In this document: piece after piece, positions 1-64,000 of the stretch
Layout: each line of letters begins with the position of its first letter
Numbering within the stretch: position 1 is the stretch's first letter
The notes under the pieces: model-generated
What the model was told of the DNA's origin: nothing
The model's input: the letters and a program-made list of their open reading frames with translations, nothing else
Databases searched by the model: none
Translations under genes and position numbers: made by a program
NCBI RefSeq assembly: GCF_004117075.1
Contig: NZ_CP026721.1
Location: 1,612,001 to 1,676,000 of the forward strand
Length of the DNA stretch: 64,000 nt
Source of the DNA: Fervidobacterium changbaicum
GTDB taxonomy: Bacteria; Thermotogota; Thermotogae; Thermotogales; Fervidobacteriaceae
Reading direction: 5' to 3'

Positions 1-1025
1 TGGGAGGCTACTTCGAGGCACTCGAAGCAGGTATGTTTGTTGACAATGGGTATTATCCTGAACGACTTGGCGATGGTATCGCAAGGAAGAAAGACGGAGA
101 AATCGCCGCAGGAACGGTTGTTCCAAGGGAACCAGACTACATGGCACCAGTTTGCGAACACTTTGGATACAACAACTTGCCGGATGGGCTCGAAAAACCG
201 TGTGATCTCATCGGTGGTTGTACGTTCCACAAACCTGAAAAGATACAGTTCATAGACGAGCTTGACGAAACGGATAATGTCAATCTTAGATTGCAACGCA
301 TTAAAGACATGAAAGCAAGAAACGTCATCAAACCGGAAGTTGAATGGTATTCAGATGGCTGGATCCAGATTGATATGACGTTCGCACTGCCAGAAGAGTA
401 CGCAGAAGCAGCGGCTCTTGCAGTATGTGAAAAGCTTGGGCTCGAGGATCCTACGGTAATTGCAAAAACTGTGCTCCATCCAGCTGAGGGAACGTACGTT
501 GAAGTAAAAGCAAAAGTTCCATTCGAAATTAAGATAGATGAATTGAAACTTCCCAAAAAACCAGAAACACTCCCGGAAGAAGAAATATTCGAGTATGTAG
601 CCAAACGTCCAATAAAAGTGGTGGCAGCAACCGTAGGAGAAGACGAACATTCGGTCGGCCTGCGTGAAATTCTTGACATCAAACACGGTGGTATCGAAAA
701 ATACGGAATCAAATACGTCTACCTTGGTACAAGCGTTCCACCAGAAAAACTCATCGACGCAGCAATCGAAACGGGTGCGGATGCGATACTTGCTTCCATG
801 ATCATCACGCACAACGATGTGCACATTAAGAACATGAGAAGACTCAACGAACTTGCAATTGAAAAAGGTATAAGGGACAAGGTATTGATAATCGTTGGTG
901 GAACACAGATAAACAACGACATGGCAGTAGAAAACGGTGTTGATGCAGGATTCGGTAGAGGAACAAAGGGTATACACGTTGCCTCATTCATTGTAAAAAA
1001 GCTCAAAGAAAAGGAAGCAAATTAA
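1..1025 (+). CDS. oraE: D-ornithine 4,5-aminomutase, large subunit (OraE), 5'-truncated by window edge
   Basis: The reading frame is open from the first bases of the window (frame starting at base 3), so this is the C-terminal part (about 340 residues) of a protein that is about 730 residues in the family. OraE with OraS moves the terminal amino group of D-ornithine to form 2,4-diaminopentanoate, using adenosylcobalamin and PLP. The C-terminal 130 residues form a B12-binding Rossmann domain with the base-off motif DEHSVG (codon for its Asp at base 642), followed by GGTQ and GFGRGTKGIHVA. These match OraE better than lysine 5,6-aminomutase KamE, which I considered. The P5C dehydrogenase gene follows after 43 bases, so ornithine catabolism is the likely theme. 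The ATG at base 33 is internal, not the start. Confidence 0.9.
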   Translation, partial: GGYFEALEAGMFVDNGYYPERLGDGIARKKDGEIAAGTVVPREPDYMAPVCEHFGYNNLPDGLEKPCDLIGGCTFHKPEKIQFIDELDETDNVNLRLQRIKDMKARNVIKPEVEWYSDGWIQIDMTFALPEEYAEAAALAVCEKLGLEDPTVIAKTVLHPAEGTYVEVKAKVPFEIKIDELKLPKKPETLPEEEIFEYVAKRPIKVVAATVGEDEHSVGLREILDIKHGGIEKYGIKYVYLGTSVPPEKLIDAAIETGADAILASMIITHNDVHIKNMRRLNELAIEKGIRDKVLIIVGGTQINNDMAVENGVDAGFGRGTKGIHVASFIVKKLKEKEAN

Positions 1026-1068
1026 GAATTTAAAGACAAAAGCCAAATCTATTCCAGGGGGGATTGGG

Positions 1069-2643
1069 ATGTACGAAGTAACGGATTGGACGATCATACC
1101 ACCTTTCAAAAATGAGCCTGTAGCCGACTTCTCAAAACCAGAAAACGAGCATAAGATGAGAGAGGCTCTTGAAAAAGTCTACAAAGAATTCGGGAAAGAG
1201 TACGATATTGTAATCGGAGGAAAAACGTACAAAACGGAGAAAAAGATCAGGTCCATCAACCCAAGCAAACCAGACGAAGTTGTTGGTGTTGTGAGCAGTG
1301 CAAACGAAGAACTTGCACAAAAAGCACTCGAAGCAGCCTGGGAAGCTTTCAAAACGTGGAGTAAAACACCTGCGCATGTAAGGGCAGAGTACTTACTAAA
1401 GGCTGCGAAAAAAATCAGAGAAAGGAAATTCGAATTTGATGCAGTAATGGTCTACGAAGTTGGTAAGAATTGGGTTGAAGCTGATGCAGATACATCTGAA
1501 GCTATAGACTTCTTAGAATTTTACGCACGCGAAATGCTTAGATATGCATCAGAACAACCAGTTGTCAGAATTCCTGGAGAGTACAACGAGCTGAGGTACA
1601 TACCACTCGGTGTTGGCATTATCATTCCACCATGGAACTTCCCACTCGCCATACTCGTTGGAATGACAAGCGCTGCTATAGTCACAGGCAACACCGTTGT
1701 GTTAAAACCAGCGAGCGATAGCCCGGTAATTGCAGCTAAATTCTTCGAAGTATTGCAAGAAATCGGACTTCCTGATGGAGTTGTCAACTTCTTGCCGGGC
1801 AGTGGTGCACTCGCTGGTGAATTCTTAGTGAAACATCCGAAAACAAGGTTCATAAGTTTCACAGGCTCAAAAGATGTAGGCTTACGCATACACGAACTTG
1901 CCGCAAAACCACAGCCCGGACAGATTTGGATTAAGAGAACTGTGCTCGAAATGGGCGGAAAAGACGCCGTTGTTGTCGATGAAACAGCGAATCTTGATTC
2001 AGCAGCGGAAGGAATAATCGTCAGTGCATTCGGATTCCAAGGGCAAAAGTGCAGTGCGGGAAGCAGAGCAGTTATTGTTAAAGATGTCTACGATGTGTTG
2101 ATTGAGAAAGTCATAGAAAGGGCGAAGAAGATAACGATTGGTGACGTAAGGTACAAAGAAAATTGGCTCGGTCCGGTTGTAAACAAAAGCTCGATGGAAA
2201 AGATAATGGCGTACATAGAAATAGGCAAAAAAGAAGGGCAGCTCATATTCGGTGGTAATGCACGTGAAGACCTTGGTGGATACTTCATTGAGCCAACGAT
2301 ATTCAAAGACGTACCATGGGATGCAAGAATAGCACAGGAAGAAATATTCGGTCCAGTGCTCGCGATAATTAAGGCAGAAGACTTCGACGATGCATTGAGA
2401 ATAGCGAATGCTACAGAATACGGATTAACTGGTTCTCTGTACTCGCGTGACAGAAGCCGTATAGAGCGAGCAAAAGAAGAGTTCCACGTTGGAAATCTGT
2501 ACTTCAACCGAAAATCAACAGGTGCACTTGTGGGAGTCCATCCATTTGGTGGATTCAACATGTCAGGCACCGACAGCAAAGCAGGTGGAAGAGATTATCT
2601 TGGATTGTTCTTGCAAGCAAAAGCGATAAGTGAGAAGATTTGA
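1069..2643 (+). CDS. rocA: L-glutamate gamma-semialdehyde (1-pyrroline-5-carboxylate) dehydrogenase
   Basis: This 524-residue NAD(P)-dependent aldehyde dehydrogenase oxidises glutamate semialdehyde to glutamate. Visible family features are the PWNFP motif, the FTGSKDVG coenzyme-binding loop, the catalytic Glu in LEMGGKDAVVV and the catalytic Cys328 in GQKCSAGSRA. The length and the N-terminal extension (INPSKPDEVVG) fit the RocA/PutA-C group. The start ATG follows a GGGGGGATTGGG ribosome site. It lies directly after oraE and ends at a strong terminator, so the two are probably one operon. With OraE it gives two alternative fates for ornithine-derived carbon, though no ornithine aminotransferase is visible here. 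Another aldehyde substrate cannot be excluded, but the sequence looks like a standard P5C dehydrogenase. Confidence 0.92.
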   Translation: MYEVTDWTIIPPFKNEPVADFSKPENEHKMREALEKVYKEFGKEYDIVIGGKTYKTEKKIRSINPSKPDEVVGVVSSANEELAQKALEAAWEAFKTWSKTPAHVRAEYLLKAAKKIRERKFEFDAVMVYEVGKNWVEADADTSEAIDFLEFYAREMLRYASEQPVVRIPGEYNELRYIPLGVGIIIPPWNFPLAILVGMTSAAIVTGNTVVLKPASDSPVIAAKFFEVLQEIGLPDGVVNFLPGSGALAGEFLVKHPKTRFISFTGSKDVGLRIHELAAKPQPGQIWIKRTVLEMGGKDAVVVDETANLDSAAEGIIVSAFGFQGQKCSAGSRAVIVKDVYDVLIEKVIERAKKITIGDVRYKENWLGPVVNKSSMEKIMAYIEIGKKEGQLIFGGNAREDLGGYFIEPTIFKDVPWDARIAQEEIFGPVLAIIKAEDFDDALRIANATEYGLTGSLYSRDRSRIERAKEEFHVGNLYFNRKSTGALVGVHPFGGFNMSGTDSKAGGRDYLGLFLQAKAISEKI

Positions 2644-2660
2644 AAACTAATCATGTTGAA

Positions 2661-2690
2661 AAAACCGGCCTGAAGAGGGCCGGTTTTTTT
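2661..2690 (+). terminator. Rho-independent terminator after rocA
   Basis: A 10-bp stem (AAAACCGGCC with GGCCGGTTTT), a 7-base loop and a run of seven T residues lie 18 bases after the rocA stop. It closes the oraE-rocA transcript. Confidence 0.93.
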
Positions 2691-2923
2691 AGTTTTGGTG
2701 TTGTTCGATATGAGCGACATAAATTCGATATTTCAGGATTTTAATTGTGCATGGTTAAATAAATCAGGAGTCTTCTTACTAAACAAACCGAACCACATCG
2801 ATGTTTGGTTACTGGAAGCAGAAAAGTGCAAATTTCGGAGAAATTTGCTGAAATGAGAAGTTTTTTCTCGCGATTCATTGCTATTCTTTTTTAATGTGTA
2901 TTAATCAGTTCTTAAAATTGTGA

Positions 2924-2929
2924 TATAAT
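2924..2929 (+). promoter_or_regulatory. Probable -10 box (TATAAT) in long leader before the GLUG lipoprotein gene
   Basis: A perfect TATAAT preceded by TG-rich sequence; the -35 candidate (TTAATC at 2901) is weak. If used, it gives a leader of about 300 bases before the lipoprotein start at 3237. The stretch 2691-3236 holds no convincing plus-strand gene. Confidence 0.4.
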
Positions 2930-2935
2930 AATTAG

Positions 2936-3214
2936 CTACGGTAATAGGGCACGTTTCTTTTTCTCTATCTTTAGTAATTGAGAGACTTCGCTGAAAGAGT
3001 TTGAAACAGGAGCAAGATGTTCTGGTATAGGCTTAGCACTAGTTAAAGGGATTTTTGTTATATGAAAACCATTCGCAGGATTTGTAGGTTCTAAGTTTTT
3101 TTCAACACATACTTTAGTTGTGGAAAGTTTTGGATAAAAAAGTTGTGGTTTATAAGTAAAAGAATTTTTTGTGGTTTTTTGGAAATTTTCAACGCTCTCA
3201 CTTTGCAAAACCAC
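2936..3214 (-). pseudogene. Possible gene remnant or small hypothetical protein
   Basis: A 92-residue reading frame on the minus strand. The C-terminal half (NPANGFHITKIPLTSAKPIP and following, ending KIEKKKRALLP) looks protein-like with mixed polar and hydrophobic residues, but I do not recognise a family. The upstream part runs into the leader of the plus-strand lipoprotein gene and I see no ribosome site. It could be the tail of a decayed gene or chance. It is the only coding-like signal in the otherwise empty 2691-3236 interval. Confidence 0.2.
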
Positions 3215-3236
3215 TACTTACAGGGGGTGTATGGTT

Positions 3237-5480
3237 ATGGGTAAAAGTAGGGTCTTACTTTTGACAGCGGTGGTAGTAACTTTGCTGCTGATTTTCTCTT
3301 GTGTTCCTCAGAATCAAGGTAGCGGAGGTAACGGTGGTGGCGGAGGCGGAACAACAGTGAAGGACATCTACGGTTGGAAACTTGAAATTCTGAACTCAGC
3401 AAACCCGGATACGGGGATAACGATACCGGAAATCTCTGGAAAAGTGATTTACGTATCATCGGCTAACGCGATAATTTCAGATGCAACAACGGCCATTTTT
3501 GTTTACAAAGCAAACTTAACGAATAGCGACATTGGTAAGAAACTCACAATAAAAAATGCTGTTGGGAAGACGTACAGCAAGTCCTTAGAAATAGACCTTA
3601 GCAGTGGGACTAAGGAACTTAGCGAGGATACAAGTGTTATTGAGCCGGCTCTCTTGAACACAGCTCTCGATAAAACAAAAGAAACAAGAGCACTTTGGGA
3701 TATAAGATATGCATATGTTTACGGTGAATTTACGGGTAATGCTGGCGAACTTCCAAATACTTACGAGTTCAAATATCCTGTGGGTGATGAGAAACTTTCG
3801 ATAAGTGTTTACAAGGTAGCCGATGTCGATGCTATATACAAACCAACGACAACTACACCAGCGACACTTGTAGGTTATACAAAATACTACAACGATGTGT
3901 GGGAGTTTGTCGTATTCCCTGATAAAATAATCATAGAGCTTCCTATGGTAACAAATGCCCGCGCCAAATACAATCCGAATTCAAAACTCTTAACACTGAG
4001 TTGGGAGTCAGATGTGACAGATGCAGCATTCAATATTTACATCTCGGATGAATCTGAAACGACACTTGCTACAACAACAACATCGAAGGAAGTTATAATA
4101 CCAGTTAACGAAGCGCCAAAGTCAGTTGGCATTGAAATTGTGAAAGGAACTTCAAAGAGCAAAATTCTGACAATTTCCAAAGAAGAAATCGAAGTTGTGA
4201 TAATAAATCCAGTAACAGGTTTGCTTGCTTCATACGATGACTATAACGGTAAGATGTACGTTAGCTGGTCTTACGATGGTGAAGCTCAGTTCAAAGTCTA
4301 CACAAAGGTTGCAGGCGAGTACGTGCTTAAGGGAACGACAAGTGACAAGAGCTATTCTTTTGACTTAGCACAGGGAGATTACAACACACTTGAAGCTATC
4401 GCTGTTACACCCGTTGTTGACGGCCAAGAAGGACCAAGTGAAGAAGTGAAAAAAGAGAATATCGGATACACATTTGCAGGTGGAGATGGCTCGGAGAGTA
4501 ATCCGTATCTCATTGGTACCGTGAATCAGCTTAAGCTTTTGAATAAGGATGCTTATAGAACGACAGGCAAGTATTTCAAACTCGTTGCCGATATCGATCT
4601 GCAGGGTGCCAACTGGGAACCAATAGGAACGTACAGCTCCAACTTAGCTCAGTCGGCATTTGTCGGTGTCTTCGATGGAAATGGGAAAAAGGTAAGGAAC
4701 TTAACTTACAACGACTCGTCGAAGACGAATGTTGGTTTGTTTGGGTACATTTACAATGCAACAGTGAAGAACTTGATACTCGAAAATGCGAACATAACAG
4801 CTCAAGCTTACGTAGGTGTACTTTCTGGAGGGGCTAAGAATTCGACTGTTGAAAAGGTTGGAGTTAGAAATTCTTCTGTTACCGCAACCAACTCGGGGAA
4901 CTATCCGTACGTTGGCGGATTAATAGGCGATGTTAACGCAGACACAGGTTCTACGAACCCTATGATAGTGCGCCAGTGTTTCGCTGACAACGTTACTGTA
5001 AGTGCACCGAACAATGATAACGCAAGAGCTGGAGGACTTTTCGGAAGGTTCTATGCAAATCAGACAACAAACAGCGTTGTCGAAGACTGTTATGCTACAG
5101 GACAAGTCAACTTCAAATCGACAAGTAGTTCTAACATAGGTGGTCTAATTGGTCTTGTTTCAAGGAACACAAGTGGTTCACCACTTGGTGAAGTTACAAT
5201 TCGCAGATGTTATGCAGCGGTTCGACCAGGCTCGAGTGGGAATAACAATTGGAAAGGATTCATAGGTGGTAGCAGTGTTCCGGCAAGTTCAAGTAGTGGT
5301 AACAACTACTTCGATAAAGATGTAGCTGGAGAAAATTCTGGTTCAGCAAACAGTTCATTGCAGGCAGCCAAAACCACAACTGAAATGAAACAGCAAAGCA
5401 CGTTTGTGGGTTGGGACTTTACAAATATTTGGAGAATTAACGAAGGACAAGATTATCCAAGGCTGAGATGGGAATACTGA
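3237..5480 (+). CDS. Surface lipoprotein with N-terminal OB-like region, Fn3-like region and GLUG-type repeats
   Basis: The start chosen is the ATG at 3237, nine bases after AGGGGG; the ATG at 3231 is also possible. The product is about 747 residues. A lipoprotein signal ends at the lipobox IFSC, followed by a Gly-rich linker (NGGGGGG). Residues about 35-110 resemble an OB-fold (ISGKVIYVSSANAIISDA...), the middle has Fn3-like beta segments (ARAKYNPNSKLLTLSW), and the C-terminal third begins with GGDGSESNPYLIGTVNQLKL and has four GLUG-type repeats (VGLFGYI, VGGLIGDV, AGGLFGRF, IGGLIGLV) predicted to form a right-handed beta-helix. Such domains occur in secreted adhesins and processed surface proteins. 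It is the first of five adjacent genes for exported proteins. The exact role is unknown; surface binding is inferred. Confidence 0.75.
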   Translation: MGKSRVLLLTAVVVTLLLIFSCVPQNQGSGGNGGGGGGTTVKDIYGWKLEILNSANPDTGITIPEISGKVIYVSSANAIISDATTAIFVYKANLTNSDIGKKLTIKNAVGKTYSKSLEIDLSSGTKELSEDTSVIEPALLNTALDKTKETRALWDIRYAYVYGEFTGNAGELPNTYEFKYPVGDEKLSISVYKVADVDAIYKPTTTTPATLVGYTKYYNDVWEFVVFPDKIIIELPMVTNARAKYNPNSKLLTLSWESDVTDAAFNIYISDESETTLATTTTSKEVIIPVNEAPKSVGIEIVKGTSKSKILTISKEEIEVVIINPVTGLLASYDDYNGKMYVSWSYDGEAQFKVYTKVAGEYVLKGTTSDKSYSFDLAQGDYNTLEAIAVTPVVDGQEGPSEEVKKENIGYTFAGGDGSESNPYLIGTVNQLKLLNKDAYRTTGKYFKLVADIDLQGANWEPIGTYSSNLAQSAFVGVFDGNGKKVRNLTYNDSSKTNVGLFGYIYNATVKNLILENANITAQAYVGVLSGGAKNSTVEKVGVRNSSVTATNSGNYPYVGGLIGDVNADTGSTNPMIVRQCFADNVTVSAPNNDNARAGGLFGRFYANQTTNSVVEDCYATGQVNFKSTSSSNIGGLIGLVSRNTSGSPLGEVTIRRCYAAVRPGSSGNNNWKGFIGGSSVPASSSSGNNYFDKDVAGENSGSANSSLQAAKTTTEMKQQSTFVGWDFTNIWRINEGQDYPRLRWEY

Positions 5481-5510
5481 TAATCAATTTTGGGCGAAGT
5501 ATCAAAAATG

Positions 5511-5540
5511 CCCCGGGCAGTTCCTTGCCCGGGGTGTTTA
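5511..5540 (+). terminator. Hairpin after the GLUG lipoprotein gene
   Basis: A perfect 9-bp GC-rich stem (CCCCGGGCA / TGCCCGGGG) with a 6-base loop, followed by only a weak T tract (TGTTTA). Probably a terminator, perhaps a partial one that lets some transcription continue into the next gene. Confidence 0.6.
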
Positions 5541-5578
5541 ACGAAAATCCAGCATGATAATTTTTGGGAGGGATTAGC

Positions 5579-7219
5579 GTGAGAAAGTTTGTTTTTATCT
5601 TGATTTTAGTGTTTGCTACTATTAGTTTTTCCTTCAAACTTGATTTTCAAGTACGAGGTTATCTGACTTATGATCTTAACTCCGGCGCTATAGATAATTT
5701 TCCTATAGCGTACTGGACAATTTCTTTACCAAGCCCGCTTGACTCTTTCGCTATAAAGCTAACTGATTACATGACCTATTCACATCAAACGTTTAATTTG
5801 TTTGGAATGAATTTTATAGTTCCAAGATATTACTTTGTTGATTCAAGGTTTAGACTTGACAACAGCTACATAAATACGTTGTATATAGCGATTGGTCGAA
5901 TGAGGTTATCGCGTAGCCTTACAAATAATTACGACGGTGTTCAAATCGGGGGGTTAAAATACGACACCTACAAAACTTCAGCAACGGAATTGGGTATCGG
6001 TGGTGTTGTTGGTTACGTATCGGGAAAGGTTGGGAACTACTCTTACGAGGTTGGCGGAGCTTACAGCATTGAATTAAATAATTATGCCCTTTACGGTACG
6101 CTTAAGACAGATTTCGGACAATTTGGGGCGTATTATGAAACAAGGTACTATCAACTTTCGCTCAATTATCAAAACACGCAGAACTTGCCTTTCGGTACTT
6201 TGAAGTACTGGGCTGGTGTTGGGTCAGCGACGAATACGATAAATGAACCAAGTTTTCTCGCAGGTGCAACATTAAATTCTGGTCCTATTTTCTTGGCAGG
6301 TCAATTCGCTTGGATTGGTGGAAACAAATACGATGTGAGTTTTGCAACAGGTGAGCCTTCCAACCCCAACCAACCAAGATCATGGAATGTCATGGGCGAG
6401 ATAGGTTACAACCTGCCTAACTTCTATGTGGGATTGTTTGCAAAGTACAACAGCATCTGGGCAGAAAATGGTTGGCTACCACTTTACGGTGTTAAGATAA
6501 CGTCTGGGGACTTTTCACTATCGTTTGCTAACGGTGATTTGTACGTTTCTTCCTCAATGCCCGGAACTCAGTCAGTGCTTCTAAAAGTGACTTATAACTA
6601 TCAAGCGAGTATAGATTTACTTGCTGGTGTGCAAGGTGTCTTATCTCAGTTCGCGCCAAAAGCAGTTTCAACATCCGCTCAAAGGGAACAAACGATAACA
6701 GTTGCTGATCTGTACAAGATGCCTGAAGGTTCGAAGGTTAAAGTCACTGGTACCGTACTTGCACCAGTTGGACTCTTGAGTGGTTCAACAACATACATAC
6801 AGGATAAAACAGGTGCGATAATGTTGTACGGAAGGTCCATTCCTACAACACTCAAGGTTGGAGATGTGGTATCGGTAACTGGTTCGACAAAGGTCTACAA
6901 CGGTATACTTGAAATAGTTGTGGACAGTGTAACCGTGGTTGGAAATGCCAGAGTCGAGCCCGTAGAATTGAGAGAACTTTCAGACAAATACATGTCTAAC
7001 TTAGTCTATGTGATCGGAACTGTTGAAAATGTGGCAAAAGACAATTTTATTGTCAACACAGGCAACTTTAAAGTGAAAGTTTATATAAAAGCTGCTACGG
7101 GCATTAGTTTAGCTAACATATCAGAGGGAACAAAGGTAAAGGTAACTGGTATTTTGACGCTCTTTAAAGGCGAGTACGAAATTCAACCGATTCAGCAGTC
7201 CGACATAGAAGCAATGTAA
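5579..7219 (+). CDS. Exported beta-barrel-like protein fused to a C-terminal double OB-fold domain
   Basis: GTG start at 5579 after GGGAGGG; about 546 residues. An N-terminal signal peptide (VRKFVFILILVFATISFSF) is followed by about 330 residues of alternating aromatic and polar residues typical of outer-membrane (toga) beta-barrels, e.g. GAYYETRYYQLSLNYQ. Residues about 372-546 form two OB folds (TVADLYKMPEGSKVKVTGTV; IQDKTGAIMLYG; LKVGDVVSVTGSTKVYNGIL; then a second set), of the type seen in the N-terminal half of secreted nuclease YhcR. A near copy of this OB pair forms the whole mature protein encoded at 8054. A nuclease gene lies between them. I infer a porin-like or surface protein that binds nucleic acid; neither activity is proven by the sequence. 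Confidence 0.7.
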   Translation: MRKFVFILILVFATISFSFKLDFQVRGYLTYDLNSGAIDNFPIAYWTISLPSPLDSFAIKLTDYMTYSHQTFNLFGMNFIVPRYYFVDSRFRLDNSYINTLYIAIGRMRLSRSLTNNYDGVQIGGLKYDTYKTSATELGIGGVVGYVSGKVGNYSYEVGGAYSIELNNYALYGTLKTDFGQFGAYYETRYYQLSLNYQNTQNLPFGTLKYWAGVGSATNTINEPSFLAGATLNSGPIFLAGQFAWIGGNKYDVSFATGEPSNPNQPRSWNVMGEIGYNLPNFYVGLFAKYNSIWAENGWLPLYGVKITSGDFSLSFANGDLYVSSSMPGTQSVLLKVTYNYQASIDLLAGVQGVLSQFAPKAVSTSAQREQTITVADLYKMPEGSKVKVTGTVLAPVGLLSGSTTYIQDKTGAIMLYGRSIPTTLKVGDVVSVTGSTKVYNGILEIVVDSVTVVGNARVEPVELRELSDKYMSNLVYVIGTVENVAKDNFIVNTGNFKVKVYIKAATGISLANISEGTKVKVTGILTLFKGEYEIQPIQQSDIEAM

Positions 7220-7265
7220 CTGATGCAGCATTTATGAGGTTACTTTATAGAAAGGTGGTTTGCAA

Positions 7266-8036
7266 GTGAGAAAGTTTTATAAAAACTTTTGGATAATCAT
7301 AGCTCTTGTCGTAACACTTTATCTATCATCTTGTGCAACTCAGCAAGAGATACTAAAGAACGTTGAAGTAATCGATGGTGACACAGTCAAAGTCTATGGT
7401 CAGTCATACAGACTAATAGGTATTGACGCACCAGAAATCCATTCTGGTGATAAACCTGCTGGTGAGTACGGAATCGATGCCAAGAACTACCTTATATGGT
7501 TTGCAAACAATTTTGAGCTAACTTATGAACAAAAAGGTACAGATAACTACGGAAGAAAACTGGTTTACCTTTTTGGAATTGATGGAAAGAACAAATACTT
7601 ATACGAAGCTTCGGTTACCGAGCAAGGTTACGCAAGACCTCTTATTTACGAGAGCACAGCTGTACCGATGTACACAAATCAGATAGTCGCTGCATATAAC
7701 AGAGCTTATCAAAATAGGAAAGGCATATTCTCAAAATATGATGAAGCACCAATTATTACGAAGTCAAATCTTTCAAGTTCATACATAGGAAAAATTGTAT
7801 GGCTTGAAATGGATGTTTCCAACGTGAGGTACTCTAATTATACGTACTATATAGAATCTGATTTCGTTCTTGCCAAAGTGAGATATGAAGAATACAAATA
7901 CCTATTCAACGGGTACAATTTGTATGGTTTAAAAGGCAGAAAAGTTAGGTTCTATGGTGAATTGTGGTACGATAACTATGAGAAGAAATACATGATAATG
8001 CTGCGCGCACCATTTGAAATTAGAATCGTTAGCTAG
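7266..8036 (+). CDS. Secreted lipoprotein nuclease, staphylococcal nuclease (thermonuclease) family
   Basis: GTG start at 7266, seven bases after AAAGGTGG; 256 residues. A lipoprotein signal ends at LSSC. The SNase fold follows, with the catalytic residues readable: D37-G-D-T-V, then YRLIGIDAPE (Arg and the Ca-binding Asp/Glu), AKNYL, and the second Arg in DNYGRKLVYLF. The enzyme is expected to cut DNA and RNA outside the cell while anchored by lipid. About 80 C-terminal residues (IGKIVWLEMDVSNV...YGELWYDNYEKKY) look like an extra small beta domain, possibly another OB fold. The neighbours on both sides carry double OB folds and an alkaline phosphatase follows, which supports nucleic-acid scavenging. 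Confidence 0.88.
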   Translation: MRKFYKNFWIIIALVVTLYLSSCATQQEILKNVEVIDGDTVKVYGQSYRLIGIDAPEIHSGDKPAGEYGIDAKNYLIWFANNFELTYEQKGTDNYGRKLVYLFGIDGKNKYLYEASVTEQGYARPLIYESTAVPMYTNQIVAAYNRAYQNRKGIFSKYDEAPIITKSNLSSSYIGKIVWLEMDVSNVRYSNYTYYIESDFVLAKVRYEEYKYLFNGYNLYGLKGRKVRFYGELWYDNYEKKYMIMLRAPFEIRIVS

Positions 8037-8053
8037 AAAGGGAGGTTGGGAGG

Positions 8054-8644
8054 ATGAAAAGGTTGCTTATCGTTTTCTTGGTTATTCTCAGCACGTTTTT
8101 CTTTGCAAATAGTCTTCTTAAGATCGCAGATATTTACAAGACAAAGGAAGGGACAACTGTTGAAGCAACAGGTATAGTTTTGGCACCAGTAGGCGTACTT
8201 GGAACACTGACAACATACATGCAAGATGAAACAGCTGGTATTATGCTCTACGGTAAGGTGCTTCCAGCAGACTTAAAAGTGGGCGACGTTATTAAGGTGG
8301 CTGGGAAGACGAAAGTGTACTACGGAATCTTGGAGATCATCCCTGACAAAGTCGAAATCCTTGGGACGGCTACACCGACTGCAGTTGAGCTCAAGGATGA
8401 TAAATTCGAGAAATATCTATCGAATCTTGTTGTGGTTGTTGGAACCGTGAGTTCTGTTGAAAAGTTCCAGTTCAGAGTGAAGACTGATAAGTTCGAAATA
8501 CTGGTCTACATCAGGAAAGAGGTACCATTCAAAGTCGATACTCTGAAGGTAGGGGACAAGGTAGAAGTTACCGGTATAATGTACCTTTATCAAGGCATGT
8601 ACGAAATTCTGCCAAGAAGACCAGAGGATATAAAGAAGTTCTAA
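8054..8644 (+). CDS. Secreted double OB-fold protein (YhcR OB type)
   Basis: ATG at 8054 directly after GGGAGGTTGGGAGG, 17 bases behind the nuclease gene, so the two are co-transcribed. The signal peptide is MKRLLIVFLVILSTFFFANS; the mature 175 residues are two OB folds (IADIYKTKEGTTVEATGIVL, MQDETAGIMLYG, LKVGDVIKVAGKTKVYYGIL; then VVVVGTVSSVEKF and LKVGDKVEVTGIMYLYQG). They align almost without gaps to the C-terminal domain of the barrel protein encoded at 5579, indicating an internal duplication. OB folds of this kind bind nucleic acid or oligosaccharide; here nucleic acid is favoured by the nuclease neighbour. No catalytic residues are recognisable. Confidence 0.75.
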   Translation: MKRLLIVFLVILSTFFFANSLLKIADIYKTKEGTTVEATGIVLAPVGVLGTLTTYMQDETAGIMLYGKVLPADLKVGDVIKVAGKTKVYYGILEIIPDKVEILGTATPTAVELKDDKFEKYLSNLVVVVGTVSSVEKFQFRVKTDKFEILVYIRKEVPFKVDTLKVGDKVEVTGIMYLYQGMYEILPRRPEDIKKF

Positions 8645-8680
8645 AAGCAGTCGAAATTCAGAAAGTTGTGATGGTTTGAA

Positions 8681-8712
8681 ATCAGCTGGCGACCGCCAGC
8701 TGATTTATATTT
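8681..8712 (+). terminator. Terminator after the secreted OB-fold gene
   Basis: A perfect 10-bp stem (ATCAGCTGGC / GCCAGCTGAT) with a GACC loop followed by TTATATTTCTT. It separates the nuclease/OB operon from the phosphatase gene. Confidence 0.8.
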
Positions 8713-8750
8713 CTTAATGATAGTACACAATCCCTTTTCAGACTTCCTTT

Positions 8751-8756
8751 TATAAT
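8751..8756 (+). promoter_or_regulatory. Probable -10 box for the alkaline phosphatase gene
   Basis: TATAAT lies 48 bases before the phosphatase start. The -35 region (around 8728-8733) does not resemble TTGACA, so an activator may be needed; a phosphate-responsive site could not be identified. Confidence 0.45.
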
Positions 8757-8803
8757 ATAGTCGAAGCGCATCATTTTGTACACACTAAGAGGAGGTGTAG
8801 GGT

Positions 8804-10114
8804 ATGAAGTTGAGAAGCGTATTGGTTTTAGCACTTGTTTTTATCACAGCTTTAGCATTTTCTCTCAACGTGATATTCTTGGTTGGGGATGGTATGAGTT
8901 TTAACCAGCTTCTTTTAGCAAGCATTTTGGAAGGAAGAGTACTGACAACGATGACGCTTCCTTACACCGGCATAACCACTACTTATTCTGCAGATTCTTG
9001 GGTTACCGATTCTGCACCGGCAGGTACAGCTCTTTTCTCTGGTTACAAGACTTTGAATAGGGCGATCGGTATTCTTCCAGACGGTACTTTGGTACCTTCA
9101 ATGTACGAACTTGCGAAGAAATCCGGATACAACATCGGTATTGCTGTAACCTGCAGAGTCACGCATGCAACACCAGCTGCTGTCTACGGTCATGTTGCTA
9201 GCAGGGATGATGAAGTTACCCTTGCAAAGCAGCTTGCTGAATCAGGTGTTGTTGATGTCATCTTCGGTGGCGGTTGGGACATGTTCGTTCCAACTGCGCA
9301 AGGTGGTAGGAGAACAGATGGACTAAACCTTATAGAAATGATGACCAAGAACGGATACGAGTACATCACCACACCAGAACAACTCAACAAAGTCAGTTCC
9401 TCAAAAGTTCTTGGTTTGTTCACAAAAGGGCACTTGGATCCAGTATCAAGCAGACCAGCAAATCAACCAACACTCGATGCCATGACAAAGAAAGCAATCG
9501 AACTTCTCTCCAAAGATGGAAAACCGTTCATGCTCATGGTTGAAGGTTCTCAGATAGACTGGGAATCACATGCTAACGATTTTTACGGTGTGTGGAAGGA
9601 AGTTGTTGAGTTTGACAACGCCGTAAAGGTAGCTCTTGAGTTTGCAGCCAAAGATGGGAACACGCTTGTTGTTGTTCTTGGAGACCATGAAACAGGTGGA
9701 TTGTCACTTTCTAAAGGTGGGTACACAATAAACGTGGAACAGGCAAGGAAAGCAAAAGGCACAACACAGATGTTCCTTGCACAGTATAACATAAGCGAAA
9801 AGGATAAATTCATGGCAGGGCTCAAGGAATGGTACGGAATTTCCGTTACGGATGCTGAATACGAAAACCTCAAAAAGATTCCAGCAAGTGATTTGAGAAG
9901 ACAACTTGCAAGATTTGTGGGCGAAAAATTAGGCTTTGGTTGGACAACATTCGACCACACGGCAGCCCCAGTTCCAGTGTACGCATTTGGTCCTGGTGCA
10001 CATTACTTCACAGGCTTCATGGACAATACCGACGTTCCAAAAATACTTATGACATTAACGAGAATTTCATCAATCACATTCCCTGTCATCAAGGAAACAG
10101 GTAGTGGATACTAA
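8804..10114 (+). CDS. phoA: Secreted alkaline phosphatase (PhoA family)
   Basis: 436 residues, ATG after AGGAGGTGTAGGGT. The signal peptide is MKLRSVLVLALVFITALAFS. Catalytic and metal-binding motifs of the PhoA family are present: D29 in VGDGM, the nucleophile Ser70 in VTDSAPAGTALFSG, the metal ligands in VEGSQIDWESH, VVLGDHETGG and the distal His in FDHTAAPVPVYAFGPGA. It hydrolyses phosphomonoesters in the cell envelope or medium. It follows a lipoprotein nuclease and OB-fold proteins, so it could release phosphate from nucleotides they produce. It has its own promoter-like -10 and ends at a strong terminator. Confidence 0.93.
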   Translation: MKLRSVLVLALVFITALAFSLNVIFLVGDGMSFNQLLLASILEGRVLTTMTLPYTGITTTYSADSWVTDSAPAGTALFSGYKTLNRAIGILPDGTLVPSMYELAKKSGYNIGIAVTCRVTHATPAAVYGHVASRDDEVTLAKQLAESGVVDVIFGGGWDMFVPTAQGGRRTDGLNLIEMMTKNGYEYITTPEQLNKVSSSKVLGLFTKGHLDPVSSRPANQPTLDAMTKKAIELLSKDGKPFMLMVEGSQIDWESHANDFYGVWKEVVEFDNAVKVALEFAAKDGNTLVVVLGDHETGGLSLSKGGYTINVEQARKAKGTTQMFLAQYNISEKDKFMAGLKEWYGISVTDAEYENLKKIPASDLRRQLARFVGEKLGFGWTTFDHTAAPVPVYAFGPGAHYFTGFMDNTDVPKILMTLTRISSITFPVIKETGSGY

Positions 10115-10166
10115 TTAAGCAAATCCTATGTAAAACATCGCTTATGCTTTTCTAAATGATTATTCT

Positions 10167-10197
10167 CCCCTGCGCGTTTAACGTGCAGGGGCTTTTT
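10167..10197 (+). terminator. Terminator after alkaline phosphatase
   Basis: Stem CCCCTGC / GCAGGGG, extended by an inner CGT/ACG pairing, followed by CTTTTT. Confidence 0.88.
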
Positions 10198-10284
10198 GTT
10201 GTTTTTTAGGTTTTGTTTTAGACGGAAAAAGATGTAAAATAGAATTGTAAATACCATCCATTGATTATCTTAGGGGGGAGCAAC

Positions 10285-11631
10285 GTGCCAAAGATGGATT
10301 TTCTTACCTATCCACTTCCAGATGTTTTGAAAAAATACATATATCAAGGTTTTTTCAAAAAAGCGCACAAGCAAATCGACAAGATATTAGAACACAGACT
10401 GCCACCACAGATGAGAGAGCGGCTGAAATTTGAACTGTTTAGAATGGAACTTCTCAAACGAACCTACAAATATCCCCACGACGAAGCACTTAGGATTTTC
10501 AAAAAGTCCTATAAGAACGCAACCAAGTCTGAATTTGAGCAGCTTTGGAAAGAGGGCAAAATCGACTGGATATACATCGAAACGCAGAGGTTTTTCGAAA
10601 GCAGGTTCGATAAAAACTTGGCTTTCAACGAGAAAGAATATAAATCGAGACAAAGAGTCGACAAGCAAACAATTCGAAGACGGGAGACAATAAACAAGGC
10701 GGTTGAAAGGTTGCTTAAGAGTGGAAAGCCGAAAAGCTACCGCGTGCGTGCAAGAATAACCGTTGGAAAGGAAAATCCGAAAGAGGAAAAGGTTCGCGTG
10801 TGGTTGCCCTTCCCAAAAGAGGGATTTCAGCAAAGTGATGTGCAGTTGATAAGTTCGAGCCATGAATGTGAGATTGCAGACAACTCGGTTGGTCAAAGGA
10901 CGGTTTACATGGAAGGGAAAGATACGGAGAAGTTCTATGTAGAATTCGAATACACGATTCACGAATGGATTGGACAGCAGTCACTCTTCACTGAAAAGCC
11001 CACAAAAGAAGACCTCAGCGAGTTACCCCCTCACATCGTCTTCTCACCTTTCTTAAAAGAGCTCATCCATACGATATTTCACGGAGAAGACTACACAACT
11101 TTCGATGACCTCACTCGTGCAAGGAGGATATACGATTTCGTTACGCTAAACGTGAACTATTCGTACGTTCTTCCGTACGCACTGTACGATAATATCCCCG
11201 AATACGTAGCGACAACGTTCAAAGGAGACTGCGGATTCCAAGCGCTACTTTTCATCACGCTATGTCGAATGATTGGTATACCGGCAAAATGGCAATCGGG
11301 CTGGAGTATAACGCCACTGGGTGCTTCGTCGCACGATTGGGCACTTATCTATCTTGAAAAATACGGCTGGGTTCCTGTTGACCTTTCGTTTGGTGGAGGA
11401 AGAAGAGAACAAGAGCCCATGCGCATATTCTACTTCACTAACCTCGATGGGTTCAGGATGTTTGCAAACACAGAATTTCAAGGGGATTTTTATCCTGAAA
11501 AAAAGGCTTGGCGATTGGATCCCTACGATAACCAGACGGGAGAGATGGAAATTATCAGCAAAGAGGAAGACGGGTACGTAGTAGATTTAAAAAGCGAGAT
11601 CGAAGTACTGAAATTCGAAGAGATTCGTTAA
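10285..11631 (+). CDS. Transglutaminase-like (papain-fold) domain protein
   Basis: GTG start at 10285 chosen because AGGGGGGAG lies just upstream; 448 residues. The N-terminal 150 residues are helical and charged, a beta-rich middle domain follows (YRVRARITVGKENPKEEKVRVWLPFP), then a transglutaminase-like core with the triad C316 (GDCGFQALLFITLCRMIGIP), H350 (SSHDWALIY) and D366 (WVPVDLSFGG). There is no signal peptide or membrane segment, so it is cytoplasmic. Bacterial members of this superfamily are usually peptidases or amidases. The next gene, 26 bases on, is a dipeptide epimerase, which suggests handling of peptides, perhaps from cell wall. The substrate is not known. Confidence 0.8.
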   Translation: MPKMDFLTYPLPDVLKKYIYQGFFKKAHKQIDKILEHRLPPQMRERLKFELFRMELLKRTYKYPHDEALRIFKKSYKNATKSEFEQLWKEGKIDWIYIETQRFFESRFDKNLAFNEKEYKSRQRVDKQTIRRRETINKAVERLLKSGKPKSYRVRARITVGKENPKEEKVRVWLPFPKEGFQQSDVQLISSSHECEIADNSVGQRTVYMEGKDTEKFYVEFEYTIHEWIGQQSLFTEKPTKEDLSELPPHIVFSPFLKELIHTIFHGEDYTTFDDLTRARRIYDFVTLNVNYSYVLPYALYDNIPEYVATTFKGDCGFQALLFITLCRMIGIPAKWQSGWSITPLGASSHDWALIYLEKYGWVPVDLSFGGGRREQEPMRIFYFTNLDGFRMFANTEFQGDFYPEKKAWRLDPYDNQTGEMEIISKEEDGYVVDLKSEIEVLKFEEIR

Positions 11632-11657
11632 ACTTGTTGAGATGGAGGGGACTGAAG

Positions 11658-12686
11658 ATGGGTAAAATCAAATCTGTGAAATTCAAGCTGAATCGCTTTG
11701 AATACGTCAAACCGTTCCACATAACGAACAACATTTCGTACGACACAGAAAATATTGAAGTTGCCGTCGAATTGGACAATGGTGTTGTCGGATATGGCGA
11801 AGCTTCACCATCTTTTAGAGTCAACGGTGAAAAGGTAGCTGCTTTGATGGGATTAGAGAGTGTTGTAAATGATATGATAGTAGGGATGGACGTAAGGCAT
11901 TATCGACAGATATTCGATGTGACAGACAAGTTGTTCGGTACACCAAGTATAAAGGCTGCTATTCAGTACGCAGTACTTGACGCTTTCAGTGAGGAGACAG
12001 GTGTTCCAGTCTATCAGATACTCGGTGGTGCGAAAACGAAGATAGAAACAGACTACACGATAAGCATTGGTTCTATTGAAGAACGTGTGGAAGAAGCAAA
12101 AGAGATAGTTCAACGTGGGCATAACGTTATAAAGATCAAAGTGGGGGAAAACTTAGAAGAAGACATACAAGCGATGATGGCGATTTACGAAGTTTCAAAA
12201 GGATGCAAATACATCGTCGATGCGAACACCGGTTACACACCGAAACAGGCGGTTAAGTTTGTGACAGAGCTATACCGGGCGGGTATCGATATACATGTAT
12301 TTGAACAGCCTGTGGCTATGCACGATATCGAAGGTCTCAAGTACGTGAGATGGAATTCACCGTTCCCAGTTGCTGCAGATGAAAGTGCAAGAACAAAGTA
12401 CGATGTGATGAGGTTGATAAGAGAAGAAGCGGTGGATTATGTAAACATCAAGCTTATGAAATCAGGTATAAGTGATGCACTTGCGATTGTTGAGATGGTG
12501 AAAGCCGCAAATTTAAGGTTGATGATTGGTTGTATGGCAGAATCGAGCCTTGGTGTTAATCAAAGCGTTCACTTTGCACTCGGAACAGGTGCGTTCGATT
12601 TCCACGATTTGGATAGTCCGCTGATGCTTAAAGAACCAGAATTTAGAGGGAAATACAAAGTTGATGTTCCATACTACTTTGTTTGA
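11658..12686 (+). CDS. L-Ala-D/L-Glu type dipeptide epimerase (enolase superfamily)
   Basis: ATG at 11658, seven bases after GGAGGGG; 342 residues. It belongs to the muconate-lactonizing/enolase superfamily. The complete acid-base and metal set is visible: K159-x-K161 (VIKIKVG), D188 (VDANTGY), E216 (FEQP), D241 (ADES) and K265 (NIKLMKSG). This pattern with two opposed lysines is that of 1,1-proton-transfer epimerases; a Thermotoga homologue has been characterised as an L-Ala-D/L-Glu epimerase acting on murein-derived dipeptides. It is paired with the upstream transglutaminase-like gene. Dipeptide specificity cannot be fixed from sequence alone. Confidence 0.87.
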   Translation: MGKIKSVKFKLNRFEYVKPFHITNNISYDTENIEVAVELDNGVVGYGEASPSFRVNGEKVAALMGLESVVNDMIVGMDVRHYRQIFDVTDKLFGTPSIKAAIQYAVLDAFSEETGVPVYQILGGAKTKIETDYTISIGSIEERVEEAKEIVQRGHNVIKIKVGENLEEDIQAMMAIYEVSKGCKYIVDANTGYTPKQAVKFVTELYRAGIDIHVFEQPVAMHDIEGLKYVRWNSPFPVAADESARTKYDVMRLIREEAVDYVNIKLMKSGISDALAIVEMVKAANLRLMIGCMAESSLGVNQSVHFALGTGAFDFHDLDSPLMLKEPEFRGKYKVDVPYYFV

Positions 12687-12764
12687 TACCAATCCGGTTG
12701 GCAGTTATTAACATAACCTGGAATTTCTGCAAATTTCTACTGAAATGGATAAGCCTTTTCATGC

Positions 12765-12770
12765 TATACT
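12765..12770 (+). promoter_or_regulatory. Probable -10 box for the iron-type ABC transporter operon
   Basis: TATACT lies 30 bases before the binding-protein start. No clear TTGACA-like box or iron-box palindrome is visible upstream. Confidence 0.45.
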
Positions 12771-12800
12771 ATTCTTAACCAACATAGGGAGGTGAAAGGT

Positions 12801-13784
12801 ATGAAAAAGCTCTTGTTCTTGGTTTTCGTATTATCAGTAGTTATCGCGTACGCAGGCAACTACGTTAATGCTTATACCACTCTTGAAGAGCCACTTGCAA
12901 AGGCTCTTTTCCAAGAATTCGAAAAGGAAACGGGTATAAAGGTCAACTGGGTAAGATTATCGACTGGTGAAGTACTTGCAAGGCTTGAAGCAGAAAAGAA
13001 CAATCCACAAGCCTCGATATGGGTCGGTGGTGTTGGTGTCTTCCATGTTGAAGCGAAGTTGAAAGGTCTTACAACTCCATACAAAGCTCCATACAGTCAG
13101 TTCATAGACGAGAAATTCAAAGACCCTGACGGCTATTGGATAGGTCTCTACGTTGGACCTCTCGCGTTTGCGACAAACAAGAACAAAGCCAAAGAACTTG
13201 GTATCACACCACCAACAAGCTGGGCAGATTTGATAAAGCCACAGTACAAAGGGCTAATAAGAATGGCAAATCCGAACACTTCAGGTACTGCGTATAACGT
13301 TATTACAACCTTGATTAACCTTTACAACAGAGATGAAAACAAGGTTTTTGACTACTTAAAGAAGCTTGACGCAAACGTAAACATGTATACCAAGTCAGGT
13401 TCAGCACCAGGAAAAGATTGTGCAATTGGTGAGACGACCATAGCGATTGGCTATCTCCACGACCTTGTGAAACTTCAAAAAGAGGGAGCGCCTATCATCA
13501 TCACACTGCCTTCAGAAGGCTCCGGATATGAAATAGCAGCAATGTCACTTATAAAGGGTGGAAAAGAACCTCTCGAAGCAAAAAAACTCTACAACTGGAT
13601 ACTTGGCGACAAAGCGCAGGAAATAATCGCAAGCTGGTACGTGATTCCTCTATCACCTAAGGCACCGAAAAATAAGATGGTTTACAAACTATCAGATGTG
13701 AAGTTAGTCCAGCAAGACCTTCTTTGGGAAGCTCAAAACAGAGAGAGGTTAGTGGACAGATGGAACAAAGAAATTGGAAAATAA
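12801..13784 (+). CDS. ABC transporter substrate-binding protein, iron(III)/AfuA-FbpA type
   Basis: ATG at 12801 after GGGAGGTG; 327 residues. The signal peptide MKKLLFLVFVLSVVIAYAG has no lipobox Cys. It is an extracellular solute-binding family 1 protein: YTTLEEPLAKALFQEFEKET, IWVGGVG, GPLAFATNKNKAKELGITPPTSW, YKGLIRMANPNTSGTAY. These are typical of Fe(III) and 2-aminoethylphosphonate binding proteins, so the ligand could be iron or a phosphonate. The permease and ATPase genes follow immediately with overlap or short spacing, forming a complete importer. Iron is the preferred reading by family, not by a proven ligand site. Confidence 0.8.
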   Translation: MKKLLFLVFVLSVVIAYAGNYVNAYTTLEEPLAKALFQEFEKETGIKVNWVRLSTGEVLARLEAEKNNPQASIWVGGVGVFHVEAKLKGLTTPYKAPYSQFIDEKFKDPDGYWIGLYVGPLAFATNKNKAKELGITPPTSWADLIKPQYKGLIRMANPNTSGTAYNVITTLINLYNRDENKVFDYLKKLDANVNMYTKSGSAPGKDCAIGETTIAIGYLHDLVKLQKEGAPIIITLPSEGSGYEIAAMSLIKGGKEPLEAKKLYNWILGDKAQEIIASWYVIPLSPKAPKNKMVYKLSDVKLVQQDLLWEAQNRERLVDRWNKEIGK

Positions 13785-15904
13785 TTAAATATGTCATTGC
13801 GCTCAGCATTTTGTTTTTTGTGCTCTTTTGGATACGTACAACGATAAGAAACGAGTTCTCCCGCTCCTTGCGGGAGAACTTATTCAGGTTGGCAAACTCA
13901 ATATCGACTATGGAAGTTGACTCTATAAGTGAGAGATTCCCCGACATCCTTGTCTACAAGTCAACATTTGAAGGTGAAGAATACGAGACAAGAAAGGGTT
14001 TGAAGGGACTTGTTAAAACGCTCCCTGACTACAGCTACGGAGAAGAACATGCTTTTTATGAAGAAGTATATCTTTCCTCTAATATCCTAAGAGTTGACAA
14101 CAAAGACTATTTTGTAGTCTTTACACCTATTGTTAAAGACTTTGAAGTAGCCGGGATTCTTATCCAGCTCCATCCAGCAAGTGACTCTTTGAAACTACTC
14201 AGAACAGTAGATGTTATGTTCCTGATATTCTATGGACTTTTCGCAATTGCTTTTGCGATTGCTACGTTCTCGATAGATCCGGTGACAACGTACGCAATAA
14301 TTGTCACTTTTGGAGTCGTTTTGGTATTCATCGTCTACCCGCTTTATGAAGCGGTTAGGCTGACCTTCATGAGAACCGGCACGTTTACTACCAGTGTATG
14401 GAAGACAGTACTTACTGAAAAAGGATATTTGAAAGCGTTTGCTAACAGCGTGTTACTCGGTTCCATAACAGCGACTGTTTCCACGATCGTAGGTTTCCTT
14501 TTTGCATTTTTAGTTACGAGAACAGCAATCAAGGGAAAGAAATTTATCTCCACATTAGCAACGCTGCCGGTCATTTCACCGCCGTTTTCTTTAACCTTGT
14601 CCATAATACTCTTGTTTGGTTCAAATGGACTTATAACCAAGCAACTTCTGAAATTGAATTGGGATATATACGGTTTAGATGGTTTGGTAATTGCGCAGAC
14701 GATGGGAATGTTCCCAATTGCGTATCTTACGATGGTCGGTGTTTTAGAAGCTATAGACAGCACGCTTGAAGAAGCCTCAATGAACCTCGGTGCAAGTAGG
14801 TGGAAGGTCTTTACAACAGTAACGCTACCACTATCACTTCCAGGGCTGCTAAGCTCGTGGCTGCTTGTTTTTACGAATTCGGTGGCCGACTTTGCGAATC
14901 CTCTAATGCTTGGTGGAAAATTCAACGTGCTTTCAGTCACTGCGTACCTCGAAGTAACTGGTATGAATCGCTTAGACAGAGGTGCTGCTCTGTCGTTATT
15001 GCTGTTACTTCCTACGCTCACCGCATTCTACTTGCAAAGGTATGTCGTTAACAGGAAATCGTACGTTACGGTCACAGGTAAACCCAGCGGTAGGATAGTT
15101 GAGATTGTAAGCCCTGGTGCAAGAAGGGTTCTCAGTGTGATAGCGTATGTAATTATAATATTCCTGGTAGGTTTGTATTCAACAATCTTTATGGGTTGTT
15201 TCGTCAAGAACTGGGGAATAGATTATACCTTTACAACTGCAAACATCGTCGAGGCACTCCAGCGCGGTAAAAAAGCGTTAACGGATACAACTTTGCTTGC
15301 GACTGTTGCGATGCCAATTGCAGGTGTATTTTCAATGATTGTTGCGTTTCTCTTTGTTCGTAAAAAGTTCCCAGGCAAAAAACTGTTGCAAGGTCTTGTA
15401 CTATTACCATTTTCAATACCAGGTACGCTTGTGGGTATAAGTTATGTGATAGCGTTCAATAAGCCACCACTAATATTGGTTGGAACGGCTGCGATTATTG
15501 TGATAAATTACGTGATCAGAGAATTGCCCGTAGGGGTAGAAGGCGGAGTTGCTACTCTGAAACAAATAGATCCATCGATAGAAGAAGCAGCTCAAAATCT
15601 GGGAGCTAACCCACAGACAGTGTTCTCGACTATAATTCTTCCGCTCATAAGACCAGCGTTTATTTCAAGCCTTTCTTACACTTTTGTTAGATCTATGACC
15701 GCAGTTAGCGCGGTGGTGTTCTTGATTTCGGCGAAGTGGTATCATATTACTATGCAGATATACAATTTCTCAGAGAATCTAAGATTCGGTCTTGCAAGCG
15801 TACTATCTTCGGTACTTATAATCATAATCCTTGTTGTCTTCGGATTATTGAGGCTTCTCGTTCGTAAGAGCGAATATTTAGAAAAAACGATTGTCCAACA
15901 ATGA
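13760..15904 (+). CDS. ABC transporter permease, two fused permease domains (AfuB/FbpB type)
   Basis: ATG at 13760 chosen; it overlaps the end of the binding-protein gene by 25 bases. 714 residues. It has an N-terminal membrane segment (IIKYVIALSILFFVLFWI), then an extracytoplasmic region of about 110 residues before the second segment, then two permease halves of about six segments each. Both halves carry the EAA loop that contacts the ATPase: EEASMNLGASRWKVFTTVTL and EEAAQNLGANPQTVFSTIIL. Fused double permeases are usual for the FbpB group. The extracytoplasmic insert after the first helix is unusual. Stop and the next start are 19 bases apart. Confidence 0.85.
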   Translation: MEQRNWKIIKYVIALSILFFVLFWIRTTIRNEFSRSLRENLFRLANSISTMEVDSISERFPDILVYKSTFEGEEYETRKGLKGLVKTLPDYSYGEEHAFYEEVYLSSNILRVDNKDYFVVFTPIVKDFEVAGILIQLHPASDSLKLLRTVDVMFLIFYGLFAIAFAIATFSIDPVTTYAIIVTFGVVLVFIVYPLYEAVRLTFMRTGTFTTSVWKTVLTEKGYLKAFANSVLLGSITATVSTIVGFLFAFLVTRTAIKGKKFISTLATLPVISPPFSLTLSIILLFGSNGLITKQLLKLNWDIYGLDGLVIAQTMGMFPIAYLTMVGVLEAIDSTLEEASMNLGASRWKVFTTVTLPLSLPGLLSSWLLVFTNSVADFANPLMLGGKFNVLSVTAYLEVTGMNRLDRGAALSLLLLLPTLTAFYLQRYVVNRKSYVTVTGKPSGRIVEIVSPGARRVLSVIAYVIIIFLVGLYSTIFMGCFVKNWGIDYTFTTANIVEALQRGKKALTDTTLLATVAMPIAGVFSMIVAFLFVRKKFPGKKLLQGLVLLPFSIPGTLVGISYVIAFNKPPLILVGTAAIIVINYVIRELPVGVEGGVATLKQIDPSIEEAAQNLGANPQTVFSTIILPLIRPAFISSLSYTFVRSMTAVSAVVFLISAKWYHITMQIYNFSENLRFGLASVLSSVLIIIILVVFGLLRLLVRKSEYLEKTIVQQ

Positions 15905-15923
15905 AAAGAGAGGGATACATACG

Positions 15924-16994
15924 ATGAAGCAGGTCTCATTGAAAATAAAGAACGTGTCTAAAGTATTTAAAGATTTCAGAGGAAGAGAAGTAACCGCGGT
16001 CGATAATATCAGCTTCGAAGTTAACCCGGGGGAATTCGTTACTTTGCTGGGGCCCTCTGGATGCGGTAAAACGACAACTTTAAGAATGATTGCTGGCTTC
16101 GAGAAGCCAACCAGTGGAATGATACTAATTAACGATGTAAACGTGGTAGAAATTCCACCATGGAAACGAGACACAGCTATGGTTTTTCAAAGTTACGGAC
16201 TGTTCCCTCACATGAACGTTGCTGAAAATATTGCCTATGGATTGAAGATGCGAAAAGTACCGAAGGAAGAGATAGAGAAGAAGGTCAAAGCCATTTTAAA
16301 GGTTGTTGGACTTGAAGGGTTTGAAGAAAGGCCGCCTTCCAGTCTCTCGGGTGGACAACAACAGAGGGTGGCTCTTGCAAGAGCGCTTGTTGTTGAACCT
16401 TCGGTTCTTCTTTTTGACGAACCGTTGTCAAATCTTGACGTATTGTTGAGAGAGCAGATGAGGGTTGAAATCAAGAGAATTCAAAAAGAAGTAGGTATAA
16501 CGGCAATATATGTCACGCACGATCGAACAGAGGCACTAACACTTTCAGATAAAATTGTTCTCATGAAAGGTGGAAAAATAGAACAAATAGGTACACCGGA
16601 AGAGATTTACGAAAAACCGGAGAGTAAATTCGCGGCTGAGTTTATGGGTAAAATCAACTTTTTCCCAATAGATGTTGTGGAATTTCAGCCGGACAAAACG
16701 GTTGTCAAACTGAAGAATGCAGTCTACGAAATTCCTTCAGTTCCTACTAAGAGAAGTGAGAAGTACGTTCTCGGTTGCAGGCCGGAAGGCTTGAAACTAT
16801 CAAAGGAAGGACCGGTGAAGGGAATAATAACGACGATAGTCTATCTTGGAAACTTCTCAGAATACTACATTCAAACGGATTACGGAGAGGTGATGGTCAA
16901 GGTGTTACCTCCGTTCGATAAAAATCTCACTGAAGGCAGGGAAGTGTTCATCGAAGTAATACCAGAAATAGCAAAGATTATACCAGAAAGCTAA
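15924..16994 (+). CDS. ABC transporter ATP-binding protein, iron/polyamine type (FbpC/PotA-like)
   Basis: ATG at 15924 after AGAGAGGGA; 356 residues. Walker A GPSGCGKTT, Q-loop VFQSYGLFPHMNV, signature LSGGQQQR, Walker B VLLFDEPLSNLD and switch His in VTHDRTEALTL are all intact. The C-terminal 110 residues form a TOBE-type regulatory domain (GCRPEGLKL, GIITTIVYLGNFSEYYIQTDYG). It energises the preceding permease. Ends at a bidirectional terminator. Confidence 0.9.
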   Translation: MKQVSLKIKNVSKVFKDFRGREVTAVDNISFEVNPGEFVTLLGPSGCGKTTTLRMIAGFEKPTSGMILINDVNVVEIPPWKRDTAMVFQSYGLFPHMNVAENIAYGLKMRKVPKEEIEKKVKAILKVVGLEGFEERPPSSLSGGQQQRVALARALVVEPSVLLFDEPLSNLDVLLREQMRVEIKRIQKEVGITAIYVTHDRTEALTLSDKIVLMKGGKIEQIGTPEEIYEKPESKFAAEFMGKINFFPIDVVEFQPDKTVVKLKNAVYEIPSVPTKRSEKYVLGCRPEGLKLSKEGPVKGIITTIVYLGNFSEYYIQTDYGEVMVKVLPPFDKNLTEGREVFIEVIPEIAKIIPES

Positions 16995-16996
16995 TA

Positions 16997-17024
16997 AAAG
17001 GGCGCTCAAACGAGCGCCTTTTTT
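16997..17024. terminator. Bidirectional terminator between the ABC importer and the hppA remnant
   Basis: Stem GGCGCTC / GAGCGCC with an AAAC loop; TTTTTT follows on the plus strand and TTTTATT on the minus strand, so it can end both convergent transcripts. Confidence 0.88.
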
Positions 17025-17032
17025 CGTGCATC

Positions 17033-18599
17033 TTAAAAAATACTGAACTTTTGAAAGAGCGTTGCGAAGATAAGTGAAATCACCGCCATGATTTTTATCA
17101 GTATATCGAGGCTAGGACCGACCGTATCCTTCAATGGATCACCAACAGTGTCGCCTACAACCAAAGCGGCGTGCTCCGCCGATCTTTTTGCCAAACCTGG
17201 GATTTTGCCCTGCTCCAAATGTTTCTTTGCATTATCCCACGCACCACCGGCATTTGCTGTAAATATTGCGAGCATTATTCCACTAAGCGTTGTTCCCACA
17301 AGTAGACCACCTACAAAATCAACACCGAAGGTGAAACCAGATATCAAAGGTGTCACGATAGCTATCATCGCCGGAAGGACCATCTGTTTGAGAGCGCCGT
17401 CCGCACTGATCGTGATGCATCTTTCATAATCGGGAGTCTGGGTACCATCAAGTATACCAGGCATTTCTTTAACTTGTCTTCTGATTTCCTCAACCATCTT
17501 CGAAGCAGACTTAACGACCGCTTCTATGAGTATCCCACTGAAAAGAAAGCTGAGTAAGGACCATATCGGAATCCGTAATTCACAAGTGCTTCGTTTGATT
17601 CGCTTTTTAACAATATCCCTGTAAGTGCAAAATTTCCAACACCGGTTAAGAGAGCGGATATGATAAGCGCTGTGTTGAGCTCTTGGTGTGGTTTATCTGA
17701 TAGTTTTCTGAAAACCACAAACATTATACCTATCGAACATGCAATCAAGCCGACCGTAGTAAAGGCTATCGGGTAGAGAATTAGTTTTACTGCCGTTTCA
17801 TAGAATTTGCCAGAAAGTACGTAGTTGTAAGAAGCAAGTACAATAGCAGACAGCATCGCACCCACAAAGCTTTCAAGTAAATCCGCACCAAGACCGGCGA
17901 CGTCTCCAACGTTGTCACCGACGTTATCAGCAATCGTTGCAGGGTTTCTGGGATCATCTTCGGGAAGTTTTAACTCTGTTTTTCCAACAAAATCAGCTGC
18001 CATGTCGGCTGCTTTAGTGTAAACCCCTCCACCAACCCTGTCGAACATAGCGACTATCGAACAACCAAGTGAGTAACCTGATAAGGTCATGGCGAATGGG
18101 ATGAAATTAACACCTATGTGATTACTAAAGATCTGCATGCTTTCAAAGCTCAGCTGGTTTTTGAATAGGGTTAGCACTATGTTAATTCCCAAGAGCGCCA
18201 GTGCACCGACTGAAAGTCCCATAACAGAACCGCCTTGGAATGCAATCTTTAAAGCAGGTCCAATTCTTTTCGTTTACCTTGCAGCTTCCAAGACTCTTAC
18301 ATTCGCCCTAGTGGCGGCTTTCATGCCGAAGCAACCTGCTAAAGAACTCATAAATGCACCGAAAAGAAAAGCAATACCTACGTACCATGCTGTTAAGAGA
18401 CTGAGGACGACCGCGATAACGATGGTATAAATTGCAACTGTTCTGTATTCGTGGTAATGAATGCGTCTGCTCCTTTGCGAATGCATATAGAAATTTCTCT
18501 CATCCGTTCAGTTCCTTCTGGTTTCTTGAGGAATGAATAGAAGTTGTAAGCAACCAACATAAGTGCGACTACAGGCCCAAAGACGAAAAACAGTTGCAT
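17033..18599 (-). pseudogene. hppA: Membrane-bound ion-translocating pyrophosphatase, decayed (hppA pseudogene)
   Basis: Three pieces of one membrane pyrophosphatase lie in order on the minus strand. The start (18599, MQLFFVFGPVVALMLV...KKPEGTERMREIS) runs out of frame near 18450-18475; the next piece continues in another frame (YHEYRTVAIYTIVI...ATRANVRVLEAAR) to an in-frame TAA at 18274-18276, after which the same frame resumes (TKRIGPALKIAFQGGSVMG). The catalytic stretch DRVGGGVYTKAADMAADFVG and DDPRNPATIADNVGDNVGDVAG is intact. Near 17525 the frame shifts again and jumps straight to the C-terminal part (SASKMVEEIRRQ...GDTVGDPLKDTVGPSLDILIK); by comparison with the Thermotoga enzyme from memory, roughly 190 residues are missing there. 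The intact enzyme pumps H+ or Na+ using pyrophosphate. Three independent lesions mean it is not functional. Confidence 0.9.
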
Positions 18600-18713
18600 A
18601 AGGCTCCCCCTTGTTTGGTATTACAGTTCTCATGGCCAACTTTTTACTCTAAGTCTATCGCAAATTATTCAATTCTCAAAATTGCCGAGTTTATTTCAGA
18701 ACAGTCTAAGAAA

Positions 18714-18748
18714 ACAAAAAAGAGGGCACCATTTTTGATGCCCTCTTT
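18714..18748 (-). terminator. Terminator of the tRNA-Pro transcript
   Basis: An 8-bp stem (AGAGGGCA / TGCCCTCT) 14 bases beyond the tRNA 3' end; on the minus strand it is followed by TTTTTTG. Confidence 0.8.
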
Positions 18749-18761
18749 CTGCTTTTACTTT

Positions 18762-18838
18762 TGGTCGGGGTGACTGGACTTGAACCAGCGACCTCTTGCG
18801 CCCCATGCAAGCGCGCTAGCCACCTGCGCTACACCCCG
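18762..18838 (-). tRNA. tRNA-Pro (anticodon GGG)
   Basis: Reading the minus strand, a 77-base cloverleaf: acceptor CGGGGTG pairs with CACCCCG, then discriminator A and an encoded CCA (18764-18762). The D arm stem is GCGC/GCGC; the anticodon stem is CTTGC/GCAAG with loop ATGGGGC, giving anticodon GGG for codon CCC; the T arm has GCTGG-TTCAAGT-CCAGT. The 5' CGGGGTGTAGCGC is typical of bacterial tRNA-Pro. It is a single tRNA gene with its own terminator. Confidence 0.93.
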
Positions 18839-18901
18839 ACTCTTGTGTTGATACGGAATTATTTTAGCATATGCTCAATAAAAAATCAAGTAAGTGGGAA
18901 G

Positions 18902-18932
18902 TGGACAACTTTGGTGTTGCTTGTGTTATAAT
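18902..18932 (+). promoter_or_regulatory. Probable promoter of the proABC operon
   Basis: TGGACA at 18902-18907 and TATAAT at 18927-18932, spaced by 19 bases, 38 bases before the proA start. Confidence 0.5.
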
Positions 18933-18970
18933 ATTCAAAAATTCTGGAACGTAAAGTAGGGGGGATTATT

Positions 18971-20218
18971 GTGTACGAAGATGTGGAACTCTCTCTTAAG
19001 AATTTGAGAGAAGCTTTCGAGGTGTTAAGTCGAGAAAAGTCTGAGAAAAAGAACAAATTTCTGAAAAGGCTTGCTGAGAAAATAGATGAAAACCGAGAGT
19101 ATCTGAAAGCTGAAAACAGCAAAGATGTAGAAAGAGCTCGTGAATTGAAGGTCAAAGAATCTCTGATAGATAGGCTGGTACTTAACGATAAAAGGATAGA
19201 CGAAATGATTGAAAGTTGTCAGATTGTCGAAAGCTTGAGAGATCCCATCGGTGAAGTTGTCGACTCGTTCGTCAGAGAAGACGGTTTGACAATTTACAAA
19301 GTCCGTGTTCCGATAGGTGTTCTTGCTATTATTTACGAATCACGTCCAAATGTGACGATCGAAACTTCCATTTTGGCACTAAAGTCGGGAAACACGATAT
19401 TACTTAAAGGTGGTTCTGATGCGCTAAATTCAAACAAGGCTCTTGTCAAACTTATAAAACAAGCATTAGATGACGCTGATTTACCAAGAAATTCGGTTGA
19501 ATTAGTCGAACATACTGATAGAAGTGTTGTTGATTACATATTAAAACAACGCGGGTTGATCGACTTAATCATTCCGAGAGGAGGCAAATCTTTAATTGAC
19601 TATGTTGTAAGTAACGCAAAGATGCCTGTTTTGGAAACGGGGGCTGGTGTCTGTCATATATTCGTTGATGAGAGTGCGGACATTGACAAGTCAATTGCAG
19701 TAATAGATAACGCGAAAACCCAAAGACCTGGAACCTGTAACGCTGTGGAAACTTTATTAGTCCACAGAAAAATAGCCTCCGAATTCTTACCAAAGTTGAA
19801 AAAGTTATTTGATGATAAGAAGGTTGAAATTCGTGGCTGTGAGGAGACCAGAAAGGTCATAGAATGTGCCCCGGCCACTGAGGAAGATTGGGCAACTGAA
19901 TATTTGGACCTGATTATATCCGTGAAGGTTGTCTCTTCGTTAGATGAGGCAATTGAGCATATCAAGAAATATTCTACAAAACATTCCGAAGCAATTCTTA
20001 CTGAGAACTATTCAAACGCTATGAAATTCTTAAATGCAATAGATTCATCAACAATTTATGTTAATGCTTCAACAAGGTTCACAGATGGTGGACAATTTGG
20101 AATGGGAGCTGAGATTGGCATAAGCACTCAAAAGTTTCACGCGAGAGGCCCTGTAGGACTCAAAGAACTAACAACAACTAAATTTATCGTCTTCGGTGAT
20201 TATCATGTCAGAAAATAA
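18971..20218 (+). CDS. proA: Gamma-glutamyl phosphate reductase
   Basis: GTG start at 18971 after AGGGGGG; 415 residues, the usual length. It reduces gamma-glutamyl phosphate to glutamate semialdehyde with NADPH, the second step of proline synthesis. Seen: YKVRVPIGVLAIIYESRPNVT, LKGGSDALNSNKALV, LIIPRGGKSLI, and the catalytic Cys in AKTQRPGTCNAVETLLVH; the C-terminus has ASTRFTDGGQFGMGAEIGIST. First gene of proA-proB-proC; proB follows after 20 bases. Its product is also the substrate of the P5C dehydrogenase at 1069, which runs the opposite way. Confidence 0.96.
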   Translation: MYEDVELSLKNLREAFEVLSREKSEKKNKFLKRLAEKIDENREYLKAENSKDVERARELKVKESLIDRLVLNDKRIDEMIESCQIVESLRDPIGEVVDSFVREDGLTIYKVRVPIGVLAIIYESRPNVTIETSILALKSGNTILLKGGSDALNSNKALVKLIKQALDDADLPRNSVELVEHTDRSVVDYILKQRGLIDLIIPRGGKSLIDYVVSNAKMPVLETGAGVCHIFVDESADIDKSIAVIDNAKTQRPGTCNAVETLLVHRKIASEFLPKLKKLFDDKKVEIRGCEETRKVIECAPATEEDWATEYLDLIISVKVVSSLDEAIEHIKKYSTKHSEAILTENYSNAMKFLNAIDSSTIYVNASTRFTDGGQFGMGAEIGISTQKFHARGPVGLKELTTTKFIVFGDYHVRK

Positions 20219-20238
20219 CCATAGGAGTGATTGACATT

Positions 20239-21315
20239 ATGGCTAAGATTGTACTGAAGGTTGGCAGTAATTTGCTTGTCAAGGAAGATGCAATAGATAA
20301 GACGTATGTTATGAAGCTGGTCTCGCTTGTCGACGAGCTAATGGGTTCAGGCCATCAAGTGGCAATTGTCTCATCTGGTGCTGCAGCTTCTGGAAGAGCA
20401 TTGTTAGCATTCAAAGGACATTCTAAAAGCCTTCTATCCAAGCAAGCACTTTGTGCCATCGGCCAACCTAAGTTAATGGAAATATATCAGCAGGCGTTTA
20501 GTTTTTACAATCGGCAAGTTGCACAGATATTGTTGACGAGGGACGACTTTAACAACCGGCAGCGGTTTCTAAATCTCAGAAACACACTAATTGGTCTAAG
20601 TGAACTTGGTATCGTACCTATTGTGAACGAAAATGACACGATTTCGGTTGATGAAATAAAGTTCGGTGATAATGACGTGCTTTCTGCCATGTTTTCGATA
20701 TGCTGGGGTGCTGACTATCTGTTCCTTATGACTTCAGTTGATGGTGTAATAGGAGAAGATGGAACGGTTATAGAGAACTATCCAATTGACATCCAAAACG
20801 TAAAAATAGCCGAACTTGGAAAAACTTCTTTTGGTTCTGGCGGTATATTTTCGAAAATTGCGGCTGCAAAGATTGCAGTTGAAAGCGGCGTGGATTCGTA
20901 TGTGATTAATGGCAGGAATTTGGAATGTGTAAAAAAGATACTTAGAAGAGCGAAATGTGGAACCAGGTTTGTTACTTCGAAGCAAAGAAGACTATCCAAA
21001 AGAGAATCATGGGTGAAGTACATCAGCAAGCCAAAAGGAACGGTTTACATAAACGAAGGTGCGAGAACTGCCTTGTTAAATAGAAAGAGTCTGTTACCTG
21101 TTGGGGTAGTTGATGTTGAAGGTAAGTTCGAAAAAGGTGATGTCGTTCTTTTAGCTCATGGTGAGGAGATTTTGGGAAGAGGTATCACAAACTATTCAGC
21201 CGATGAAATTCAACGAATAAAAGGGTTAAGAACTTCGGAAATCCCTGAAGAGATTTACACATACGATGAAGTAGTACACGCAGATAACGTGATTCTTGAG
21301 ATAAAAACATTATAA
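20239..21315 (+). CDS. proB: Glutamate 5-kinase
   Basis: ATG at 20239 behind AGGAG chosen rather than the GTG at 20227; 358 residues. It phosphorylates glutamate, the first and normally proline-inhibited step. Amino-acid kinase motifs are seen: KVGSNLLV, VSSGAAASG, VNENDTISVDEIKFGDNDVLSA and GSGGIFSKIAAAKIA. A PUA domain occupies the C-terminal third (KPKGTVYINEGARTALLN...VVLLAHGEEILGRGITNY). Second gene of the operon. Confidence 0.95.
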   Translation: MAKIVLKVGSNLLVKEDAIDKTYVMKLVSLVDELMGSGHQVAIVSSGAAASGRALLAFKGHSKSLLSKQALCAIGQPKLMEIYQQAFSFYNRQVAQILLTRDDFNNRQRFLNLRNTLIGLSELGIVPIVNENDTISVDEIKFGDNDVLSAMFSICWGADYLFLMTSVDGVIGEDGTVIENYPIDIQNVKIAELGKTSFGSGGIFSKIAAAKIAVESGVDSYVINGRNLECVKKILRRAKCGTRFVTSKQRRLSKRESWVKYISKPKGTVYINEGARTALLNRKSLLPVGVVDVEGKFEKGDVVLLAHGEEILGRGITNYSADEIQRIKGLRTSEIPEEIYTYDEVVHADNVILEIKTL

Positions 21316-21352
21316 AGAAAAAAGGAATTTGCTGAGACGGTTGGTGATATGT

Positions 21353-22135
21353 ATGAAAGTAGGGATAGTAGGTGTTGGAAACATCGGTAGCATGATTTTA
21401 GAGGTTTTAAACAGCAAAAGTGAACACGAGTTCTTTATATACAATAGGTCACCCGAAAAAGTTCGAAAGTATGAAGCGTTTGAGAATATTAAGATCTGTG
21501 CGAACATCCAGGAAGTCTATCAGGAATCTGATTACACGTTCCTCTGCGTAAAACCTCAACAAGCCCCGCAAGTATACGAGGCACTTGCTGGAGTATCACA
21601 AGAAAACGGAATTATAGTAAGTACTGCTGCTGGCAAAAGGATAGAAGAGATTTCGTCTGCCACTCGTAAGAACAAGATAATCAGAATAATGCCCACGATA
21701 ACTTCGAAGATTTCCATAGGTATTACCGCTGTCTGCTACAGTAAACACGTACCTATGGAAAAACGGAAAGAATTTTCAGAATTAATCTCTCCATTCGGTG
21801 AGATAATGGAATTGGAGGAAGATAAATTCGATGCGTTTACTGTGCTTAACAGCAGTGGCCCAGCTTTTGTTGCTTTCGTGTTGGAAAGTTTTATAGAAGG
21901 AGCGATAAATATCGGTGTCAATCCGGATTACGCGCGAGATATTGTACTCAGAACCTTTGAAGGTTCCATAAAGTTGCTGGAACATATGAACATCGAACCT
22001 TCGAGGTTGAAGTACCTAGTTTCTTCACCCGGAGGAGTTACTATACGAGGCTTGTACGAACTTGAAAAGAATGGAGTCAAGGGTGCAATAATGTCTGCAA
22101 TATATGAAGCATACAAACGAAGTCACGAGTTGTGA
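21353..22135 (+). CDS. proC: Pyrroline-5-carboxylate reductase
   Basis: ATG at 21353; 260 residues. The N-terminal dinucleotide fold has GVGNIG, the family stretch IIRIMPTITSKISIGITAVC follows, and the C-terminal signature region is LKYLVSSPGGVTIRGLYELEKNGVKGAIMSA (split here only for reference, 21996-22108). It reduces P5C to proline, completing the proline pathway encoded by this operon. No terminator is visible after it; the promoter of the next gene follows. Confidence 0.95.
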   Translation: MKVGIVGVGNIGSMILEVLNSKSEHEFFIYNRSPEKVRKYEAFENIKICANIQEVYQESDYTFLCVKPQQAPQVYEALAGVSQENGIIVSTAAGKRIEEISSATRKNKIIRIMPTITSKISIGITAVCYSKHVPMEKRKEFSELISPFGEIMELEEDKFDAFTVLNSSGPAFVAFVLESFIEGAINIGVNPDYARDIVLRTFEGSIKLLEHMNIEPSRLKYLVSSPGGVTIRGLYELEKNGVKGAIMSAIYEAYKRSHEL

Positions 22136-22213
22136 AAGTCTAGTATCGAGCATCTAATTTTCATATTACAAACCATATGGTTAAAAAACGGAACATTTCG
22201 TTAATGTATATGG

Positions 22214-22219
22214 TATACT
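22214..22219 (+). promoter_or_regulatory. Original promoter -10 of the peptide-binding protein gene, now cut off by an insertion
   Basis: TATACT preceded by TGG. Removing the insertion and one target copy places this box about 55 bases before the GTACCTTGAAAGGGGGG leader and ATG now at 24288. The -35 candidate is weak (GAACAT near 22191). Confidence 0.45.
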
Positions 22220-22247
22220 ATTTGAAGTAAAAGTGAGAGACGGAACT

Positions 22248-22255
22248 GTACCTTG
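22248..22255. repeat. Target-site duplication, left copy (GTACCTTG)
   Basis: Identical to 24265-24272 and directly abutting the outer inverted repeat. Confidence 0.92.
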
Positions 22256-22262
22256 GATGCTG

Positions 22263-23192
22263 TTAACTTGTAGTGATGGAAGACAATAGAACACTCATAA
22301 CACGCGCAATATCATTCCCGTTCAGTTTCAAGAGATTTCTCACTACACAAAAGCTGTTTACGTACATTGGAAGATTGTCAATATTCTTAAATCCACGCTT
22401 GGCTCGTACAAAGTCTTGGAATAACGAAAATTTAGATTCACATTGATTGTTCTGCCCAAGTCTCACAACTATATGGTTGATATTCTTGTATAGTATCTTC
22501 ACTGCACCATACGCACCAAGTCCATCAGTGATTAGTTCGATTTCTCTTTCGTTGTTACCAAAGAACTTCTCTAACAATATCTTCACCTGACCCATATCAC
22601 GATACTTAGACACATGCCAAGCAACAATAAGATTCGAATTGTGCTCAACTAAGAACCAAACGTAGTACTTTTTGGATTTAAACACAACGACAGTTTCATC
22701 ACCATGGACTTTGAAAGCATCTACAGGAACGAGGATGGAAAAGAAACAAGACAACTTAAGGATCCACTTGTAGATAGCGACATGAGAGACTTTGATATTA
22801 AGTGAGTCTCTGATGGAACGCAAGGACACAGCTTTGAAATAAAGGACGAAGGCTTTAAGGACAATAAAGATAGGGAAACGGAAGAACTTGAAAGAGTCGA
22901 AAGGAAGAGGGACAAATTGAGGTAAGTTAGTTGGGATTTCGTCTCTGGTATGGCAAGAACGGCAACGGAACTTAACGAAGGCTTTTTTGACTTTGTGGAT
23001 TTGCATAGTTTTTCCACAGACAGGGCATTTAGGATAAGGGAAAGAGAAGAGCTTGTGTTTTTTTGAATGAACAAGTCTGAAAGTGCGCTTACAGTCTTTG
23101 CAAAAGTATTGTTGGTTACCGTACTTATCATGACCGTTTTTGTAGATGTTGGTAGAGCCGCATTTGGGGCAAGAGACTACAGAATTTTGCAT
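22263..23192 (-). CDS. Transposase, zinc-ribbon DDE type (IS6-like), unit 1
   Basis: 309 residues, ATG at 23192 with AAGGAGG upstream. Two zinc ribbons lie at the N-terminus (CPKCGSTN...CKDC; CPVCGKTM...CRSC), then a DDE core: VHGDETVV, ITDGLGAYGAV and the Glu in NNQCESKFSLF. The stop codon lies inside the outer inverted repeat. This copy has lost the right-end region that would hold its promoter, so it is probably expressed only by read-through from unit 2. By eye there are seven amino-acid differences from unit 2. Confidence 0.88.
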   Translation of the reverse strand: MQNSVVSCPKCGSTNIYKNGHDKYGNQQYFCKDCKRTFRLVHSKKHKLFSFPYPKCPVCGKTMQIHKVKKAFVKFRCRSCHTRDEIPTNLPQFVPLPFDSFKFFRFPIFIVLKAFVLYFKAVSLRSIRDSLNIKVSHVAIYKWILKLSCFFSILVPVDAFKVHGDETVVVFKSKKYYVWFLVEHNSNLIVAWHVSKYRDMGQVKILLEKFFGNNEREIELITDGLGAYGAVKILYKNINHIVVRLGQNNQCESKFSLFQDFVRAKRGFKNIDNLPMYVNSFCVVRNLLKLNGNDIARVMSVLLSSITTS

Positions 23193-23230
23193 AGTGGAGT
23201 ACCTCCTTTTTGTGAGAATTGATGATCCTG

Positions 23231-24160
23231 TTAACTTGTAGTGATGGAAGACAATAGAACACAGATAACACGCGCAATATCATTGTTGTTCAGTTTCAAG
23301 AGATTTCTCACTACACAAAAGCTGTTCACGTACATTGGAAGATTGTCAATATTCTTAAATCCACGCTTGGCTCGTACAAAGTCTTGGAATAACGAAAACT
23401 TCGATTCACATTGATTGTTTTGCCCAAGTCTCACAACAATATGATTGATATTCTTGTATAGTATCTTCACTGCACCATATGCACCAAGTCCATCTGTAAT
23501 TAGTTCGATTGTTCTTTCGTTGTTACCAAAGAACTTCTCTAACAATATCTTCACTTGACCCATATCGCGATATTTGGATACATGCCAAGCAACAATAAGA
23601 TTCGAATCGTGCTCAACTAAGAACCAAACGTAGTACTTTTTGGATTTAAACAAAACGACAGTTTCATCACCATGGACTTTGAAAGCATCTACAGGAACGA
23701 GGATGGAAAAGAAACAAGACAACTTAAGGATCCACTTGTAGATAGCGACATGAGAGACTTTGATATTAAGTGAGTCTCTGATGGAACGCAAGGACACAGC
23801 TTTGAAATAAAGGACGAAGGCTTTAAGGACAATAAAGATAGGGAAACGGAAGAACTTGAAAGAGTCGAAAGGAAGAGGGACAAATTGAGGTAAGTTAGTT
23901 GGGATTTCGTCTCTGGTATGGCAAGAACGGCAACGGAACTTAACGAAGGCTTTTTTGATTTTGTGGATTTGCATAGTTTTTCCACAGACAGGGCATTTAG
24001 GATAAGGGAAAGAGAAGAGCTTGTGTTTTTTTGAATGAACAAGTCTGAAAGTGCGCTTACAGTCTTTGCAAAAGTATTGTTGGTTACCGTACTTATCATG
24101 ACCGTTTTTGTAGATGTTGGTAGAGCCGCATTTGGGGCAAGAGACTACAGAATTTTGCAT
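23231..24160 (-). CDS. Transposase, zinc-ribbon DDE type (IS6-like), unit 2
   Basis: 309 residues with the same domains as unit 1. The start is the ATG at 24160 (MQNSVVSCPKCG) because AAGGAGG precedes it; the frame extends further upstream but without a ribosome site. It keeps the full upstream end (24161-24264) with TTGAAA and TATTAT-like boxes on the minus strand that may drive both copies. Differences from unit 1 are conservative and do not touch the DDE residues, so both may be active. Confidence 0.9.
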   Translation of the reverse strand: MQNSVVSCPKCGSTNIYKNGHDKYGNQQYFCKDCKRTFRLVHSKKHKLFSFPYPKCPVCGKTMQIHKIKKAFVKFRCRSCHTRDEIPTNLPQFVPLPFDSFKFFRFPIFIVLKAFVLYFKAVSLRSIRDSLNIKVSHVAIYKWILKLSCFFSILVPVDAFKVHGDETVVLFKSKKYYVWFLVEHDSNLIVAWHVSKYRDMGQVKILLEKFFGNNERTIELITDGLGAYGAVKILYKNINHIVVRLGQNNQCESKFSLFQDFVRAKRGFKNIDNLPMYVNSFCVVRNLLKLNNNDIARVICVLLSSITTS

Positions 24161-24264
24161 AGTGGAGTACCTCCTTTTTGTGAGAATTGATGGTGGGGGG
24201 TGTTCCACTAATAAGAAGATAATACGGTTTTTGGAAATTTTCAATACTTTTAGTTAACAGCATC

Positions 24265-24272
24265 GTACCTTG
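24265..24272. repeat. Target-site duplication, right copy (GTACCTTG)
   Basis: Identical to 22248-22255. The ribosome binding site of the downstream gene begins immediately after it. Confidence 0.92.
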
Positions 24273-24287
24273 AAAGGGGGGATTGGC

Positions 24288-26135
24288 ATGAAGTACGTGA
24301 AGTACCTACTGGTAAGTATTTTGGCTTTGGCGGTCGTTGCTTTTGCGTTCGATCCGACTATTTACGTGTCAGCTGGCGTTGGTGAACCGGATACCTTGGA
24401 TATCCACCAGGCCTACGATACGGTCAGCGGTGAGATTATCTACAACGTATACGAAAGCCTTATTGCCTACAAGGGGAGCAGTTTGACAGAGTTTGAACCA
24501 AGACTGGCGACGCAAGTTCCAAGTTTGAAGAACGGTCTTATCAAAGACGGTGGGAAGACGTACGTATTCCCTATCAGAAAAGGAGTCAAGTTCCACAATG
24601 GTAGCGCATTAACACCTGAGGATGTGGAGTACTCCTTTGAAAGAGGGCTGTTGTACGACCCAACTGGCGGCCCCATGTGGATGCTGTGGAATGCCATCTT
24701 TGGTGTCAACTCGCTTAATGAAATGATACAAAAGTACGTCGGAAAACCCGTTACAGAGATATTCAAAGACGGAGAACCGTTACCAGAGTTCAAGGATAAG
24801 CTTGTCCAGATGTACAAGGAAGTTATTGACCCCGCTATCGAAGTCGAGGGTGACAACGTTGTCTTCAAACTTGTCAGACCATACGGTCCATTCCTCACAA
24901 TAATGGCACACACGGTTGGATGGTCAGCTGTACTTGATAAAGAAACATCCGTAAAAATGGGGCTTTGGGATGGCAAGCCAGATACTTGGTGGAAGTATAG
25001 AAATATCGCTAAGGAAAAATCACCACTTTACGCAACAGCGATCGGGACAGGTCCTTTCAAACTTGTTGAATGGGATAGAACCAACAGAAAAGTAGTGCTC
25101 GAAGCAAATAAAGATTACTGGCGCGGAGAACCAAAGCTTAAGAAGGTCATACTACTCACCGTAAGTGAATGGGGAACAAGGAAACTGATGCTTGAAAAAG
25201 GCGACGCTGACGATATAGCTATTGTTCTTGAATATCTCGACCAAATAAGAGGAAACAAGGACATACAAATTATTGATAACATCCCGTCTATGTCGGTCAC
25301 AGTTGTTGGTTTCTCTTGGTCAGTTTCACCGAACAGCAAATATATTGGTAGCGGAAAGTGGGATGGAAACGGATTACCACCAGACTTCTTTAGTGATATC
25401 AACGCAAGAAAAGCGATATCTTATGTTATCAACTACGATGCTGTGATCAGAGATGTTCTAAAAGGTTACGGTACAAGGATACCAGCTGCTCTTCCAAACG
25501 GATTACTTGGATTTGACCCGTCACTTCCACTCTATAAATTCAACGTTACTGAAGCAAGAAAAGCACTTGAAAAGGCTTGGGATGGTAAGGCCTTAAAGGT
25601 TGGAATAAAGTTCACAGTAGCCTACAACACAGGAAACATGATGCGACAAAGAATTGCTGAGATGATAAAAACCTACCTCGAAATGATAGCGCCTGGCAAG
25701 ATCAAAGTAGACATAGCGGCACTTAACTGGCCAAGCTATCTTGATGCTATGAGAAAGTCAGAACTTCCGATGCCGATATTCAACTGGCTTGCCGACTTCC
25801 CTGACCCAGACAATTTTATATTCACGTTCTATCATTCGGCAGGAACTTACGCACCAAGACAGGGAGATAATTTCAAAAAATTCGTTAGCACACCAAGAAA
25901 AGAACTCGGTGGCAAGAGCTTAGATGAATTGATAGAAATGGCGAGGAATTCTTCAGACCCTGAAGAACGAGCTAAACTATATGTACAGATTCAGAAATTC
26001 GCAATCGACAACTACATTAGTATCCCAGTTTACCAACCAGTGGGAGTCAGAGCTCAGAGAGCATGGGTCAAGGGTTGGTATCCGAACCCGATGAGACCGG
26101 GTAACGACTACTTTGAACTCTACAAGCAGCAGTAA
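24288..26135 (+). CDS. Peptide/nickel-type ABC transporter substrate-binding protein (family 5)
   Basis: ATG at 24288 after AAAGGGGGG; 615 residues. Signal peptide MKYVKYLLVSILALAVVAFAF without a lipobox. Family 5 (OppA/DppA) features: SAGVGEPDTLDIHQAYDTVS, FPIRKGVKFHNGSALTPEDV, GTGPFKLVEWDR, DFPDPDNFIFTFYHS. It binds peptides or oligosaccharides for import; in Thermotogales members of this family also serve sugars, so the ligand is open. No permease or ATPase genes lie next to it, so it is an orphan binding protein here. The insertion at 22256-24264 sits between its ribosome site and its apparent native promoter. Confidence 0.9.
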   Translation: MKYVKYLLVSILALAVVAFAFDPTIYVSAGVGEPDTLDIHQAYDTVSGEIIYNVYESLIAYKGSSLTEFEPRLATQVPSLKNGLIKDGGKTYVFPIRKGVKFHNGSALTPEDVEYSFERGLLYDPTGGPMWMLWNAIFGVNSLNEMIQKYVGKPVTEIFKDGEPLPEFKDKLVQMYKEVIDPAIEVEGDNVVFKLVRPYGPFLTIMAHTVGWSAVLDKETSVKMGLWDGKPDTWWKYRNIAKEKSPLYATAIGTGPFKLVEWDRTNRKVVLEANKDYWRGEPKLKKVILLTVSEWGTRKLMLEKGDADDIAIVLEYLDQIRGNKDIQIIDNIPSMSVTVVGFSWSVSPNSKYIGSGKWDGNGLPPDFFSDINARKAISYVINYDAVIRDVLKGYGTRIPAALPNGLLGFDPSLPLYKFNVTEARKALEKAWDGKALKVGIKFTVAYNTGNMMRQRIAEMIKTYLEMIAPGKIKVDIAALNWPSYLDAMRKSELPMPIFNWLADFPDPDNFIFTFYHSAGTYAPRQGDNFKKFVSTPRKELGGKSLDELIEMARNSSDPEERAKLYVQIQKFAIDNYISIPVYQPVGVRAQRAWVKGWYPNPMRPGNDYFELYKQQ

Positions 26136-26164
26136 CTCTAATAGTTTAAGCGCTAAAAATTGAA

Positions 26165-26190
26165 GCCAGGGGTAGTTCCCCTGGCTTTTC
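26165..26190 (+). terminator. Terminator after the peptide-binding protein gene
   Basis: Perfect 8-bp stem GCCAGGGG / CCCCTGGC, 5-base loop, then TTTTCATTT. Confidence 0.9.
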
Positions 26191-26842
26191 ATTTGGTTTC
26201 TCTTCTTGTTTTGTAGCCGCATTGTTCTATAGGGCACATTTCACACCTAGGTTTCGTTTTACAAAATGCCTTCGCATGTTCAACTATCAGTCCGTGAAAT
26301 TCCTGATATAATGGTACATTTTTGGGATAGAAGCTTTCAAATAGCAGTCTGTATTCATCGTACTCCTTAAATTTAATGTTTAAGATCCTCTCTAGGATGC
26401 GTTTCGTGTAAGCATCTACTACGAAAATAGGTAGTTCCAATGCATAAAGAATAATTGAATCCGCAGTTTCTTTGCCGATACCTTTGATACTCAGCAATTC
26501 CTCACGAACTCGTTCAGTGCCTAGTTGCTTAATTGCTTGTATGTCCAAATCATACTTTTCGATCCATTTCAAGAGATTCTTTAACCTCTCGGCTTTAATA
26601 TTGAAGAAACCGACAGGCTTAATAAGTGCGGAGAGCTCTTGTACACTTTTCTTTGTCAGACAGGTGAGTATGTCTTCTTCACAGTTGTTCCTGATATTTT
26701 CCAAAGCCTTTTGGACATTTTTCCAATTTGTGTTTTGTGTTAAAACAGCGGAAACGATGATTTCTTCGGTTGTGCCTGGCCACCATTTGCCCAATTCTCC
26801 GTGGATAGATTTCAGCTGATCGTATAGCTCGTTAAATTGCAA
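26189..26842 (-). CDS. Endonuclease III-related DNA glycosylase (HhH-GPD, MagIII/COG2231-like)
   Basis: TTG at 26842 is the preferred start, nine bases after AGGGGAGGG; other TTG codons lie at 26848 and 26869. About 217 residues. A helix-hairpin-helix (LLSIKGIGKETADSIILYAL) is followed by the catalytic Asp in VVDAYTKRILER. At the position of the endonuclease III catalytic lysine (GVGRKTA) it has Glu (GIGKETA), as in the Helicobacter 3-methyladenine glycosylase MagIII, so a monofunctional alkylbase glycosylase is more likely than an AP lyase. A C-terminal Fe-S loop of four cysteines (CKTKPRCEMCPIEQC) is present. It excises damaged bases. It stands alone on the minus strand. Confidence 0.82.
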   Translation of the reverse strand: MQFNELYDQLKSIHGELGKWWPGTTEEIIVSAVLTQNTNWKNVQKALENIRNNCEEDILTCLTKKSVQELSALIKPVGFFNIKAERLKNLLKWIEKYDLDIQAIKQLGTERVREELLSIKGIGKETADSIILYALELPIFVVDAYTKRILERILNIKFKEYDEYRLLFESFYPKNVPLYQEFHGLIVEHAKAFCKTKPRCEMCPIEQCGYKTRRETK

Positions 26843-26918
26843 AGCCAAGCTCCCTCCCCTGAAGTGCAAACCAAAGTGTTTTTGAGTAATTTTCTAATTC
26901 TCCAAACAGAGTTTAGCA

Positions 26919-26950
26919 CAAAAAAGCGGAGGTTTGAATAACCTCCGCGA
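26919..26950 (-). terminator. Terminator of the liv operon
   Basis: Perfect 9-bp stem GCGGAGGTT / AACCTCCGC; on the minus strand it is followed by TTTTTTGTG. It lies 27 bases or more beyond the livF stop. Confidence 0.9.
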
Positions 26951-26977
26951 TTTTCTAAAGCCTACTATCATTTGTAA

Positions 26978-27682
26978 TCATCCGCCGAGATACGCTTTCC
27001 TAACTCTTTCATCTTCGAGAAGTTCTTTTCCAGTACCTTCAAGTACTATTCTTCCGGTTTCAAGAACGTACGCATAATCAGCCAACTTGAGGGCTTCATA
27101 TGCGTTTTGTTCAACGAGGAATATCGTAACTCCCTCACTGTGAATTTTCTTGATCATCTGAAATACTTCCTTAACAATGACGGGTGCAAGACCGAGTGAT
27201 GGTTCATCGAAAAGTAACAGCTTTGGCCTTGACATTAAAGCTCTTCCGATGGCAAGCATCTGTTGCTCTCCACCTGACAACGTACCGGCCCTTTGATTAG
27301 TTCTCTCTCGTAACCTGGGAAAGAGGTCGAAGACGTACTCTATATCCTTCTTGATCTGTTCTTTATCTTTCCTCAAATATGCACCTGCAAGGAGATTTTC
27401 GTAAACTGTCAAGTTTGAAAAGACTCTACGACCTTCTGGAACCATCGTGATCCCCATTCTTACTATTTCGCTTGTGTCAAGTTTCGTCAGTTCTCTGCCG
27501 TTGTATTTTATGCTTCCTCTCGATGCCTCTTTCAAGCCGCAAATGGTCCTAAGAGTTGTTGACTTACCTGCACCATTTGCACCTATAAGTGATATTATTT
27601 GACCATCCTCGACTTTCATAGATATCCCTTTCAGTGCGTGAATACCGCCGTAGTGTACGTGCAAATCCATAATCTCAAGCAT
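26978..27682 (-). CDS. livF: Branched-chain amino-acid ABC transporter ATPase LivF
   Basis: ATG at 27682, seven bases after AGGTG and overlapping the end of livG; 234 residues. Walker A GANGAGKST, signature LSGGEQQM, Walker B LLLFDEPSLGLAP and the H-loop variant FLVEQN typical of LivF. With LivG it forms the ATPase heterodimer of the LIV importer. Last gene of the operon, before a strong terminator. Confidence 0.93.
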   Translation of the reverse strand: MLEIMDLHVHYGGIHALKGISMKVEDGQIISLIGANGAGKSTTLRTICGLKEASRGSIKYNGRELTKLDTSEIVRMGITMVPEGRRVFSNLTVYENLLAGAYLRKDKEQIKKDIEYVFDLFPRLRERTNQRAGTLSGGEQQMLAIGRALMSRPKLLLFDEPSLGLAPVIVKEVFQMIKKIHSEGVTIFLVEQNAYEALKLADYAYVLETGRIVLEGTGKELLEDERVRKAYLGG

Positions 27683-28490
27683 CTTCATCACCTGCACCTA
27701 AGTAAGCTTTTATCACAACTGGATTCTTTTGAATCTCTTCTGGAGTGCCTTCTGCAATCGTGACTCCATGATCGAGAACGATAATTCTCTCACAGATATT
27801 CATGATAACTTTCATATCGTGTTCTATAACTATGACCGTAAGTTTAAACTTCTCTCTGATCCTCAGAATTAGCTGGTTTAATTCAAGCGTTTCGTCAGGG
27901 TTCATACCAGCCGCAGGTTCATCCAAAAGCAACAGTTTAGGCCTTGTTGCCAACGCTCTAGCTATCTCGAGCTTTCTTTGAAGACCATAGGGCAAAGATG
28001 TGGACTTATAATCTGCAAGGTGGTCTATGCCCAGCTCTTTCATCAGTTCCCAGGTCATCGTTTGAATGTATTCTTCTTCTTTTTGATAATTTGGTAAAAA
28101 CGCGATAGCTGAGAACAAATCAGACTTAAGATGTGCGTGGAATGCTGTCATTATGTTTTCCTTAACTGTCATATTGCCGAAAAGTCTTATATTCTGAAAT
28201 GTTCTCGCGACCCCAAGCCTTATAATTTTGTCAGTTTTAAGATTCGTTATATCTCTTCCGAGAAACTCTATCCTTCCCTCTGTTACTGGGAAGACGTGTG
28301 TTATTAAGTTAAATATCGTTGTTTTTCCTGCTCCGTTTGGACCTATCAATCCTAATAGCTCGCCATCTTTCAGTTCTAAGTTAAAATCAGATACTGCGAC
28401 AAGACCGCCGAACTTTTTAGTTACATGTTCCATCTTCAAAACAGTTGTTTTCACTTCTTTTGAAGGGGCGGTTGCCTGCAACGTCATCAT
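27675..28490 (-). CDS. livG: Branched-chain amino-acid ABC transporter ATPase LivG
   Basis: ATG at 28490 overlaps the livM stop (ATGA) and follows GGAAGGTG; 271 residues. Walker A GPNGAGKTT, signature LPYGLQRKLEIARAL, Walker B LLLDEPAAGMNP, and the LivG ending EIQKNPVVIKAYLGAG. Pairs with LivF. Confidence 0.94.
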   Translation of the reverse strand: MMTLQATAPSKEVKTTVLKMEHVTKKFGGLVAVSDFNLELKDGELLGLIGPNGAGKTTIFNLITHVFPVTEGRIEFLGRDITNLKTDKIIRLGVARTFQNIRLFGNMTVKENIMTAFHAHLKSDLFSAIAFLPNYQKEEEYIQTMTWELMKELGIDHLADYKSTSLPYGLQRKLEIARALATRPKLLLLDEPAAGMNPDETLELNQLILRIREKFKLTVIVIEHDMKVIMNICERIIVLDHGVTIAEGTPEEIQKNPVVIKAYLGAGDEDA

Positions 28491-29530
28491 TGGCTCACCT
28501 TCCTTTTTGTGAACAGCCTGAAGAAGCCTTCCCAAGTGAACTCACGTTGTCCAAATAGACCTTGCCTGAAGAAGAGGATGGTAATCATCAGCAGAATCGA
28601 GAAGATGAGCATACGCATACCAAGAATACCCGGAATCGTTATTCCGAATATTTTCATTGGCATTTCGACAAATCTTAGAGCTTCCATCAGGAAAGCAAAG
28701 CCGATTGCAACAATAACACTACCGGTAATATTTCCAAGCCCTCCGAGTAGTATTATGGTTATTATCTGATAAGTAAACAATATGCTAAAGGAGTTTGGGT
28801 CAATAGTCATGAGCAAGCTACCCAAAAGTCCCCCTGCGATGCCTGCGAAAAATGCTCCAACAACAAATGCGAGAACTTTATGTTTGAAAAGATTTATACC
28901 CAAGTTTTCCGCAGCCACCTCATCGTCTCTTATAGCTTTCAGTGCCCTTCCGTAAGAACTATCAACAATCCTTCTGATGACTATAATAGTTACTATTGCC
29001 CAACTAACTGTCCACCACAGGTTCGTGTAGGTTGGCAACCCCTTTAAGCCTAACGGCCCGTTTGTTATGTTCTGCAAGTTGTTAAAAAGAGACCGAATGA
29101 TTTCTGAAAAACCGTATGTAACGATTGCAAGATAGTCACCGCGCACTCTAAGACTCGGAGCACCGACGATAAAACCCATAAGTGCAGACATTAATCCACC
29201 TATCAGCAATGCCCAGAAGAACGGTATGTGTATCTTATCAAGCGGTGAAATCAGTGGTTCCATGAAGAAATTAGACAACTTGCTCTCAGGTGACATGTAC
29301 AACAGTGCAGAAGTGTACGCACCTATTGCCATAAAACCAGCGTGCCCGAGAGAAAATTGACCCGTAAATCCATTTATTAGGTTCAAACTGACGGCAAGAA
29401 TAACGTAAATGAATCCGGTATTTAAAATCCTCTTTATGAAAGGATCCATATACTTTTCAGCAAAAAATACGAAAATATAAACGATAATGATCAGCATTAT
29501 ACTAAGCATAATTCTTGTTGAGCGCTTCAT
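28487..29530 (-). CDS. livM: Branched-chain amino-acid ABC transporter permease LivM
   Basis: 347 residues, ATG overlapping the livH stop by four bases. About ten membrane segments with the family stretches SLNLINGFTGQFSLGHAGFMAIGAY and AIRDDEVAAENLGINLFKHK (EAA-like loop), and GGLGNITGSVIVA. Forms the membrane channel with LivH. Confidence 0.94.
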   Translation of the reverse strand: MKRSTRIMLSIMLIIIVYIFVFFAEKYMDPFIKRILNTGFIYVILAVSLNLINGFTGQFSLGHAGFMAIGAYTSALLYMSPESKLSNFFMEPLISPLDKIHIPFFWALLIGGLMSALMGFIVGAPSLRVRGDYLAIVTYGFSEIIRSLFNNLQNITNGPLGLKGLPTYTNLWWTVSWAIVTIIVIRRIVDSSYGRALKAIRDDEVAAENLGINLFKHKVLAFVVGAFFAGIAGGLLGSLLMTIDPNSFSILFTYQIITIILLGGLGNITGSVIVAIGFAFLMEALRFVEMPMKIFGITIPGILGMRMLIFSILLMITILFFRQGLFGQREFTWEGFFRLFTKRKVSQ

Positions 29531-30420
29531 GCTTTTTCACCTACCTCCTGACCAAAGAGGCCATTTGGTTTGAAAATGAGAACGAGAACTAAGAGCAAGA
29601 AGATAAAAGCTTCACGATAACCAGAGTATTCTGGGAACATAGCAGGAATTAGCACGGTTAACAAACCAAGAACAAATCCACCTATAAGCGCGCCTTTAAG
29701 ACTCCCGATACCACCAACAACTGCGGCTATGAAAGCCCTACTACCAGGATACTGCCCCATGAATGGAAATATCTGTGGATATCTGAGTGCCCAAAAAACG
29801 GCACTAACAGCGGCAAGTCCTGAACCAAGAGCAAAAGTGAATGAAATTGTTCTGTTAACATTTATTCCCATGAGCCTTGCTGTGTCGAAATCTCGAGAGA
29901 GGATACGCATTGCGAGTCCTGTTTTTGTTTTCTGTAGTATAAACGTGAGTATTAGAACAACTATTATTGAGAATATAATCGTGTAAATAGACACCGCTTG
30001 TATTCTAACCTCACCGAGTACTATAGTTTTTTTCATCGGTTCCGGAACTGGGAACGATCTTTGGATACCACCAAAGACCACAACCGCAAAATTCTGAAGT
30101 AAGAACGACATACCTATTGAAGACACGAGAGAATTTATCCTGGGGTACTTCCTAAGCGGTTTATACGCAACTTTTTCGATACCTACGCCAAGAAGAGAGG
30201 TAAGAACGATACCCAAGATTACGGCACTTAGCCAAGGAGCACCGAATATCAAAGATGTGTAAAACATGAAATACGCAGCCATCATAAACACGTCACCGTG
30301 TGCAAAGTTAACAAGTTTTACAACACCGTAGACGAGAGCATAACCAACCGCGACCAATCCAAAAACAAAACCAAGTGAAATAGCGTTTACCATATGTTGC
30401 AAGAATAAGCTCCAGTCCAT
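29527..30420 (-). CDS. livH: Branched-chain amino-acid ABC transporter permease LivH
   Basis: 297 residues, eight or so membrane segments. Family motifs ALVYGVVKLVNFAHGDVFMM, ARLMGINVNRTISFTFALGS and AAVVGGIGSLKGALIGG. It starts 100 bases after the second binding-protein gene, with a hairpin between. Confidence 0.94.
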   Translation of the reverse strand: MDWSLFLQHMVNAISLGFVFGLVAVGYALVYGVVKLVNFAHGDVFMMAAYFMFYTSLIFGAPWLSAVILGIVLTSLLGVGIEKVAYKPLRKYPRINSLVSSIGMSFLLQNFAVVVFGGIQRSFPVPEPMKKTIVLGEVRIQAVSIYTIIFSIIVVLILTFILQKTKTGLAMRILSRDFDTARLMGINVNRTISFTFALGSGLAAVSAVFWALRYPQIFPFMGQYPGSRAFIAAVVGGIGSLKGALIGGFVLGLLTVLIPAMFPEYSGYREAFIFLLLVLVLIFKPNGLFGQEVGEKA

Positions 30421-30469
30421 CCCAACACCTCCAAATCATTGAAAAATCAAGAAGAGAAAAAATAGATAA

Positions 30470-30504
30470 ACTAAAAGACAGGAATGGCGAAAGCCACTCC
30501 TGTC
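30470..30504 (-). terminator. Attenuator-like hairpin between livJ2 and livH
   Basis: GACAGGA...TCCTGTC stem continued by GTGGC/GCCAT pairing, followed on the minus strand by CTTTTAGTTT. In binding-protein operons such partial terminators let the binding protein outnumber the membrane parts; that role is inferred. Confidence 0.6.
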
Positions 30505-30520
30505 GACAAGTAGTAGTCAA

Positions 30521-31642
30521 CTATTCACCCTTAATCACAGTTACGAACTCAAATTTGCCATTCTTTATCGTTTTAATAACCGCATCTTTTATTGCATCTC
30601 TGTTCTGGTCAAATCTTATTCTTCCGGAAACACCTATGAAATCTGTTGTAAGCAATGCCCTTCTTATCATTTCAGGGTTATCGCTACCTGCTCTCTTTAT
30701 CGCATCGATTAGTACCATATAAGCATCGTAAGCAAGTGCAGGCAGATAACCAGGATCTTCGTTGTATTTCTTTCTGTACTTTTCAACAAATGGTTTTGTC
30801 TTATCTGATAGTTCGGCTTTAACATCAAACATCGTGCTATAGTAAGCTCCTTCAACTGCACTACCACCGATTTCTATAAGCTGTGGTAGGTCCCAAGTGT
30901 CACCACCGAGAAGTGGCTGTTTTAACCCGAGTTCGCGTGCTTGTTTAGCAATAAGGGCTGCATCGCCGACTATTCCTGCTGGTACAAATATGACGTCAGG
31001 ATTAGCTTTCTTAACAGCGGTAAGTTGACTTGTGAAATCTTGGTCTCCGCCTTGATATGCAATGTAGACTTTTACTGACTTGGGATCTCCGGTCAATTTT
31101 ACAAATGCATCCCTGAAATAATACGCAAGACCAACCGAGTAGTCGTTCGAAACATCATATATGACAGCAGCTGTTTTGGCTTTCAAGTGTTGGACAGCAA
31201 ATTTTGCCATTACCGTGCCTTGGAATGGGTCGATGAAGCAAACTCTAAATACAAATGGTTTGTCCTTTGTAACGAGTGGATTTGTATTTGAAGGAGCGAT
31301 GTAAACAACTTTATTCTTGTTCGCTATTTCGGCTCCTGGTATTCCGAGTGCACTCGAGTAAGTGCCAATAATTGCGGAAACTTTGAACTGTTCAATAAGC
31401 CTTGTCACAACGTTAGCAGCTTCGATCTTATCGCTCTTGTTATCAAGAATGACAAGCTTTATAGGTCTTCCAAGTACGGATGGTACTTCTTCGTACGCCA
31501 TTTCAATACCTCTCAAACCAAGCTGGCCACCCATTGCATAGTTTCCTGTTAGTGGTTGAGTAACTCCTATCATGATTTCATTTGCTGCAAAGGTGATTGA
31601 TAAACTCAGCAACAAGGCAATGAAAATAATGAGTTTTCTCAT
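30521..31642 (-). CDS. livJ: Branched-chain amino-acid binding protein LivJ/LivK (second copy)
   Basis: 373 residues, ATG after AGGAGGGGATTACT. Signal peptide MRKLIIFIALLLSLSITFAAN. Type I periplasmic-binding (Peripla_BP_6) domain: IGVTQPLTGNYAMGGQLGLRG, LDNKSDKIEAANVVTRLIE, YDVSNDYSVGLAYYFRDAF, LLGGDTWDLPQL. It is a close relative of the protein encoded just upstream (31675-32790), so the pair arose by tandem duplication. Delivers Leu/Ile/Val or related amino acids to LivHM. Confidence 0.92.
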   Translation of the reverse strand: MRKLIIFIALLLSLSITFAANEIMIGVTQPLTGNYAMGGQLGLRGIEMAYEEVPSVLGRPIKLVILDNKSDKIEAANVVTRLIEQFKVSAIIGTYSSALGIPGAEIANKNKVVYIAPSNTNPLVTKDKPFVFRVCFIDPFQGTVMAKFAVQHLKAKTAAVIYDVSNDYSVGLAYYFRDAFVKLTGDPKSVKVYIAYQGGDQDFTSQLTAVKKANPDVIFVPAGIVGDAALIAKQARELGLKQPLLGGDTWDLPQLIEIGGSAVEGAYYSTMFDVKAELSDKTKPFVEKYRKKYNEDPGYLPALAYDAYMVLIDAIKRAGSDNPEMIRRALLTTDFIGVSGRIRFDQNRDAIKDAVIKTIKNGKFEFVTVIKGE

Positions 31643-31674
31643 AGTAATCCCCTCCTAAACTCTTATGTAAAACC

Positions 31675-32790
31675 CTATGGTTTTACAATAGTTATCAGCT
31701 TAAATTTGCCATTTTCTATCTTCTTTACAATCGCATCTTTTATTGCGTCTCCGTTCTCATCGAATGTTATAGAACCAGTTGCACCTTGGAAGTTCTTAGT
31801 TTGAGCTAACGCATTCTTGATGTCCTCTGGTTTTGCAGATTTTGCCCTTGTAATCGCGTCGAGGATGACAAGGTAGGCATCGAAACCAAGTGCTGCGAAT
31901 GCACTCGGTTCTTCGTTGTACTTCTTTCTGTAGGCCTCAACGAATTTTTTCGTCATTTCAGTTGTCATAGCTTTCTCGTCGAAGTGAGTGCTGAAGTAAG
32001 CTCCTTCAACTGCGTCTCCTCCAACTTGGACTATTTCCGGAACTTCCCAAGTGTCACCGCCCAAGAATATTGACTTAATTCCCATTTCCCTTGCTTGCTT
32101 CATAATCAAAGCAGCGTCTCCATAGGAACCAGCTGGGATGAAAAGGACATCTGGGTTCTTTGACTTAGCCAACGTTAGTTGGGATGTGAAGTCTTGGTCT
32201 CCACCTTGGTAGGAAGCCACTCCAAGGACAGATTTGCTATTGCCTGTAAATTCAATGAAAGCGTTCCTGAAATAGTGTGCCAACCCAACTGAGTAGTCTG
32301 AAGAGATATCCTGGATGATATACGCTGTTTTTGCCTTAAGTGTCTCAACCGCGAACTTTGCCATAACTCTTCCTTGGAATGGGTCAATGAAACAAACTCT
32401 GAAAACATATTCCTTGTCCTTTGTTACTAGCGGGTTCGTTGGTGAGCATCCTACCATCGGGACTTTCATCTTGTTTGCAACTTCGCTGCCAGGAATAGCT
32501 AACGAACTACCATAACTTCCGATGATCGCACTTACGTTGTAGACTTGGATCAACCTTGTGACTGCGTTTGCTGCTTCAACTTTGTCGGTTTTGTTGTCAA
32601 GAACAATCAACTCAACCTTTTGGTTAAGGACCGTTGGGTACATTTCGTTAGCAAGTCTGATACCCTTGAGCGTGAGCTGACCACCGGCAGCAAAAGCTCC
32701 CGTGAGCGGTTCGAATACACCTATCCTGATAGCCGCAAATGTGGAAACAGCCAGTACAAGCACAAGAAGAGCCAGAAGAACTTTCCTCAC
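31675..32790 (-). CDS. livJ: Branched-chain amino-acid binding protein LivJ/LivK (first copy)
   Basis: GTG at 32790 five bases after GGGAGGGG is the start; 371 residues. Signal peptide VRKVLLALLVLVLAVSTFA. Same domain and motifs as the second copy: IGVFEPLTGAFAAGGQLTLKG, LDNKTDKVEAANAVTRLIQ, QDISSDYSVGLAHYFRNAF, FLGGDTWEVPEI. Ligand-side differences between the copies suggest different amino-acid preferences, which the sequence alone cannot define. First gene of the operon. Confidence 0.92.
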   Translation of the reverse strand: MRKVLLALLVLVLAVSTFAAIRIGVFEPLTGAFAAGGQLTLKGIRLANEMYPTVLNQKVELIVLDNKTDKVEAANAVTRLIQVYNVSAIIGSYGSSLAIPGSEVANKMKVPMVGCSPTNPLVTKDKEYVFRVCFIDPFQGRVMAKFAVETLKAKTAYIIQDISSDYSVGLAHYFRNAFIEFTGNSKSVLGVASYQGGDQDFTSQLTLAKSKNPDVLFIPAGSYGDAALIMKQAREMGIKSIFLGGDTWEVPEIVQVGGDAVEGAYFSTHFDEKAMTTEMTKKFVEAYRKKYNEEPSAFAALGFDAYLVILDAITRAKSAKPEDIKNALAQTKNFQGATGSITFDENGDAIKDAIVKKIENGKFKLITIVKP

Positions 32791-32894
32791 AACTACCCCT
32801 CCCTTCAAAGAGTTGAAATGCCTAAAAAATTGATAAAGACAATTTGCTGAGTGTTGCAAATTGTTGCAGGAAATATTCTGCGGTATTTTGTTAC

Positions 32895-32900
32895 ATTATA
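32895..32900 (-). promoter_or_regulatory. Probable -10 box of the liv operon
   Basis: On the minus strand TATAAT with a TTTAAA candidate -35 18 bases upstream, about 105 bases before the first livJ start. The surrounding interval 32791-33105 is AT-rich and otherwise holds only this promoter and the terminator at 33027-33062. Confidence 0.5.
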
Positions 32901-33026
32901 TAATAAAACATTCAAAATTTTAAATGTTGATAATTAATTATGTAGGTTTGTTTTTTTGAAATTATTAGTGAATATTTGCATTTTCTTGCGATTTGGTAAT
33001 TTTATCAATCATAATATTGCGAATGA

Positions 33027-33062
33027 TGTAAACAAAGAAGCGAGGCCTTTCTGCCTCGCTTC
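33027..33062 (-). terminator. Terminator of the mbx-ferritin-like operon
   Basis: Perfect 10-bp stem GAAGCGAGGC / GCCTCGCTTC with a 6-base loop; on the minus strand followed by TTTGTTTA. It lies about 45 bases after the last gene of the operon. Confidence 0.85.
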
Positions 33063-33105
33063 GTGTTTAGTGCTTTTAACTTTTAAGTTTTCGTGTGGAT
33101 TATTT

Positions 33106-33591
33106 TTAAAATGGATAAAACCCCAACTCCAGGTTGTTCCTTTCAATTATCGCCTTTATTTCTTCTTCAATTATCCTCTTGTGCCCCTCTTCCCAATCTC
33201 TCAGTACCAAGAGCAACTTCTTCACTCTTTCATCTATCTCTTTCTGAGCCGCTTTTTCGTAAAATTCCATAAAGTCTTTTTCGATTAAGTAAGCCATCCT
33301 CAAAACGGAAAGGTCAGCTATATCGTCTTCCTGAGAGGTTTCGGAAATTTTTTGCCCTTCGTATCTGGATTTGTAATACGTAGTACTTTGCTGCGGTAGC
33401 GATTCAATTTCCGAGCCTTCTTCAAGAGATTTTCTTAATCTTCTGATGAATTCAGTGTGTTCTTTTTCCATCTGGGCTAAGTAGTCGAATATGTCAGCTA
33501 CCGACTTGTTCTTCACTTCGTCCCTTTTGGTTCTGTAGAACTTGAATCCTTCTATTTCAAACTGTTCCGCTAACTTAAGTACGTCGTACAT
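33106..33591 (-). CDS. Ferritin-like/rubrerythrin-type di-iron protein
   Basis: ATG at 33591 after AAGGAGGGAGAGC; 161 residues. A four-helix ferritin-like domain with an N-terminal Glu (AEQFEIEGFKFY), a first EKEH motif (MEKEHTEFIRRL) and a second Glu (LIEKDFMEFYEKA) with EEGH (WEEGHKRIIEEE): the E/ExxH pattern of di-iron proteins. It lacks the rubredoxin domain of true rubrerythrins. It begins 15 bases after the Mbx fusion gene, so it is the last gene of that operon. A role in peroxide removal or iron handling near an oxygen-sensitive complex is inference. Confidence 0.8.
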   Translation of the reverse strand: MYDVLKLAEQFEIEGFKFYRTKRDEVKNKSVADIFDYLAQMEKEHTEFIRRLRKSLEEGSEIESLPQQSTTYYKSRYEGQKISETSQEDDIADLSVLRMAYLIEKDFMEFYEKAAQKEIDERVKKLLLVLRDWEEGHKRIIEEEIKAIIERNNLELGFYPF

Positions 33592-33605
33592 GCTCTCCCT
33601 CCTTA

Positions 33606-35489
33606 TCATTTCTGCTCTCTCAAGTATTGGTCAATACCTCTTGCTGCCCAGTAACCATCTGCGACACCATGTATTATGTCCGGCCCATTGACGATATCTC
33701 CACCAGCAAAAAGCCAAGGAATCTGTGTTTGCCTGAGATTGTTTGTAAGTATCCTTGGTCCGACGAACTGGAGCTTCGATTTCCATTCTTCTGGGAGATA
33801 CGAGTAATCGGGTGCTTGACCGATGGCTTCGATTATCATATCACCGTCGTAGTATTGAACTGTTGATTCGTCGAACTTAGGATTGAACCTTCTGTTTTCA
33901 TCGAAGACCTCGGTACATTTTACACATTCGATTCCTTTTATGTTGTCTCTATCATCGAAAATCACTCTTCTAGGACCCCAGCCCGGACATATCTTTACAC
34001 CTTCTTCAATGGCTTCTTCGATTTCTTCCATGTCAGCGGGCATTTCGTCGTGTGTTCTTTCAAGACATGTGACCGTGACATTTACCTCACCGTATTTCAT
34101 CTTTTGAAGCCTTGCCATACTCCTTGCGATATCCATTGCGACGTTTCCGCCACCGATAACTACGACTCGTTTGGGTATCTTCGGTTCCGGAGCTTCGCCG
34201 CGCAGGTAATCTCTTATAGCCCTCAACAGTGGCAATGCTTGGACAACATCTGGATGGTCAGAACCCGGGATTTTTGTAGACCTACCGAGTGTCAAACCAG
34301 TTGCCAAGAATATCGCATCGTACTTATTTTTCAACTCTTCGAATGTAATATCTTTCCCAACAGCGACACCGGTGAAGATCCTTACACCGAGTGATTCGAT
34401 GAATGCGATATCCTTATCAAGTGCTTCGTCTGGCAGCCTGTACCTCGGGATACCGTACCTCATGACACCACCAGGGCGGTTGAGTGCTTCGTAGATATCT
34501 ACCTCGTATCCCATCGTTGCCAAGAAGTAAGCAGCGGACAATCCTGCAGGACCACTACCAACGATAGCAACTTTCTTGGGTTGTTTTGTCACATCGAATG
34601 TCACAATTTCATGCCATTTTTCAGCTGGAACGCTATCCGTTATGTACCTCTTCAACCATCTGATAGCGATTGCTTCTCCCCTGTGAGAAATCGCACAGAC
34701 TTCCTCACAGCGATGTGTACAGACTCTTCCACAAACACTTGAGAGTGGATTTGCACCGAAGTTGTTTTGATCTTCGACACCTTTGAGAAGCCACTTGAGA
34801 GCGTCCTGTAAGTCATCTTTCCAAATTGCCTTTATATACTGTGGTATCTGCATGTGCTCTGGACACCTGTCAACACAGATAGCACACTCAACACACCTTG
34901 CAGCTTCAGATATAGCCTGCTCTTTACTGTAAGCTTTGACAAATTCAACAAAAGAATCCACACGTTCTTCAGCTGGGAGTGTTTCAGGCATAACTCTATC
35001 AAGGTCGAGTAAGTCGCTATCTTCATCCCTCGTCCAACCGATCTTGATTTCTTCTGGGGTCTTGTTAAGTATGCCTTTCTCAGTTGGCGCGAAGTAGAAG
35101 TCTTCAGGATTTGGAGAAATGAATATGTATTCCCTTGTCATTTTCAAAGAGCCTGTTGTACAGATGTCGACACACATAGCACAAAAACTACATCGGCCGT
35201 AATCTATCGTAGGTCTTTGTGGTTTCATGCCGTATTCTTGCTTCATATCAGGCACTTCTACCATCGTTATCGCATCAGTTGGACATATCTTTGCACAAGT
35301 TCCACAGCCGATACACTTTTCCCAATCGTTCACATGGAAACCTCTGTACCTTGGAGCAGCTTCCCTGGTTTCTTTTGGAACGCGTATAGTTACCGGCTTT
35401 TCAAAAAGATTTTTCCAAGCTATGAGCGGGGCGAAAAAACTCTTCTTTGGCGTTTCTGTTCTATTTTCTTTTATTTCCATCATCGGCAC
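33606..35489 (-). CDS. mbxN: Fusion: NuoI/MbxN-like ferredoxin subunit + GltD-type NAD(P)H flavoprotein
   Basis: 627 residues. Residues about 50-120 hold two [4Fe-4S] clusters of the NuoI/MbxN kind (CIGCGTCAKICP and CSFCAMCVDICT). About 80 residues later comes the GltD/NfnB-type N-terminal cluster region (CVECAICVDRCPEHMQIP; VCGRVCTHRCEEVC), then an FAD fold (VAIVGSGPAGLSAAYFLA), a pyridine-nucleotide fold (VVVIGGGNVAMDIARSM) and the FAD-closing motif FAGGDIVNGPDIIHG. The Pyrococcus MBX operon ends in a stand-alone MbxN. Here the added flavoprotein suggests that the complex exchanges electrons between ferredoxin and NAD(P)H. Translation follows mbxL at close spacing. Confidence 0.88.
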   Translation of the reverse strand: MPMMEIKENRTETPKKSFFAPLIAWKNLFEKPVTIRVPKETREAAPRYRGFHVNDWEKCIGCGTCAKICPTDAITMVEVPDMKQEYGMKPQRPTIDYGRCSFCAMCVDICTTGSLKMTREYIFISPNPEDFYFAPTEKGILNKTPEEIKIGWTRDEDSDLLDLDRVMPETLPAEERVDSFVEFVKAYSKEQAISEAARCVECAICVDRCPEHMQIPQYIKAIWKDDLQDALKWLLKGVEDQNNFGANPLSSVCGRVCTHRCEEVCAISHRGEAIAIRWLKRYITDSVPAEKWHEIVTFDVTKQPKKVAIVGSGPAGLSAAYFLATMGYEVDIYEALNRPGGVMRYGIPRYRLPDEALDKDIAFIESLGVRIFTGVAVGKDITFEELKNKYDAIFLATGLTLGRSTKIPGSDHPDVVQALPLLRAIRDYLRGEAPEPKIPKRVVVIGGGNVAMDIARSMARLQKMKYGEVNVTVTCLERTHDEMPADMEEIEEAIEEGVKICPGWGPRRVIFDDRDNIKGIECVKCTEVFDENRRFNPKFDESTVQYYDGDMIIEAIGQAPDYSYLPEEWKSKLQFVGPRILTNNLRQTQIPWLFAGGDIVNGPDIIHGVADGYWAARGIDQYLREQK

Positions 35490-35495
35490 CTCCCA

Positions 35496-36599
35496 TTACC
35501 TATCGATTTCCGGGGCACACACGCCCATTGTATCGAGCCAGATAGGTACATCATCTATCCTCGTTCCAGGTAGTAGGTGTTCCACACCGTAGAGTCCTTG
35601 TGGATAGGAAGCGCCTCTGACCGCTACTCTGTATGGTGTTTCCTCGCCGTTTGAGACGACGAGGTATCCGTACTCTCCACGTGTAGATTCAACGCGTGCG
35701 TACGCCATTCCCTTTGGAACCCTAATTCTCAAGCCGTTACCATCGGAAATTTTTGTATTCACAGGACCAGCTGGCATCTTTTCCAACGCCTGCCTGATTA
35801 TCCTGATGCTCTGTCTTATCTCCTTTGGTTTCAGGCTCATCCTTGCAAGTGCGTCGCCTTCTGTAGCTGTTGGAATTTCGAATTCTACCTTATCGTAGAA
35901 CAGATACGGGTCAACTTTTCTAATATCGTATGGCACACCTGTTGCCCTTAATCCGATGCCTGTCACACCTAGTTTTAAACAAGTTTCTGTGTCAATCTTT
36001 GCGATACCTTTCAACCTCGTATGGAGTATTCTGTTCTTAAGGATGAATGTTTCGTACTCTGGCATTCTTTGTTCTAAGTAATCCATTAACTTCAAAATCT
36101 TTTCTTCAAGCTTAGGTGGAAAGTCCTTTCTAACACCACCAGGGATGATGTACATATGGTAAATCCTTGCCCCCGTTAACTCCTCGAAAATGTCAAGGAC
36201 CCTGTCTCTGTCAGAAACACTCCAGAACATACTTGTGTACATTCCGGTAGGTCCTCCGATACCACCAAATGACCAAAGGTGGTTCGCAATGCGAGCAAGT
36301 TCGAGCACAATCATCCTTATCCACTGCGCCCTTTCTGGGACTTCGACTTTTGCTATCTTTTCAATTGCCATTGCATAACAAGCTTCGTTTATATCCGGCT
36401 CAGGCACACAAATACGTGGTATCAGCGCAAGGTTCTGATACCAAAGTCTTCTTTCCATGAGCTTTTCGAATCCACGGTGCAAAAAGCCCGGTAGTGGTCT
36501 TGCCTTGACGACAATGTCGCCTTCCACGTACATGTGGACGCTGAAATTACCGTGCATTCCAGGGTGATTCGGACCAAAGAACAGCTTCACTTCACCCAT
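35496..36599 (-). CDS. mbxL: Mbx large subunit, NuoD/hydrogenase-large-subunit-like (MbxL)
   Basis: 367 residues; ATG overlaps the end of mbxK by eight bases. The 49-kDa/NuoD fold is clear (FFGPNHPGMHGNFSVHMYVEGD; GFLHRGFEKLMERR; ELARIANHLWSFGG; GVTGIGLRATGVPYDIRKVDPY; SPRGEYGYLV-like ESTRGEYGYLVVSNG). NiFe hydrogenases have two CxxC pairs; here the first region reads PRICVPEP and the C-terminus DTMGVCAPEIDR, each with only one Cys, so it cannot bind a NiFe site. That identifies the Mbx/Mbs branch rather than the Mbh hydrogenase. Confidence 0.9.
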   Translation of the reverse strand: MGEVKLFFGPNHPGMHGNFSVHMYVEGDIVVKARPLPGFLHRGFEKLMERRLWYQNLALIPRICVPEPDINEACYAMAIEKIAKVEVPERAQWIRMIVLELARIANHLWSFGGIGGPTGMYTSMFWSVSDRDRVLDIFEELTGARIYHMYIIPGGVRKDFPPKLEEKILKLMDYLEQRMPEYETFILKNRILHTRLKGIAKIDTETCLKLGVTGIGLRATGVPYDIRKVDPYLFYDKVEFEIPTATEGDALARMSLKPKEIRQSIRIIRQALEKMPAGPVNTKISDGNGLRIRVPKGMAYARVESTRGEYGYLVVSNGEETPYRVAVRGASYPQGLYGVEHLLPGTRIDDVPIWLDTMGVCAPEIDR

Positions 36600-37155
36600 T
36601 TATATCACCCCTTGTGTCTTCTAAATCTGCTCTTATTATCTTTGCTTCATGGATCGCATCCTTTTCGTATTCCCTGTCTGGGAAGTGTTCTTTTGAGAAC
36701 TTCAATGGGTCAAAATCTTTTCTGAGTGGTGGTAAATCGTTCCAGAGCTCGAGGAAGAGTGGCAATCTGCATCTCTCGTTTCCTTCGAATTCCACACCGA
36801 AGAATTCGTGGACATCACGCTCGTAGTACTCCGCAGTTGGCCACATATCTTTGACGGTGTAGAAGACAGGTTTATCTCTGTCAATAAATGTAGAGACAAG
36901 TAACGTGACACCATTTGACCAGTTGAAGAGTATGTAAACAAGTTCGAATCTCTTCTCTTCGATCCAGTCGATACAAGTCAAAATGGAGAGATGCGAATAG
37001 CCTGATTCTTTCAGGAAAGCGAGCAACGGTATTGTCTTATCGTTTTCTGCAATGAGTTTATGCTGTCTTTCTGCAATATCTTCGACCCTGACATCGAAGA
37101 GCTTCTTAGCTTTTTCAAGTATTTCGGCAACGTTATTATTCATGGAATTCGTCAT
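36592..37155 (-). CDS. mbxK: Mbx subunit, NuoC-like (MbxK)
   Basis: ATG at 37155, seven bases after GGAGAGGTG and overlapping the mbxJ stop region; 187 residues. The 30-kDa/NuoC signature is present: ERDVHEFFGVEFEGN...LPLFLELWNDLPPLRKDFDP. It joins MbxL and the ferredoxin subunit in the peripheral arm. Confidence 0.88.
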   Translation of the reverse strand: MTNSMNNNVAEILEKAKKLFDVRVEDIAERQHKLIAENDKTIPLLAFLKESGYSHLSILTCIDWIEEKRFELVYILFNWSNGVTLLVSTFIDRDKPVFYTVKDMWPTAEYYERDVHEFFGVEFEGNERCRLPLFLELWNDLPPLRKDFDPLKFSKEHFPDREYEKDAIHEAKIIRADLEDTRGDING

Positions 37156-37681
37156 GGACAATCACCTCTCCGAGACTCCTCAACTGATTCTGCTTGTACC
37201 ATTCGTAATTTTCCTTGTACCTCTTCCAGCCGTTCGCTTCGCCTTTCCTTATCATCTCCATCAGCGTATTAAAAGCGTTGAGTATCGCCTCCGGTCTTGG
37301 CATACAACCTGCGATGTAAAGGTCGACAGGTAAGTAATAGTCAAGTCTGTTGATTGTGGAATAAGAGTCGAAATATATGCCACCGTTTATCGTACATGAG
37401 CCGAATCCAATGACGTACTTTGGATCGGCCATCTTTTCGTACGTGTAAATGACCCTTCTGAGAGTTTTGACACTCAGGTATCCAGTTATCAAGAGTATGT
37501 CGGCTTGTCTTGGAGTTGCCATTGGTCCCATCCCAAGACGCTCCATATCGAATCGAGAAGTCATCGATGGTGGCAATTCGACAGCACCACAACCGGTACA
37601 GTAATGGAGCATCCACATTGATCTACTTCTCAATTGGTCTGCTATCTTTTCCCATACACTTCTTTCATCTATCTTAGCCAT
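37136..37681 (-). CDS. mbxJ: Mbx small subunit, NuoB-like (MbxJ)
   Basis: ATG at 37681 behind GGAGGTG; 181 residues. It carries the ligands of the proximal [4Fe-4S] cluster: CTGCGAVELPP, GFGSCTINGG and IAGCMPRPEAIL. The cluster hands electrons to the active-site region of MbxL. It overlaps mbxK by 20 bases. Confidence 0.9.
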   Translation of the reverse strand: MAKIDERSVWEKIADQLRSRSMWMLHYCTGCGAVELPPSMTSRFDMERLGMGPMATPRQADILLITGYLSVKTLRRVIYTYEKMADPKYVIGFGSCTINGGIYFDSYSTINRLDYYLPVDLYIAGCMPRPEAILNAFNTLMEMIRKGEANGWKRYKENYEWYKQNQLRSLGEVIVHDEFHE

Positions 37682-37710
37682 CCATTTCACCTCCGCATTA
37701 TCCATTCAGC

Positions 37711-38610
37711 TTAAAATACCCAGCCGTTTACAACAAAGAAAGCCTGCAAAAACGCAAGAAGTATTGGAACTGTCCAATAGAACGCCACTGCTTGCTCGAT
37801 TCTGAATCTTGGTAGTACAGCCGAGACCATAACTGCAAAAGTCCAAACGATGAAGTATTTGAGCAAGAAAACAAAGAACGTCCCGCCGCCAAGGAAGAAG
37901 TCAACGAAAAGACTTATTTCAATGAATTCCATAAAAGTGTTCATCAGCATCAGCAAGCCCATGTATTTTGCCGAGAGTTCAACCATGGGACCAGACGCGA
38001 TTTCCGCTGGTGCTATTGGTGCTTCAAACGGTTCTTTACCAAGCATGCCTTGGAGGGAAATAAGCGCAACTAAAGCACCTATTGGAAACTTTACGATGTT
38101 CCATTCCCCTGCTTGTGCCTGTGCTTCGATAATTGATGAGATATTTCCCGTTTTGTAGTAGAAAAGCAGTGTAGTGATAACGATGAGATATGGAACTTCA
38201 TAACCGAGCATAAGTGTGAGAGCCCTTGCAACACCGATGGATGCCCACGGGTTTCCTGTACCTACCATACCCATTGCCATACCTAATGCTCCAACTGTGA
38301 ACAGATACGCTATTACAAAGAAGTTATCAAGCCCTGGGAACGCTACTAAATTTCCGAGTGGAACGAACGAAAGTGTCGCAATAACACCGCCAAGGGCCAT
38401 AAGCACGCCAAAATCGAATATCCAGCCGTGCGTCCAACCATGCTTAGTTAAGGTTTTGAAGACATCTATAAAATTCTGATACCAAGGTGGACCGTACCTT
38501 TTCTGGATACGCGCGGTTATCTTTCTACCTATACCTTCGAATGTCAAACCAAAAAAGAACGCGGTAAATAATACGCCTGCTACTCTTCCAGCTGTCGCTA
38601 ATCCTGTCAT
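37711..38610 (-). CDS. mbxM: Mbx membrane anchor, NuoH-like (MbxM)
   Basis: 299 residues with about eight membrane segments; ATG after GAGGTGGTAAGCG. Family stretches ARIQKRYGPPWYQNFIDVFK and the cytoplasmic-loop acidic motif GKEPFEAPIAPAEIASGPMVELSAKY-like region (38000-37920). It links the peripheral arm to the ion-pumping membrane arm. Confidence 0.92.
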   Translation of the reverse strand: MTGLATAGRVAGVLFTAFFFGLTFEGIGRKITARIQKRYGPPWYQNFIDVFKTLTKHGWTHGWIFDFGVLMALGGVIATLSFVPLGNLVAFPGLDNFFVIAYLFTVGALGMAMGMVGTGNPWASIGVARALTLMLGYEVPYLIVITTLLFYYKTGNISSIIEAQAQAGEWNIVKFPIGALVALISLQGMLGKEPFEAPIAPAEIASGPMVELSAKYMGLLMLMNTFMEFIEISLFVDFFLGGGTFFVFLLKYFIVWTFAVMVSAVLPRFRIEQAVAFYWTVPILLAFLQAFFVVNGWVF

Positions 38611-38613
38611 CGC

Positions 38614-40428
38614 TTACCACCTCACCCACATGATTAACGCAAGTACCACAGCGACCCAGAACAGATACGCAGAAGCTGTCCTTCGAGCCAGATAATCGAC
38701 AAACTTCCCAAACGCTTTAAGTGCGTTAACAATCGAAAGGTACCAATCCTCGAAAGATGGGTGACCTTCGTATTCTCTTTCTAAGAACGCGTAGAACTTT
38801 GATGCGTAATGGTACAGGTCGTAATTGTGTAAGAATTCTCCTGAGGTGTATTGGTCTTCCAGCGGTATTTTCTTTCCTTTGGGCATAAGGGCGTAGATGA
38901 TAGCAGCGATGATGAATCCAACTGCAAACATCACAAAGACCATCCATGTATCCCAGTAGCCCATACTGGTTTTCAAGAGCGTACCTTCGAATTCAAATGG
39001 TGTCATTCCGAATTCTTTCTGCACATCTGTGATCCAAACGAGCACCTGCTGTGGGAAGACGCCCCAGAGTACTGTAAGTGCAACGAGGATTATCATTGGA
39101 ATCTGCATGATTATGGGTGCTTCTTTGACATCTTTGTGTTTGCTCTTCAACTGACCAAGGAATACACCTGCAAGTGGTCTGAAGACGTAAAGGAATGAAC
39201 CGATGCTACCAACAAAAACGAACATCTCAGTGACGAACATACCTTTTGATACAAGCGATTGGAAGATCATCCACTTCGAGATAAAGCCGCTTGTCGGTGG
39301 AATTCCTGCCAATGAGATGATACCTACAAGGTAGGTTACAAACGTTACTGGCATTCTGTGGATTAACCCACCCATTTCATCGATTTTCGTGGTTCCAGTT
39401 CTGTAAACTACTGCGGCAAACGAGAGGAATATCATCGTTGCTGCAAGTGCGTGGTTGATTATGTGGAACAACCCACCTGCATAACCAACTTGGTGGAGCG
39501 TTGCCAGACCGATGAGTATGTAACCACTGTTTGCTACTGTTGAATATGCAATCAGCATCTTCATATCGTTCTGCTTAATTGCCATTAATGTTCCAACGAG
39601 GATCGAGATGTTACCGAGCCAGATGAGAATATACGAAAGTATGTTCACTCCGTTGTAGAACTCTGCAAACATATTTGCGATTGGAAAGACGCTCAGAATA
39701 AGTGCGATTAAGTAGGATCCCATCTTCACAAGCTGACCGGAAAGAACGGCACTGAATGTGTCTGGTGCGTTACCGTGGACGTTCCTAAGCCACACGTGTA
39801 GCGGGAAAACACCGCTCTTGGCTATGCCAGCTGCAAGCAGTAGCAAGACAACTGCCCATTTGAATCCGGAAGATGCGCTTTGAATATACTGCCCAATTTC
39901 GAATATATCGAATGTGTTGTATCTTTCATACAGTATGAAGACCCCGTAGAGGAAAAGATAAGTACCGATCGAGCTTATGACTATATACCAGATCGTAGCC
40001 TTCTTTGCTTCTTCTTTTCCCATCGGCACTATGAAAAGTGACGCAAGCAGTGCGATTTCCCAGAAGATGTAAAGAACTATCAAGTTTGCTGAGAAAAATA
40101 CACCCAATGTGCCAAGCAACGTTAATATCGAAAGTACGTTGAATGCTGATGGTCGCTTTGCTTTTGTAATCCATGCAATGTTGAAAAATCCATAGCATGC
40201 AAAGACTAACAGAGTGATTATCGAAAGATATTTGGACAAAGCGGTAAATCTCAGCACGTTTTCAAAACCGAATAACGATTCTGATATCCCTGTGGGCATA
40301 CCCCAAAGCATGTACAATCCGTAGACGGACAAAGCAAACAATACAATAGGACCGAGATGTTTGTTTATCTTTGAGAGAAGGTATCCTACAAGTGCGCCTA
40401 TGGCAAGGTATATTATCAAACTCTGCAT
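38614..40428 (-). CDS. mbxH': Mbx antiporter-like subunit H' (MrpA/NuoL-NuoN-like)
   Basis: ATG at 40428, eight to nine bases after GGGGGT, is preferred over the GTG at 40434; 604 residues and about fifteen membrane segments. The proton-conducting transporter core is visible: LLLAAGIAKSGVFPLHVWLRNVHGNAP with its conserved Lys, AYSTVANSGYILIGLA, and a discontinuous-helix Pro near SLAGIPPTSGFISKW. A longer C-terminal extension with a final membrane helix (ASAYLFWVAVVLALIMW) recalls the lateral-helix part of NuoL/MbxH'. Expected to move Na+ or H+. Confidence 0.88.
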   Translation of the reverse strand: MQSLIIYLAIGALVGYLLSKINKHLGPIVLFALSVYGLYMLWGMPTGISESLFGFENVLRFTALSKYLSIITLLVFACYGFFNIAWITKAKRPSAFNVLSILTLLGTLGVFFSANLIVLYIFWEIALLASLFIVPMGKEEAKKATIWYIVISSIGTYLFLYGVFILYERYNTFDIFEIGQYIQSASSGFKWAVVLLLLAAGIAKSGVFPLHVWLRNVHGNAPDTFSAVLSGQLVKMGSYLIALILSVFPIANMFAEFYNGVNILSYILIWLGNISILVGTLMAIKQNDMKMLIAYSTVANSGYILIGLATLHQVGYAGGLFHIINHALAATMIFLSFAAVVYRTGTTKIDEMGGLIHRMPVTFVTYLVGIISLAGIPPTSGFISKWMIFQSLVSKGMFVTEMFVFVGSIGSFLYVFRPLAGVFLGQLKSKHKDVKEAPIIMQIPMIILVALTVLWGVFPQQVLVWITDVQKEFGMTPFEFEGTLLKTSMGYWDTWMVFVMFAVGFIIAAIIYALMPKGKKIPLEDQYTSGEFLHNYDLYHYASKFYAFLEREYEGHPSFEDWYLSIVNALKAFGKFVDYLARRTASAYLFWVAVVLALIMWVRW

Positions 40429-40430
40429 TA

Positions 40431-41810
40431 TCACATACCCCCTTTCAACAACGTATCGAAGTACGTTCTGAAATCAAAGACGTAACTTGCTGCTTTGTCT
40501 GTGTAAGACATTACTAAATCAGGCATAAAGCCTATCACAACTAAAGAAAGTGCAAAGAGTAGGATAACAACTTGTGCACCGAATGGGAGGTAGAGTTCTT
40601 CTTCCTCCTCGTTCTCTTCTTTTGGATACCAAAGGTCAACATTCCATTTGATTAAGTACCCTGCTTCTATAACTGTAGCAGCAAGCAGTACCGCTGGAAG
40701 TATGAAGTCTCCCGCTTTGAAAAGCGCCGTGAGTAGGGTGATCTTTGCCCAGAACCCTGCTGTCAGTGGGAAACCGATGAGTGATATCGTTGCAAGCGAG
40801 AAGGCTATTCCAGCTGCAGAGTTGCTTTTAAAGCCTTTCTGGTTGAGATAACCGTAGATTGTGAATAGTATGAACATGGAAATTGCCTCATTGAAAAGGT
40901 ATAAATATGCGGCCGAGACAATTGCTTCGCTACCGAGGGAACCTGAAGAGAGCGCTGCCATGACCGTGCTTGCTCCTGCAATGGATGCGTATGCGAGCGC
41001 TCTTCCCAAAGTTTTTTGCTTCATTGCGGCAAGCTGTGATACTACAATCGATATCAAAGAAAGTATGTAGACCGGCATTGGTTTAACAGGTTCCAAAACG
41101 TTGAAAAAGATTCTTGAGAAAAGGTAGAAGATAGCGACTGTTACTGTGCTACCAAGAGCTACGGGTGTAACCGTCGAACCATTTGAATACACATCCGGCG
41201 CCCAAAGACCGAGTGGAAGTATCTTGAGCTCAACAAGAAGAGCGATGAGAATCATAACGCCTGCGATTTGAACGTACTCCGGTGTGGCTATGAAACCAGC
41301 GTATCCCATGTTGAGAGTTCCAGCATAGACATACATCGAAACAACGCCTATAAGGTATAAAACACCTGCGACTGAGCCGAAAATGAGGTATTTGAAAGCT
41401 GCGTAAGAATTCCTATTCTGCGCTGCCAACACGTAAGCAACTGCAGCAATGATTTCAAGGAATACAAAGGAATTGAAGAAATCACCTGTTAAGAGTAGTC
41501 CGTTCAGTGCAGCTGTGAGCACGAGCAAGAGCACACCAATTTTGTCTTCGTACGTTGCTGAAATCGAAAGTGCGAGCAAAACCAAATTGACTAACAAAAG
41601 GAACGGATAGTTCACATTATCAAGCAGCAAAACAATACCGTAAGCTGCAGGCCATTTTCCAATTTCTACGACCTGGACTGGATGGACAAAGCCTATCAAA
41701 AGTGCAAGGTTGAAAAGAACAACAAGTGGCAGAATGTATTTACTCAGTTTCGGAAATGCTATTGTTGCAAATGCGAACGCAAGAGGAGCGGCAACAAGCA
41801 ATGCGATCAT
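40431..41810 (-). CDS. mbxH: Mbx antiporter-like subunit H (MrpD/NuoN-like)
   Basis: 459 residues, ATG overlapping the mbxG stop (ATGA). About fourteen membrane segments; antiporter core residues in LVELKILPLGLWAPDVYSNG and LISIVVSQLAAMKQKTLGRALAYASIAG (here given as landmarks 41000-41250). Second of two ion-channel subunits of the complex. Its stop overlaps the H' start region. Confidence 0.88.
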   Translation of the reverse strand: MIALLVAAPLAFAFATIAFPKLSKYILPLVVLFNLALLIGFVHPVQVVEIGKWPAAYGIVLLLDNVNYPFLLLVNLVLLALSISATYEDKIGVLLLVLTAALNGLLLTGDFFNSFVFLEIIAAVAYVLAAQNRNSYAAFKYLIFGSVAGVLYLIGVVSMYVYAGTLNMGYAGFIATPEYVQIAGVMILIALLVELKILPLGLWAPDVYSNGSTVTPVALGSTVTVAIFYLFSRIFFNVLEPVKPMPVYILSLISIVVSQLAAMKQKTLGRALAYASIAGASTVMAALSSGSLGSEAIVSAAYLYLFNEAISMFILFTIYGYLNQKGFKSNSAAGIAFSLATISLIGFPLTAGFWAKITLLTALFKAGDFILPAVLLAATVIEAGYLIKWNVDLWYPKEENEEEEELYLPFGAQVVILLFALSLVVIGFMPDLVMSYTDKAASYVFDFRTYFDTLLKGGM

Positions 41811-42151
41811 TCTATCACTTCCTTTGCTGCGCGAATTTCTTCGGCATCGACTGAGGAGTATTCTTCATGGATGTGCACCAAAAGCATGGAAGCAACTGCC
41901 AATGTCCCGACACCTATAACGATTGCTGTAAGAACAAGGGCTTGTGGAAGTGGGTCGACGAAATTAGCAAGTGGTGTAACTGCAGAATAAATAGGTGCTT
42001 CTCCACCTTGCAGATAACCGAGAGATACTATGAAGATATTTACCGCGGTGTCTATTATCGTTAACGAAACGAGCTGTTTGAACAGATTCTTCTGGGAGAC
42101 TATGCCGTACAGTCCAATTCCTATCAAAATAAAGACGATGTAGTATATCAT
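41807..42151 (-). CDS. mbxG: Mbx subunit G, MnhC/NuoK-like
   Basis: 114 residues, three membrane segments. NuoK/MrpC pattern: GIGLYGIVSQKNLFKQLVSL, DPLPQALVLTAIVIGVGTLA. ATG overlaps the preceding stop by four bases. Confidence 0.9.
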   Translation of the reverse strand: MIYYIVFILIGIGLYGIVSQKNLFKQLVSLTIIDTAVNIFIVSLGYLQGGEAPIYSAVTPLANFVDPLPQALVLTAIVIGVGTLAVASMLLVHIHEEYSSVDAEEIRAAKEVIE

Positions 42152-42876
42152 GCCTTATCCCCCTCCCTCATTTCAGATACAAGGCTTGACAACTCGGCTC
42201 CAACTTTGAAGCCGATGAGTGTATACACGATAGGTACTACGCCTGCACTGAATAAATTTCCAACAACGCCAGTTGGGAGGAAGTTTGCAAGAAAGACACC
42301 TACAATAGCCATGCCGATGAGTCCAACCAACACGTATCCAGAACCAGCAATTTGTTCTGTGTGCTTTGCAATTTCGGTCACTTTAAATTCGTTCTTCGAA
42401 AGCATCAACAACAAAACACCGAGTGCGATGATCGTTCCGCCGGGAAAACCTCCACCGGGAGTGAGGTGACCATGGATAAACACATAAGCTCCGAAGAGTA
42501 GTATAAGTGGGAAGACTATACCAGTAGCTGTAGCCAACACCTTATGTTCTTCAAATTCAATTCTTCGCTTTCTGATATTAGCAAGAATCCCAACACCGAG
42601 TGCTGCTGCAAACAGAACGGTGACCTCTCCAAGTGTGTCAAACGAACGGTAGTTCACAACGATCGATGTTACGACGTTTGCACTGCCGTCTTCCAAGTCT
42701 TTAGATTTCTTGAATTCTACAGGCTGGTATTCCTTCGTTGTTGACTTACTTATATAGTCGAAGGAAACTCTTCTGTACATATCGATATTCCCAAACATTG
42801 GGAGCGTCGGGTAATAAGAAGCAATTAAAAAGTACAGAAAAACAGCACTGATGAGAACTGCCCAGATCCTTCTCAT
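42148..42876 (-). CDS. mbxF: Mbx subunit F, MbhE-like segment fused to MnhB domain
   Basis: 242 residues. The N-terminal 105 residues (RRIWAVLISAVFLYFL...YRSFDTLGEVTVLFAAALGV) match the MbhE-type segment; the rest is MnhB-like (ATGIVFPLILLFGAYVFIHGHLTPGGGFPGG). Both parts belong to the Mrp-type antiporter module. Confidence 0.88.
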   Translation of the reverse strand: MRRIWAVLISAVFLYFLIASYYPTLPMFGNIDMYRRVSFDYISKSTTKEYQPVEFKKSKDLEDGSANVVTSIVVNYRSFDTLGEVTVLFAAALGVGILANIRKRRIEFEEHKVLATATGIVFPLILLFGAYVFIHGHLTPGGGFPGGTIIALGVLLLMLSKNEFKVTEIAKHTEQIAGSGYVLVGLIGMAIVGVFLANFLPTGVVGNLFSAGVVPIVYTLIGFKVGAELSSLVSEMREGDKA

Positions 42877-43154
42877 TTCTTCTCACCTGCCTTCATCCTA
42901 AAGAGCGCAAAAATCATCACTGCGCTCGCAAGACCAGAGCCAACGGCTGCTTCGGTGATAGCCACATCTGGAGCTTTCAGGACGATGAAAAGCAGAACGG
43001 AGAGCAAACTAACTGCAGAGAGAGCAAGTATAGAATCGAAAACCTTCTTCGCTTCAACGGCGAATAGTGAGTAGATTATCATAAGACCTCCGATGAGGTA
43101 GAAAATCCAATCGAGAAGCTCAAGATTTTGGAAAAATTCGATAATATTACTCAT
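42873..43154 (-). CDS. mbxD: Mbx subunit D, MrpA-C/DUF4040-type
   Basis: ATG at 43154 after GGTGGTGAG, overlapping mbxC by eight bases; 93 residues, three membrane segments. Family stretch KVFDSILALSAVSLLSVLLF and APDVAITEAAVGSGL. Confidence 0.87.
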   Translation of the reverse strand: MSNIIEFFQNLELLDWIFYLIGGLMIIYSLFAVEAKKVFDSILALSAVSLLSVLLFIVLKAPDVAITEAAVGSGLASAVMIFALFRMKAGEKK

Positions 43155-43509
43155 GATTCTCACCACCGTTTTCTTGCGTTGTGTAAACTGAAGCAATTTC
43201 GTCAACAACCGTTTCCTTACAAGCTGGCACTTTATTTTTGTATGCAGCCCTAATCATAACAGAAGAGGCAACCGGGTTTGTTAGTGCAATAAAGGCTATT
43301 AACAACAACGCTTTTCCGAGGAATGCAGGGTTAAGTATCCCAACACCGAGCGCCACTGAGAACGTTCCAAGTGTCGTTGCCTTTGTCGAAGCCTGAAGTT
43401 TTGTGTAAAAATCAGGCATCCTCAAAAGGCCGAGCCCTGCGTAGAAATAGAAAAGTGCACCGAGTGCTGTCAAGGTGTATCCAACTATCTGCTGGATTAA
43501 TCCTGTCAT
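43147..43509 (-). CDS. mbxC: Mbx subunit C, MnhG-like
   Basis: 120 residues, three membrane segments. MnhG signature LGLLRMPDFYTKLQASTKATTLG followed by LIAFIALTNPVASSVMIRAA (landmarks 43420-43260). Confidence 0.9.
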   Translation of the reverse strand: MTGLIQQIVGYTLTALGALFYFYAGLGLLRMPDFYTKLQASTKATTLGTFSVALGVGILNPAFLGKALLLIAFIALTNPVASSVMIRAAYKNKVPACKETVVDEIASVYTTQENGGENHE

Positions 43510-43814
43510 TTCACATCACCGTCCACGGATTTTGACTCAGCATTGTTAACAGCCTGATTTTCCAAATACCTTGCAAAGACTATGGTCTCGATAAACGAAA
43601 GCAACCCGTAGAGTATAGCGATATCCATGTACATGTTGTTTTTGAAAATATAGGCTATAAGTGAAACAAGACCTATGACCATTACGTTCATCATATCGAC
43701 TGCCATAAGCCTTTCGAAACTGGAAGGTCCCAAAAGAAAGCGCAAAAGAGAAAAGAATATCCCTAAACCGGTGAGACCAAAGACGATGAGGTCGATTAAA
43801 AGGCTCCCGCTCAT
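43506..43814 (-). CDS. mbxB: Mbx subunit B, MnhF-like
   Basis: 102 residues, three membrane segments; MnhF motif LLGPSSFERLMAVDMMNV and AILYGLLSFIETIVFARYLE. Starts overlap neighbours by four bases, as throughout this operon. Confidence 0.9.
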   Translation of the reverse strand: MSGSLLIDLIVFGLTGLGIFFSLLRFLLGPSSFERLMAVDMMNVMVIGLVSLIAYIFKNNMYMDIAILYGLLSFIETIVFARYLENQAVNNAESKSVDGDVK

Positions 43815-44290
43815 TCGTACACCCCCTTCAATATACGCTCAAATACACCGTAGAAACTCTTCTTAGACTCTTCGTCGGTTCCTTTAACTTCGATCCAGTG
43901 GATGTAAAGCTCATCATCTTTGATATCAACTGTAATCGTTCCTGGTGTGAGTGTTATTGAGTTCGCAAGTGTAAGCTTTGCAACGTCACCTTTCAAATCA
44001 GTTTTGATACGAACAAAACCGGGCTTCACCTTTACCTTTGGTTCAACCACCCTTGAAGCTACATCAAGGTTCGCCTTCAACATCTCCCAAATAAACACGG
44101 GAACGTACACGAAGACAAACTTGAACAGTCCGGGGATGAACTTCGCACTGAGCTTGATGTTGTAGTACCTCTTGAAAATCACGGAAATAACAGCCGAGAC
44201 GATGAGACCTACAATAATTTCCTGAGGGTCAATCGTCCAGGTGAGAACCAACCAAGTGAAAAAAGTCACAATAAAAACAGAAAAACTCAC
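43811..44290 (-). CDS. mbxA: Mbx subunit A, MnhE-like
   Basis: GTG at 44290, six bases after GGGAGGG, is chosen over the in-frame GTG at 44305; 159 residues. MnhE signature: WEMLKANLDVASRVVEP and NSITLTPGTITVDIKDDELYIHWIEV (landmarks 44090-43870). First gene of an operon in the order A-B-C-D-F-G-H-H'-M-J-K-L-N, the same order I recall for Pyrococcus mbx. Confidence 0.88.
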   Translation of the reverse strand: MSFSVFIVTFFTWLVLTWTIDPQEIIVGLIVSAVISVIFKRYYNIKLSAKFIPGLFKFVFVYVPVFIWEMLKANLDVASRVVEPKVKVKPGFVRIKTDLKGDVAKLTLANSITLTPGTITVDIKDDELYIHWIEVKGTDEESKKSFYGVFERILKGVYE

Positions 44291-44558
44291 AAAAATCCCT
44301 CCCACTCAGGATTAAGATATTTTTCACAAAGTCCTTAAAAAAGAAGAAGTAGCAACTTTTAATACTAATTTGGACTTTGCTTGTGAATTGAAAATAGACA
44401 ACAACACTCTACTTTTCTGGCATATTTTAACAACACACTTAAAAAGTGTCAAATACGAAAATAGGACAAAAAATGTCTGAAATAAGGGAAATCTTTGCTG
44501 ATTGCGAGTTTTTGTTGTCGTAGAATGTGCTTTGAAGATTAGTCAAATCCCCAAGCGT

Positions 44559-44564
44559 ATTATA
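44559..44564 (-). promoter_or_regulatory. Probable -10 box of the mbx operon; rest of the interval empty
   Basis: On the minus strand GGTATAAT with TTTGTT 17 bases upstream as the -35. It would give a leader of about 265 bases before mbxA. The interval 44291-44924 otherwise shows no credible gene; an 80-residue minus-strand frame at 44589-44831 has no ribosome site or family features. Confidence 0.45.
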
Positions 44565-44924
44565 CCAAATTTGTTTTTAAAAACAAAATCACAGAAATTC
44601 ATCAAGATACTGTATTCGGGGTGAAGATTGTATATAGACAATATGGTTCACCGATAGTAAGAGTTGTTGAGGGCTGTTGAAAAAATATGTATAAGACACA
44701 AAACCTATTGGCATTCTCAATATCTTTCGTGCGTAAATTGTTTTTCTCTGATAAAATATACTTGAAAAGAAATCCTCTGATTGTCTTAATGTGTTGTACT
44801 GTAAAAACTTAAGGATCAGCAAGAAAGGCATATCTTTTCAAAAGTTCGTTGTTCGCTAAGTAATAGATTAGAAATTTGCATTACTTCTAACTAATAAGAT
44901 GCAACTTGAAAGAGGTGATTTAAA

Positions 44925-45199
44925 ATGGTCACGTTTAAGAAAACAGCTTCAGAGCGGTTGGAGGAAGGTGACGCTCTCTACGATGCGGGGCTGTATGAAG
45001 AAGCCATAGAGTGCTATGATCAAGCAATAAAGCTTGAACCTGAGAACATTAACACACTCATTCTCAAAAGCACCGTATTAGCTCGTGTGAGGAAATTCGA
45101 TGGGCGTTGAGCTGCATCCAAAAAGCTCTTCAAATCGCTCCCAATAATGCCGATGCGTTGGAATTTAAGAATGCGATTTTGAAAATGCTGGGGAGGTAA
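44925..45199 (+). pseudogene. TPR-repeat protein, frameshifted
   Basis: ATG after AAAGAGGTGATTTAAA. The first 58 codons encode TPR helices (EEGDALYDAGLYEEAIECYDQAIKLEPENINTL), then a stop is met at 45108. A further TPR continues in another frame (ALSCIQKALQIAPNNADALEFKNAILKMLGR, ending at 45197-45199). Adding one G to the GGG at 45102-45104 restores one frame (…FDGALSCIQ…). So this is a 1-base deletion, a phase-variation-like slippage site or a sequencing error. It lies 18 bases before a second TPR gene. Confidence 0.75.
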
Positions 45200-45217
45200 A
45201 AGAAAGGGAGATTTTCG

Positions 45218-45850
45218 GTGGATATTTTTGGAAAAAGCGCTGGATATTTTCTAAACATGGGAAATCTTTTCTACGAACAAGGCAGGTACGAAGAAGTGCT
45301 CCAGTGTTATGAGCAAGCTTTGAGAATTGCCCCTTACTTTGCTGCAGCGTGGTACAATAAAGGCCATTTACTGAAACAGTTAGGCTGGTATCAAGGAGCT
45401 ATCCAATGTTACGGCGAGGTGTTGAGAATAGACCCATATTTCATTGATGCTTTCATCAATAAAGGCAATGCGTTGAAACAGTTAGGTAGGTACGAAGAAG
45501 CTATCCGTTGCTACGATGAAGCACTGCGAATTGATCCCAATCACTCAAGAGCATGGTATAACAAAGGTAACGCGATGTTGCAGATAGGTAGGTATGAAGA
45601 AGCTCTAAGATGTTATGACCAAGCTTTGAAAAACAATCCAAGTTATCTAGATGCCTGGAATAACAAGGGCGTCGTTTTGCAACAGTTAGGTAGGTACGAG
45701 GAAGCCCTCAAATGTTATGATGAATTGTTGAGACTTAACCCAAGTTACATCCGGGCTTGGTATAATAAAGGCAGTGTATTACAGCTATTAGGAAGGCATG
45801 AAGAAGCTCAGCAGTGCTTTGACCGTGCACGGGGATTTAATAACTTCTAA
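45218..45850 (+). CDS. TPR-repeat protein
   Basis: GTG at 45218 after AAAGGGAG; 210 residues made almost entirely of six 34-residue tetratricopeptide repeats with the consensus AWYNKGN-LLQLGRYEEAL-CYDEALRIDP. No signal peptide or membrane segment, no catalytic domain. TPR arrays bind partner proteins; the partner is unknown. The very regular repeats suggest recent internal duplication. Probably co-transcribed with the preceding frameshifted TPR gene. Confidence 0.88.
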   Translation: MDIFGKSAGYFLNMGNLFYEQGRYEEVLQCYEQALRIAPYFAAAWYNKGHLLKQLGWYQGAIQCYGEVLRIDPYFIDAFINKGNALKQLGRYEEAIRCYDEALRIDPNHSRAWYNKGNAMLQIGRYEEALRCYDQALKNNPSYLDAWNNKGVVLQQLGRYEEALKCYDELLRLNPSYIRAWYNKGSVLQLLGRHEEAQQCFDRARGFNNF

Positions 45851-46039
45851 AATTAGCGATAAATTTCTCTTCGATCATTTCAGCCCGTGCTTATGTTTTG
45901 TATTTAGTATTGTCACCAAGCGCAAGTATGCTTAACTGAGCAATGAATAGCTTAGACCTATAAAACGCTACGACAGAATACCGGAATTTGATATATGTTA
46001 GAGTTTAAATAAAACAGATGTTGAACCTTACATGGATAA

Positions 46040-46075
46040 AAAGCCAGACGCCGTTTTGAGCGGCGTCTGGTTTGG
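46040..46075. terminator. Bidirectional terminator between the TPR gene and pdxT
   Basis: Perfect 10-bp stem CCAGACGCCG / CGGCGTCTGG; TTTGGTTT follows on the plus strand and CTTTTTATCC on the minus strand. It directly follows the pdxT stop on the minus strand. Confidence 0.9.
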
Positions 46076-46076
46076 T

Positions 46077-46652
46077 TTATTTCTTATATTCTTTCACCAT
46101 CTCCACAAAATATTCGTGTATCCTTGTGTCATCTGTCAATTCAGGATGGAATGATGTGACGAGTACGTTATTTTGTCTGAGCATGACCGGATGGTTGTCT
46201 AAGAACGCGAGTGTTTCTACCCCTTCACCCCAAGCTTCAACACGTGGTGCGCGAATGAATATGGCTTTGAATGGTTTGTTGAAGCCTTTGATTTCGATGA
46301 ACTCGTCAAAACTATCAACTTGTCTTCCGTAAGCGTTCCTTCGCACCTTAATGTCAATAACCCCCAACGACTCTTGCGGGTAATTCTCGATTTCTTTTGC
46401 AAGGACAATAAGCCCTGCACAAGTTCCGTACACAGGAAATCCGTTGAGTATTTTCTCTTTCAACGCATCAAAGAGTCCTATTCGTTTCATAATGCGTATC
46501 ATCGTTGTAGATTCTCCACCGGGGATAATCAGTCCATCGACTTTTTCCAAGTCTTCAGGAGTTCTTACTACGTAGGTCTGTATTCCGAGTTTTTCTATCA
46601 TCCACTTGTGTTCTCTGAAATCACCTTGTATTCCCGAAACGCCAATTACCAT
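46077..46652 (-). CDS. pdxT: Pyridoxal 5'-phosphate synthase, glutaminase subunit
   Basis: 191 residues. Class I glutaminase with the nucleophile Cys in YGTCAGLI and the His-Glu pair in FHPELTDD; N-terminus [13 protein letters not shown] and PGGESTT oxyanion region. It delivers ammonia to PdxS. Starts three bases after pdxS, so the two are translated together. The mutase OraE at the window start needs PLP. Confidence 0.96.
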
Positions 46653-46655
46653 TTT

Positions 46656-47531
46656 TCACCAACCTCTCTCTTGCAGTCGCACTTCGAGCGTCTCAATTTC
46701 CAAGCCTTCCATCGGTTCACCGATGTCTTCGGAGATTTTTAAGAGCATCTCGGGATCGTTCCAGTACGTAACTGCCATTACGATGGCCTTTGCCATCTTC
46801 ATCGGGTCTTTTGATTTGAATATACCACTACCTACAAAAACGCCATCTGCTCCAAGCATCATCATCAGTGCAGCATCAGCTGGTGTTGCAATTCCACCTG
46901 CAGCGAAGTTAACAACGGGAAGTCTGCCGAGTTCCTTGACTTGTTGAACGAGTTCCACAGGAGCACCTATCTCTTTCGCGTAGGTGACTATCTCTTCGTA
47001 TGGCATGTTCTGGACTTTTCTGATTTCAGACATAACAGTTCTCATGTGTTTTACAGCTTCAACCACATTTCCTGTGCCTGCTTCACCTTTTGTCCTTATC
47101 ATCGCGGCACCTTCTGCAATCCTTCTGAGAGCTTCACCGAGGTTCCTCGCACCGCAGACAAAAGGAACTTTGAATTCGTGCTTGTTTATGTGATACTTGT
47201 CATCAGCTGGTGTGAGAACTTCCGATTCATCGATGAAGTCTACACCAAGTGCTTCAAGAATGCGAGCTTCTGCAATGTGTCCGATTCTGACTTTCGCCAT
47301 CACCGGAATCGATACTGCTTCCATTATCTCTTTTATCTTCGCAATACTTGCCATCCTTGCGACTCCACCAGCTTTTCTTATATCCGCTGGAACTCTTTCA
47401 AGTGCCATAACTGCTACAGCACCGGCTTCTTCTGCTATCTTGGCTTGTTCAGCCGTTGTGACGTCCATGATAACGCCACCTTTGAACATTTCGGCAAAAC
47501 CCTTCTTAATTTCCCATGTACCTTTTTCCAT
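46656..47531 (-). CDS. pdxS: Pyridoxal 5'-phosphate synthase, synthase subunit
   Basis: ATG at 47531 is nine bases after GAAGGGAGG and gives the usual N-terminus ([20 protein letters not shown]); 291 residues. The TIM barrel has [16 protein letters not shown], the catalytic lysines in VMAKVRIGH and [13 protein letters not shown], and [17 protein letters not shown]. It makes PLP from ribose 5-phosphate, glyceraldehyde 3-phosphate and ammonia. Confidence 0.96.
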
Positions 47532-47614
47532 ATATACCATCCTCCCTTCAATATTCTCCACTGCTCTCTGTGTCAAGTATATTTAACTACAGTACTTTTA
47601 CATTTTCAAGAGTG

Positions 47615-49279
47615 TCAGATTATAACCGTCTCGGTGTATTCACCAAATACTTCCCTCAGTGCGTTGCTGATTTCTCCAACTGTTGCGTAAGCTTTAACTG
47701 CTTCGAGTACGTACGGGAAGAGGTTTTCATCTGTTGCCGCAACTTCTTTGATTTTGTTGAGTAGCTTGTTTACTTTTTCGTTGTCTCTTCTTTCTTTGAG
47801 CTTTTTCAACCTTTCTTTCTGTTTCTTTTCGAGTTCTGGGTCAACTTTGAGAATCTGAGTTTGTTTTACATCCTCTTCTACTTGGAATTTGTTAACACCG
47901 ACGATTATCTCTTCGCCTTTTTCAACAGCGAGCTGGTGTTTGTAAGCGCTTTCATGAATTTCTTTTTGGACATAACCAGATTCTATGGCCTTTATCATAC
48001 CGCCCATCTGATCGATCTTTTCAATGTACTCCATCGCGCGTTTTTCGATTTCGTTTGTCATGGCTTCTACCACGTACGAACCACCGAATGGATCTATCGT
48101 ATCGGCAACACCGGATTCGTAGGCTATTATCTGCTGCGTTCTCAGTGCGATTCTTGCCGATTCTTCCGTTGGTAAGCCAAGTGCTTCGTCGTAGCTGTTA
48201 GTATGGAGCGATTGTGTGCCACCGAGTACGGCGGCGAGTGCTTGAATTGTAACGCGGATGATGTTGTTGAGTGGCTGTTGAGCTGTCAATGTGGAACCAC
48301 CGGTTTGTGTGTGGAACCTGAGTTTCAATGCTTCTGGATCTGTTACGCCGAATCTGTTCTTCATTATCTTTGCCCAGAGTCGTCTTGCCGCACGGAACTT
48401 TGCGATCTCTTCTAAGAAGTTGTTGTGCGCTGCGAAGAAGAACGAAAGTCTTTTACCAAAAACGTTTGGATCGAGTCCTTTCTTTATCGCAGCTTCGACG
48501 TACGCAATTCCATCGGCAAGTGTGAATGCAACTTCTTGAACTGCCGTTGAACCGGCTTCTCTGATGTGGTATCCGCTGATACTTATTGGGTTCCATTTCG
48601 GCATGTACTTCGAACAGTACTCGAATATGTCCGTGATGAGTCGCATGGAAGGTTCGGGTGGATAAATGTAGGTTCCGCGTGCAATGTATTCTTTCAATAT
48701 GTCGTTTTGAATTGTTCCGCTGAGTTTGTCTTGTGAAACGCCTTGCTTTTCTGCAACGGCAATGTACATAGCAAGAAGGATCATCGCGGTGCTGTTGATG
48801 GTCATGGATGTGCTGACTTGGTCAAGTGGTATGCCATCAAATAAGATTTCCATATCTTCGAGTGAATCTATGGCAACTCCAACCCTTCCAACTTCACCTT
48901 CCGCCATTGGGTCATCTGAATCATAACCGATTTGTGTTGGGAGGTCGAAAGCAACGGAGAGCCCTGTTTGACCTTGTTGCAAGAGGTATTTGTACCTTTT
49001 GTTTGATTCTTCAGCTGTTCCAAATCCTGCGTATTGACGCATTGTCCAAAATCTTGCACGGTACATTGTGGGTTGTACTCCACGCGTGAATGGGTAGTCT
49101 CCAGGGAAGCCTAAGTCGTCAACGTAATCTAGATGCTCGATATCTTCTGGTGTGTAAACACGTTTGATTTCATAGCCAGATGTGGACATGAACGGAGATT
49201 TCCTTTCCGGAACTTTGGCTATCGACTTCGCAACAACTTCTTCGTATTTCGCTTTCGCCTTCTGGAATCTTTCATCCAT
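47615..49279 (-). CDS. Methylmalonyl-CoA mutase, catalytic (large) subunit without B12 domain
   Basis: ATG at 49279 after GGGGGAGAAGACAG; 554 residues. The TIM-barrel mutase has [29 protein letters not shown] (49110-49020 region). The Tyr in RQYAGF and the Arg in [11 protein letters not shown] are the residues that favour methylmalonyl-CoA over isobutyryl-CoA. Typical [17 protein letters not shown] and [18 protein letters not shown] follow. The protein stops before a cobalamin-binding domain, so a separate small subunit must exist outside the window. It interconverts succinyl-CoA and methylmalonyl-CoA. A carboxyltransferase subunit in the same cluster fits that pathway. Confidence 0.88.
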
Positions 49280-49334
49280 CTGTCTTCTCCCCCTTCGCTC
49301 CAAAATAACTCAGTCTTGCGCATTATTTAATCCT

Positions 49335-49634
49335 TCATCCTTGCCTGTCAATCTCTTGTCCTTTGCTTTCTGTTTGAATATACGACTGCACCATCTTTTT
49401 GCCTGTTTCAGTTTTCAGTGCAGTCTCTTTGAATTCTTTCATCTTCTCTTCAAGTACTTTCATGCGTTGTTGGTCGCGCTCGTAAATTTCCTTTAGCTCG
49501 CTTTCGGTGAGTTTTGTAAGCAGTTTTTCGCGTTCTTCAAGTAATTGATTGAGTTTTTCGTAGTCTTCATTCTCTATGGCTTCATCGATTTCCTTCTCAA
49601 TAGTTAATATATCACGCTCAATTTGATTTTCCAT
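49335..49634 (-). CDS. Small coiled-coil protein, FliT-like (tentative)
   Basis: ATG at 49634, nine bases after GGAG; 99 residues, nearly all charged helix (IERDILTIEKEIDEAIENED; LNQLLEEREKLLTKL). The pattern, a short helical bundle with EDYEKLNQLLEEREKLL, resembles FliT-type flagellar chaperones, but similarity is weak and no flagellar genes adjoin. It lies between the mutase and the AcpS-FolK fusion on the same strand. Confidence 0.55.
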   Translation of the reverse strand: MENQIERDILTIEKEIDEAIENEDYEKLNQLLEEREKLLTKLTESELKEIYERDQQRMKVLEEKMKEFKETALKTETGKKMVQSYIQTESKGQEIDRQG

Positions 49635-49654
49635 GGTCAATCACTCCAAACTTG

Positions 49655-50473
49655 CTAGCTTTTAGACTTTGACGCTTTGTTTTCTAATTCATCGAGGATT
49701 TCTCTTACAGTTTTCAGAGAAACAGGATGCACAAAATTCGGTGCTAATTCATACATCGGTTTCACAAAGAATATTCTATTCTCAAAATCGTAATGCGGAA
49801 CGGTTAGTACATCACTCTTGATAACCAAATTCCCGTAGAACAAAATATCCAAATCGATGATCCTTGGCCCCCATTTTTCGATGCGCACTCTTCCCATTTC
49901 TCTTTCTATTCTGAGTAGTTCATTTAAAAGCTCGTCTGGTGCAAAGTTGCTTTCTATTTCCACGACACAATTCAAGAAAGAAGGTTGATCTGTTTTTCCG
50001 TAAGCTTCTGTTTCGATAATACTCGATACGGAAAGTACTTTTGATATTTCGCTTAGTTTTTCGATAGTCTTTTGTATGTTTTCTTCACGATTTCCCAAGT
50101 TTGTTCCAATACCTAAGAACACTTTACCGTGCAATTTCTCAAGTACAACAGTTGCGAATGCGAACGAATCGTGCGATAGTGAGGCATGAATGTAGTTGTA
50201 AAGACCGTTTCTTGATGGCTTATAGCGGTGATGCATTGCGTAAAGACTACCGTCAATTCTGTTTAAGAAAGAAATATCCTGAAACGAGTTTCCCGATAAA
50301 CCTCTCAAGAGTGCTTTGAAGTAACTCTCTTTTAGTGCGAACCTGCCTGCGACGTATTCTTTAGTTATCTTCCCACCTTTATTTTTTCTTTCTTCTTCGG
50401 TAAGTATCCGTCTTTGGAGTTTTTCATCGACTCTGGAGATATCGACGATGTCGTTGCCCAGACCTATTATCAA
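49655..50473 (-). CDS. Fusion: holo-ACP synthase (AcpS) + HPPK (FolK)
   Basis: 272 residues with two enzymes in one chain. Residues 1-113 are a phosphopantetheinyl transferase of the AcpS type: GLGNDIVDISRV with its Mg-binding Asp, FALKESYFKALL with the Glu, and HASLSHDSFAFA. Residues about 116-272 are 6-hydroxymethyl-7,8-dihydropterin pyrophosphokinase: FLGIGTNLGNREENI, FLNCVVEIES, and the family signature VRIEKWGPRIIDLDILFYG. AcpS activates acyl carrier protein; FolK makes a folate precursor. Both halves keep key residues, so both may work. The start overlaps the stop of the preceding carboxyltransferase gene (ATGA). Confidence 0.9.
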   Translation of the reverse strand: MIIGLGNDIVDISRVDEKLQRRILTEEERKNKGGKITKEYVAGRFALKESYFKALLRGLSGNSFQDISFLNRIDGSLYAMHHRYKPSRNGLYNYIHASLSHDSFAFATVVLEKLHGKVFLGIGTNLGNREENIQKTIEKLSEISKVLSVSSIIETEAYGKTDQPSFLNCVVEIESNFAPDELLNELLRIEREMGRVRIEKWGPRIIDLDILFYGNLVIKSDVLTVPHYDFENRIFFVKPMYELAPNFVHPVSLKTVREILDELENKASKSKS

Positions 50474-51861
50474 ATCGGGTAGCCTCCTTCGTACTCGTTA
50501 ACGATAGACCAGTCAACGCAGATCTTCTCATCGTAGCGCTTTTTTAGGTACTGCTTTCCGACCTCACCCAAGATTGCGTAAATGAGCAAATCTTCATCAG
50601 TTGAAGCTAAAAGACCTATTTCTTTTTTTCTCTTTTCGAGTTCTGGTTCGATGTAATCTGCAGGTCTACCCTCTATCGGTTTTTCGTCACCCAGAATTTT
50701 TTTAACCAACTCTTCATCAATTGGTGCAGGTGGTCTTCCATAAAGGCCTTTTACGTAGTCTTTGACTTCCCTTGTGACTTTTGCATACCGTTCACCCGTT
50801 AACACGTTGAGTACTGCTTGCACACCGACGATCTGGCTTGTTGGTGTAACCAACGGAGGATAGCCAAGGTCTTTTCTCACGCGCGGGATCTCTTCAAGAA
50901 CAGCGTCGAGTTTGTTGAGCATCTTTTGTTCGGCAAGTTGTTTAACAAGGTTAGAATACATTCCACCCGGAACTTGCGAGGTAATTATCCTGTGGTCTAT
51001 ACTGTACATCTTAACATCGTACTCTTCGTATCCCTTTCTTACCTCGGCAAGATACTTCACGATCCTGTCAACCTTTTTCCAGTCTATCTCTGGTAACGAT
51101 TTGTATTCATTCCATGAGTAATAAATCGGTTCGAATGCGGGTTGGCTCGTTGTCATTGCAAACGGTGAAAATGCAGTATCAAGAATATCCACACCGGCTT
51201 CAATAGCGGCCAAGTACGCAAGTTCACCAAGTCCTGCTGTAGCGTGTGAATGTACTTCGACGGGCAAATCGAACTTTGATTTCAAGTTCTTGACCAGTTC
51301 TGCGGCAACCTTTGGTGTGAGCAGACCTGCCATGTCTTTTATACACAAAGAATGAACACCGCGTTCGACAAGCTGCTTGGCGTAGTTCATGTAGTACTCG
51401 ATGGTATGAACTGGACTGACGGTATACGATATTGCACCTTGAACATGCGCACCGCACTTCAAGGCAACCTCTATGCTCTTTTCCAAATTTCTTATATCGT
51501 TCAGCGCATCGAATATCCTGATTACCTGTACTCCGTTTTCAACTGTCTTTTTAACAAACAGTTCCACAACATCGTCCGCGTAGTGTCTGTAACCAACGAG
51601 GTTTTGTCCACGCAAAAGCATCTGGACTTTGGCGTTTTTCAGTTTTGACCTAATCTGCCTCAGTCGTTCCCATGGGTCTTCGTCCAAATATCTCACGCAT
51701 ACATCAAACGTTGCCCCACCCCAGACTTCAAGAGCTTGGAACCCCATACTGTCTACTTCTTCTATTATCCCAAGTATATCCCTTGTTCTCATTCTTGTGG
51801 CGATTAACGATTGGTGTCCGTCACGGAAAGTGGTATCTGTGAACATATTAAGCTGTGCCAA
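50470..51861 (-). CDS. Biotin-enzyme carboxyltransferase subunit (oxaloacetate decarboxylase alpha / pyruvate carboxylase B type)
   Basis: TTG at 51861, six bases after GAGGTG, is the likely start (AQLNMFTDTTFRDGHQSL); 463 residues. HMGL-like TIM barrel with the metal site residues in TFRDGHQS, IKDMAGLLTP and HSHATAGLG, followed by the PYC/OADA domain (TPTSQIVGVQAVLNVL). The biotinyl-carrier domain found at the C-terminus of many OadA proteins is missing, as in transcarboxylase 5S and split systems. It transfers carboxyl groups between biotin and pyruvate/oxaloacetate. The adjacent mutase gene suggests a methylmalonyl-CoA/succinate route. Confidence 0.86.
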   Translation of the reverse strand: MAQLNMFTDTTFRDGHQSLIATRMRTRDILGIIEEVDSMGFQALEVWGGATFDVCVRYLDEDPWERLRQIRSKLKNAKVQMLLRGQNLVGYRHYADDVVELFVKKTVENGVQVIRIFDALNDIRNLEKSIEVALKCGAHVQGAISYTVSPVHTIEYYMNYAKQLVERGVHSLCIKDMAGLLTPKVAAELVKNLKSKFDLPVEVHSHATAGLGELAYLAAIEAGVDILDTAFSPFAMTTSQPAFEPIYYSWNEYKSLPEIDWKKVDRIVKYLAEVRKGYEEYDVKMYSIDHRIITSQVPGGMYSNLVKQLAEQKMLNKLDAVLEEIPRVRKDLGYPPLVTPTSQIVGVQAVLNVLTGERYAKVTREVKDYVKGLYGRPPAPIDEELVKKILGDEKPIEGRPADYIEPELEKRKKEIGLLASTDEDLLIYAILGEVGKQYLKKRYDEKICVDWSIVNEYEGGYPI

Positions 51862-51983
51862 TTTGATCACCTCTTTTTTAATGCTGTTTTCAAAAATAAT
51901 TATAGCACCTTTGTGAAAAGTATAAAGTCGTATATCGTAAAGCAAACAAGAGAAAAGTAGCGCATCAGCTATATTGGTTATGA

Positions 51984-52012
51984 TAGACCACACTGTGAAA
52001 ATCTGGTATAAT
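51984..52012 (+). promoter_or_regulatory. Probable promoter of the 52-kb plus-strand gene series
   Basis: TAGACC at 51984-51989 and TATAAT at 52007-52012 with 17-base spacing, 40 bases before the next start. Confidence 0.6.
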
Positions 52013-52051
52013 TTAAAGGAAAAGAGTGTATTCTAAAAGGAGGTCAGGAGG

Positions 52052-52600
52052 ATGGGTCAGGAAAATTATGGTACAAATATCCAAAGGGAACATCATTCAA
52101 GACATTCAGCTCAAAGTTCTCGAATTTTCGGTAAAAGGGAATCAAAATTACCAAAGTGGGAGTTTTATTTTGTCATCTTGGTTGGGTTTATAACCTTTGT
52201 ATTTGGATTTATCTCCACAGCCGTTTATTTTGCCGTGATGTACATCTCTCCTATCGTTTCAAATCTCACGGGCTTTACTTTTTTGGAGTCAAGGTTTTTG
52301 CTTTTCACTTTGGCGATGCTGACGTTAAGCGGTTTCTTGCTGGCGGTTTATCCTTATTCAAAGGCTCTTGATGGAAATTCTTCTTTGTTTATAATCCTTT
52401 CGTTTATTGCATCAGGTATAGCACTGGGAGTTCAGGTTTACAAATTAGCGTTCAACGGACCTACCTGGATTGGGCTGGATCTACTTGGTGAGCATGGTAA
52501 TACCCTTGAAATGATGTACTTGGGTGCGGTGTACTTTGTGTACAATTTGATATTGTTCGTCTTGATATACACAATAATGAAAAAGGAGTTCGAAGAATAA
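52052..52600 (+). CDS. Membrane protein of unknown function, four predicted helices
   Basis: 182 residues, ATG after AAAGGAGGTCAGGAGG. The first 35 residues are polar (MGQENYGTNIQREHHSRHSA), then four hydrophobic segments (FYFVILVGFITFVFGFIST; FLLFTLAMLTLSGFLLAV; LFIILSFIASGIALGVQVY; MMYLGAVYFVYNLILFVLIY). I recognise no family. It is translated just ahead of tmcAL (three bases apart). Confidence 0.75.
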   Translation: MGQENYGTNIQREHHSRHSAQSSRIFGKRESKLPKWEFYFVILVGFITFVFGFISTAVYFAVMYISPIVSNLTGFTFLESRFLLFTLAMLTLSGFLLAVYPYSKALDGNSSLFIILSFIASGIALGVQVYKLAFNGPTWIGLDLLGEHGNTLEMMYLGAVYFVYNLILFVLIYTIMKKEFEE

Positions 52601-52603
52601 GTT

Positions 52604-53875
52604 ATGAGGGTGCTTGGGATAGTAGTTGAGTACAACCCATTTCATTACGGGCATTTGCACCATTTGAGAGAGTCTATAAGGCTTGTTAAGCCTGACTACG
52701 TTGTTGCAGTGATGAGTGGGAATTTTTGCCAACGCGGTGAACCTGCTATCGTAAACAAATATGCACGTACGAAGATAGCGCTGCTCAACGGAGTGGACCT
52801 TGTTTTGGAACTCCCAACGGTTTACGCTATTCAAGATGCCGGTGGATTCGCTGTAGGATCCATTGGTGTGCTGCACAAGACCGGGGTTGTTACAGATATC
52901 GTTTTTGGTAGTGAAAGCGGGGATATTGATTTTTTAAAGAGGGTTGCGCACACACTCGTCAACCAAACGCCGGAATTTCAAGCTGAATTCAAAAAGCAGT
53001 TGAAGATGGGATTTTCGTATCCTAATGCCAGAAAATATGCACTTATGGGCACATTAAGCGATGATGTAGCTAAGCTTTCAAAATCAAACGATATTCTGGG
53101 AATTGAGTACATAAAAGCACTGATGCAATACAAAAGCGAGATAGAGCCACACGTAATCAAAAGGGTCGGAGCGGATTATAACGACCCGGAATTCAAGGGA
53201 AGGTTATCCTCTGCAACGGCGATCAGGAAAGTTGTTAAGGCAGGGCAATTTGAAACGATAAGAGAAGCTGTTCCTCCTGCAACTTACGAGGTACTGAGGG
53301 AAGAGTTTGAGAAAGGAAGAGGACCTGTATTTTGGGAATATTTGGAGTTTGTTATAGCGGTGTTCAGAAAGATGAAGAGGGAAGAGTTTGAAAAAATTTA
53401 CAGTTTCAACGAAGGGCTTGACTTGAGGTTTTGGGAAGCTGCCAGACAGACAGGGGATCTACAGCAGTTCGTTGAGTTAGTAAAAGCCAAGAGGTTCACC
53501 TATTCGAGGATTAGACGTGCGATTTTGCATGTGCTATTCGATTTGGAAAAAGAAAAAATGGAAAAGTCCAACGCTTTGGGACCTCAGTATTTGAGGATTT
53601 TGGGATTCAACACTAAGGGAAGAGAACTGCTTAGAGAGATAAAGAAGAAATCATCCGTTCCTCTGATTGCAACAGCGTCGCTTTACAAACAAGTTCTTGA
53701 AGATGTCGAAAAGCAGCAAGCCGAAGGGAAACGCGAATGGCAGGTAGATGGTGATTTATACATCTGGCAGTTTGAAAAAGATGTCTTGGCAAGTGATATA
53801 TACAGTTTTCTTTATCCAAACAAGTCGGTTCGCTCAGCTGGTATGGATTTTGAACAGCAACCTGTTATGTTATAG
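52604..53875 (+). CDS. tmcAL: tRNA(Met) cytidine acetate ligase
   Basis: 423 residues. Nucleotidyltransferase fold with the HxGH motif in VVEYNPFHYGHLHHLRES, and conserved AVMSGNFCQRGEPAIVNKYAR and ELPTVYAIQDAGGFAVGS. Proteins of this family (formerly YlbM) acetylate the wobble cytidine of elongator tRNA-Met using acetate and ATP. Co-transcribed with the upstream membrane protein and downstream mfd. Confidence 0.9.
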   Translation: MRVLGIVVEYNPFHYGHLHHLRESIRLVKPDYVVAVMSGNFCQRGEPAIVNKYARTKIALLNGVDLVLELPTVYAIQDAGGFAVGSIGVLHKTGVVTDIVFGSESGDIDFLKRVAHTLVNQTPEFQAEFKKQLKMGFSYPNARKYALMGTLSDDVAKLSKSNDILGIEYIKALMQYKSEIEPHVIKRVGADYNDPEFKGRLSSATAIRKVVKAGQFETIREAVPPATYEVLREEFEKGRGPVFWEYLEFVIAVFRKMKREEFEKIYSFNEGLDLRFWEAARQTGDLQQFVELVKAKRFTYSRIRRAILHVLFDLEKEKMEKSNALGPQYLRILGFNTKGRELLREIKKKSSVPLIATASLYKQVLEDVEKQQAEGKREWQVDGDLYIWQFEKDVLASDIYSFLYPNKSVRSAGMDFEQQPVML

Positions 53876-53916
53876 TGAAGCCCGACTCGATTACAATACG
53901 TCAAGTACGGAGGTGT

Positions 53917-56706
53917 TTGATTAATAAAGCGATGAATGAAATTGTTATAGTTCCAACCGAAAAAGATTGTGAAATAGAAGGGTATTATTATATACCAGAT
54001 TACGATGTGCTCCCTTACGAAAACCTGAGCCCTTCATGGTATGTTAGGTCTCGGCGTATATTTGCACTTCACCTTGCAATTCAAGGAAAGTTAAAAGGCG
54101 TCTGCACACTACGTTCCCTTTTACACTTTGTGATGCCACCAAATGTTTTGAAAGAAAATACACATCTACTTAAAGTTGGGGACAGACTTTCCGAACCTGA
54201 GAAACTCTTTGCAAAGCTCGGGTATGAGAGGGTTTTTAATGTCCGTGAAGGCGGAACGTTTTCGGTAAGGGGAGAGATAATAGACTATTTGGGACCAGAC
54301 GGCTTACCTGTCAGGCTGGAGCTTTTTGGTAACGTCATCGAAGACATTCGAAAGTTCAACCTAAAGACACAGCGAAGTGAAGAAAGTTTAGAAAGTGCCA
54401 TTTTATTGCCAGCACGGGAATTTGTACTTAACGGCGAGTATTTCAAATCGGCTGGCGAGATAATTTTGGAGCCAATAGAAAACCAGCTCACTGGCAAGTT
54501 TGTGAGTGGAACGTTTTTAGATTACGATGTTGAATTGTACGTAAAAGACAGAAAGAGCGTCATCGAGCACTTCACTCGATTTGAGCGTGAACTACGTAAG
54601 TCGATGGAAGAGATGGGGCAAGATGACAAGCTAAGGGATTACAAACGCTTTGGAATAATAGACTACGACCTAGTTTTATCGAAGGCGAAAGAACTACCTA
54701 TTGAAAAGGCTCAGTTTGTTGTAAGAAAGCCTCAGGAAGAGGAATACATACCATCAGAACCTGTAATCTCAGAGGATGAACTGCAGGTAGGCGATATTGT
54801 TGTCCACAAGAAATACGGTATTGCAAGGTTCAAAGAAATTAAAAAAGTCGAAGTGAACGGTGTACAACGTGAGTTTTTGGTGTTGAACTTTGCCGATTCT
54901 GTTCTGTACGTACCTATCGAAAGGATAGACTTGGTAGAAAAGTACGTTGGCGATGAGGTAAATGTAAAGCTTGACTCACTTAAGAAAGGTACTTGGTCGC
55001 GAAAGGTTGAGAAGGCGAAGAAAAATATAGAACAGCTTGTTCGAGATCTTGTCTTGATATACCACGCGCGGAGTAGTGTTAGAGGCTTGTCATTACCAGG
55101 AGATGCCGACCTTGAGGAAGAGTTTGCCAAGACCTTTCCGTTTGTTGAAACACCCGACCAGCTGAACGCAATCAGCGAAGTACTTGAAGACTTGGCGAGC
55201 GAAAAGCCGATGGACAGACTGCTTGTTGGAGATGCAGGTTATGGGAAAACGGAAGTGGCCATAAGAGCGATATTCAGAACAATCGTCTCCGGTAAGCAAG
55301 CGGTACTCCTTGCTCCAACGACGATCTTGGCAAAGCAACACTACGATAATCTCGTGACAAGGTTTAAACCATTTGGAATAAACGTTGCACTGCTGAATAG
55401 GTTCGCAACGAAAAAAGAACGCGAAGAAATTTTAGAAGGTGTAGAATCAGGAAAAATAGACTTGCTTGTCGGAACACACAGCGTACTGCGCGATGTGAAA
55501 TTCGCAGATTTGGGACTGGTTGTTATCGATGAAGAGCAGAAATTTGGAGTAGAGCAGAAAGAAAAATTCAAGAAACTGAGGGTAAATGTGAATGTTCTTT
55601 CCATGAGTGCCACACCTATTCCGAGAACATTGAACATGGCACTTTCGAGTTTGAAGGACCTATCTGAAATTAAAACGCCTCCGTTAGGAAGAAAGGAAAT
55701 TCAAGTGCACATAGGTCCATTTGATGAGAGGATTATAAGGCTTGCGATATTGAGGGAGATAGGTCGAGGTGGGCAGGTCATATACGTTCACAACCGCGTG
55801 AACTCTATATATGGGGTTTACGAAAGGTTAAAAGAGTTGGTTCCGGAAGCGAATATTGTAATCGCTCATGGACAGCAACCAAAGAGCGAAATGAAGAGAG
55901 CGATAGATGCGTTTTACCACAAGCACGCGGATGTACTTCTTTGTACTACGATAGTTGAAAATGGTGTAGACGTACCTGACGCAAATACGCTTATCGTCGA
56001 CGATGCCCATAGATATGGACTTGCACAATTGTACCAGCTACGTGGCCGGGTCGGCAGAAGCGACAAGATAGCTTTTGCCTATTTCTTCCATGGAAGAAAT
56101 GTGAACGATAAAGTGTTGGAAAGACTTTATGCGATAAAATCTTACCAAGGTCCTGGAAGTGGTATGAAAATCGCAATGAAGGATATGGAAATCAGGGGCG
56201 TGGGCGCTATTTTCGGTGTCGAGCAGCACGGGTACGTCAACGACCTCGGGCTCAAGTATTACCTTGACTTACTTAATGAAGCGGTCATGGAATACACAGG
56301 ACAAGTGCAGAGCAAAATCGATACGGAACTTGAAGGTATTCCAGGAAGCATCGTGATACCGGAGTTTTACATATACGACCCGTTCGAGCGCATGAGATTC
56401 TACAGAAGGATAGCATCAGCGATCAGTGAACAAGAAATACTCGACATTCACGAAGAACTTGTCGACAGGTTTGGTAAGATGCCAGAAAGTGTAGAAAATC
56501 TGCTGAAATATGCACTATTGCGTATAATACTATGGAAAAGAAACGTTGCAAAAGCTACGATATCGGATGTCGGACTGGTTGTCAAATTCAAAAGTGGAAA
56601 GTTTGAAGAAATATCTCCAAGTTATATATACAACGAGAAAGAAGATGTCTACATCTTTTTCGTTAACTTGGATGAACTTATAGAACAATCAAAGGTGGTT
56701 GTCTGA
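53917..56706 (+). CDS. mfd: Transcription-repair coupling factor Mfd, compact form
   Basis: About 929 residues. The start is uncertain: a GTG at 53875 lacks a ribosome site, GGAGGTG at 53909 lies just before a TTG at 53917, and an ATG is at 53932. Domains in order: a shortened UvrB-like N-terminal region (VPTEKDCEIEGYYYIPDYDV...REGGTFSVRGEIIDYLGPDG), the RNA-polymerase-binding RID domain (VGDIVVHKKYGIARFKEIKK), then the RecG-like motor with VGDAGYGKTEVA, DEEQ and QLRGRVGRS, and the C-terminal D7 domain. It removes stalled RNA polymerase and recruits UvrA. Typical Mfd is about 1100-1170 residues; the short N-terminus fits my recollection of Thermotoga. Confidence 0.92.
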   Translation: MINKAMNEIVIVPTEKDCEIEGYYYIPDYDVLPYENLSPSWYVRSRRIFALHLAIQGKLKGVCTLRSLLHFVMPPNVLKENTHLLKVGDRLSEPEKLFAKLGYERVFNVREGGTFSVRGEIIDYLGPDGLPVRLELFGNVIEDIRKFNLKTQRSEESLESAILLPAREFVLNGEYFKSAGEIILEPIENQLTGKFVSGTFLDYDVELYVKDRKSVIEHFTRFERELRKSMEEMGQDDKLRDYKRFGIIDYDLVLSKAKELPIEKAQFVVRKPQEEEYIPSEPVISEDELQVGDIVVHKKYGIARFKEIKKVEVNGVQREFLVLNFADSVLYVPIERIDLVEKYVGDEVNVKLDSLKKGTWSRKVEKAKKNIEQLVRDLVLIYHARSSVRGLSLPGDADLEEEFAKTFPFVETPDQLNAISEVLEDLASEKPMDRLLVGDAGYGKTEVAIRAIFRTIVSGKQAVLLAPTTILAKQHYDNLVTRFKPFGINVALLNRFATKKEREEILEGVESGKIDLLVGTHSVLRDVKFADLGLVVIDEEQKFGVEQKEKFKKLRVNVNVLSMSATPIPRTLNMALSSLKDLSEIKTPPLGRKEIQVHIGPFDERIIRLAILREIGRGGQVIYVHNRVNSIYGVYERLKELVPEANIVIAHGQQPKSEMKRAIDAFYHKHADVLLCTTIVENGVDVPDANTLIVDDAHRYGLAQLYQLRGRVGRSDKIAFAYFFHGRNVNDKVLERLYAIKSYQGPGSGMKIAMKDMEIRGVGAIFGVEQHGYVNDLGLKYYLDLLNEAVMEYTGQVQSKIDTELEGIPGSIVIPEFYIYDPFERMRFYRRIASAISEQEILDIHEELVDRFGKMPESVENLLKYALLRIILWKRNVAKATISDVGLVVKFKSGKFEEISPSYIYNEKEDVYIFFVNLDELIEQSKVVV

Positions 56707-56709
56707 AGC

Positions 56710-57411
56710 GTGAAGATTTTTGGTTTTGTCGTGGAGTCGTATGGAAAGTACGTGAAGGTAAAGACATCGGACGGTGAATATATAATAAAGAGCGAAAAGA
56801 AGGCACCGAAAGAGGGTACTAAGATTGAGCTGAAAGATTTCGGGGTGGGTGATTACTTAGCAAAGGTCTTGGCGAAAAAGCCTTACAACTTTCGAGATTT
56901 GCCAAGTGTTAGGTTTGTTCAACTCGCAGAAGAACTCGTCAACGATTTGGAATTCTCAGCTAAAGAACGACTCATTGTTGCAATTGCGCTGTTCTTAGAG
57001 GAGGTTTCTAAACGAATGGAAATGGACAAGTCTATGCTTCAAAAACTTAAGATGGCTTTGAAAAAAACACGCTCTCTGAATGTGGAATCATCAGACGATA
57101 AGACAAAAGAAAATGAGAAACAGCAAGACCTGGCAGGCTTTTTAAATTACTTGAACGTTTTATCCGGGAAGTATGGTCTAATTGTTGATGAAGGAGTTGT
57201 TTTTCTTGACAGGGAAGGTGGAACTTTCGAGGTCTTTCTCAAGAATAACCGTATTTACGGAATTATTCAGGAAAGTACCTTAAGTTCGAGCGTAACGTTA
57301 TTTTTTGAAAAGGTTCCAGAGAACATACTTGAGTTGGAGAAACGTCTGAAGGATAATTTTAACGTTGTATCGATAAAGCTCGAGGCGATGCGTGATGGAA
57401 CGTACGTATGA
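56710..57411 (+). CDS. Hypothetical protein upstream of an FlhB-like gene
   Basis: GTG at 56710, three bases after the mfd stop; 233 residues. The first 55 residues look like a small beta domain (KIFGFVVESYGKYVKVKTSDG), then charged helices and a Lys/Glu linker, then an alpha/beta C-terminal region (YGLIVDEGVVFLDREGGTFEVFL). I do not recognise it. In other bacteria the short FlhB-like gene follows a FliK-like (YlqG) gene, so a role in flagellar export is possible by position only. Confidence 0.7.
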   Translation: MKIFGFVVESYGKYVKVKTSDGEYIIKSEKKAPKEGTKIELKDFGVGDYLAKVLAKKPYNFRDLPSVRFVQLAEELVNDLEFSAKERLIVAIALFLEEVSKRMEMDKSMLQKLKMALKKTRSLNVESSDDKTKENEKQQDLAGFLNYLNVLSGKYGLIVDEGVVFLDREGGTFEVFLKNNRIYGIIQESTLSSSVTLFFEKVPENILELEKRLKDNFNVVSIKLEAMRDGTYV

Positions 57412-57688
57412 AAGTGATAGGTACGATACAGATTGCACAACGAAATTGGCTGTAGCTCTGAGATACAAGCCGGGCGAAGATTACGTACCTTTTGTAGTGG
57501 CAAAAGGCAAGTGTCATTTGGCTGAGATGATAGTCAAGAGAGCACAAGAAAGCAATGTCCCGATAGTGAAGTCTGAAGAGCTGGTGAGAGAACTTTTCAA
57601 ACTCGATGTGCTGGAGCCAATACCATCAAAACTCTACGTTGCCGTTGCAGAAGTACTTGCGTTCATTCAGCTCGGGCTTAACAAGTAA
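57395..57688 (+). CDS. FlhB C-terminal-domain-like protein (YlqH type)
   Basis: ATG at 57395 overlapping the previous gene by 17 bases; 97 residues. It corresponds to the cytoplasmic domain of FlhB/YscU: AVALRYKPGEDYVPFVVAKG, EMIVKRAQESNVPIVKSEEL, FKLDVLEPIPSKLYVAVAEV. In full-length FlhB this domain is preceded by an autocleavage NPTH motif, here lacking. Stand-alone copies can partly replace the FlhB C-terminus in export-substrate switching. An IS110 element follows. Confidence 0.85.
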   Translation: MERTYESDRYDTDCTTKLAVALRYKPGEDYVPFVVAKGKCHLAEMIVKRAQESNVPIVKSEELVRELFKLDVLEPIPSKLYVAVAEVLAFIQLGLNK

Positions 57689-57706
57689 TTAAATTTAAGG
57701 AGTCAA

Positions 57707-58906
57707 CTATGCAAAATTAAATTTTTGTTTTGAGTGTGAGATAGCATAATCAATATTGAACTTCTCTTTCTTTCTCAACATTGCGTACAACGTTCGCAAT
57801 AACTTGTGTACTACTGACATTATCGCTTTTTTGTACGGTATACCTTGCTGCCTTTTTCGTTCATAGTATGTTCGGAAATATTCGTTGTGAATCACTACAC
57901 TCACTGCCATTAGCCATAGTATTCGTCTTAGGTGGGCATTGCCCCTTTTCGATATGTGTCCTTCTACTTTGCTTTTGCCTGATTGGGCAATGCTTGGATC
58001 GAGTCCACAATACGCAATGAGTTTTTTGTATGTACTAAATCTTGAGATATCTCCAACTTCTGCCAAGAAATGCATCGCGCTGTTTTCACCAATACCTGGT
58101 ATTGACGTGAGTATCTCGATATCAAGGTTTATCGCACTACATTCGCAATATTCTTTCATCATCTTGTCGTATTCTTCAAGCTGTTGCTGTAAAAATTGTA
58201 GTTCTTTGATATTTTGCACAAGAATCTTTTCTTTCATCGGCCAATATTGAGCAATCGAGTTATTAGCGAGTTCTTTAAGTTTTTGAGCATTAAGTTTTGT
58301 ACTTCTGCCACGGTCTTTGGAAAAGAACACATCCAGATTACGAGCCTTTTGAATAGCCTTGGCAGAAGGGAAATGAGAAAGAAGATTGAGGATAGTGTCA
58401 CTGTAGATATTGGTAACTCTTTCGAGTTCAGGGAAAAGAACGTTGAGCAGTTTTTCGATATTGCCTTTAACTTTTGCGATGCGGTGGATAATGTTTTCGC
58501 GTGCTCTGACAATATCACGAAGCTCAGAGTTGACAAAAGCAGAAGAAGGAATTTGATGTTGTAGGTAAAACAAAGCAGTAGCGATAATGCGAGCATCGAT
58601 TTTGTCGGTTTTGGTCTTTCGAAGAGAAGCAAAGTTTTTAACAGTTAGAGGATTAAAAACAGCGCAAGCAAAGTCGTTGGAAGAAAGGAAAGCCAGAAGG
58701 TTGAGATGATAACAGCCAGTAGATTCCATAGCGATGATGATGGATTGTTTTGGGAAGGCAGAGAGTTTGTTTGCGAAGGAGGAAAAGCCTTGCTGGGACA
58801 TATCGAAAGAAGATTCGAAGATGATGGAACTGGGATTAGAGATAGCGCAGACGTTGAACTTATCCTTGGAAACATCGATGCCGACGAAAACAGGGAAGTT
58901 ATCCAT
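57707..58906 (-). CDS. IS110-family transposase (DEDD recombinase)
   Basis: ATG at 58906 after AAAGGAGG; 399 residues. The N-terminal RuvC-like DEDD residues are D11 (GIDVSKDKF), the Glu in AMESTGCYH, and KTDKIDARIIA. A coiled-coil middle region follows. The C-terminal Tnp_20 domain has LTSIPGIGENSAMHFLAEVG and the Ser region AYCGLDPSIAQSGKS followed by HISKRGNAHLRRILW. No disruption is seen, so it may be active. The stop lies two bases from the left inverted repeat, leaving all non-coding sequence on the 5' side, the layout of IS110-group elements with a bridge RNA. Confidence 0.93.
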   Translation of the reverse strand: MDNFPVFVGIDVSKDKFNVCAISNPSSIIFESSFDMSQQGFSSFANKLSAFPKQSIIIAMESTGCYHLNLLAFLSSNDFACAVFNPLTVKNFASLRKTKTDKIDARIIATALFYLQHQIPSSAFVNSELRDIVRARENIIHRIAKVKGNIEKLLNVLFPELERVTNIYSDTILNLLSHFPSAKAIQKARNLDVFFSKDRGRSTKLNAQKLKELANNSIAQYWPMKEKILVQNIKELQFLQQQLEEYDKMMKEYCECSAINLDIEILTSIPGIGENSAMHFLAEVGDISRFSTYKKLIAYCGLDPSIAQSGKSKVEGHISKRGNAHLRRILWLMAVSVVIHNEYFRTYYERKRQQGIPYKKAIMSVVHKLLRTLYAMLRKKEKFNIDYAISHSKQKFNFA

Positions 58907-59066
58907 GAAAAATCCTCCTTTCGAATGATGAGGGCAGGGAGCCTGCTGAACCAATCCTCCATGCTGACGAGGGCTGAAAGCCCAACCAACTAATCATGGT
59001 TAAAGGCAGGCAACAGACTCCTTAAATGGCTTAAAAGCCAAGGTGACATAAGTTGTCCTGCCCTCA
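58907..59066 (-). ncRNA. Candidate bridge RNA region of the IS110 element
   Basis: The 160-base non-coding 5' region is rich in pairing on the minus strand: the closing TGAGGGCAGG/CCTGCCCTCA stem, TGGCTT-TTAAGCCA near 59030, GGGCT-TTC-AGCCC near 58975, and AACCA/TGGTT around 58990. IS110-group recombinases use a structured RNA from this place to choose donor and target DNA. Assignment rests on family knowledge and visible hairpins; guide loops were not resolved. Confidence 0.5.
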
Positions 59067-59120
59067 ATTTTTTTAAGCTAAATTATTTATACCATATTTT
59101 TATGTAGGAGGTGGATTTCT

Positions 59121-60101
59121 ATGAGCAAAATTTTTAAGTACCTATCTCGTGCACCGATATTCGGATTGGTATTATTTGTCATTCTGACGACAGTGACGAC
59201 AATCTCGGCATTTGCTGAGTTCTCATTCCAAATAATCATCGGCATCGGTAATGTGCCCAATATCTCCATAAATGATTTGCCCGATTACTCGGTATTACTC
59301 TACACGGACGAACCATTCGCTGCTGTCTACATCGATGGAAAATATGCTGGGAATACCGACAGTTTCGGTAGAATAGTGGTAAGATTTGACGCGGAGGGTT
59401 ACCATTCGGTTTGGATACTCACATCGAATAAATACGCAATGTATGACAGAATCGTATTCTATGTAGAAAAACAGCCAAAGATAGTTTATATCCCATCTAC
59501 CCGCTTGGGAGAAGTTACGGTTTTCTCCAACGTCTACCCTGTCTATGTTTACTCTTCCAAAGGCGTGCTCTACGGTGTTGTGAAAAAAGACGGTGAAAAG
59601 GTCTTGGCACCAGTTGGTCTTCAAGAGTTAGTCTTTTCTTCTCCAGGGTTTGAGGACATAAGGCAAAATCTCAATATCCAGTACGGTAAAGAAGTACCCG
59701 TTTGGTTGAAGTTCAGTCCTCTTCCGTTCAACTTAGAACTTGTTGTGTCCGAGAAGTTTTCACCGAATGGTGATTGGAACGAGGACGAGTGCGTTATTAA
59801 GATATACTCATCAAGACCGGCAAGTGGAAGTATTCAAATTATCAATTCTTCTGGTATAATTGTCTATGAAAAGCCTTTGAAAATCGATGCCGGGACAACA
59901 CAACTCAAATGGGATGGAAAAGGTTATCCGGACGGTGTTTACACCGTCAAAGTTTTGTTATCGGATGGTTTGACAACTATTCAAAAAGAAGCGAAGACGG
60001 TTTTAGACACTTCTGTTTACACGTACGCAAAAGAAATCACAATAGCGTTTATTCTTCTTTTTACAGGCCTCATAACTTATCTGGCTTTGACTGGTAAATA
60101 A
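59121..60101 (+). CDS. Envelope protein with PEGA-like and FlgD-Ig-like domains, C-terminal membrane anchor
   Basis: 326 residues, ATG after AGGAGGTGG. An N-terminal signal or anchor segment (APIFGLVLFVILTTVTTISAFA) is followed by a PEGA-like region (LLYTDEPFAAVYIDGKYAGN), another beta domain, then a FlgD-type Ig-like domain (FSPNGDWNEDECVIKIYSS; GTTQLKWDGKGYPDGVYTVKV). It ends with a membrane helix (ITIAFILLFTGLITYLAL). Most of the chain would be outside the cytoplasm. Function unknown; probably an envelope structural or binding protein. Confidence 0.75.
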   Translation: MSKIFKYLSRAPIFGLVLFVILTTVTTISAFAEFSFQIIIGIGNVPNISINDLPDYSVLLYTDEPFAAVYIDGKYAGNTDSFGRIVVRFDAEGYHSVWILTSNKYAMYDRIVFYVEKQPKIVYIPSTRLGEVTVFSNVYPVYVYSSKGVLYGVVKKDGEKVLAPVGLQELVFSSPGFEDIRQNLNIQYGKEVPVWLKFSPLPFNLELVVSEKFSPNGDWNEDECVIKIYSSRPASGSIQIINSSGIIVYEKPLKIDAGTTQLKWDGKGYPDGVYTVKVLLSDGLTTIQKEAKTVLDTSVYTYAKEITIAFILLFTGLITYLALTGK

Positions 60102-60140
60102 TTTAAATTAGAATAAATAGAGACAGAGAGGTGTGTAAGA

Positions 60141-61250
60141 GTGATAACGTACGAACAGAAACAACGAATCGAAGAACTTAAGAAGAAGTTTGATGATATC
60201 ATCGAAGTGTTCCATCCCGAGGACAAGAAGATAAGGCTAAGAGAACTCGAGGAAGAAAGTTTGAAACCTGACTTTTGGAGCGATCAGAAAAGGGCTCAGC
60301 AAGTGAACAGGGAAATACAAAGGACAAGGAAGATCATTGAGGATATGGAGCGTATCAGATCACTGTTCGAAGACATAGAAGTTGGTATCGAACTTGCTGA
60401 GGAAGACCCATCGATGCAAGAGCATCTGGAGGAGATCATCGAAGAAGTCGCAAAAAAGATTAGGGAATTCGAACTTGAGCTAATACTCAACGGTAAGTTC
60501 GACTCATCGAACGCGTACCTTTCTATCCACCCAGGTGCTGGTGGAACGGAATCGCAGGACTGGGCTTCGATGCTTTTGCGTATGTACATGCGTTGGGCGG
60601 AAAGAAAAGGATTCGATGTCGAGATAGTTGATTACCAAGAAGGTGAAGAGGCGGGAATAAAAAGTGCGACGTTATACATCAAAGGTGACTTTGCTTATGG
60701 ATACTTAAAGTACGAAAGAGGAGTGCACAGACTTGTAAGAATATCTCCGTTTGATGCGAATAAAAGAAGGCACACATCCTTTGCTTCCGTTAACGTGCTC
60801 CCGGAAATAGAGGACGACATAGATATTGAAATTAGACCGGAGGATTTGAGGATAGACACCTACAGAGCTAGTGGTGCTGGTGGTCAGTACGTTAATAAAA
60901 CGGAGTCTGCTATAAGAATTACCCACTTGCCAACAGGTATCGTTGTAACGTGTCAGACGGAAAGGTCACAGCTTCAAAACAGGGAAACGGCTATGAAAAT
61001 GTTGAAGGCAAGATTATACCAGCTTGAGTTGGAAAAGAGAAGAAAGCAGATAGAACAGATCCAAGGCGAGTTGAAAGACATCAGCTGGGGCAACCAGATT
61101 AGGTCCTATGTCTTCCAGCCTTACACGATGGTGAAAGACCACAGAACAGAAGTTGAAACGGGAAACATAGAAGCGGTGATGGATGGGGACATAGATATGT
61201 TCATAGAAGCTGAGCTTGTTTACTACGCAAAATTAGGTTTGAACGAGTAG
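60141..61250 (+). CDS. prfB: Peptide chain release factor 2
   Basis: GTG at 60141 after GAGAGGTG; 369 residues. The stop-codon recognition tripeptide SPF (residues 202-204) marks RF2 (UGA/UAA), and the catalytic GGQ is at 247-249 within the conserved GAGGQYVNKTESAIRITH region. The reading frame is continuous, so the +1 programmed frameshift found in many prfB genes is absent here. Start of a prfB-minD-minE series. Confidence 0.96.
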   Translation: MITYEQKQRIEELKKKFDDIIEVFHPEDKKIRLRELEEESLKPDFWSDQKRAQQVNREIQRTRKIIEDMERIRSLFEDIEVGIELAEEDPSMQEHLEEIIEEVAKKIREFELELILNGKFDSSNAYLSIHPGAGGTESQDWASMLLRMYMRWAERKGFDVEIVDYQEGEEAGIKSATLYIKGDFAYGYLKYERGVHRLVRISPFDANKRRHTSFASVNVLPEIEDDIDIEIRPEDLRIDTYRASGAGGQYVNKTESAIRITHLPTGIVVTCQTERSQLQNRETAMKMLKARLYQLELEKRRKQIEQIQGELKDISWGNQIRSYVFQPYTMVKDHRTEVETGNIEAVMDGDIDMFIEAELVYYAKLGLNE

Positions 61251-61292
61251 TGCGGTGTTTTTGCTTTTAACAAGACTAAAGGGGTGGGGTAT

Positions 61293-62105
61293 GTGAACAG
61301 ACCAAAGGTGTTTGTCGTGACGTCTGGAAAGGGTGGTGTGGGTAAGACAACCTTCACCGCTAATCTTGGCTGCACTTTGGCCAAGATGGGGGAACGCGTG
61401 TGCTTGATCGATGCTGACATAGGCTTGAAAAATTTGGACGTGGTCCTGGGGTTGGAGAACAGAATCATTTACACGTCTTTCGACGTTGTAAATGGTACAG
61501 TTTCAGCAAAAGAGGCTCTTGTTAAACACAAACAGCTGAAAAATCTTTACTTGCTGGCCGCCTCGCAGGTTGCTACAAAAGAGATGATGTCACCGGAAGA
61601 TATGAAACGAATAGTTCAAGAACTATACGATGATTTTGATTTCATACTAATCGACTCTCCTGCAGGCATCGAACGTGGTTTCAGGAATTCCGTTGCACCA
61701 GCAGAAGCTGCGTTTATTGTCACGACACCGGAACTACCGGCGATTTCCGATGCGGACAGAGTTATCGGTTTACTCGAAAACTACGGTTTTAGCGAAGACA
61801 AGATGTACATTGTGTTGAACAAATTCAAGCCCCACATGGCGAAACGTGGCGATATGCTTGATAAGACAGATGTTGAAAAGGCGTTGGCGATGAGAATAAT
61901 AGGAGTTATCCCCGATTCGGAAGAGGTTATAATAGCCACAAACAAAGGTATTCCAGCTGTGCTTGAAGATGGTGTCGTTATCGGGAAAAGTTTTGAAAAT
62001 ATTGTAAAAAGAATCAAGGGGGAAGAGGTACCTATAGAAGAAGACCTCAAGGGTACCTCCAAAGGGTTATTATCTTCTTTACTCTCCGTGTTTAAGAAGA
62101 GGTGA
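61293..62105 (+). CDS. minD: Septum site-determining ATPase MinD
   Basis: GTG at 61293, eight bases after AAAGGGG; 270 residues. Deviant Walker A KGGVGKTT, switch regions LIDADIGLKNLDVVLGLENR-like (61408-61460) and LIDSPAGIERG, and a C-terminal amphipathic membrane-targeting helix (GLLSSLLSVFKKR). It cycles on the membrane with MinE to place the division site. minC is not adjacent. Confidence 0.95.
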   Translation: MNRPKVFVVTSGKGGVGKTTFTANLGCTLAKMGERVCLIDADIGLKNLDVVLGLENRIIYTSFDVVNGTVSAKEALVKHKQLKNLYLLAASQVATKEMMSPEDMKRIVQELYDDFDFILIDSPAGIERGFRNSVAPAEAAFIVTTPELPAISDADRVIGLLENYGFSEDKMYIVLNKFKPHMAKRGDMLDKTDVEKALAMRIIGVIPDSEEVIIATNKGIPAVLEDGVVIGKSFENIVKRIKGEEVPIEEDLKGTSKGLLSSLLSVFKKR

Positions 62106-62110
62106 TTGTG

Positions 62111-62386
62111 ATGTGGATTATCGACATATTCAGAAAGAAAAAACACAAGAATACAAAATCACCGAAAGAGGAAGCTGCTGAGAGGCTGGAAACAATGCTT
62201 ACCAGAAGACGAGAAATAGTCAAAATGATACCCGTGGAAGAGTTCGAGGCAAATTCAGAAGAGATTAAGTATGCTGTTATTGAGACCATTTCAAGAAAGT
62301 TCAACATACCACCGGAAAAGGTGAAGGTGGACTATCATGAGCAGAATGGTTATATCGTAATTGTGACGAACGTCAATTTCAAGTAA
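62111..62386 (+). CDS. minE: Cell division topological specificity factor MinE
   Basis: ATG at 62111, seven bases after GAGGTG; 91 residues. An N-terminal membrane-binding and MinD-contact helix (MWIIDIFRKKK; AAERLETMLTRRREIVKMIP) precedes the topological domain (YAVIETISRKFNIPPEKVKVDY). Sequence is divergent but length, order and position after minD support it. Stimulates MinD ATPase. Confidence 0.85.
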   Translation: MWIIDIFRKKKHKNTKSPKEEAAERLETMLTRRREIVKMIPVEEFEANSEEIKYAVIETISRKFNIPPEKVKVDYHEQNGYIVIVTNVNFK

Positions 62387-62419
62387 AATAGAAATCCGCT
62401 GTAAGAGAGGCGAAGGCAT

Positions 62420-63142
62420 TTGAAAAAGGTTGTAATCACCTTGGTTATGGTAGCACTGACTTTGCTTTTATCCAGCTGTGCATTCTTGCTTAGTAATGTT
62501 CTCTCAGGAACAGGTAAAACAATCTATACTTTTTATTTCTACATGAATGGGCTCCCAGATGAAGTCATGCGAGTCCTTGAAGATGTGAATAGGGCTGCCA
62601 GTATTGGTATTGTCTCGTTTACTCATGAAGCAACTGTAACAATCGATAGCCCTTTTGGAATGTTGAGGACGTCTACAAACATCTTTGGTGTTATGATTGA
62701 CAAATATGAAATAGCGTCAACACGCAAAGATAGCTTAACTTTCTCATCAAACCTAGTGCTAAGTTACTCAACCGATACAACGTTGCCTGCCACTACCGTT
62801 GCGATAGTCTTTCCAAGCAAAACCTACAACGTACAAGGTGCTGATGAATTCTACGTTGTTTATGATTTCACTTCGGACGGTTCGGATGTTAAATTCATCA
62901 AAAAGTCAGAGGGATATATATTTGAGATCCGTACTAAATCCCGTGAGTTTGTGGAAGTGTACGATGTATATGCAAGAAAGACTTACAGACTGTTCACCGA
63001 AAGTGTCTCAGGAGTGTACAAGGCATTTTTTATTGCTGAGAAAAATAAGTACTACACTATCAAAGCTGTCGAATCTGTACAGCAAAAAGATGTTTATAGT
63101 TTTCCAGAGAAAGATGGAGAGATTGTTGATTTCACAGGCTGA
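62420..63142 (+). CDS. Lipoprotein of unknown function
   Basis: TTG start at 62420 after GAGAGGCGAAGG; 240 residues. A lipoprotein signal (MKKVVITLVMVALTLLLSSC) places it in the envelope. The rest is beta-rich without recognised motifs. It sits between minE and a small FtsB-like gene, so an envelope or division link is possible by position only. Confidence 0.7.
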   Translation: MKKVVITLVMVALTLLLSSCAFLLSNVLSGTGKTIYTFYFYMNGLPDEVMRVLEDVNRAASIGIVSFTHEATVTIDSPFGMLRTSTNIFGVMIDKYEIASTRKDSLTFSSNLVLSYSTDTTLPATTVAIVFPSKTYNVQGADEFYVVYDFTSDGSDVKFIKKSEGYIFEIRTKSREFVEVYDVYARKTYRLFTESVSGVYKAFFIAEKNKYYTIKAVESVQQKDVYSFPEKDGEIVDFTG

Positions 63143-63190
63143 ACTTAGTTTCTCAAGTTTTTCATCCGTCTACTTAAGAGGTGTCTGCGT

Positions 63191-63460
63191 TTGAAGGTAG
63201 AAAGAAAAAAGCGGAAGGAAGATAATATTCTTCTTGTACTTCTTATTGTAATCTTCATCGTCTTCTTAGCGTATTTCCTAACTAGTTTTCTGCGGTACAT
63301 CATGCTCTCCAAAGAGCTCAAAGAATTAAAACAGGCTTATGAAACGGAGAAGCAACAGATTTTGGATAAAGAATCAACACTTCAGAAATTGAAACGTTTG
63401 GCGGAAGAAAATGATACCGCGAACACTAAGGAGGCAAGTGGAATAACAAATGGTCAATGA
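63191..63460 (+). CDS. Small membrane protein, FtsB/DivIC-like
   Basis: TTG at 63191, eight bases after GAGGTG; 89 residues. A short basic N-terminus, one membrane helix (LLVLLIVIFIVFLAYFLTSFL), then a coiled coil (SKELKELKQAYETEKQQILD; STLQKLKRLAEEND). This is the architecture of FtsB/DivIC septum proteins, which form part of the divisome with FtsL and FtsQ. The nearby minD/minE supports it. Sequence identity to known FtsB is not strong. Confidence 0.6.
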   Translation: MKVERKKRKEDNILLVLLIVIFIVFLAYFLTSFLRYIMLSKELKELKQAYETEKQQILDKESTLQKLKRLAEENDTANTKEASGITNGQ

Positions 63461-64000
63461 AATCAGAAGTACGAGCCAAAAAGAGATAGGTGTTGTCGTC
63501 ACCACTTCCCACAATCCGTCCAAAGAAGCTGTTGAGCTGGCGAAGAAGCTCTCTCAAAATTTCAAAGTTCCTTATTACAATCGCCGCCACCTATCTGAAA
63601 GGGTGAAAACCGGAGAGATAAAGATTTACTACGTTGTTGACAACAACCTACAGCTTTCCGTAATTGCTCCAGCTGGAAGATTGTTCTTCCATCCTGGAAT
63701 GGCCAAGATACGGATGGAAAACTATAAGAGAGATGGCAGGGACTTACTTTTAGAAGCGTTGAGGCCTTCTTATGAAGATATCATCTACGATGCAACCTTT
63801 GGTTTAGGTATGGATGCGGTGTTTATGGCACATTTTGTCAAGCAAGTTATTGGAACGGAAGTATCGGTTCACATATACCGCGTTGTCTCCTATGGGTTGA
63901 GTAACTATAAATCAAAGGAGGAATGGATAAACGAAGCTGTAAAGAAGATAGTTCTGTTCAACGATGATATGAAAGATTTTATAAAAAGGCAGCCTGACAA
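63450..64000 (+). CDS. Class I SAM-dependent methyltransferase, RsmJ-like, 3'-truncated by window edge
   Basis: ATG at 63450 overlapping the previous stop by 11 bases; the frame stays open to the window end (about 183 residues). The N-terminal half has VVVTTSHNPSKEAVELAKKL and PYYNRRHL; the SAM-binding motif is YDATFGLGMDAVFMAHFVKQ followed by VIGTEVS. This order (N-terminal domain, then DATFGLG) resembles RsmJ/YpiP rRNA methyltransferases. The target is not proven. Confidence 0.72.
   Translation, partial: MVNEIRSTSQKEIGVVVTTSHNPSKEAVELAKKLSQNFKVPYYNRRHLSERVKTGEIKIYYVVDNNLQLSVIAPAGRLFFHPGMAKIRMENYKRDGRDLLLEALRPSYEDIIYDATFGLGMDAVFMAHFVKQVIGTEVSVHIYRVVSYGLSNYKSKEEWINEAVKKIVLFNDDMKDFIKRQPD

Follow-up and report, generated by a model that had tools for sequence, protein, structure and literature searches.

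A conserved gene core of an OB-fold lipoprotein, a barrel, and an SNase in Thermotogota, with a predicted role in the use of extracellular nucleic acids

Gene content and transcription units of the locus

The window, the whole 64,000-nucleotide stretch of the Fervidobacterium changbaicum genome that was analyzed, contains a locus of five genes for exported proteins. A preliminary description had placed these genes side by side, and reading of the ORFs located all five on the plus strand in the order stated. Gene 1 (3237–5480) encodes a lipoprotein with an N-terminal double OB domain, an Fn3-like middle region, and a GLUG/M26_N-like C-terminus, gene 2 (5579–7219) encodes a putative outer-membrane barrel with a C-terminal double OB domain, and gene 3 (7266–8036) encodes an SNase lipoprotein with a C-terminal OB domain; these three are the components of the core described below. 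They are followed by gene 4 (8054–8644), which encodes a free exported double-OB protein, and by gene 5 (8804–10114), which encodes the alkaline phosphatase PhoA (302 bits against PF00245, above the cut-off of 24.4). A GC-rich hairpin lies 3' of gene 1 (5511–5534; flagged on the minus strand, with a weak T tail on the plus strand), and terminator-like hairpins lie on the plus strand 3' of gene 4 (8679–8706) and 3' of phoA (10167–10191). Because of these hairpins, the locus likely comprises three transcription units, namely gene 1, genes 2–4, and phoA. The domain assignments are the same with the slightly shifted start positions (3234, 5591, and 7260) that were used in part of the analysis.

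The idea of a single five-gene unit had to be given up, as a hairpin separates gene 4 from phoA, phoA adjoins the core in only 4 of the 33 genomes of the order that have phoA (all from Fervidobacterium: G000, G012, G013, and G015), and gene 4 is confined to a few Fervidobacteriaceae. A five-gene operon was rejected on account of the hairpins and of the non-adjacent position of phoA in the other 29 of these 33 genomes.

The region 5' of the locus (33–2643) codes for a B12-binding aminomutase subunit with an OAM dimerisation domain and then for a member of the aldehyde dehydrogenase family, a conserved gene pair that also precedes the block in G012, G013, and G015. Further downstream, a gene for a solute-binding protein is followed by a 726-aa ORF (13724–15904) whose product resembles an ABC permease in which both permease halves are joined in a single chain. 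A transposase-like ORF, judged by its first residues only, is located on the opposite strand just 5' of the lipoprotein gene in G013 (L077:3147-4088).

Domain architecture of the exported proteins

The lipobox of gene 1 is FSC|VPQ, and its N-terminus is a double OB domain that groups with the double OB domains of genes 2 and 4 (hhalign 99.5%, E 4e-22). The first ~230 residues also correspond to a short lipoprotein that is encoded on its own in Thermosipho and others. The Fn3-like stretches in the middle of the protein were recognized by eye, and the GLUG/M26_N-like matches at the C-terminus are weak, falling under the Pfam cut-offs. The C-terminus of the SNase is likewise an OB domain, grouping with the second OB of the pair (hhalign 96.5%, E 7e-10), while unrelated domain pairs used as hhalign controls all stayed at ≤2%. 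From these profile–profile matches of the gene 1 N-domain and the SNase C-terminus, a single OB family is judged to be common to all core proteins. The double OB domains first ascribed to genes 2 and 4 were found again, but the preliminary description had missed the one at the N-terminus of gene 1 and the OB domain at the C-terminus of the SNase.

Gene 4 offers the best structural view of this OB family. The protein has a signal peptide and no lipobox, scores 29 bits against PF01336 (above the cut-off of 27), and is 49% identical to the OB tail of gene 2, of which it is probably a copy. Its AlphaFold2 model (pLDDT 92.4) consists of two five-stranded OB folds, and the best Foldseek matches are HIN-200 domains and SSBs, with TM-scores of only 0.3–0.4. 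HIN-200 domains are tandem OB folds, several of which have been solved with dsDNA. Alignments of single-domain structures reached Z ~12.5 to AspRS, RPA, CST, and HIN domains. The same level was reached with YgiW, which has no established role in nucleic-acid binding. The modeled double OB domain therefore resembles nucleic-acid-binding OB folds, and binding itself is predicted. The net charge of the OB domains is near-neutral or acidic, with the exception of the SNase OB (pI 9.2), and for this reason nucleic-acid binding by the family is kept here as a prediction.

Gene 4 scores 24.9 bits against DUF5689 (PF18942), under the cut-off of 28.6, and by this comparison appears to be a distant relative of DUF5689 and not a member, whereas other relatives lie above the cut-off (34.2 bits for a relative of the core lipoprotein in L127 and 73.4 bits for a protein in L140). 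The match of gene 4 to the ExeM/NucH family NF033681 is weak (18.9 bits against a cut-off of 300, E 5.6e-4) and covers the OB region only, while other OB relatives in Thermotogota match NF033681 at 4.5e-18 (L140). Elsewhere, members of the OB family occur with PLD-like domains (L142 and L143), a metallophosphatase (L147), and PHP plus DUF4350/GIFT domains (L140), and these domain partners appear to lean towards phosphoesters without settling specificity. The protein in L142 (1923–3992), from another family of the phylum, is exported and combines two PLD-like domains (NucT-like) with C-terminal OB domains.

Gene 2 begins with a GTG start codon after the motif gggaggg and encodes a signal peptide, a barrel, and the C-terminal double OB domain, which scores 28 bits against PF01336 (cut-off 27). 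The structural model of the barrel is weak (pLDDT 63.6). The solved barrels nearest to it are OprD/Occ porins (Foldseek E ~2e-6 to 1e-5, ~7–12% identity), and chitoporin barrels are also among the nearest folds. A search of solved structures with a barrel–OB profile gave no barrel match and only a weak match to RPA (E 0.89), and a pattern-based scan with the barrel beyond the phylum returned Thermotogota matches only. The modeled barrel appears to resemble OprD-type porins, which are its nearest solved folds, but differs from them by the added C-terminal double OB domain. In known outer-membrane proteins, the termini of the barrel face the periplasm, as in OmpA, where the soluble domain lies inside. 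The OB pair at the C-terminus of gene 2 is thus predicted to be periplasmic, and a receiving role is therefore predicted for this tail.

The SNase encoded by gene 3 has the lipobox SSC|ATQ and scores 43.7 bits against PF00565 (cut-off 21). The catalytic residues D41, R51, D56, E59, and R99 are invariant in an alignment of 16 SNase relatives, so that the enzyme is catalytically intact as far as its active-site residues indicate, and nuclease activity is predicted on that basis. A further, degenerate SNase domain occurs inside the gene 1-type lipoprotein of G013 and G015. In G013, alignment with the window enzyme shows that D41, R51, E59, and R99 are replaced or lost, and this domain may therefore be a binding relic. 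In G015, where an additional lipoprotein of 484 aa carries an intact SNase (L076), four lipoproteins in a row take the place of the single one 5' of the barrel (L076:2719-10069); the SNase domain is intact in one of the four and degenerate in another. In addition, GIFT-like lipoproteins adjoin the core in L127 and L128.

Conservation of the lipoprotein–barrel–SNase core

Conservation was assessed by searches of 45 genomes of the order and 103 genomes of the phylum, together with reading of the gene neighborhoods. The genes for the double-OB lipoprotein, the barrel, and the SNase-OB protein adjoin one another in 19 genomes from four families (f1, f8, f9, and f10), a count that includes two genomes with a broken lipoprotein frame. 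The barrel and the SNase are close neighbors in 25 genomes, and the additional six are genomes in which the barrel is truncated, no OB lipoprotein was recognized, or the assignment was made from search coordinates only. The chance that two given genes lie within 1 kb of each other is ~0.002 per genome, by a simple estimate for genomes that are in fact related. The fusion state varies, as the barrel is fused to the OB pair in f1, f9, and f11 and the two are separate genes in f8 and f10. Since the linkage extends over four families that differ in gene order and in whether the barrel and the OB pair are fused, a single inherited accident is unlikely to lie behind it. The conserved core consists of the double-OB lipoprotein, the barrel, and the SNase-OB protein, whereas phoA and gene 4 are lineage additions. 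Of the five-gene block proposed at first, these three genes are conserved, and well beyond Thermotogales, while phoA and gene 4 are not part of what is conserved.

The arrangement is looser in some lineages. In f11, the lipoprotein and the barrel–OB gene are followed by deoC after 48 bp (L095 and L130), and the SNase is located apart from this pair in one exported protein of 708 aa (L131:4400-6526) that combines SNase, double OB, and DUF4350/GIFT-like domains. The SNase stands alone in some genera (g27, g34, and g14). In G022, G023, and G025, the reading frames of the lipoprotein and SNase genes are interrupted by in-frame stops or frameshifts. Phase variation of these genes was considered and set aside, as homopolymer runs are absent or short, with the exception of a run of nine A residues close to the 5' end of the gene in G023; decay or sequencing error is as likely as phase variation to explain the broken frames.

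Phosphatases and other nucleotide genes occur near the core in several lineages. SNases leave 3'-phosphates, which makes PhoA and CpdB-type 3'-nucleotidases fitting partners, and CpdB/YfkN-type nucleotidases are found close to the core in L121 and 3' of it in L128. On the other hand, nearly all genomes of the phylum have deoC, 5'-nucleotidase, and ComEC (ComEC in 98 of 103 genomes), so the presence of these genes was dropped as either support or contrast, and the closeness of nucleotidases or deoC to the core is taken as a hint only. In L095, the one deoC located 48 bp 3' of the lipoprotein–barrel pair is a weak hint of nucleic-acid use. Separately, a second type of SNase gene lies ~120 bp after phoA in G014 (L057:655-2790), where the main core is decayed.

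Proposed function and comparison with known systems

The core, with its lineage additions, may form a module for using extracellular DNA or RNA as a nutrient, with both binding and nuclease activity predicted, and we consider this reading rather probable. The nucleic-acid role suggested earlier for the locus remains the best reading, given the intact SNase residues, the nucleic-acid-type OB folds, and the conserved core, although it no longer applies to a five-gene unit. In the proposed mechanism, the double-OB lipoprotein (gene 1) would hold nucleic acid at the cell surface, and the SNase-OB lipoprotein would cut the captured strand into oligonucleotides and 3'-phosphorylated nucleotides. The OprD-like barrel (gene 2) would then pass these products through the outer membrane, where its periplasmic double OB domain, with an OmpA-like topology, would receive them; the free OB protein of gene 4 would add a soluble copy. 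As an optional last step, PhoA, or a CpdB-type 3'-nucleotidase in other lineages, would remove phosphate, and the nucleosides would be imported. In a more specific form, the lipoprotein, the OB-tailed barrel, and the nuclease would make up one complex, a dedicated outer-membrane importer that needs no pilus to bring DNA or oligonucleotides into the periplasm and that would be a novel type of transporter; this form is possible but rather doubtful.

Alternatively, the lipoprotein and the barrel could be a DNA uptake machine for genetic transformation, through which longer DNA, nicked by the SNase, enters the periplasm. A DUF5689-type surface protein and an adjacent barrel are essential for transformation in Riemerella (PMC8459023), and the relative of the core lipoprotein in L127 lies above the DUF5689 cut-off. 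The wide distribution of ComEC would also fit, but genomes that lack the core, including the presumably Thermotoga-like g13, have ComEC just as often, so that canonical competence does not require the core. Moreover, a potent surface nuclease counteracts transformation and an OprD-type barrel is narrow for duplex DNA, which makes this explanation unlikely.

A role in the uptake of glycans or mixed polymers is quite improbable, although the OprD/Occ porins and chitoporins among the nearest folds of the barrel are consistent with it. In this reading, the OB domains would bind oligosaccharides, the barrel would serve as a porin for sugars, and the SNase would do no more than clear clogging DNA. 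The OB family is not confined to nucleases: in L084, a genome we take to be Thermosipho, a 638-aa lipoprotein of this family adjoins the core, and a barrel with three CBM48-type modules lies close by. The region 3' of the core (L084:1762-7527) contains an OB lipoprotein, a small lipoprotein, a barrel, and a 631-aa protein with three CBM48-type modules, and is likely a glycan-binding surface cluster. In view of this lipoprotein, sugar binding by the OB domains, which the preliminary description had named as a refuting outcome, keeps some probability. A similar OB lipoprotein set is located apart from the SNase in G087 (L145), presumably Marinitoga. Nevertheless, it is the SNase that constantly accompanies the barrel, CBM genes are neighbors only in some lineages, and the nearest OB folds are nucleic-acid binders. 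The least probable alternative is surface defense or biofilm control, i.e., a module that destroys DNA in the toga space, such as phage genomes or matrix DNA, and does not serve feeding. The nuclease is indeed anchored to the cell, and DNA of matrices or traps is a target of other extracellular nucleases (PMC6085458), but a porin as the constant partner fits import, and the nearby phosphatases fit nutrition.

Several known systems share parts with this scavenging module. YhcR unites OB, SNase, and phosphatase in one surface nuclease. It resembles the module in its OB folds, SNase domain, phosphatase activity, and anchoring at the cell surface, but it is a single cell-wall polypeptide of a Gram-positive organism and has no outer-membrane barrel, whereas in the window OB, SNase, and phosphatase are encoded by separate genes and the phosphatase is optional. 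In Bacillus subtilis, YhcR together with NucA/NucB reclaims DNA phosphate (PMC11458576), and by analogy the module would at most work like YhcR. In Shewanella ExeM, a two-OB region is needed for nuclease activity, and the ExeM/NucH proteins resemble the module in having two YhcR-like OB folds that serve a nuclease (PMC6085458). They differ in their catalytic domain, which is an EEP nuclease and not an SNase, and in having no barrel partner, and gene 4 scores under the family cut-off.

The Riemerella DUF5689 protein and its neighboring barrel (RA0C_RS04920/04915), essential for natural transformation and proposed to act in DNA binding and import (PMC8459023), appear by analogy to be the closest earlier example of a barrel with an OB-type surface protein next to it. 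The likeness lies in the DUF5689 label and the adjacency alone; the Riemerella pair is essential for transformation, has no reported SNase, and includes a barrel of a different type, with a carboxypeptidase-regulatory-like domain.

The literature search found no description of such a system in Thermotogota or of extracellular DNA use in the phylum, and the fusion of a barrel with OB domains, as well as the gene set, appear to be undescribed. The earlier view that no system of this composition had been described thus applies to the barrel carrying OB domains, which looks new, but not to the individual parts, which are known from YhcR and ExeM. Taken as a whole, the system is a variant of extracellular nuclease scavenging plus an outer-membrane component for which no description was found.

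To our knowledge, little is known of outer-membrane routes for nucleic acids besides pilus secretins. If the proposed function is true, the core would provide a phylum-wide candidate with few parts, in which the topology of the OB-tailed porin gives a clear prediction. It would also provide a function for the DUF5689-like extracellular double-OB family, which is also linked to DNA uptake in Riemerella.
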